DNA of 23,087 bases. Source: a virus. The stretch is from IMG/VR virus record IMGVR_UViG_3300028666_000107, positions 1-23,087 of that record. One strand, given 5' to 3'. The notes beneath the pieces are model-generated. The model did not search any database, was not told the DNA's origin, and worked only from the letters and a program-made list of their open reading frames with translations. Numbering within the stretch: the stretch's first letter is position 1; every line of letters begins with the position of its first letter. Shown here one piece after another: positions 1-23,087 of this stretch. A program made the position numbers and the translations under genes.

Positions 1-719
1 GCAAGCGTGGTGCTGTCATGGTTAATCAGCCAGGTGGTGTACAGCTTAAATACAAACCTGGTGATTTTAAAGTTAAGATTGAAACTACTGTTAACTTTAG
101 TCAGCAGCAACGTCAGGCGATGCAACAGATTACTTCTCTTATGCAAGTACCTATGGTTGGTCAGTTCGTATCTGAAACTAGTATTGATTTACTCTTTGAT
201 AACATTGATTGTCGTGATTCTGAAACATGGCGTGGACGTGCCGAGATATGGATGCAAGAGCAACAAAAAGCCAAACAAGCAGCTATGCAGCAAGCAGCAC
301 AACAACCTAAGATTGAACAACAAGCTATTCAAATTGCGGCTCAACAGGCACAAGCTGAAGCGCAAATGGGTATGGCTAAGATTGAGCAGCAAGCTATGTC
401 TGACAAAGCTAAGACTGCTATTGAGGTGGCTAAGCTTGAGCTTGAGCGTGAGAAACTACGTGTTGAATTGGCAAGATTAACTGCTGATATGCATGTGGAA
501 GAACAGAAATTAGGCATAGATCAACAACGTGCCGACGATGAAAGGGTGGAGCGAATTATTGATAATACAATCAAGCAAAGTGAGCACACCCACAATATTA
601 CAGGTCAACAATTTGAGAGAAGCTTAAGATCTATGGAAAGCGATCGTAATCATGAAATGGATAAAGCTTCTAGAGAAACTGAAAAGCTAGAGAAGCAAAC
701 CAAGGAAATAAGTGAATAA
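1..719 (+). CDS. Portal protein, C-terminal part (truncated by window edge)
   Basis: The reading frame is already open at base 3 and stops with TAA at 717-719, so only the C-terminal part of the protein (about 238 residues) is visible. The first ~70 residues (FKVKIETTVNFSQQQRQAM, then LLFDNIDCRDSETW) resemble the end of the stem/wing region of podovirus portal proteins. The rest is a long, uninterrupted Gln/Ala/Glu/Lys-rich helix (about residues 75-235), as in the C-terminal barrel or coiled coil of P22-type portals. In that family a dodecameric portal forms the DNA entry/exit vertex and docks terminase and the tail adaptor. The position directly before scaffold and coat genes supports the call. 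An ATG at 18 is internal and is not the true start. The main uncertainty is that the diagnostic portal core is outside the window. Confidence 0.78.
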   Translation, partial: KRGAVMVNQPGGVQLKYKPGDFKVKIETTVNFSQQQRQAMQQITSLMQVPMVGQFVSETSIDLLFDNIDCRDSETWRGRAEIWMQEQQKAKQAAMQQAAQQPKIEQQAIQIAAQQAQAEAQMGMAKIEQQAMSDKAKTAIEVAKLELEREKLRVELARLTADMHVEEQKLGIDQQRADDERVERIIDNTIKQSEHTHNITGQQFERSLRSMESDRNHEMDKASRETEKLEKQTKEISE

Positions 720-776
720 TTATTCAAAAAACTGTATAAATATTCACATTTACTTGATTAAACTGAATAATTATTC
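714..776. repeat. Two copies of a perfect 12-bp palindrome (possible operator pair)
   Basis: GAATAATTATTC occurs at 714-725 and again at 765-776, 51 bp apart, each preceded by T. It equals its own reverse complement. The first copy overlaps the portal stop codon. The second lies within the 17-bp spacer of a predicted promoter (-35 at 754-759, -10 at 777-782). This arrangement is typical of a dimeric regulator binding two sites, but no binding protein is identified here and the sequence is AT-rich. Confidence 0.5.
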
Positions 777-782
777 TATATT
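754..782 (+). promoter_or_regulatory. Predicted sigma70-type promoter for scaffold/coat transcription
   Basis: A -35 box TTGATT (754-759) is followed by a 17-bp spacer and a -10 box TATATT (777-782), matching four and five of six consensus positions. Transcription would be expected to start near 788-790, just before the tandem hairpin RNA and about 125 nt upstream of the scaffold start codon. A 12-bp palindrome fills positions 765-776 of the spacer, suggesting that a DNA-binding protein could control access to the promoter. This is inferred from sequence only. Confidence 0.55.
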
Positions 783-792
783 AAGAGTGCCA

Positions 793-886
793 GCAACCAG
801 AGCTGTTAATCTGGGGTAGACCTCATACGGAGGGTAAAAACGTGGGCAACTAGAGCCATAATCTAGGGCAGACCAGAGACACTGGG
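793..886 (+). ncRNA. Tandem two-hairpin structured leader RNA upstream of the scaffold gene
   Basis: Two units 53 nt apart share the layout GCAA - stem 1 - GGyAGA - stem 2 - G. In unit A (793-834) stem 1 is CCAGA/TCTGG (797-801 with 810-814) and stem 2 is CCTC/GAGG (821-824 with 830-833). In unit B (846-886) stem 1 is CTAGA/TCTAG (850-854 with 862-866) and stem 2 is CCAG/CTGG (873-876 with 882-885). Three of the nine base pairs differ between units by compensatory changes, while the joining sequences (GCAA, GGyAGA) and the loop-1 ends (GC...TAA) are conserved. That pattern indicates selection for RNA structure. Positions 820-824 (ACCTC) could also pair with GAGGT (901-905) at the scaffold ribosome binding site, suggesting translational control. 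No known riboswitch family was recognised. Confidence 0.6.
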
Positions 887-912
887 ATAATCAAGTCGAA
901 GAGGTATTTAAT

Positions 913-1572
913 ATGACAGATGGATTGAGTCAAAATCAGACTCCCGCTACAGCTACGCCTATTGAAAGTGAGAAGAAGTTTTCACAAGATGAGGTTAACT
1001 ACTTAATTAGCAAGGTGAAAGCCGAAGCTAAGCAGTCGGTACAACATCAGATAGAGGCAGCGCCTAAGCAAGATGTATCTTTGAAAGACATTGAAGAGTT
1101 GGTAGAGAAGCGTACTGAAGAGAAGATCAAATCGATTCAACAACAGTATGTAACATCGCAACAAGAGCAGGTTATGAAGCAGGCTGTTGATGCGCATTAC
1201 CAGACGATTAATTCTGCGAAGAAGATATATTCAGATTTTGATGAAGTTGTTGGCACTATTAATTTCGGCGAAAGTCCGGCTTTAATTCCTTTGATACAAT
1301 CAATGCCTAATAAAGAGGCGGTCATGTACCACCTAGGCAAAGAGGATGAGCGGTTTAATCAAATAAATTTTGCACTGCAAAGCAAGCAATATGCTAAGGC
1401 GGAGAGTTTAATGAAGAAATTTGCTGATTCTATTCAGAAGAACGAAGAGAAGGCTGCAGAAGCTAAAAAGACCATCCAACCTAAAGAACCATTGAGTCAA
1501 TTAAAACCTTCAACCACTGGTGTTGATGGTACATGGGACGTTAAGTCTTTAAAGAAGATGCTCAAACGTTAA
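913..1572 (+). CDS. Capsid scaffolding protein
   Basis: This 219-aa protein is hydrophilic and largely helical. A Pro/Thr-rich N-terminus is followed by charged coiled-coil-type sequence (about residues 20-100, EELVEKRTEEKIKSIQQQ), a more globular middle (about 105-165) and a lysine-rich C-terminus ending DVKSLKKMLKR. Scaffolding proteins of P22-like phages have the same design; the basic C-terminal helix-turn-helix binds the coat protein and directs procapsid assembly before the scaffold leaves. It sits between portal and coat genes, where P22 encodes gp8. P22 gp8 is about 303 aa, so this one is short. The start is ATG with AGAGG about seven bases upstream. The call rests on composition and position rather than clear residue homology. 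Confidence 0.75.
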   Translation: MTDGLSQNQTPATATPIESEKKFSQDEVNYLISKVKAEAKQSVQHQIEAAPKQDVSLKDIEELVEKRTEEKIKSIQQQYVTSQQEQVMKQAVDAHYQTINSAKKIYSDFDEVVGTINFGESPALIPLIQSMPNKEAVMYHLGKEDERFNQINFALQSKQYAKAESLMKKFADSIQKNEEKAAEAKKTIQPKEPLSQLKPSTTGVDGTWDVKSLKKMLKR

Positions 1573-1617
1573 TCATGATCCATCAGCGTAGATTCTATGT
1601 TGAATGGAGATTAAATC

Positions 1618-2880
1618 ATGGCGATTTCTGCCGAGAATATTTTACAACAAGTTGTGACCTGGAACATGGTCGACTTAGCTGTGTTTCAAAACATGGCTTG
1701 CTTTGTATCAACTGCAAACACAATCATGAAGAACCCACAAGATTTCGCTGGAAACTTGGGTGCCTCGATTGCTTACGAACAACCACCACAACTTGTTTCA
1801 CAACAAGGTTTAGTGGTTAACTTTGAGCCTATCCAACAGAACTCACGTACTTTGACGGTTAATAACCAACAAAACGTATCGTATTCTGGTACTGCTGAAC
1901 AAATCATCTTTAACAACCTTGAAGAATATAGCAAACGCTTAGGGGATTCCTCTATGCAAGCTTTGGCTTCATATGTTGAATCTGACGTAGCTAGCCTATG
2001 TGAAAGCATTCCTTACCGTTTCTATGGTAATGGAACGACTCCCATTTCTAGCGCTCAACAATTAGCGCAAGCTATTGCTAACTTCCGCGCGTACTCTGCA
2101 CCTCCTGGTGGCTTAAAATGCTACCTAGATTTGCAAGCTGTACCTGCGATTGTTAATAGCATGCAAAATCAATTCACTTTAGAGCGTAATAATGAAAATG
2201 CTCAATCGTGGATGGTAGGAAATTGGGCCGGTGTCGATTATTATCAATCGAATTTACTAAAAGTCCATTTTTCAGGTTCCGTGGGTAACAATGGCGATAC
2301 TTTGACAGTTTTGTCGACAAATGACCCGACGGGCAACGCCATTTCTTCTATCACTTTGTCTGGTGCTAGTGTGTTTTCCGATCCAAATGCTATCAAAAAA
2401 TATGATATGGCTCAATTCTTGGCTGGTTCTTTCTTTGTAACCTACCAGAATTCATTGGCTACTGCATTGCCAACGCAAGTTTTGATTACCTCTGATGCTC
2501 CATCTGATATTTCTGGTAATGTTACTATTAACGTTTATCCAACGTTATGTGCAACTGTCGGTAGTATTGTGCAAAACATTAACACCAACATTGTGGCTGG
2601 CATGCAAATCAAATTGCTTCCTGACCATAAATGCGGTGCTTTAGTATCTGATAATGCTATGTACGTAGCAATGCCACCATTGCCAAGTACCTATCCTTTC
2701 CCAAGTGCGTCTGCAACTGACCCTGATACGCAAGTATCTGTACGTTTATATTACGGTGTTATTCCGTTCCAAAACGTATACGGTTGGACTCGTGACTGCG
2801 TATGGGGTAAAGATGGCGTGCCACAGAACTTTATGCGTATTGCGTTCCCAATCAACACCGGCAGCGGTATTGGTTTCTAA
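1618..2880 (+). CDS. Major capsid (coat) protein, P22 gp5-like
   Basis: At 420 aa this is close to P22 coat protein (430 aa) and sits directly after the scaffold gene. The N-terminus (AISAENILQQVVTWNMVDLA) resembles the N-terminal arm of P22-type coats. The middle (about residues 215-330) is rich in beta-strand and glycine and could correspond to the inserted domain P22 coat carries in its HK97 fold. The C-terminus (YYGVIPFQNVYGWTRDCVWG, then NFMRIAFP) gives the strand-rich ending expected. It should assemble as hexamers and pentamers around the scaffold to form the procapsid shell. The start is ATG with GGAG eight bases upstream. The codons look more uniform than those of the fibre genes, as expected for the most expressed gene. 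Confidence 0.85.
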   Translation: MAISAENILQQVVTWNMVDLAVFQNMACFVSTANTIMKNPQDFAGNLGASIAYEQPPQLVSQQGLVVNFEPIQQNSRTLTVNNQQNVSYSGTAEQIIFNNLEEYSKRLGDSSMQALASYVESDVASLCESIPYRFYGNGTTPISSAQQLAQAIANFRAYSAPPGGLKCYLDLQAVPAIVNSMQNQFTLERNNENAQSWMVGNWAGVDYYQSNLLKVHFSGSVGNNGDTLTVLSTNDPTGNAISSITLSGASVFSDPNAIKKYDMAQFLAGSFFVTYQNSLATALPTQVLITSDAPSDISGNVTINVYPTLCATVGSIVQNINTNIVAGMQIKLLPDHKCGALVSDNAMYVAMPPLPSTYPFPSASATDPDTQVSVRLYYGVIPFQNVYGWTRDCVWGKDGVPQNFMRIAFPINTGSGIGF

Positions 2881-2893
2881 GGAATGGTCAACT

Positions 2894-2912
2894 GGGGTAC
2901 GTTATGTACCCC
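2894..2912 (+). other. Perfect 7-bp hairpin after the coat gene
   Basis: GGGGTAC (2894-2900) pairs perfectly with GTACCCC (2906-2912) across a five-base GTTAT loop, in the 54-bp gap between the coat stop and the next start. No T-run follows, so it does not look like a factor-independent terminator. It could protect or process the 3' end of the highly expressed coat mRNA, or cause partial attenuation. It is the only prominent hairpin among the junctions of the virion operon downstream of scaffold. Confidence 0.5.
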
Positions 2913-2934
2913 TCTTGGCAAAGGAGCATAGTAT

Positions 2935-3660
2935 ATGACATATACAGCTAGGCAGCTCATCAATGATGCGTATTATCTTTCTGGGATAGTGGGCCAGTCA
3001 TTTGAGGAGGTATCAGGGTCGCAAATAGAGGTCGGATTAAACCGATTGAATGCGTTCTTGTCTATTAAAGGTGCCCAGACTGAGCTTATTCCTTACTATG
3101 ATATTTTTGAACAGCAGTTTGTTGCTGGACAAGAAAAGTATTTTATTCCCAATCTTGTCGAGCTTGATACTTTATCTTTTTATTTGACTAATAGTAACAA
3201 CGATCCTGTTACAGCAGTTCGTTTACCTATTGACCATTTAACGCGCTATCAGTATCTAAGTACGGCGAGACCCGAAGGCATTAATGCCATTCCTTTTAGC
3301 TACTACACCAATCGTGTATTAGGTGGGATGGATTTGTATGTGTATTTCTTGCCACAAATACCATATTTTTATCAGGTGTCAGGTAAGTTCGCATTACAGA
3401 CCACCTCATTAAACCAGGACTTATCCTTGGTATATGATGGTTGGTATATTGAGTATTTACGTTATGGACTGGCCATTTTGTTGTGCGAATGGTGGCAAGT
3501 GGTTCCAGCTGCTAGCTTGCAAAAACAAGCTGATGCGCTAGAGGATTTTAATATGACATTGGAGCCTATGGACTTCACTATTCGTACTAGACAGTATTTC
3601 AGGAACAAGGGTGGTCTGAACTGGGCTGATGTCAATTACGGAAAAGGCTGGAGGGGTTAA
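2935..3660 (+). CDS. Head-to-tail adaptor / tail accessory factor, P22 gp4-like
   Basis: This 241-aa protein starts MTYTARQLINDAYYLSGIVG and continues with EEVSGSQIEVGLNRLNAFLS. That is the helical N-terminal pattern of P22 gp4-like tail accessory factors, which bind beneath the portal as the first head-completion protein and prepare the site for gp10. The middle is beta-rich, and the C-terminal part (about residues 165-215) returns to helices (WYIEYLRYGLAILLCEWW). P22 gp4 is shorter (166 aa), so this is an extended member. An AAAGGAG SD lies about eight bases before the ATG. The position between coat and the gp10-like gene matches the P22 order. Confidence 0.68.
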   Translation: MTYTARQLINDAYYLSGIVGQSFEEVSGSQIEVGLNRLNAFLSIKGAQTELIPYYDIFEQQFVAGQEKYFIPNLVELDTLSFYLTNSNNDPVTAVRLPIDHLTRYQYLSTARPEGINAIPFSYYTNRVLGGMDLYVYFLPQIPYFYQVSGKFALQTTSLNQDLSLVYDGWYIEYLRYGLAILLCEWWQVVPAASLQKQADALEDFNMTLEPMDFTIRTRQYFRNKGGLNWADVNYGKGWRG

Positions 3661-3662
3661 TA

Positions 3663-5291
3663 TTGAGTTTTGCACCATCCACATTTAATCCTAAAGTTGA
3701 ATCTCCTGTAGAGATTGTGGGCAGCAATACGTTTGGCCGTAACCCAAAGATATCGCCATCGCAGACTTTTAATATGTTTGTTTCAGATGATTGGCTTGTT
3801 AATTCTGCTGGTTATCAAAAGCGCATTCATTTTGGGGATAAGAGTAATGGCAGAGCTAATTACACTAGTTTTCGGGGAGGCTTTACTCTTGTTGTTAGAG
3901 GAAACCAGGTTTTCAGAGTCACCGGCCCTAAAGATAATCTCCTTTATCAGCTTATTTTTAACCTAGGAACATTCTTTGGAAGGGTTTCTATTGATGAAAA
4001 CATTGCTTATCAGATAGCAATTTGTGATGAGCAAGCGTTATGGATTTATGATTATAGGGCCAATACTGCTGTAAAGGCGGTCTTGCCTATAAATACCCAG
4101 ACGGGGTTGCCGATTGTTCCTGGATATGTGACATATCATATGGGGTATTTTATTGTTACTGATTTAACCTCTAGCAATTGGTATTTATCACCAATTAATG
4201 ATGGTTCAGGAGATTGGAATTGGGGTGCTGGTAGTGTTCCTGTATTTGGGACATTACAACAGAAGGCTGACGTTGCAACGGCTGCCATTCGCATGCCTGG
4301 GGAAGGTAATGTTATTTTAGTATTTGGGAATGTAAGTGGAAACTATTTTTACAATAATGGAGCACAACTCTTCCCTTATCAGCTTACTAATTCTACTTCT
4401 ATTGACTATGGCTGCCTTAGTACAAGTACCATAGCTGCAATGGATGAATTTGTAGTGTTTTTGGGGGCTAATGAGAAATCTGGGCCCGCGTTATTAGTTA
4501 GTAAAGGTGGTCCATTTGATAGGATTTCAACTGATGGTATTGATTTTTTATTAGACCAATTAGTTGCGCCTCATGATTCGGTAGCATTCTTCAATCGTAT
4601 TGATGGGCATGTATTCTATCACATTACATTTTACAATCCGGCAGATAATATAACATTGATATATGACTTTGAGACTGAGAAGTTCTTTTATTTGACTGAT
4701 GAAAATATGAATCATCATATAGCTGCTGATATTGCATATTTTAATGACACTTATTATTTTGTGTCTCTGAACGATGGTGATTTATATGAGATGAGTTCTG
4801 TCTTCACCCAATATGATTACAGCAATCCAGGGGAAGCGCCTAACCAATATTTGATACCTAGGATGAGGGTTTGTCAGAGGATTCAGGCTAAGGATAGCAG
4901 TCAGAATGTGGTTAATAGTTTTACATTTCCTATTGAGCAGGGTGTAGATACGTATTATCAGAGTTCTGGTAAGAGATTAATTTCAACGATTGAGGGTGTG
5001 GTGTTGGCGCAGATAGCGCCACCTGGATATGTTGGGCAATATATATCTACTGAATATGTGTTAGAGAATTATCAGCCAAGGATTGATTTAACTATTTCTA
5101 AGGATGGTGGATATACGTTTGGTAATGCATCGAGTAAGTTTTTAAATCCGTTAGGTGTGCGCAAGAATCGGATTGTTTTTTGGGGAATGGGATTGTGCAA
5201 TGAATTGGTTATGCAGTTACGGTTTTGGAGTAAGGATAGAGTAACTGTTGGTAATGGATTGTTACAATTTAGGACGAGGGATGCGGCATGA
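3663..5291 (+). CDS. Packaged-DNA stabilisation / tail hub protein, P22 gp10-like
   Basis: This 542-aa, mostly beta-strand protein begins SFAPSTFNPKVESPVEIVGS, with short motifs such as SQTFNMFVSDDWLVNSAGYQK typical of gp10-type DNA stabilisation proteins. In P22, six copies of gp10 (472 aa) close the neck below gp4 and provide the attachment sites for tailspikes and the tail needle. The start is TTG: the only in-frame ATG nearby is at codon 38, inside conserved-looking sequence, while GGAGGGG lies at a good distance before the TTG. The gene follows the gp4-like gene by two bases and overlaps the next start in an ATGA junction, so translation is probably coupled. Confidence 0.68.
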   Translation: MSFAPSTFNPKVESPVEIVGSNTFGRNPKISPSQTFNMFVSDDWLVNSAGYQKRIHFGDKSNGRANYTSFRGGFTLVVRGNQVFRVTGPKDNLLYQLIFNLGTFFGRVSIDENIAYQIAICDEQALWIYDYRANTAVKAVLPINTQTGLPIVPGYVTYHMGYFIVTDLTSSNWYLSPINDGSGDWNWGAGSVPVFGTLQQKADVATAAIRMPGEGNVILVFGNVSGNYFYNNGAQLFPYQLTNSTSIDYGCLSTSTIAAMDEFVVFLGANEKSGPALLVSKGGPFDRISTDGIDFLLDQLVAPHDSVAFFNRIDGHVFYHITFYNPADNITLIYDFETEKFFYLTDENMNHHIAADIAYFNDTYYFVSLNDGDLYEMSSVFTQYDYSNPGEAPNQYLIPRMRVCQRIQAKDSSQNVVNSFTFPIEQGVDTYYQSSGKRLISTIEGVVLAQIAPPGYVGQYISTEYVLENYQPRIDLTISKDGGYTFGNASSKFLNPLGVRKNRIVFWGMGLCNELVMQLRFWSKDRVTVGNGLLQFRTRDAA

Positions 5292-5554
5292 ATATTCCAA
5301 ACTTTATTAACTCTAGAGTTATTGATGAAAATGGGTATTTTACTCCTGAGTGGCGTAATTTGATGACACAGATGTTGACTGAGCAGCAGATTAATTTGGG
5401 GAATGAGGGATATAAGATACCTCAGCAACCTACGACAAATATTAATAATTTGACGGATGTGGATAAGTCTACGGCGTCAATTGTATATGATTCGACGACC
5501 AATACGTTTAAGGGCAATGAAGCTGGCGTATGGAAGACATTCACATTAGTTTAG
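5288..5554 (+). CDS. Small virion-region protein of unknown function
   Basis: This 88-aa protein overlaps the gp10-like gene by four bases (ATGA). The N-terminal third contains DENGYFTPEWRNLMTQML, a phrase common to small proteins encoded next to neck genes of podoviruses. The C-terminus (STASIVYDSTTNTFKGNEAG, then VWKTFTLV) looks like the short beta-structured ending of fibre-associated proteins. It occupies the place where P22 encodes the tail needle (gp26), but at 88 aa without a long coiled coil it is not an obvious needle. A minor structural or assembly role is possible; the function is unknown. Confidence 0.7.
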   Translation: MNIPNFINSRVIDENGYFTPEWRNLMTQMLTEQQINLGNEGYKIPQQPTTNINNLTDVDKSTASIVYDSTTNTFKGNEAGVWKTFTLV

Positions 5555-5563
5555 GGGTGATTT

Positions 5564-6226
5564 ATGGCAGATTGGTATAATCCTTTTAGCTGGGGCAGCG
5601 ATCCATATGGTGATGCCCAGAAGTATTTGGGTCAATATGAGCAAATATTGAATCAGGCTTACGATCCATATATCGAATACGGCATGCGAGCTATGCCCAC
5701 GCTTGAAGAGCAATATGCGTTACTTTTGAGCAATCCAGCGGCTGTACAGGCAATGTTGGGGCAGGGATTTGAAGAGTCTCCTGGGTATGAATTTCAAATG
5801 GATCAAGCAATGAACGCCTCTAATCAAGCGGCTTCTGCTGGCGGTATGTTAGGTACTCCGAGTCATACGCAACAATCTATGGGCGTGGCTCAAGGTTTAG
5901 CTGCTCAAGATTACTGGAACTACTATAATCAGAATGCGAGCTTGTATAATCAAGGGTTGACGGGTACACAAGGTCAGTTTGATACTGGCTTTAATGCGAC
6001 TAATCAGAAACAGGGTGCTATGGGTAATTTGTATGGCTCTAAGGCTAATCTTGCGAATGCTCAAGGTCAGAGTCAGCAGAATATGTTTTCTAGTTTGTTA
6101 GGGGCTGGAATTGGAGCTGCCGGATATGCATTTGGTGGGCCTGCTGGCGGAGCGGCAACAAGTGGAATATACAATTTAGCAGATCCTAATGCGCAAGCAT
6201 ATTGGTATGGGTACGGTACAAGGTAA
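5564..6226 (+). CDS. Probable DNA-ejection (internal virion) protein, P22 gp7 position
   Basis: This 220-aa protein is rich in Gln, Ala, Gly and Tyr. It has an N-terminal ADWYNPFSWGSDPYGDAQKY segment, then a conserved-looking block SPGYEFQMDQAMNASNQAA followed by GGMLGTPSHTQQ (about residues 73-105). That block recurs in internal or DNA-transfer proteins of many podoviruses. Near the C-terminus a small-residue stretch (LLGAGIGAAGYAFGGPAGG, about 178-197) could insert into membrane. In P22, gp7, gp20 and gp16 leave the capsid before DNA and help it cross the cell envelope. This gene is first of three in that position. The start is ATG with GGGGTG upstream. Confidence 0.62.
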   Translation: MADWYNPFSWGSDPYGDAQKYLGQYEQILNQAYDPYIEYGMRAMPTLEEQYALLLSNPAAVQAMLGQGFEESPGYEFQMDQAMNASNQAASAGGMLGTPSHTQQSMGVAQGLAAQDYWNYYNQNASLYNQGLTGTQGQFDTGFNATNQKQGAMGNLYGSKANLANAQGQSQQNMFSSLLGAGIGAAGYAFGGPAGGAATSGIYNLADPNAQAYWYGYGTR

Positions 6227-6232
6227 TAAAAT

Positions 6233-7105
6233 ATGGCTAGTTTTCCTTATATGCAATTTCAGCCAACGAATCCGTTAGACACGGCCATAAAGACTGCTAT
6301 GGAAGTTTATAGCGTTCCGGCTCAGCGATCTCAACAACAGGCACAAACATCTCTCCTTCAGCAACAAGCTGAAAAAGAAAGAATGATTGTACAGCTTTTG
6401 GGCGGAGCTACTGGCGGAATGAATGGCGGTCCTTCCGAAGGGATGGGTAAATCAGGTTCAGGTGTTTCTTCTGGTGCATTTGGAGGAAATACGGAGATTC
6501 AAGATCAATTATTGAGACAAATGCTTGGCTTGCCTTCTGAGTTTCCAGGAGAAAGGACACGAAGGGAAAGAGAAACTCATCAAGCAAATAGTATTTTCAA
6601 TAAAGATGTTGAAAAGAAATTGGGTACTTCTGGAAGTATTACGCAAAAGCAAAATATGTCTTTAGGTGCAGATTTAACAATACCACTTTTAGATCAATTA
6701 ATTGATTTGGAAGTTCCAGGCCAAGTAATTGGAAAAACATTTTCGCCTAATGTTCAGGCAGAATATCAAGGATTAGTTTCAAATATTGTGGATAAAGTTC
6801 TTAAAGGTATGGATTTAACCTCAAGCGAAGAGAATACTCGTAGTGTTAGAAAAATGGTAGAACGTCAACCGTTTGAAAATGAAGAATCATACAAAAATAG
6901 GTTAAGAGACCTTAAAGAAGAAATGTTTTTCATTAAAGATGTGACTTCGAGTGGACAACCTAACCATGGCGGCCAATCAAATAATCATGGCCAACAATCA
7001 AAAAATTCTGGCAAGGTAAGAATACAGGCTCCTGATGGAACTATTCGTATGGTTCCCAGCGCTCTCGTAGATGCTGCGTTAAAAGCAGGAGGTAAACGTG
7101 CCTGA
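6233..7105 (+). CDS. Probable DNA-ejection (internal virion) protein, P22 gp20 position
   Basis: This 290-aa hydrophilic protein starts just after the preceding gene. Residues 30-50 are Gln-rich helix (RSQQQAQTSLLQQQAEKERM), followed by a Gly/Ser-rich linker (about 57-85). A charged, helical central part follows (about 95-235) and then a Gln/Asn/Gly-rich stretch. The C-terminus ends in a basic tail (KAGGKRA). No catalytic motif was seen. The middle position of a three-gene set between neck and fibre genes matches P22 gene 20, whose product is ejected with the DNA. The assignment is by context. Its last eight bases overlap the next gene. Confidence 0.55.
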   Translation: MASFPYMQFQPTNPLDTAIKTAMEVYSVPAQRSQQQAQTSLLQQQAEKERMIVQLLGGATGGMNGGPSEGMGKSGSGVSSGAFGGNTEIQDQLLRQMLGLPSEFPGERTRRERETHQANSIFNKDVEKKLGTSGSITQKQNMSLGADLTIPLLDQLIDLEVPGQVIGKTFSPNVQAEYQGLVSNIVDKVLKGMDLTSSEENTRSVRKMVERQPFENEESYKNRLRDLKEEMFFIKDVTSSGQPNHGGQSNNHGQQSKNSGKVRIQAPDGTIRMVPSALVDAALKAGGKRA

Positions 7106-8852
7106 ATTTAATTGGAATGAAATGGAAGTAGAGGGCCAAAATAACGGATTTGATTGGAATGAGTTTGAATCGGAAACGCCAGCTTCTTACACTGATACAG
7201 CAAAGAGAATTGGATCGAATGCTTTGGCAGGATATGCGCAGTGGGGTCAGGATTTATGGAATCTTCCTCATAATATAGCTGGTTTATTTAGTAAAGAATT
7301 TGCAGAAAAGATTCCCCATATGGAAGATGTGAATTATGCGCAGGCTCTTGGTCAAAATAAAACAGAAACATCTGATGTGTTAACTCAAAAACTATTTGAA
7401 TATGCACCAAGTTTATTTTTACCTGCTGCTCATTTGGGAAAGGCCGGAAAAGCAATTGAGTCTATTCCGGCAGCTGGAAAATATATTGAACGTGGTTTAG
7501 CGACAGCTTTGCCGCAAATGGGTTATACATATGCTGCTGAACTAGAAAATAATCCTGAAGAAGCGTTAGAAGCCGCTGGTTTAACGGGAGCTATCACAGC
7601 ACCATTTGGAGTTGCTGGACAAGCTGTTAGAAGTTCAAGTCCCGCGATGAGAGCGGCTGGTGCTACTGGTGCTGCACTTGGGGGTGGAGCTTTGGGGTAT
7701 ATGGGAGCAGAAGCATTGGATTTACCTAGTTGGGCTACATTACCAGCCGCTGCTGCGACAGGACTTTTGACGGAAAGAGGAATTAGACCTCAATCATATG
7801 CTAAAAATAAAGTATTTGAAGATATGAGTCCTGAACAGGTTAAAGAAGTTGTTGAGGCATCGGAAAGATTAGGATTGTCATATGTAACCCCTGCAGAGGC
7901 GGCTGGTACACAATTTGCTGGAGAGACGCAAGCTTCCATTGGTAAAACGGCACAGGGATCTAAAATTAAGTATGAAAAAGGCATGGAAAGATTGAAATCT
8001 GAAGAGAAATCAATCGTATCATTTTTAGATAATATATATTCTGGCCCTGAATTAACACCAGAGAAGCAGGCATTATATAGTTCTGTGATGCAGGAAAAGA
8101 TACCTACTGATTTTGCTGCAAGTATGGCAATGAATAATGAAATTATTGGCAGTGCAATTAGCAAGCTTGAAAGCAATCCAGTTTATAGAGAGTCTTTAAA
8201 AGGTGTGGCTCCTGACTCCTTCCAATATTGGGATCAAGTTAAGAGAATTATTGATGACATGCAGCAAACTGCTCTCAGGAATGGAGAGAGAAATCAGGCT
8301 AAGATTATTGGTGACACCAAATATCAACTTATTGATCAAATGGATTCTATAAATCCTGACTATAAAAAAGCTCGTTCATTAGCAGAAAGAGAGTTTACTC
8401 GAGAAGGATTGGAAAAGACTTTTGATAAAAAGCCAATTACAGGAAGAAATTTCTATAAAGCATTAGAAAGTGAAACTAAGTTTAATAAGTTAAGAAAATC
8501 ATTATCAGAATTTCCTGGTTTGCAATCACAGTTAGATGATATGAGATTAGTTTTCCCAAGGTTAATCAATCCTCAAAATGCTAAAACTGGTCATGCTTTA
8601 GAGGCAACTAGTATGAATAAGACTAGGGGAGGGGTTAAACAAGATTTGGATGATTTAATCGCTAGAACTATAGGAAGACGTGCAGATGTAGAAGCTGCTA
8701 ATTTGATCACAAATCCCAAATGGTTTGATCAATTTAAAAAATATTCTGCTGATAAGCAAAAGAGTGATTCTTTGCTAGCTTATATAGTTGAGACTCTTGG
8801 AAAAGGGGCTGGGCATGCTGAAGCAGTAACAAATGAAAATAGGGGCAAATAA
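7098..8852 (+). CDS. Probable large DNA-ejection protein, P22 gp16 position
   Basis: This 584-aa protein begins at GTG, chosen because AGGAGGT ends four bases upstream and no better start exists. Two short acidic repeats open it (FNWNEMEVEG and FDWNEFESE). Residues ~85-230 are Ala/Gly-rich and hydrophobic, including GAALGGGALGYMGAEAL, and may form membrane-active helices. The remainder (about 235-575) is long charged helix. P22 gp16 (609 aa) is similar in size and place and is injected into the host to help DNA cross the inner membrane. No peptidoglycan hydrolase motif is evident. It overlaps the preceding gene by eight bases, and the following fibre gene starts directly after its stop. Confidence 0.58.
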   Translation: MPEFNWNEMEVEGQNNGFDWNEFESETPASYTDTAKRIGSNALAGYAQWGQDLWNLPHNIAGLFSKEFAEKIPHMEDVNYAQALGQNKTETSDVLTQKLFEYAPSLFLPAAHLGKAGKAIESIPAAGKYIERGLATALPQMGYTYAAELENNPEEALEAAGLTGAITAPFGVAGQAVRSSSPAMRAAGATGAALGGGALGYMGAEALDLPSWATLPAAAATGLLTERGIRPQSYAKNKVFEDMSPEQVKEVVEASERLGLSYVTPAEAAGTQFAGETQASIGKTAQGSKIKYEKGMERLKSEEKSIVSFLDNIYSGPELTPEKQALYSSVMQEKIPTDFAASMAMNNEIIGSAISKLESNPVYRESLKGVAPDSFQYWDQVKRIIDDMQQTALRNGERNQAKIIGDTKYQLIDQMDSINPDYKKARSLAEREFTREGLEKTFDKKPITGRNFYKALESETKFNKLRKSLSEFPGLQSQLDDMRLVFPRLINPQNAKTGHALEATSMNKTRGGVKQDLDDLIARTIGRRADVEAANLITNPKWFDQFKKYSADKQKSDSLLAYIVETLGKGAGHAEAVTNENRGK

Positions 8853-11240
8853 ATGTCATTAAATCCAAAATACGTAGTCGCTCCCTCATTACAAATGTAC
8901 TTTGTGGACAAAAATACAGGCTTTCCCCTTGCCCAAGGTAAGGTATTCTTTTACCGTGATACTAATAGAACTGAACCTAAAGCAGTCTATGAGCTACAAG
9001 GTAATCAGGCAAACTATACTTATGCTCCTTTGCCTAATCCTATTATTCTAAGTAACGTTGGAACAATTCAGGACAATACCGGTGCTGATGTTCTTCCTTA
9101 TTATTATCCTTATGATCAATTTGGCAATGAAGATTTATACTATATTGTTGTTCAAGATAGCAATGGAGCTGAACAGTTTGTTAGACAAGCATGGCCCAAT
9201 CCAACTATTGAAGAAAACGCTACATCTAATAATTTATTTAATTATATTCCTAATGGTCAATTATTGGCCCATACTAATTTACCTGATGACTTATGTGTCG
9301 CCGGTAGTAACCCTATTGCACAAGGTGGTGTATCTATTGAATTAGATAATTCAATCACATCTGTTAATAAGCTAATATTTATCCCACAGCAATATACTTT
9401 GCAACCACCCCAATCCCCAAGGTATATTGCTAATTTTACATGTACTACCGCTAATTCATTAGAGGTAACGAAGAGTATTCGCGTTAAGTTTAATGATGTA
9501 AACAAGTTCTCTACTATTGCGCAAGATAATACTTATGCGATATGGATGGTAGGAACCACATCTATTCCTGTTACGGTTAATGTTTATAAATTCTTTGGTA
9601 CGGGTGGTAGTCCTGCTGTTTTATTAACTCAAGCATCTACCACTATTACTACGAGCCCCACATTCTTTAACTTTTTAATTGATTTTGAATTAAATCAAGG
9701 TGAAAACGTAGGGCCTGATAATGATGATTATGTGGCTATCGATATCTCATTCCCAACTGGAATTACATTTGATATGTCGTTCTCTGACATGGTGTTGGTA
9801 GATGGCAATGTTCCTATTTTGAATTTCCCTGTTCAGACTAATGCGGATATGTTTACTCGTGGTATTTTTGGGTGGGTGAATGCTCCAGATCCACGCGGAT
9901 ACGATTTATATTTACCGGCGATATTGACTCGTGAAGGTATGATATGGGATTCATCGGTTATTGGCCGTATTGAATTTGTCTCAGGTGCTGTTGTAAGCCC
10001 TAATAGTGTAAGTCCATTGCCAGTTACGAATGACATGCCATTTGCATCCGGCTCTTATATTTACAATGATTATTCAGCTATTGGTATACCATTTGCTAGA
10101 TTAGGTGATTATTTAATAGCTCAAAGTCCTGTTGTGGGGATCCCTTTATATGGTACTGGTGATGATTTTGCTACTGCTTATGAGCTTGCTGGTGTTACTG
10201 ATTCATTCAGATTAACCGTTAATATGGATGGAGTGGGTATCCCTGCTGCTAGTGATGGTAATACTGGATGGACCTTTACGGGTATCGTTGATTACAATGG
10301 CTCTACTACCGGTTCTGCTAGTATTGGATATACTGCATATAGCAATGCTTCTGATACTGTTCTGTGTGTTGGAACATGGGGAACTGTTAATTTTAATAGC
10401 GCCCCTACTGCTGGAACAACACCATTTACGGTTACAATTAATGATTTCTTTTTGGGATATACAGCTCAGCAGCAACGCTCATTTACAGTTCTTTGCACAG
10501 CTGCATCTACTATCGTAGCTGGCTCTGGTAATCCTGGTGATTATTGGTTGTTCAGTAATAATACAACTAACTATTATATGTGGTTTTATTTTAATGGTGA
10601 AACAGATCCTGCACCAGGTAGTAGAACTGGCATTAAAGTAACTATGAATGTTAATTATACTGCGCAAGACGTAGCTAATATTGTTCGCGAAGTTATGAAT
10701 GCTTACCAGATATCTACTGTAACTGTAACTACTGTACCTTTAGCTGGACAGTATTGGTTATTTTCCACCAACCCAAGCTCAGTTGCAAACTATTATGTTT
10801 GGTATAGTATTAATGGTGCGGGTATAGATCCTCTTATTGGTGGTCGTATTGGTATCAATGTTGCATTAGTTTCTGGTGAAACTGATGATACTGTAGCTAC
10901 AAAAACTAGACTTGCGGTTGATAAGTATCAATATGATTCCCCTCCTCAGCCTGGTATGTTCTTGCGTGGAATAGATTTCAATGGTGTATGGGATGAAGAC
11001 GTGGCCAATAGATGGTCATCTGTGTCTGGTATTTCTGGTGCTATGTTGGGTACGTTTGAATATAGTCAGTTTTTAAGTCATGACCACGATTACAGAGAAA
11101 TTCAAACCACCCCTGGAACTGGAATTATATCTCAAAGCACGGGTTCTGATTTTAACTTTCCTCTTGAAGTTACCAATAACACTGGTGGCAATGAAACGCG
11201 GCCGGTCAATATGTATGCAAGTTTTGTAATTAAATATTAA
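8853..11240 (+). CDS. Tail fibre protein with anchor-like N-terminus and collar-like C-terminus
   Basis: This 795-aa protein has an N-terminal domain (about residues 1-115) with FVDKNTGFPLAQGKVFFYRD and KAVYELQG motifs, shared by many tail fibre proteins and likely the virion anchor. The middle is beta-rich. Two consecutive 70-aa modules start at 10536 and 10746 with GDYWLF and GQYWLF, each followed by NYY.W...NG...DP and G..GI.V. The last ~60 residues include GTFEYSQFLSHDHDY and end near ETRPVNMYASFVIKY, resembling the tail-collar/fibre-tip ending (SHxH ... ETRPxN) that commonly contacts receptors. It abuts the ejection gene with only the stop codon between. It is the likely founding fibre of the cassette that follows; its receptor is unknown. 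Confidence 0.78.
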   Translation: MSLNPKYVVAPSLQMYFVDKNTGFPLAQGKVFFYRDTNRTEPKAVYELQGNQANYTYAPLPNPIILSNVGTIQDNTGADVLPYYYPYDQFGNEDLYYIVVQDSNGAEQFVRQAWPNPTIEENATSNNLFNYIPNGQLLAHTNLPDDLCVAGSNPIAQGGVSIELDNSITSVNKLIFIPQQYTLQPPQSPRYIANFTCTTANSLEVTKSIRVKFNDVNKFSTIAQDNTYAIWMVGTTSIPVTVNVYKFFGTGGSPAVLLTQASTTITTSPTFFNFLIDFELNQGENVGPDNDDYVAIDISFPTGITFDMSFSDMVLVDGNVPILNFPVQTNADMFTRGIFGWVNAPDPRGYDLYLPAILTREGMIWDSSVIGRIEFVSGAVVSPNSVSPLPVTNDMPFASGSYIYNDYSAIGIPFARLGDYLIAQSPVVGIPLYGTGDDFATAYELAGVTDSFRLTVNMDGVGIPAASDGNTGWTFTGIVDYNGSTTGSASIGYTAYSNASDTVLCVGTWGTVNFNSAPTAGTTPFTVTINDFFLGYTAQQQRSFTVLCTAASTIVAGSGNPGDYWLFSNNTTNYYMWFYFNGETDPAPGSRTGIKVTMNVNYTAQDVANIVREVMNAYQISTVTVTTVPLAGQYWLFSTNPSSVANYYVWYSINGAGIDPLIGGRIGINVALVSGETDDTVATKTRLAVDKYQYDSPPQPGMFLRGIDFNGVWDEDVANRWSSVSGISGAMLGTFEYSQFLSHDHDYREIQTTPGTGIISQSTGSDFNFPLEVTNNTGGNETRPVNMYASFVIKY

Positions 11241-11249
11241 GGATCTAAA

Positions 11250-11624
11250 ATGCCAAAAAACCTATTTATCGCCAGAGAACATGGACACAATACAACAACT
11301 GGATCTGAAACAATTTATCCATATCCAGACACTGTATATCGTGTGGCTCTTACAGCCAATACTGTAACAACTCTCACCATTCCTGGCGATATTCCAAATC
11401 AATTATTAATGGCTAAATTTTCGCATTCAGTTGGTACTGATTTATGGATTTTATATAACTCAACAGCCACTTTAACAATTCCAACAACAGCAGATTCACA
11501 GCCATCAGTATTAAATCCTGGCAATTATGTTGTTCAGACTGGTAGAAGTTTGCAGTTATTGACTTCATTTACCGGGGTTGTTGTTGATATTTTGTTTTAT
11601 GTACCTTTCACTGCTCAACCATAA
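11250..11624 (+). CDS. Small beta-rich virion protein of unknown function
   Basis: This 124-aa protein lies nine bases after the first fibre gene and is preceded by AAGGA. Its composition (Thr, Val, Ile, Leu; ALTANTVTTLTIPGD, then GNYVVQTGRSLQLLTSF) indicates a single all-beta domain. Its place inside the fibre cassette suggests a virion component, for example a fibre cap, adaptor or decoration protein, but no family was recognised with certainty. No signal peptide or membrane segment is visible. Confidence 0.65.
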   Translation: MPKNLFIAREHGHNTTTGSETIYPYPDTVYRVALTANTVTTLTIPGDIPNQLLMAKFSHSVGTDLWILYNSTATLTIPTTADSQPSVLNPGNYVVQTGRSLQLLTSFTGVVVDILFYVPFTAQP

Positions 11625-11632
11625 GGTGATAT

Positions 11633-13924
11633 ATGACGACACCAAATTCAGGGCCAATTAGTCAGTTACCAGTAGCTACGTCCATTAATACTGGAATGAT
11701 GGTTCCTTGTGATAATCCATTGGTTTTGCCTTATGGTCAAACTCAGAAATTTACTATATCGCAATTAACAGATTATTTTTCAGTAAATCTTTTGCAAAGT
11801 AATATTTTGAGCGCTATTGCTGCAACTACAGGAAACTTAAATGCAGCCTATATTAATGGTAATAATGGAGTGGGAGCTACTTTAATTAATGTGGGTGCAT
11901 TAGGGGCATTGATAATTGATGGCGTAACAATGCAGGTTGGTAATAGAGTATTGGTATCTCAGCAATCTATATCTTATCAAAATGGAGTTTATGTAGTTAC
12001 GGCTATAGGAAGTGTAGCGATACCTTGGGTTTTAACTAGGGCATCAGATTATGACAATCACATTCCTGGGCAAATTGATCAGGGTGATTTTATTGGTATT
12101 TTATTTGGCACCACTAATGCTTTAACCTGGTGGTTTATGGTATCTCCTAATCCTGTTACGGTAGGTGTTACCCCTATTGTGTTTGAGCGTCAGGGTAGTG
12201 GAGATTTTCCTTTTACCCAAGTGCAATTTGTTGCCAAGGGTGGTAATGATGCTAATGCCGGAAATCTTATGGGGGCGCCTAAATTAACAATCCAAGCTGC
12301 TATTAATGCCCTCGGATTAAGTCCATCTGTAACCGGGTTAGTCTGGGTTTTAGATAGTGGTTCTTATGATGAAAGTTTAACTTCCACATATAGCTTTGAA
12401 TTATATGCTCCTAATGCTCAGATTATTAGCAATGGCGGGGATTTATTAACCATTAATAATTCTGGTATTAATACCATTACAACTATTACATGCTGGCAGT
12501 TTGGTAAGTTTAGTCCAGGAGGATTGGCGGTAAATCTTTTGGGCGCTCAATCTAATTTGTTCTTGAATGCCAAAATAATTCAAGGCGACATGTATATTGA
12601 AGGTGGATTTGTTGATGGTAATATTGCTCAAGTAGCATCAAATGTTCACGTTGCTTCTACCGGACAATTTGGCCCAACTATATTTAATGCGATATTTCTT
12701 ACACTAACTGTTGATGCTGGTGGAACTGTTGCTGGAAATATTCAGCAAATTATTGGCCCGGGAAATGTTGTTAATGACCAGTATGGTAATCAAATTATTC
12801 ATGGAAGTTTAAATATTAATAATGCTTATACATTACCAACTATTGATGCATCATCTAATGGTTATGTTTTAAGTAGAACAGCTCCAGGTGTTGTGGCATG
12901 GCAACCTGTATCTGCCGATATTCCTTTTAATGACATAGAAATATTTGTTTCTCAAACCATAGGAAATGACGCAAATTCCGGCAGTTATTTAGCCCCTTTG
13001 GCAACATTCGGTGCGGCAATTACCTTGGCATCTGCTCATGCTGGATGTATAATTATCGGCTTAGATGACGCTACATATAATGAGAATTTGTTACAAAATA
13101 CTGATTTTAATATTTATGCACCTTTAGCTTCATTGATTCCTTCCTCTGGTGATGCAATAACTGTTAATGATTATTCATTTAATCCAAGCATTACATTTAA
13201 AAACATCAGAATATCTTCTGGAAGCTGTTTAAATCTTAATGGTGGCGGCCCAAGTGGCAGCGTATATTTATATGCAGACACAATTGATGGGTCTGCTGGT
13301 GCGGCTGTATATAATGGTGAAAATGGAAATTGTTATATTAATTGCAATGTTTTAAATGGAATATTATTGACTGGTGGTTCTGGATTTAATTATTACGAAA
13401 CTAAGACGAGAAGTGGAACAGATTCAAGTCAAACACTTGGAATAAGTGTTTCTGGGTCAACGTCTCCAATATGGACGGTTCCAAGTATTGCTTTCAATCC
13501 AACAACTCAAGGTATTGTCGGAACAACTGTTGCTGATAATGCATCATCTGGTTATGTGGGAGAATTTATTTCTAGTGTTGTTTCTTCTGGATCTGCTGTT
13601 TCTATCCCTGACGATACAGATGTTGATGTTACATCTATTGCTTTAACAGCAGGAGATTGGGATATACATGGTAATGTGTACTTTATTGATGCTGGAAACT
13701 TTATACGAGGTGTTGCATGGTGTAGCACTACATCGTCTTCTATGCCTGATAAATCTTTAACCAATCAAATAGCGATTGCTGCAAATACTTCTGAGCAGGG
13801 TATTTCGACTCCATATTTAAGGGTTAATGTTTCATCACCTACAACAGTATATTTGAGTTGTCATGCTGTATTTTCATCCACGATGGGCGTTTGTGGCGGT
13901 ATTTATGCAAGAAGAGTTAGATAA
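11633..13924 (+). CDS. Tail fibre/tailspike with two beta-helix-type modules
   Basis: This 763-aa protein has an N-terminal domain (about residues 55-185, including NGVGATLINVG, NRVLVSQQSISYQNGVYVVT and PWVLTRASDYDNH) found repeatedly in phage fibre proteins. Two related modules follow, opening with GNDANAG (204-210) and GNDANSG (444-450). Each is followed ~55 residues later by a YAP...GD..T.N motif, consistent with the first coils of a right-handed parallel beta-helix as in tailspikes. The C-terminal ~125 residues (SGSAVSIPDDTDVDVTSIAL to GGIYARRV) resemble a common fibre tip domain. It is likely a trimeric receptor-binding or glycan-binding protein; no depolymerase active site could be assigned by eye. 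Confidence 0.75.
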   Translation: MTTPNSGPISQLPVATSINTGMMVPCDNPLVLPYGQTQKFTISQLTDYFSVNLLQSNILSAIAATTGNLNAAYINGNNGVGATLINVGALGALIIDGVTMQVGNRVLVSQQSISYQNGVYVVTAIGSVAIPWVLTRASDYDNHIPGQIDQGDFIGILFGTTNALTWWFMVSPNPVTVGVTPIVFERQGSGDFPFTQVQFVAKGGNDANAGNLMGAPKLTIQAAINALGLSPSVTGLVWVLDSGSYDESLTSTYSFELYAPNAQIISNGGDLLTINNSGINTITTITCWQFGKFSPGGLAVNLLGAQSNLFLNAKIIQGDMYIEGGFVDGNIAQVASNVHVASTGQFGPTIFNAIFLTLTVDAGGTVAGNIQQIIGPGNVVNDQYGNQIIHGSLNINNAYTLPTIDASSNGYVLSRTAPGVVAWQPVSADIPFNDIEIFVSQTIGNDANSGSYLAPLATFGAAITLASAHAGCIIIGLDDATYNENLLQNTDFNIYAPLASLIPSSGDAITVNDYSFNPSITFKNIRISSGSCLNLNGGGPSGSVYLYADTIDGSAGAAVYNGENGNCYINCNVLNGILLTGGSGFNYYETKTRSGTDSSQTLGISVSGSTSPIWTVPSIAFNPTTQGIVGTTVADNASSGYVGEFISSVVSSGSAVSIPDDTDVDVTSIALTAGDWDIHGNVYFIDAGNFIRGVAWCSTTSSSMPDKSLTNQIAIAANTSEQGISTPYLRVNVSSPTTVYLSCHAVFSSTMGVCGGIYARRVR

Positions 13925-13945
13925 TTTATTTAAAGGGAGAAGCGA

Positions 13946-15154
13946 ATGCGCGCTAATTGGAATGTTTGGGAAATTGGAACTGTTGGAAATAATCCGACCA
14001 TTTGGAAGTTAGATTCTACAGATGATGAAGCTACAATTACCTCAAGTAGTTATGCTTTAGATCCCGCAATAAAAGCAGGTGATTTAGTTCTTGCATCTTA
14101 TTCCGCCAATGGTGGCCGTACAAGTGGAACTTTTTCCGTGGTTAGCAATGGTCGTCATTTGATGCTTCAGAATGCTGGAAATGTATTCACATTTTTTAAT
14201 ACTTTATATTTTGCCGTTGGCGGAAATGACGCTAATCCTGGAACAAATATCAATCAGCCTTTGGCTACTCTTGGAAAAGCAGTTGAAATTGCAAAAACAT
14301 TAATTGCGGCTGGAACTCCAGGTTCTACTTTTGTGTCTATTGAAGGATTAGGAATAGGTATTGATGTAAGTAACATTTCAATTGTTGGTTTTAATCAGGC
14401 TAATGGTATTTATATTAATGCCCCTGGCTGGCAGCTTAATCCAGTAAGTGGCGATGCATTAACTGTAGATTTATCAGGCGGCCCTTTTGACCCCAATGGC
14501 GGATCATACATTAACGTAGTTTTGGCTAGATCTACAGTAGCAGGTGGCGCTAAAGTTTTAAATTTAATCGGCACGACTGCCGGTCATCGAAATGTTACTA
14601 GATTTACATATGCGGGCGCGGTATATGGAGATGTATATCTAAATGTTCCTGCCGAATTTTATTGCACAATTATCGCGGGTACTTTAACTGCAAATCAATC
14701 AGGAACCAATGTTGTTACTCAATATGGAATAGGTAGTCAAACCGATCAATCCCGTTTAAATCTGGAAGGAATGTTATTCGGGGGAGGTGGTGTCTCTATC
14801 CATGGACCGGTAAATACGACAAATGTCTGGCGCTATCCAATGCGTAAGATTGTGTATCTTTCTGGAGATAAAACTTTAGGGTTTTCAGATTCCGGTTATC
14901 TATATGTTAATAATACGGCAAGCACATATACAATTACTTTACCGGATACAACTGGTCAAGGTACGCCCGCATTTCTAACTGGTTACGAAGCTACATTTTT
15001 AAATTATGGCAGTGGAGCTATTAATTTTTCAGCAGGTGGAGTTGCTTCTATTATTGGAACTACCTCTGTAGCTGCTGTAGCAAGAAGAGTAAATTGCACA
15101 TTAACTGAAGCAAATACGTGGGTTATTGATACCTATCCTGGTACTGGGCCTTAA
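13946..15154 (+). CDS. Tail fibre/tailspike-like protein with one beta-helix-type module
   Basis: This 402-aa protein has a short N-terminal domain (residues 1-85; AGDLVLASYSANGG, then TFSVVSNGRH) that resembles the N-termini of the next two genes. A module opening with GNDANPG (93-99) and PLATLGKAVEIA follows, with INAPGWQL...SGDALTVDLSG further on. This is the same two-motif layout as in the neighbouring gene, consistent with a right-handed beta-helix. The C-terminal part (about 300-402) is beta-rich and ends ANTWVIDTYPGTGP. It is preceded by AAGGGAG. It may be an additional receptor-binding protein acting with, or attached to, the neighbouring fibres; this role is inferred from context and domain likeness. 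Confidence 0.72.
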   Translation: MRANWNVWEIGTVGNNPTIWKLDSTDDEATITSSSYALDPAIKAGDLVLASYSANGGRTSGTFSVVSNGRHLMLQNAGNVFTFFNTLYFAVGGNDANPGTNINQPLATLGKAVEIAKTLIAAGTPGSTFVSIEGLGIGIDVSNISIVGFNQANGIYINAPGWQLNPVSGDALTVDLSGGPFDPNGGSYINVVLARSTVAGGAKVLNLIGTTAGHRNVTRFTYAGAVYGDVYLNVPAEFYCTIIAGTLTANQSGTNVVTQYGIGSQTDQSRLNLEGMLFGGGGVSIHGPVNTTNVWRYPMRKIVYLSGDKTLGFSDSGYLYVNNTASTYTITLPDTTGQGTPAFLTGYEATFLNYGSGAINFSAGGVASIIGTTSVAAVARRVNCTLTEANTWVIDTYPGTGP

Positions 15155-15178
15155 GTCTAATTTTATAGGAGAATTTAT

Positions 15179-16633
15179 ATGACAGTTTCAAGTTTAAACA
15201 AATTAAATATTGGTCTAGTAGGTATATCCCCAGGCTTATTATTTTTACAAACAAATTTAACAAATATTCAACTTCAAGTTCCCGGAGCATTAAATTCAAT
15301 AGTTGGGGCGTCCGGTGTCAGTGTTAATAATGGCGATGCTTTGATAGCAAACGCACAAGACGGGGGAGAATATTATACTGTTATTGTTGCGGCCAATGGA
15401 CAGATTACACTGAAGGCTGCTGGTGGAATTATTCCTGAGGGATTTAAATATCAAAATACATATTGGCTAGCAAAGAATGGTAACGATGCAAATGATGGTT
15501 TATCTATTGATTCTCCATTATTAACTCTTGCCGCATTACAGGCTAAATTGGTTGCTGGTGTCACAACTGTTTTAAATATCGTTGATGATGGGGTTTACGT
15601 TGTATCCAGCACATTTACTGTTCCTTGCGCATTATTAATTAATGCACCCGGTGCAACTATTCATTGGACTGGCTCCCCCGGCGGTATAATGTTCGCGTTA
15701 AATGTTAATTCACCAGTAGTTTCGAATATAGGATTAATAAGTGCCTCGAATGCTTTATCTATATTTAGAGGCTTTTCTTCATGCGTGTTAACAGGCCCAA
15801 GCGGGTTTTGTAGGATTATAAGTAATGCCGGCGTTAGAGCATGGGAAGATGCTAATACTATATCAGGTGGCGTAAATCCGGCGATATTTAATATTAATAC
15901 AGATAGATTCGGTGCAGATTTCTTATTTGCCTTTGCAGGTACTCAAATTGTTAATGCTATTAGTCTTGGCGATGGTAATATTAGCAGCCAATTACCTAGC
16001 GGTGTAGGCAACGGGGTTTGTAAAATCAATGCCAATTTCTGGAATGGCGTAGCTAGTGGCACCGCAGATTTTTCTATCGATCTTAATCATGCAGGTAGCA
16101 GCTTTGGGTTTACTTCATCAGGTGTACTTAATCTTAATGTAGCTACATCTGATTTAGATCTAACTACCATCCCTTTTAACGGCTTGGTAAGCTCAAACCC
16201 AATTAATCCTGCTTATCCAGAAAATTTATTTAATAATCCTTTATATTTTTTCCAGCAGCCTATTATCGGAGAATTGTATAGCATTATTTATGAGGCTCCT
16301 GCTTCACCTACCGTATGGTCTTTTACTCCAGGTGTGCAAAATGGTAATACCCAAATTTCTATTCCGCGAAATGCGGCTAATGGATCAATTACAATTCCTG
16401 CGGGTTCTAGTGTTCCCTATGGATGGAGAATACACTATCAACAAACAGTTGGAAGTGGTGCAAGGGTGCAAATTTTCCCCGGAAGTAATGACACTTTAAA
16501 CGGTCAAAATAGCATCGGCCCAGGTGCAACATCTTGCTTTACCGGTATCGGTACAGGTAAATTTGTAAGAGGTGCTGCAAACGGTGGCGGTGGGTTTGAT
16601 TGGGCAGTAGAAAACTGTTACACAAGTAATTGA
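15179..16633 (+). CDS. Tail fibre/tailspike-like protein, paralogue of the next gene
   Basis: This 484-aa protein has an N-terminal ~80-residue domain (GLVGISPGLLFLQTNL, then GDALIANAQDGGEYYTVIV) clearly related to that of the next gene. A module begins GNDANDG (101-107) with PLLTLAALQ and INAPGATIHW, again the beta-helix layout. The C-terminal ~120 residues (SIPRNAANGSITIPAGSSVP to FDWAVENCY) differ from all neighbours, as expected if the receptor-contact end diverges or is exchanged while the anchor is kept. An AGGAG SD lies nine bases before the ATG. It is interpreted as one member of a serial fibre array. Confidence 0.72.
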   Translation: MTVSSLNKLNIGLVGISPGLLFLQTNLTNIQLQVPGALNSIVGASGVSVNNGDALIANAQDGGEYYTVIVAANGQITLKAAGGIIPEGFKYQNTYWLAKNGNDANDGLSIDSPLLTLAALQAKLVAGVTTVLNIVDDGVYVVSSTFTVPCALLINAPGATIHWTGSPGGIMFALNVNSPVVSNIGLISASNALSIFRGFSSCVLTGPSGFCRIISNAGVRAWEDANTISGGVNPAIFNINTDRFGADFLFAFAGTQIVNAISLGDGNISSQLPSGVGNGVCKINANFWNGVASGTADFSIDLNHAGSSFGFTSSGVLNLNVATSDLDLTTIPFNGLVSSNPINPAYPENLFNNPLYFFQQPIIGELYSIIYEAPASPTVWSFTPGVQNGNTQISIPRNAANGSITIPAGSSVPYGWRIHYQQTVGSGARVQIFPGSNDTLNGQNSIGPGATSCFTGIGTGKFVRGAANGGGGFDWAVENCYTSN

Positions 16634-16657
16634 TAATAAATAATAGGGAAATGTCTT

Positions 16658-18424
16658 ATGGCAATTACAAATTCATTAGTAAGATTGAGCGTTGGGATTG
16701 TGGGTGTTGAACCCGGTATTCTTTTGTTAAAAACAAGTTTATCAAGTTCTCAAATTTTAGTTCCTGGATATTTAAACCAGGTTGCACAATCTTATGGAAT
16801 TAGTGTATTGCCATCTGATGTTTTAATTGCCAATTGCAGCAATGGAAGTGGTTATTATACGCTATCTGTTAATGGTACTGGCATAATTACTATTGCTAGA
16901 GATATGGCTGATATTTCATTTAATGGAATACAGATTTATGTTTCCAAGCAGATTGGTAATGATGGAAATGACGGAAGTTTAACTAATCCTCTGGCTACTT
17001 TTAATGCTGCTATAGCTCGTGCTGGGTCCCCAGCTACTCCAGTTCAAATTATTGCTTTAGATGGTGCAACGTATAATGAGCAATTAGTTCTTGATACATC
17101 GTATATTTGGATTAATTCTCCCTTGGCGAGCATACAATATACTGGAGCTGGGGATGCAATTACTGTTACTGCGACAGGTGCTGGATTTCCAATAATTTTA
17201 GCTCAAATAGGTGCTTCGAGCGGAAATGCTATAGTTAATACATCTAGTGAGTTTGTTATTGTTAGAGCTGGATCTCTATTAAATGGCGATATTGTTAACC
17301 AAGGCTCTGCTGGCGCAGTTATAGTTACAGCTGAAATAGTAGGTGTTAATTTTACAAACACATCAACTGGATCTATATATTACAGCATTATTGCTAGAGT
17401 TGGCGGCATAGATAGCGCTGGTGTAACTGGAATTAGTGCAACATCTGCTACCGGTCCATTTTCTATTGGCGGTATATCTTATCCTATTGGCCCCACAACA
17501 ACAGGCTATGTATTAACTGCAAGCGGTCCAAATTCAGCTGCTTTCTCTCCTGGTGGTGGAGGTGGTTTAACCCCAATAGCATCAGATACATTACTATCTA
17601 ACATTACTGGTTCTTCTGCGATACCCGTAGGAAATACATTATCAGCTATTTTGGATGCATCATTTGATAATTCACAAGGTGATATTCTTTATCGTGGTGC
17701 TGGTGGATGGACGTTTTTAGCACCAGGAACAGAGGGTCAAGCATTGATAACTGGTGGGGCGGCTGCGAATCCAGCATGGGAAAGTGGTACAGATCAAACA
17801 TGGACTGTAGGCAGTAATATTACCTCTAACACTGGAGATATTATATCTACCACAGGTGCTCTTGTTTCGGGCAACAGTACTAATAATTTAACGATTAGAT
17901 GGACATCTAATAGCTCTAATGTAGTATCAACCTTAACAAATCAACCATCAAATTTTGCCAATGAATGGGTTTTGCCTCATTTGGCATTTAGTCCTGTCAC
18001 ATTGTTGGCGGCCAATCTTACCCAAGTAGATCCAATGTCAAATCTCATTTATTTTGACACTACCGTTCCTGCTATCGCTTTAGTAGGTGGGGCATCTTTT
18101 CCTATCGCCAATAGCTACTATGGCGGCCTATATAGGGTTAGAGATTTAAAAATTAACCTTACCCCAACTAATTTTAGTGGCGGAGACAGAGATTTATTAA
18201 TTACCGATGGCTCAACGCAATACAGCATCATTCCTGCTGCAACTCTTCAAGCACTATCAAATTCATTGTGGGGTTCTGTTGCCCTACCTCCTCCAGCAAC
18301 AACAGGATGGAATACCATAACGGCGTTTTCAGGGGTTGATTTGAGCGCTACTTATATTAATGGCACAACGGATTATGCAGCTGGTTCTATTACAATTACC
18401 GTCGCATGGGAAAAAGTATCTTAA
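16658..18424 (+). CDS. Tail fibre/tailspike-like protein with fibre tip domain
   Basis: This 588-aa protein shares its N-terminal domain with the previous gene (GIVGVEPGILLLKTSL, then SDVLIANCSNGSGYYTLSV). A module starts GNDGNDG (100-106), with PLATFNAAIARA and NSPLASIQYTGAGDAITV. A central segment (GDILYRGAGGWTFLAPGTEG, then ANPAWESGTDQTW, about 345-390) is a recurring linker of phage fibres. The last ~130 residues (LKINLTPTNFSGGDRDLLIT, then QYSIIPAATLQALSNSLWG) match a common fibre C-terminal domain. It lies 24 bases after the preceding gene and is the most complete anchor-module-tip arrangement of the paralogous set. Confidence 0.75.
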   Translation: MAITNSLVRLSVGIVGVEPGILLLKTSLSSSQILVPGYLNQVAQSYGISVLPSDVLIANCSNGSGYYTLSVNGTGIITIARDMADISFNGIQIYVSKQIGNDGNDGSLTNPLATFNAAIARAGSPATPVQIIALDGATYNEQLVLDTSYIWINSPLASIQYTGAGDAITVTATGAGFPIILAQIGASSGNAIVNTSSEFVIVRAGSLLNGDIVNQGSAGAVIVTAEIVGVNFTNTSTGSIYYSIIARVGGIDSAGVTGISATSATGPFSIGGISYPIGPTTTGYVLTASGPNSAAFSPGGGGGLTPIASDTLLSNITGSSAIPVGNTLSAILDASFDNSQGDILYRGAGGWTFLAPGTEGQALITGGAAANPAWESGTDQTWTVGSNITSNTGDIISTTGALVSGNSTNNLTIRWTSNSSNVVSTLTNQPSNFANEWVLPHLAFSPVTLLAANLTQVDPMSNLIYFDTTVPAIALVGGASFPIANSYYGGLYRVRDLKINLTPTNFSGGDRDLLITDGSTQYSIIPAATLQALSNSLWGSVALPPPATTGWNTITAFSGVDLSATYINGTTDYAAGSITITVAWEKVS

Positions 18425-18438
18425 TCTAGGGGAATTTT

Positions 18439-19218
18439 ATGACATTTATTAGACCTTGTTTTGGAGCCGATAACTCCCTTAGTCTTGATTTGGGCAACTG
18501 GAATATCAGTGGCCAAGTTGTTACGGCTACTGGTAATCAATTAAATTCTGCTGGAACCAGCAGTTTCCTCTCCATCAAGCAACAACTCTTTACGAGCAGC
18601 GGAACCTACTCACCAACAAATGGTATGGCTTTTTGCATAGTAGAAGTTGTTGGCGCAGGTGGTGGCGGTGGCGGAGTGGATTCTGTTGCTCTTCAATCTG
18701 CAGGTGCAGGTGGCGGCGGTTCTGGAGCTTATTCACGCTCTATTTTTACTACTTCAGATATTGGTGGCTCCCAAACTGTTACCATCGGTAGCGGTGGTGT
18801 TGGCGGTGTTGCCGGAAATAATAACGGCAGTGATGGTGGCTCAACCAGTCTTGGCTCTCTTATTGAGGCAGACGGTGGTCATGGTGGCTTTGGCGCTGCT
18901 GCATCTGCTTCTTTTGGTGTAGGCATTTATGGTGCTGGCGGTGGTTCAGCAACAGGTGCTTTGGTTGTTAATGGCAATGAAGGTGCATTAGGTCAATCAT
19001 ATGGCCCTAATATGCTAGGCATCGGCGGTGCAGGTGGAAATAGCATTTATGGCTCTGGCGGCCCTCAGCTTGTCAATCAGGCTGGTCATGATGGATTTAA
19101 TTACGGTTCTGGTGGCGGCGGTGCATCTTCTGCCGATACTGGAGCCGCTGCAGGTGGGAATGGTACTGACGGTATAGTCATAATCACAGAATATGTTGCA
19201 TTTGCTTCTATAGCTTAA
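18439..19218 (+). CDS. Glycine-rich tail adhesin-like protein
   Basis: This 259-aa protein has a beta-rich start (about residues 1-50) and then FTSSGTYSPTNGMAFCIVEV, the standard lead-in to glycine-rich fibre domains. From residue ~70 it is dominated by Gly runs (GAGGGGGG, GAGGGGSG, GSGGGGASS), ending TDGIVIITEYVAFASIA. T-even-type gp38 adhesins form a polyglycine-II sandwich whose loops bind outer membrane proteins; the composition here suggests a similar fold without obvious homology. It is the last gene of the rightward operon, preceded by AGGGGA and followed closely by a strong terminator. A role as a tip adhesin is inferred. Confidence 0.68.
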   Translation: MTFIRPCFGADNSLSLDLGNWNISGQVVTATGNQLNSAGTSSFLSIKQQLFTSSGTYSPTNGMAFCIVEVVGAGGGGGGVDSVALQSAGAGGGGSGAYSRSIFTTSDIGGSQTVTIGSGGVGGVAGNNNGSDGGSTSLGSLIEADGGHGGFGAAASASFGVGIYGAGGGSATGALVVNGNEGALGQSYGPNMLGIGGAGGNSIYGSGGPQLVNQAGHDGFNYGSGGGGASSADTGAAAGGNGTDGIVIITEYVAFASIA

Positions 19219-19235
19219 AAGTAAAGTTTGTTCGC

Positions 19236-19266
19236 ATTAAAAAGGGGCATTAAGCCCCTTTTTAAT
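19236..19266. terminator. Bidirectional intrinsic terminator
   Basis: ATTAAAAAGGGGC (19236-19248) pairs perfectly with GCCCCTTTTTAAT (19254-19266) around a five-base ATTAA loop. It has GC-rich pairs at the top and an A-tract/T-tract on either side, so it would end transcription from both directions. It lies between the end of the rightward fibre operon and the stop codon of the convergent leftward gene. Confidence 0.88.
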
Positions 19267-19277
19267 TTCTAACATTA

Positions 19278-20168
19278 TTAAATAGCTTGTAGACCTAAAT
19301 CATCAGTCCAACCTACTACGTTAATAGAGGTAGAATCACTAGCGGTACCAATATAATAAAGCACTGAACTTAATACGGTAGAGATTACAGCTGTACCAGG
19401 AGCAATTATGCCAGAGTTAACACCCGCTGCTGCTGCTGAGTTTTGATACTCAAGAGGATAAGTTGTAGCAGATACGACGTTTTGATTGGTAATACCAACA
19501 CTATTTCCAACTAAAGCAGGAGTATATGCTACCGTTAACTTAGCTTGCGAAGCAAAATAAGGATTTAAAGGTAGATTGCCGCCTGATAGATTTAATTGGG
19601 TCAAGGTTGTAGCCGCACCAGCACTTAACAATGGAATACCAGCGGTTAAAGTCACTTCCCGCTTAACATCAGCACCTGATTGTAAGAATTGAACAATGTT
19701 ATTTGTTCCAGCAGCAATAACAATAGTTCCAATTCTTCTCCATGTTTGATAGTTTCCAACAGGAGAGATATCAAGGAAGTTATTACCAGTAGCCACAACG
19801 ATTTTAGGAGTGTTACTTGAAAGACCCTGAACGTTGATAGGGCTATTGCTTACAGTCTGCCCTAGAACACCTGTAGCATCATCGATAAGATAGACGCCAA
19901 ATGATGTGTTGTTGGTCGGTGCGATTAAACTAGCTGCAAATGGGAAGCAGCCGTTTAATCCAACAGTAGAAGTATCTACAGTAACAGAAGTACGCAAAGC
20001 AATAATATCATCATTGCCATAAGCACGACATACGCCGGGAGATACTGAAAAGGTCGTAGCTGAGAGCCAAGTTAAGTTTAATCCGGAAATGAACGGATCT
20101 GATTGAAAGCCTGGAACAATACTCAGGTTATTTCTAGAAGAAGCCGATGTAGGTTGAAAAAATGCCAT
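19278..20168 (-). CDS. Leftward virion-type beta-rich protein, convergent to fibre operon
   Basis: This 296-aa protein begins MAFFQPTSASSRNNLSIVPG. Its sequence (LSATTFSVSPGVCRAYGNDD, then GVYLIDDATG and QTWRRIGTIVIA) resembles beta-structured phage structural proteins found near fibre genes. No enzyme motif is visible. ATG at 20168 is preferred over TTG at 20174, because AAGGA lies nine bases from the ATG but only three from the TTG. It is alone on its transcript, with a good promoter at 20235-20263 and the shared terminator just past its stop. A virion-like gene run from an independent leftward promoter next to a parS-like site is unusual. It might be a surface or decoration protein or a prophage-expressed gene; the function is unknown. 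Confidence 0.65.
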   Translation of the reverse strand: MAFFQPTSASSRNNLSIVPGFQSDPFISGLNLTWLSATTFSVSPGVCRAYGNDDIIALRTSVTVDTSTVGLNGCFPFAASLIAPTNNTSFGVYLIDDATGVLGQTVSNSPINVQGLSSNTPKIVVATGNNFLDISPVGNYQTWRRIGTIVIAAGTNNIVQFLQSGADVKREVTLTAGIPLLSAGAATTLTQLNLSGGNLPLNPYFASQAKLTVAYTPALVGNSVGITNQNVVSATTYPLEYQNSAAAAGVNSGIIAPGTAVISTVLSSVLYYIGTASDSTSINVVGWTDDLGLQAI

Positions 20169-20234
20169 ATTCAAGGTTCCTTATGCATAGGGAGTTGGTT
20201 ATGTGATGAACTTAAAGAAAGTAAGTCCAATTAA

Positions 20235-20263
20235 AGCATAGCGTATATTCATCAGTCTTTCAA
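20235..20263 (-). promoter_or_regulatory. Predicted sigma70-type promoter for the leftward virion-type gene
   Basis: Reading leftward, TTGAAA (20263-20258) is followed by a 17-bp spacer and TATGCT (20240-20235), matching five and four of six consensus positions. The start of transcription would fall near 20228, leaving about 60 nt of leader before the ATG at 20168. The -35 box begins three bases after the parS-like site, so a protein bound there should affect this promoter. Confidence 0.6.
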
Positions 20264-20266
20264 CTA

Positions 20267-20282
20267 TGTTTCACGTGGAACA
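20267..20282. promoter_or_regulatory. parS-like ParB binding site
   Basis: The plus strand reads TGTTTCACGTGGAACA; the minus strand reads TGTTCCACGTGAAACA, which fits the canonical bacterial chromosomal parS consensus (TGTTNCACGTGAAACA) at every position. It is a near-perfect 16-bp palindrome centred on CACGTG. By chance a match this long is very improbable in 23 kb. ParB proteins load on such sites as CTP-dependent clamps and support DNA segregation with ParA. The site lies between two leftward genes, two bases beyond the stop of the DUF551-like gene and next to a -35 box. No ParA or ParB is encoded in the window, so the partner may be host ParB or a phage gene elsewhere. A simple operator role is the alternative. 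Confidence 0.75.
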
Positions 20283-20284
20283 AT

Positions 20285-20575
20285 TTACTCTGGATAATCT
20301 GGCATAATACACCAGTGAGTAACCTTGAAAGGGCCTTTTATAATATTGCCACATAGTTGTTTGCATTCTGGGATATTATCACAATGATCATATGCATAAT
20401 CAATATTTGACCAAAATTTTGGTTTATTATCTTTTGTTTCTTCTGGATATCCGGATAAATATCCGCTTATAATAAATGATGCTTCTAAATGAGGATCATA
20501 ATTGATATCACAATACAATAATAATACTGGCATACAATCTGGGGGAAGGAAATCTTTAATACTTATCCATTTCAT
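20285..20575 (-). CDS. DUF551-like small protein
   Basis: This 96-aa protein begins MKWISIKDFLPPDCMPVLLL and ends KVTHWCIMPDYPE. Both ends fit the DUF551 pattern (WI.vkd.LP....VLv ... VTHW..lP..P), common among short phage and prophage proteins of unknown role. The ATG at 20575 was chosen because GAGGA lies five bases upstream; a GTG four codons earlier lacks a proper SD. It is the last gene of the leftward small-gene operon, and its stop lies next to the parS-like site. Confidence 0.75.
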   Translation of the reverse strand: MKWISIKDFLPPDCMPVLLLYCDINYDPHLEASFIISGYLSGYPEETKDNKPKFWSNIDYAYDHCDNIPECKQLCGNIIKGPFKVTHWCIMPDYPE

Positions 20576-20590
20576 ACTATTCCTCACTCA

Positions 20591-20800
20591 CTATAAAATA
20601 CCTGTTTGTTTTGGTGGCCATGAATTTTTAACTATATATGGATCATTATCTGATATTTTAGATGATAATTTTTCAATATCTATGTTTTTTAAACAATGCC
20701 AATCACAAAAGTGAATATCATGTAAATCATAATGTTTTACAATCAGACATTCTGTTCGTTTCATTTCCCCGCATGAATTACATTTATACAATGTTGTCAT
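20591..20800 (-). CDS. Small cysteine-rich, putative zinc-binding protein
   Basis: This 69-aa protein has CxxC at residues 7-10 (KCNSCGEMKRTEC) and CxxxC at 32-36 (FCDWHC), with nearby histidines, a layout able to hold one zinc ion. The rest is charged and carries no other motif. Small zinc-ribbon proteins are frequent in phage early operons and may bind nucleic acid or a host protein, but no family was recognised. The start is ATG with AAGGAG upstream. Confidence 0.68.
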   Translation of the reverse strand: MTTLYKCNSCGEMKRTECLIVKHYDLHDIHFCDWHCLKNIDIEKLSSKISDNDPYIVKNSWPPKQTGIL

Positions 20801-20809
20801 ATTTTCTCC

Positions 20810-21028
20810 TTACTCATCATAAAACACTGGTGTAGTTACAACTATACTGTCACAAAAAGGAGCCTTATGCTCTTGTTCATAAGCACCACAAAACATCAGG
20901 AATGATACAACATCTTTAACTTCCATTCCCTTATCTTCCATAGCGCCTGGAGATTTTAAGATATCTCCTACATTTATAGGGGTATTGTTACGGTCATATA
21001 CGCCTGTCCATATTGGTTTATCTGTCAT
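20810..21028 (-). CDS. Small YopX-like protein (N-terminal motif only)
   Basis: This 72-aa protein begins TDKPIWTGVYDRNNTPINVG followed by DIL. It resembles the (I/F)TG..D.NG..I..GDI motif of YopX-family phage proteins, whose function is unknown. Full YopX proteins are usually longer (about 120-150 aa), so this is a short relative or a remnant. The remaining part has three Cys or Met-rich turns but no recognisable site. Its ATG lies inside the 3' end of csrA (11-bp overlap), and its AAAGGAG SD lies within csrA, so translation of the two is probably linked. Confidence 0.55.
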   Translation of the reverse strand: MTDKPIWTGVYDRNNTPINVGDILKSPGAMEDKGMEVKDVVSFLMFCGAYEQEHKAPFCDSIVVTTPVFYDE

Positions 21029-21197
21029 GATTATTCTCCTTTTGTATTTGCTTGTATACTTCTTCCCTGTGAACAGGAATATTTCTATCGCAATCTATTC
21101 CTATTCTAATTTGATTACCTCTAATTTCCATCACTCTTACAATAACTTCATCACCAATATAGATTGACTCTCCAATCTTCCTTGATAGTATTAGCAC
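21018..21197 (-). CDS. csrA: CsrA/RsmA-family carbon storage regulator
   Basis: A 59-aa protein starts at GTG (21197-21195) with AAAGGAG six bases upstream. It reads MLILSRKIGESIYIGDEVIV, then RGNQIRIGID and IPVHREEVYKQIQKEN. The five-strand beta core and C-terminal helix match CsrA over its full length, and Leu4 and Arg44 (in VHREE), which contact GGA-containing RNA, are present. CsrA dimers bind GGA motifs in mRNA leaders and change translation and stability; in bacteria they control metabolism, motility and virulence. Closer resemblance to gammaproteobacterial CsrA (IGDEV, GNQVRIG) than to Bacillus CsrA hints at the host. A phage copy could redirect host metabolism or control phage leaders. 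Its 3' end overlaps the next gene by 11 bp. It is short enough to be missed by length-filtered gene calls. Confidence 0.93.
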   Translation of the reverse strand: MLILSRKIGESIYIGDEVIVRVMEIRGNQIRIGIDCDRNIPVHREEVYKQIQKENNHDR

Positions 21198-21208
21198 TTT
21201 ATTCTCCT

Positions 21209-21733
21209 TTAAAATGGGATCGCATCATCTATAATTTCATTTTTAACCACTGGTTTTTTAACTCTGGTGTTGTCAACAACATAATCATTGACCTTATTCT
21301 TATCCGGTATAAATATCTTAGGAACTTCTTCTGTGTGGTCTGCTCGGACGGGATATCTATCGTCTGTACTCTTATCAATATATACATCAGCAACACCTCT
21401 TCTATCTTTCATTAAATCGGTATCTATCTCACCATTTGCATAATCATCGCCTAATCCAATAGACTCGCAGAAATTACGGAGTTTATAGGCGGTTTTACCT
21501 TCTAACAATAACCAATCATTTGTTAAATTACTAATTGGTTTTCCATCTTTAAATGCTTCTAATCTCAATGTTACTTTTATCATTTGATTGCCAGTTTTAG
21601 AAATAGCAGCTTCTGCGCTATAAACTTTAAATTCATATTTCCCTTTAGGAAAAACATGATTCTTTAGTTTTCCTTCATTTTTAGCCCGATATGCTTCTTC
21701 TGCTGACATTGGGTTTATTTTCAATATGCTCAT
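21209..21733 (-). CDS. Single-strand-DNA-binding-like protein, DUF669-type
   Basis: This 174-aa protein contains FPKGKYEFKVYSAEAAISKT followed by GNQMIKVTLRLEAF (about residues 28-61), then NDWLLL and KLRNFCESIGLGDDYANGE (about 72-102). This layout is typical of DUF669-type phage proteins, which take the place of SSB in many phages. The C-terminus is DDAIPF, close to the DDDIPF tip by which bacterial SSB recruits replication and repair partners. It therefore probably coats phage ssDNA during replication or recombination. The start is ATG with AAGGAAG upstream. It is the largest gene in the leftward operon, 11 bp before csrA. Confidence 0.72.
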   Translation of the reverse strand: MSILKINPMSAEEAYRAKNEGKLKNHVFPKGKYEFKVYSAEAAISKTGNQMIKVTLRLEAFKDGKPISNLTNDWLLLEGKTAYKLRNFCESIGLGDDYANGEIDTDLMKDRRGVADVYIDKSTDDRYPVRADHTEEVPKIFIPDKNKVNDYVVDNTRVKKPVVKNEIIDDAIPF

Positions 21734-21757
21734 TTTGCTTCCTTATTTATTATCTTA

Positions 21758-22090
21758 TTAACCGGAACCGGAACCATAACCGGAACCATAACCGGAACCA
21801 TAACCGGAACCGTCACCGTAACCATAACCGGAACCGGAACCATAACCGGAACCGTCACCGTAACCATAACCGGAACCGTCACCGGAACCGGAACCATAAC
21901 CGGAACCATAACCGGAACCGTCACCGTAACCATAACCGGAACCGTCACCGGAATTGGAACCATAACCGGAACCATAACCGGAACCGTCACCGTAACCATA
22001 ACCGGAACCGTCACCGGAACCATAACCGGAACCGTCACCGGAACCGGAACCTATCTTTATGATCGTTGGGACAATCAATTTTTTACTCAT
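21758..22090 (-). CDS. Gly-alternating low-complexity protein (GSGYGDG type)
   Basis: This 110-aa protein has a 13-residue unique start (MSKKLIVPTIIKI) and then Gly at nearly every second residue to the end, alternating with Ser, Tyr or Asp. A higher-order unit of 22 residues (66 bp; starting GDGSGYGYGDGSGYG) recurs three times, the last copy shortened. One Gly-to-Asn change breaks the pattern. Gly uses GGT throughout and Ser uses TCC. It begins directly after the stop of the DUF6948-like gene (TAA then ATG) with only a weak SD (GGGAA), so translation is probably coupled. No function is known; a flexible or self-associating protein is possible. The other frames through the repeat also stay open but lack a proper start context. 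Confidence 0.6.
   Translation of the reverse strand: MSKKLIVPTIIKIGSGSGDGSGYGSGDGSGYGYGDGSGYGSGYGSNSGDGSGYGYGDGSGYGSGYGSGSGDGSGYGYGDGSGYGSGSGYGYGDGSGYGSGYGSGYGSGSG
21761..22051. repeat. Hexanucleotide-based tandem repeat array 1 (ACCGGA/ACCATA type)
   Basis: About 290 bp consist of six-base units beginning ACC on the plus strand (ACCGGA, ACCATA, ACCGTC, ACCGTA), grouped into a 66-bp higher-order period. All units stay in phase with the leftward Gly-rich gene. Replication slippage is the likely means of growth, so copy number may vary between isolates or assemblies. Confidence 0.9.
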
Positions 22091-22393
22091 TTATTGTTCC
22101 CATATCTTTACTTTCTTGATTGATGCTTCTGCCTCTATTGTTATAGGAATAATTTCTATCCAATTAGATAAAATAACTTCGTTTACTTCTCTAGGAAATT
22201 TACATTCCTTAGGATTGCTCGTTCCTTCCATTGCTAATTGCGATAAAGATGCCGCTCCCTCCCAACGCCAAATACGTCGAGCATTTTTCAATCTCACTAT
22301 TTTATTCACAATATCAATCTCTTCAATATATCCAGCAAACACACCAGCTGAATATGTTCTTACCATGTAATATTGTTCTGCTAAAAATTCCAT
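22091..22393 (-). CDS. DUF6948-like protein, copy 1
   Basis: This 100-aa protein reads MEFLAEQYYMVRTYSAGVFA, then ARRIWRWEGAASLSQLAMEG, KECKFPREV and EIIPITIEAEASIKKVKIW. It aligns along its whole length with the protein encoded at 22721-23017 (RT..SGVFA, SRRLWYWDGAASLSELSQEG, ENCKFPMSV, EVIPMTEKAITSIKNVKIW). The pattern fits the DUF6948 family of small phage proteins of unknown function. The conserved aromatic/charged core (RRIWRWEGA) looks like an interaction surface. An AAGGAG SD lies 11 bases before the ATG, slightly far. It is followed without a gap by a Gly-alternating gene, as is its paralogue. Confidence 0.75.
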   Translation of the reverse strand: MEFLAEQYYMVRTYSAGVFAGYIEEIDIVNKIVRLKNARRIWRWEGAASLSQLAMEGTSNPKECKFPREVNEVILSNWIEIIPITIEAEASIKKVKIWEQ

Positions 22394-22430
22394 TCTATTC
22401 TATTCTCCTTATCATATTGTGATCTTGTTA

Positions 22431-22703
22431 GCCGGTGCCGTCGCCGGTGCCGGTGCCGCTGCCGCTGCCGTCGCCGTAGCCGTAGCCGCTGCCGTCGCCG
22501 GTGCCGGTGCCGCTGCCGTCGCCGTAGCGTTAGCCGTCGCCGTCGCCGGTGCCGGTGCCGCTGCCGTCGCCGTAGCCGTAGCCGTATCCGTCGCCGTAGC
22601 CGTAGCCGCTGCCGGTGCCGCTGCCGTCGCCGTAGCCGTATCCGTCGCCGGTGCCGGTGCCGCTGCCGTCGCCGTAGCCGTAGCCGTATCCGTCGCCGTA
22701 GCC
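22431..22703. repeat. GC-rich tandem repeat array 2 (GCCGGT/GCCGTA/GCCGTC type)
   Basis: About 270 bp of six-base units beginning GCC on the plus strand (GCCGGT, GCCGCT, GCCGTC, GCCGTA) stand out from the AT-rich surroundings. In-phase translation leftward again gives Gly at every second residue, with Asp, Tyr, Ser and Thr between. A longer period of about 102 bp (34 residues) is visible. Base composition and codons differ from array 1 although the encoded pattern is alike. Confidence 0.9.
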
Positions 22704-22724
22704 GCGATCTATGACATTATTCAT
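22530..22724 (-). CDS. Gly-alternating low-complexity protein, copy 2, with early stop
   Basis: The 64-aa product starts MNNVIDRGYGDGYGYGYGDG and continues with Gly at every second position. It ends at TAA (22532-22530), where the repeat reads GCGTTAGCC instead of the expected GCCGTAGCC. In the same frame the repeat continues for another 33 codons to a second TAA at 22430-22428, mirroring the stop position of copy 1. The ancestral protein was therefore probably about 98 aa, and this copy is truncated or carries a sequencing error. The start overlaps the upstream stop (ATGA) and has GGAG six bases upstream. Gly codons are mostly GGC and Ser is AGC. The function is unknown. Confidence 0.55.
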   Translation of the reverse strand: MNNVIDRGYGDGYGYGYGDGSGTGTGDGYGYGDGSGTGSGYGYGDGYGYGYGDGSGTGTGDGDG

Positions 22725-23017
22725 TTACCACTCCATATTTTTACGTTCTTAATTGAAGTAATTGCTTTCTCAGTCATAGGAATTACCTCAATGACAAGAT
22801 AGGCAATATGTTCTGGTACTGACATTGGAAATTTACAATTTTCTGGCTTATTCACACCTTCTTGTGATAGTTCAGATAGAGATGCGGCGCCATCCCAATA
22901 CCATAAACGTCTAGAATCTTTAAGTATATATTTTCTTGTTACATCATCAAAATTTTTAATTTGAGCTGCAAATACACCACTTTTTTCTGTTCTAATCACA
23001 TAATACTTTTCTTTCAT
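22721..23017 (-). CDS. DUF6948-like protein, copy 2
   Basis: This 98-aa protein begins MKEKYYVIRTEKSGVFAAQI and contains SRRLWYWDGAASLSELSQEG, KPENCKFP and EVIPMTEKAITSIKNVKIW. It is a full-length paralogue of the gene at 22091-22393, with blocks spaced alike. The start is ATG with AAGGGG six bases upstream. It overlaps the following Gly-alternating gene by four bases (ATGA). The pairing of a DUF6948-like gene with a Gly-repeat gene therefore occurs twice in a row, which suggests a duplicated two-gene unit with a joint function that remains unknown. Confidence 0.75.
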   Translation of the reverse strand: MKEKYYVIRTEKSGVFAAQIKNFDDVTRKYILKDSRRLWYWDGAASLSELSQEGVNKPENCKFPMSVPEHIAYLVIEVIPMTEKAITSIKNVKIWSGK

Positions 23018-23027
23018 CTCAATCCCC

Positions 23028-23087
23028 TTATTTACCTAATAATATTAATCCGCCAATTAAAAATGCTACAAATACACCAGCCATACC
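23028..23087 (-). CDS. Small membrane peptide (truncated by window edge)
   Basis: A leftward open frame enters from the right edge and ends at TAA (23030-23028). The visible end reads GMAGVFVAFLIGGLILLGK, a single hydrophobic membrane segment with a C-terminal Lys. It stops ten bases before the start of DUF6948-like copy 2, consistent with the same operon. Whether the Met seen here is the start or the protein extends further cannot be decided. Small one-helix peptides of this kind are frequent in phage early operons. Confidence 0.45.
   Translation of the reverse strand, partial: GMAGVFVAFLIGGLILLGK

Follow-up and report, generated by a model that had tools for sequence, protein, structure and literature searches.

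The free scaffolding protein of phage P22 acts as a repressor at the post-transcriptional level. That P22 scaffold regulates its own gene goes back to Wyckoff & Casjens (1985; cited in PMC5744158), and this regulation together with the gene order portal-scaffold-coat-gp4-gp10 makes P22 comparable to the locus described here. However, in P22 the portal gene and the scaffold gene (gene 8) are 13 nt apart, and a leader like the present one is absent. In phage T4, gp32 recognises the 5'-terminal pseudoknot of its own mRNA, and this pseudoknot nucleates autogenous repression (PMC535899). The gene 32 operator of T4 and RB69 is similar to our leader in that it places an H-type pseudoknot in the mRNA leader, ahead of the Shine-Dalgarno sequence (SD) of a phage gene, but it has a single pseudoknot with an unstructured, UUAAA-rich stretch behind it that covers the SD, and it belongs to T4-like phages (PMC535899), whereas the leader described here has four predicted pseudoknots in two modules, the last of them 0-4 nt from the SD, stands before a scaffold gene and has a putative binder. 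Pseudoknots repeated in tandem are also found in the STAXI RNA (RF01728), which however occurs in Enterobacteriales near DNA-handling genes, has UUCG tetraloops and contains one kind of pseudoknot (PMC2864571); no leader matched RF01728 at the gathering threshold. ToxI and the known phage-borne cases (pseudo-ToxI) likewise consist of tandem H-type pseudoknots, but as 36-nt near-identical repeats that lie next to a toxin gene or within an escape locus and not in an mRNA leader (PMC3475682). Where ToxI has near-identical repeats by a ToxN-like toxin/terminator, each of the four helices differs between the present units, and scaffold follows them.

The DNA analysed (the window) is the complete 23,087-base IMG/VR virus record IMGVR_UViG_3300028666_000107, which is a contig of a P22-like podophage. 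Its left half is in P22 gene order (portal C-terminus, scaffold, coat, a gene in the gp4 position, an Hc3/gp10-like gene, ejection), with 193 bases between portal and scaffold. The features of this region are listed below; helices S1 and S2 form pseudoknot A and helices P3 and S4 form pseudoknot B of each predicted unit.

18 to 719, plus strand: portal protein gene, C-terminal part, 5' of the leader (phrog_156, E 3.1e-7)
754 to 782, plus strand: promoter-like site TTGATT-17-TATATT, its -10 ending 8 nt before the first pseudoknot strand
789 to 843, plus strand: predicted unit 1, pseudoknots A and B (relatives, pairing tests)
791 to 814, plus strand: predicted unit 1 pseudoknot A; S1 CAGC 791-794/GCTG 802-805, S2 CCAGA 797-801/TCTGG 810-814, L1 AA, L3 TTAA (sequence; S1 and S2 covary in relatives)
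821 to 843, plus strand: predicted unit 1 pseudoknot B; P3 CCTC 821-824/GAGG 830-833, S4 ACG 827-829/CGT 841-843 (sequence; S4 covaries)
845 to 897, plus strand: predicted unit 2, pseudoknots A and B (relatives, pairing tests)
845 to 866, plus strand: predicted unit 2 pseudoknot A; S1 GGC 845-847/GCC 855-857, S2 CTAGA 850-854/TCTAG 862-866
873 to 897, plus strand: predicted unit 2 pseudoknot B; P3 CCAG 873-876/CTGG 882-885, S4 GAC 878-880/GTC 895-897
899 to 904, plus strand: Shine-Dalgarno AAGAGG of the scaffold gene (sequence)
913 to 1572, plus strand: scaffolding protein gene, 219 aa (phrog_8865 head scaffolding protein, E 5.7e-8; alignments A3 and A11)
1618 to 2880, plus strand: P22-like major capsid protein gene, 420 aa (phrog_283, E 2.3e-17)

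Elsewhere in the window, four successive fibre-like genes (11633-18424) have a GGNDANxG...PLATxxxAI segment in common and are apparently duplicated. Low-complexity coding repeats of the GSGDGSGYGYGDG type at 21758-22802 flank two DUF6948 paralogues on the minus strand (22091-22393 and 22721-23017).

Predicted fold of the scaffold leader

A preliminary description of this DNA had reported a tandem, covarying two-hairpin RNA at 789-905. All letters and positions that it gave for this region were present in the sequence, including GCAA at 793-796 and 846-849 (53 nt apart), GGTAGA (815-820) and GGCAGA (867-872) between the stems, and stem 1 and stem 2 in both copies, with three of nine pairs differing on both sides. 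The hairpin stems proved real, but plain hairpins they are not: because loops 1 and 2 are complementary to flanking bases in the window as well as in its relatives, each unit before the window scaffold gene is read as two consecutive H-type pseudoknots, of each of which a hairpin is one half. In pseudoknot A the loop of hairpin 1 pairs with the bases directly 5' of the hairpin (S1), and in pseudoknot B the pairing partner of the hairpin-2 loop lies 3' of its hairpin (S4). The GC in loop 1, described before as a conserved single-stranded block, is present in both copies but forms the 3' strand of the predicted S1. Relatives showed complementarity with other letters, such as CGCG/CGCG, CGCT/AGCG, TTGTG/CACAA and AGGC/GCCT in S1 and GTTG/CAAC, GTCA/TGAC, ACTA/TAGT and TGAAT/ATTCA in S4. 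The two window units abut, with S4 of unit 1 ending 1 nt before S1 of unit 2, and the S4 strand of unit 2 ends 1 nt before the SD.

The folding energy of the isolated units could not be distinguished from that of shuffled sequences (z -0.5 and -1.1), so that the two window units are no proof by themselves and a comparison of relatives was needed to decide. A promoter scan of the window alone found the site at 754-782 to be no more than chance expectation. In all six type I leaders (the window group, see below) that were measured, the spacing from -10 to S1 was 8-9 nt, and the transcript would therefore start at the fold, at about position 789. No U-tract terminator was found in the leader, which disfavours attenuation. 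As the loop-1 arms resemble anticodon arms, a tRNA-like fragment was considered, but it was ruled out, there being no match to a tRNA or tRNA relic by ARAGORN or Rfam.

The earlier proposal of an on/off switch, in which ACCTC (820-824) pairs with GAGGT (901-905) around the ribosome binding site, did not survive comparison. The letters are there, but the pairing is not conserved: the unit-1 stem-2 strand and the SD scored 71.5 within their own leader and 70.9 in exchanged leaders, using seven SD segments of which one (L013) was taken from a wrong start.

Some variation of the leader was seen among individual loci. L006 (2260-2340) carries a unit 2 with a hairpin-like insert (TTGC-GCAA-GCAA) in which the S2 helix is not obvious. 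The scaffold leaders of L139, L198 and L211 have at least three modules with extra hairpins between pseudoknots A and B. A third-subtype leader with S4 touching the SD (AACAGTGAGG) is present in L290 (IMGVR_UViG_2660238140_000001), which has an isolate-like identifier.

Covariation and occurrence among related viruses

Coat-protein relatives with 59-70% identity were found at 14 viral loci, and every one of these loci that reaches far enough upstream has a window-like leader before the scaffold gene, while the scaffold proteins are only 32-38% identical to that of the window. Searches with Hc3 and scaffold profiles yielded many further loci. Of about 54 non-redundant loci in which this region was readable, nearly all had the leader before scaffold, down to a scaffold identity of 22%, and altogether it is carried by over a hundred related bacterial viruses, mostly uncultured.

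Two types of unit can be told apart. Type I units, as in the window, have 3-5 bp in S1 and 3-4 bp in P3; type II units, which are more common, have 2 bp in S1 and a P3 of the CCG type. Both types are alike in order, spacing, S4 geometry and gene context, and the locus L075 is intermediate, with S1 TGGC/GCCA together with GAC/GTC. Since the covariance model of 27 type II units (R1) gives no score to the window units, the link between the types rests on position, architecture and such intermediates, from which common descent appears likely. The distance from promoter to unit is longer and variable in type II.

Judged by comparison of aligned sequences, covariation is seen in each of the helices S1, S2, P3 and S4, and controls with shuffled mates or slid partners fail. 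In type I, pairing of own versus exchanged strands was 141 versus 77 for S1 and 129 versus 103 for S4 (P<5e-5). In type II, 34 of 34 units paired in S1 at a fixed offset (shuffle P<5e-5), including GT/AC and AG/CT in place of CG/CG, and 93 of 99 cells were paired in S4. All the tests in this paragraph are to be read with type II S1 being just 2 bp, shuffles ignoring phylogeny and seeds picked by eye. A larger set gave 153 of 158 paired for S1 (shuffled 117). For S4, 48 units chosen without regard to S4 sequence had 137 of 144 pairs (shuffled mean 104), and the upstream pseudoknot B, likewise anchored without S4, had 105 of 108 variable pairs (shuffled mean 81). Pair counts in gapless alignments showed 97-98% of cells paired, with covariation of 0.55 against 0.21 and 0.49 against 0.18 for shuffled versions; none of 500 shuffles reached the observed values, and covariation fell to 0-0.18 when partners were slid. 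Among non-Watson-Crick cells on the coding strand G-U was commoner than A-C, which hints weakly at selection on the sense RNA. A generic scanner for short pseudoknots did not discriminate in the last 62 nt, about half of shuffles and coat-gene leaders scoring too; short complementarity alone is therefore no evidence, and only anchored and covariation tests were used.

Three pattern scans using only the RNA and blind to proteins, run over 2.9 million viral contigs, gave 153 matches, of which 145 lay directly before a scaffold gene; the three match sets overlap in contigs. Singly, 82 of 88, 16 of 18 and 47 of 47 matches were directly before scaffold as recognised by profile, mostly with coat next. 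Six of the eight other matches are within 100 nt of a contig end, the one in L263 is not recognised by the model, and the one in L280 is unexplained. This last match (L280:3678-3699, minus strand) fits the pattern of the upstream pseudoknot B without a scaffold gene downstream and may be chance or a stray copy. Over 765 kb, the 51 matches of R1 were all in sense orientation and clustered just 5' of scaffold, and the window-group model (R2) found the window-group leaders and elsewhere nothing below E 0.2. In 34 whole records, R1 detected no more than a single copy or two adjacent ones in each phage, save for one additional weak match (E 0.3) in a MAG, and no further significant copy was found by R1 on 31 virus contigs of 10-44 kb or by R2 on the window. 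A first DNA pattern scan returned window-group leaders and chance matches in genes, and nothing else.

This comparison establishes the fold, strand and place of the predicted RNA and its exclusive link to scaffold. The preliminary description of a selected tandem RNA in the scaffold/capsid leader is borne out in this respect, as the same paired unit precedes scaffold in divergent relatives, its stems are kept there, covariation is far above controls and model and pattern matches are concentrated directly before scaffold genes.

Several relatives showed peculiarities nearby. Opposite-strand tRNA genes lie just 5' of the scaffold promoter and leader in L013 (2823-3055) and L015 (2913-2983). The coat gene of L113 contains a group I intron (2934-3145; Rfam RF00028, 80.8 bits) around which the coat ORF is split, and the coat ORF of L186 is split in a similar way. 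In L009 an HNH-endonuclease-like gene (6131-6787) is located between the gp4-position gene and Hc3 and is absent there in the near-identical L007.

The leader matched no known RNA family, as had been suspected: no Rfam 15 covariance model scored above gathering in the window, 6 window-group loci or 17 wide-family loci, and under relaxed settings the Rfam matches to the leader were weak and at chance level. Among GenBank phages, queries with coat and with the leader found no relative carrying the leader, and a coat alignment against genome contigs gave no match. Cultured relatives with a distant Hc3 homologue (VvAW1, Vibrio 1.211, Rhodoferax P26218) have no leader, or no room for one. A published description was not found in a non-exhaustive literature search. 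We regard the leader as a new RNA family, defined by comparative analysis and with a putative function; it has been unannotated so far because its carriers are almost all uncultured.

Possible functions of the leader

The leader may well be a translational operator for the synthesis of scaffold and the coupled coat, a reading that we prefer but hold tentatively. Its most likely binder would be free scaffolding protein (autogenous control), followed by coat or a different head protein. In a large group of P22-like podophages, the scaffold-coat mRNA would start (at about position 789 in the window) as a structured 5' leader, which would fold into two head-to-tail modules of two H-type pseudoknots each, with the last S4 1 nt from the SD. 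A protein bound to the folded SD-proximal pseudoknot and stabilising it would block loading of the 30S subunit, and synthesis of scaffold and coat would drop; once the binder is consumed in procapsids, translation would resume. Transcription from the promoter, translational action, repression over activation and the identity of the binder are what we infer here. In 60 of 71 leaders, an SD-like tetramer follows the S4 strand of the last unit at a distance of 0-4 nt. This position, the near invariance of the SD-proximal pseudoknot B and the restriction to a single gene speak for a specific binder that would control translation initiation, and the gene 32 pseudoknot of T4 is a precedent for an autogenous operator of this kind in a phage. 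The autoregulation of P22 scaffold suggests free scaffold as a possible binder, but as P22 is this precedent, its lack of a leader counts against an operator, as does the lack of one in the cultured relatives with an Hc3 homologue. The leader is kept although scaffold proteins diverge to 22-38% identity. No recognised RNA-binding domain was found in the scaffold, and its profile had no relative among solved structures.

A stabilising or activating role would give the same sequence picture as repression. With no ligand involved, the pseudoknots might leave the SD accessible and shield the scaffold-coat mRNA against 5'-end-dependent decay, which would suit an abundant coat mRNA and the window group, where -10 ends so close to S1 that the fold would be 5'-terminal. 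We consider such a stabiliser or translation enhancer rather unlikely, given the longer and variable promoter distance of type II, the lack of another significant copy although other phage operons should be served too, and the near-invariant SD-proximal pseudoknot B, which suggests specific recognition. An operator with the same anatomy could also answer to coat, which directly follows scaffold in nearly all loci, to portal, to an early protein delaying head assembly or to a host RNA-binding protein; that the RNA always adjoins scaffold itself makes this somewhat less probable still.

Tandem pseudoknot modules beside an SD, with conserved unpaired A and G positions in the consensus, would also be expected of a riboswitch, a possibility raised in the preliminary description. 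Its tandem aptamers would bind a small molecule, for instance a nucleotide that reports on host state or on DNA replication, and would thereby set the translation of scaffold. This is improbable: nothing pointed to a metabolite ligand, none of the RNA-only matches preceded a metabolic or transport gene, nearly all of them preceding scaffold, and helices and loops of the upstream pseudoknot B vary freely. Control by an assembly protein fits this restriction better. The put sites of HK022 are likewise adjacent structured units at an operon start, and the two adjoining units with which a late operon opens here might serve antitermination or another kind of transcript processing. Yet put sites act far from start codons, the last S4 here ends beside the SD, and the leader is without terminator, so that we give this very little credence. 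A phage can mimic ToxI, a tandem pseudoknot RNA (PMC3475682), and the leader might be such a decoy antitoxin of type III toxin-antitoxin systems against abortive infection, but ToxI repeats are near-identical 36-nt copies, whereas the window units differ and end at the SD, and the leader is almost never found apart from scaffold; this explanation appears the most far-fetched.

The leaders might represent an undescribed class, namely double-pseudoknot arrays dedicated to the scaffold gene that read free scaffold (or coat) and couple capsid-protein synthesis to assembly in a large, uncultured group of P22-like phages, although we put this forward with slightly more reserve. A compact multi-pseudoknot RNA is conserved across very divergent phages before one gene, and its natural variants are a ready set for testing. 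In viral dark matter, covariance models of the leader would flag scaffold genes, whose sequences otherwise make them difficult to identify. The leader may provide a concrete cis-element for an old question, namely how scaffold production in a phage is kept in step with the assembly of heads, which is known in P22 without such an element.
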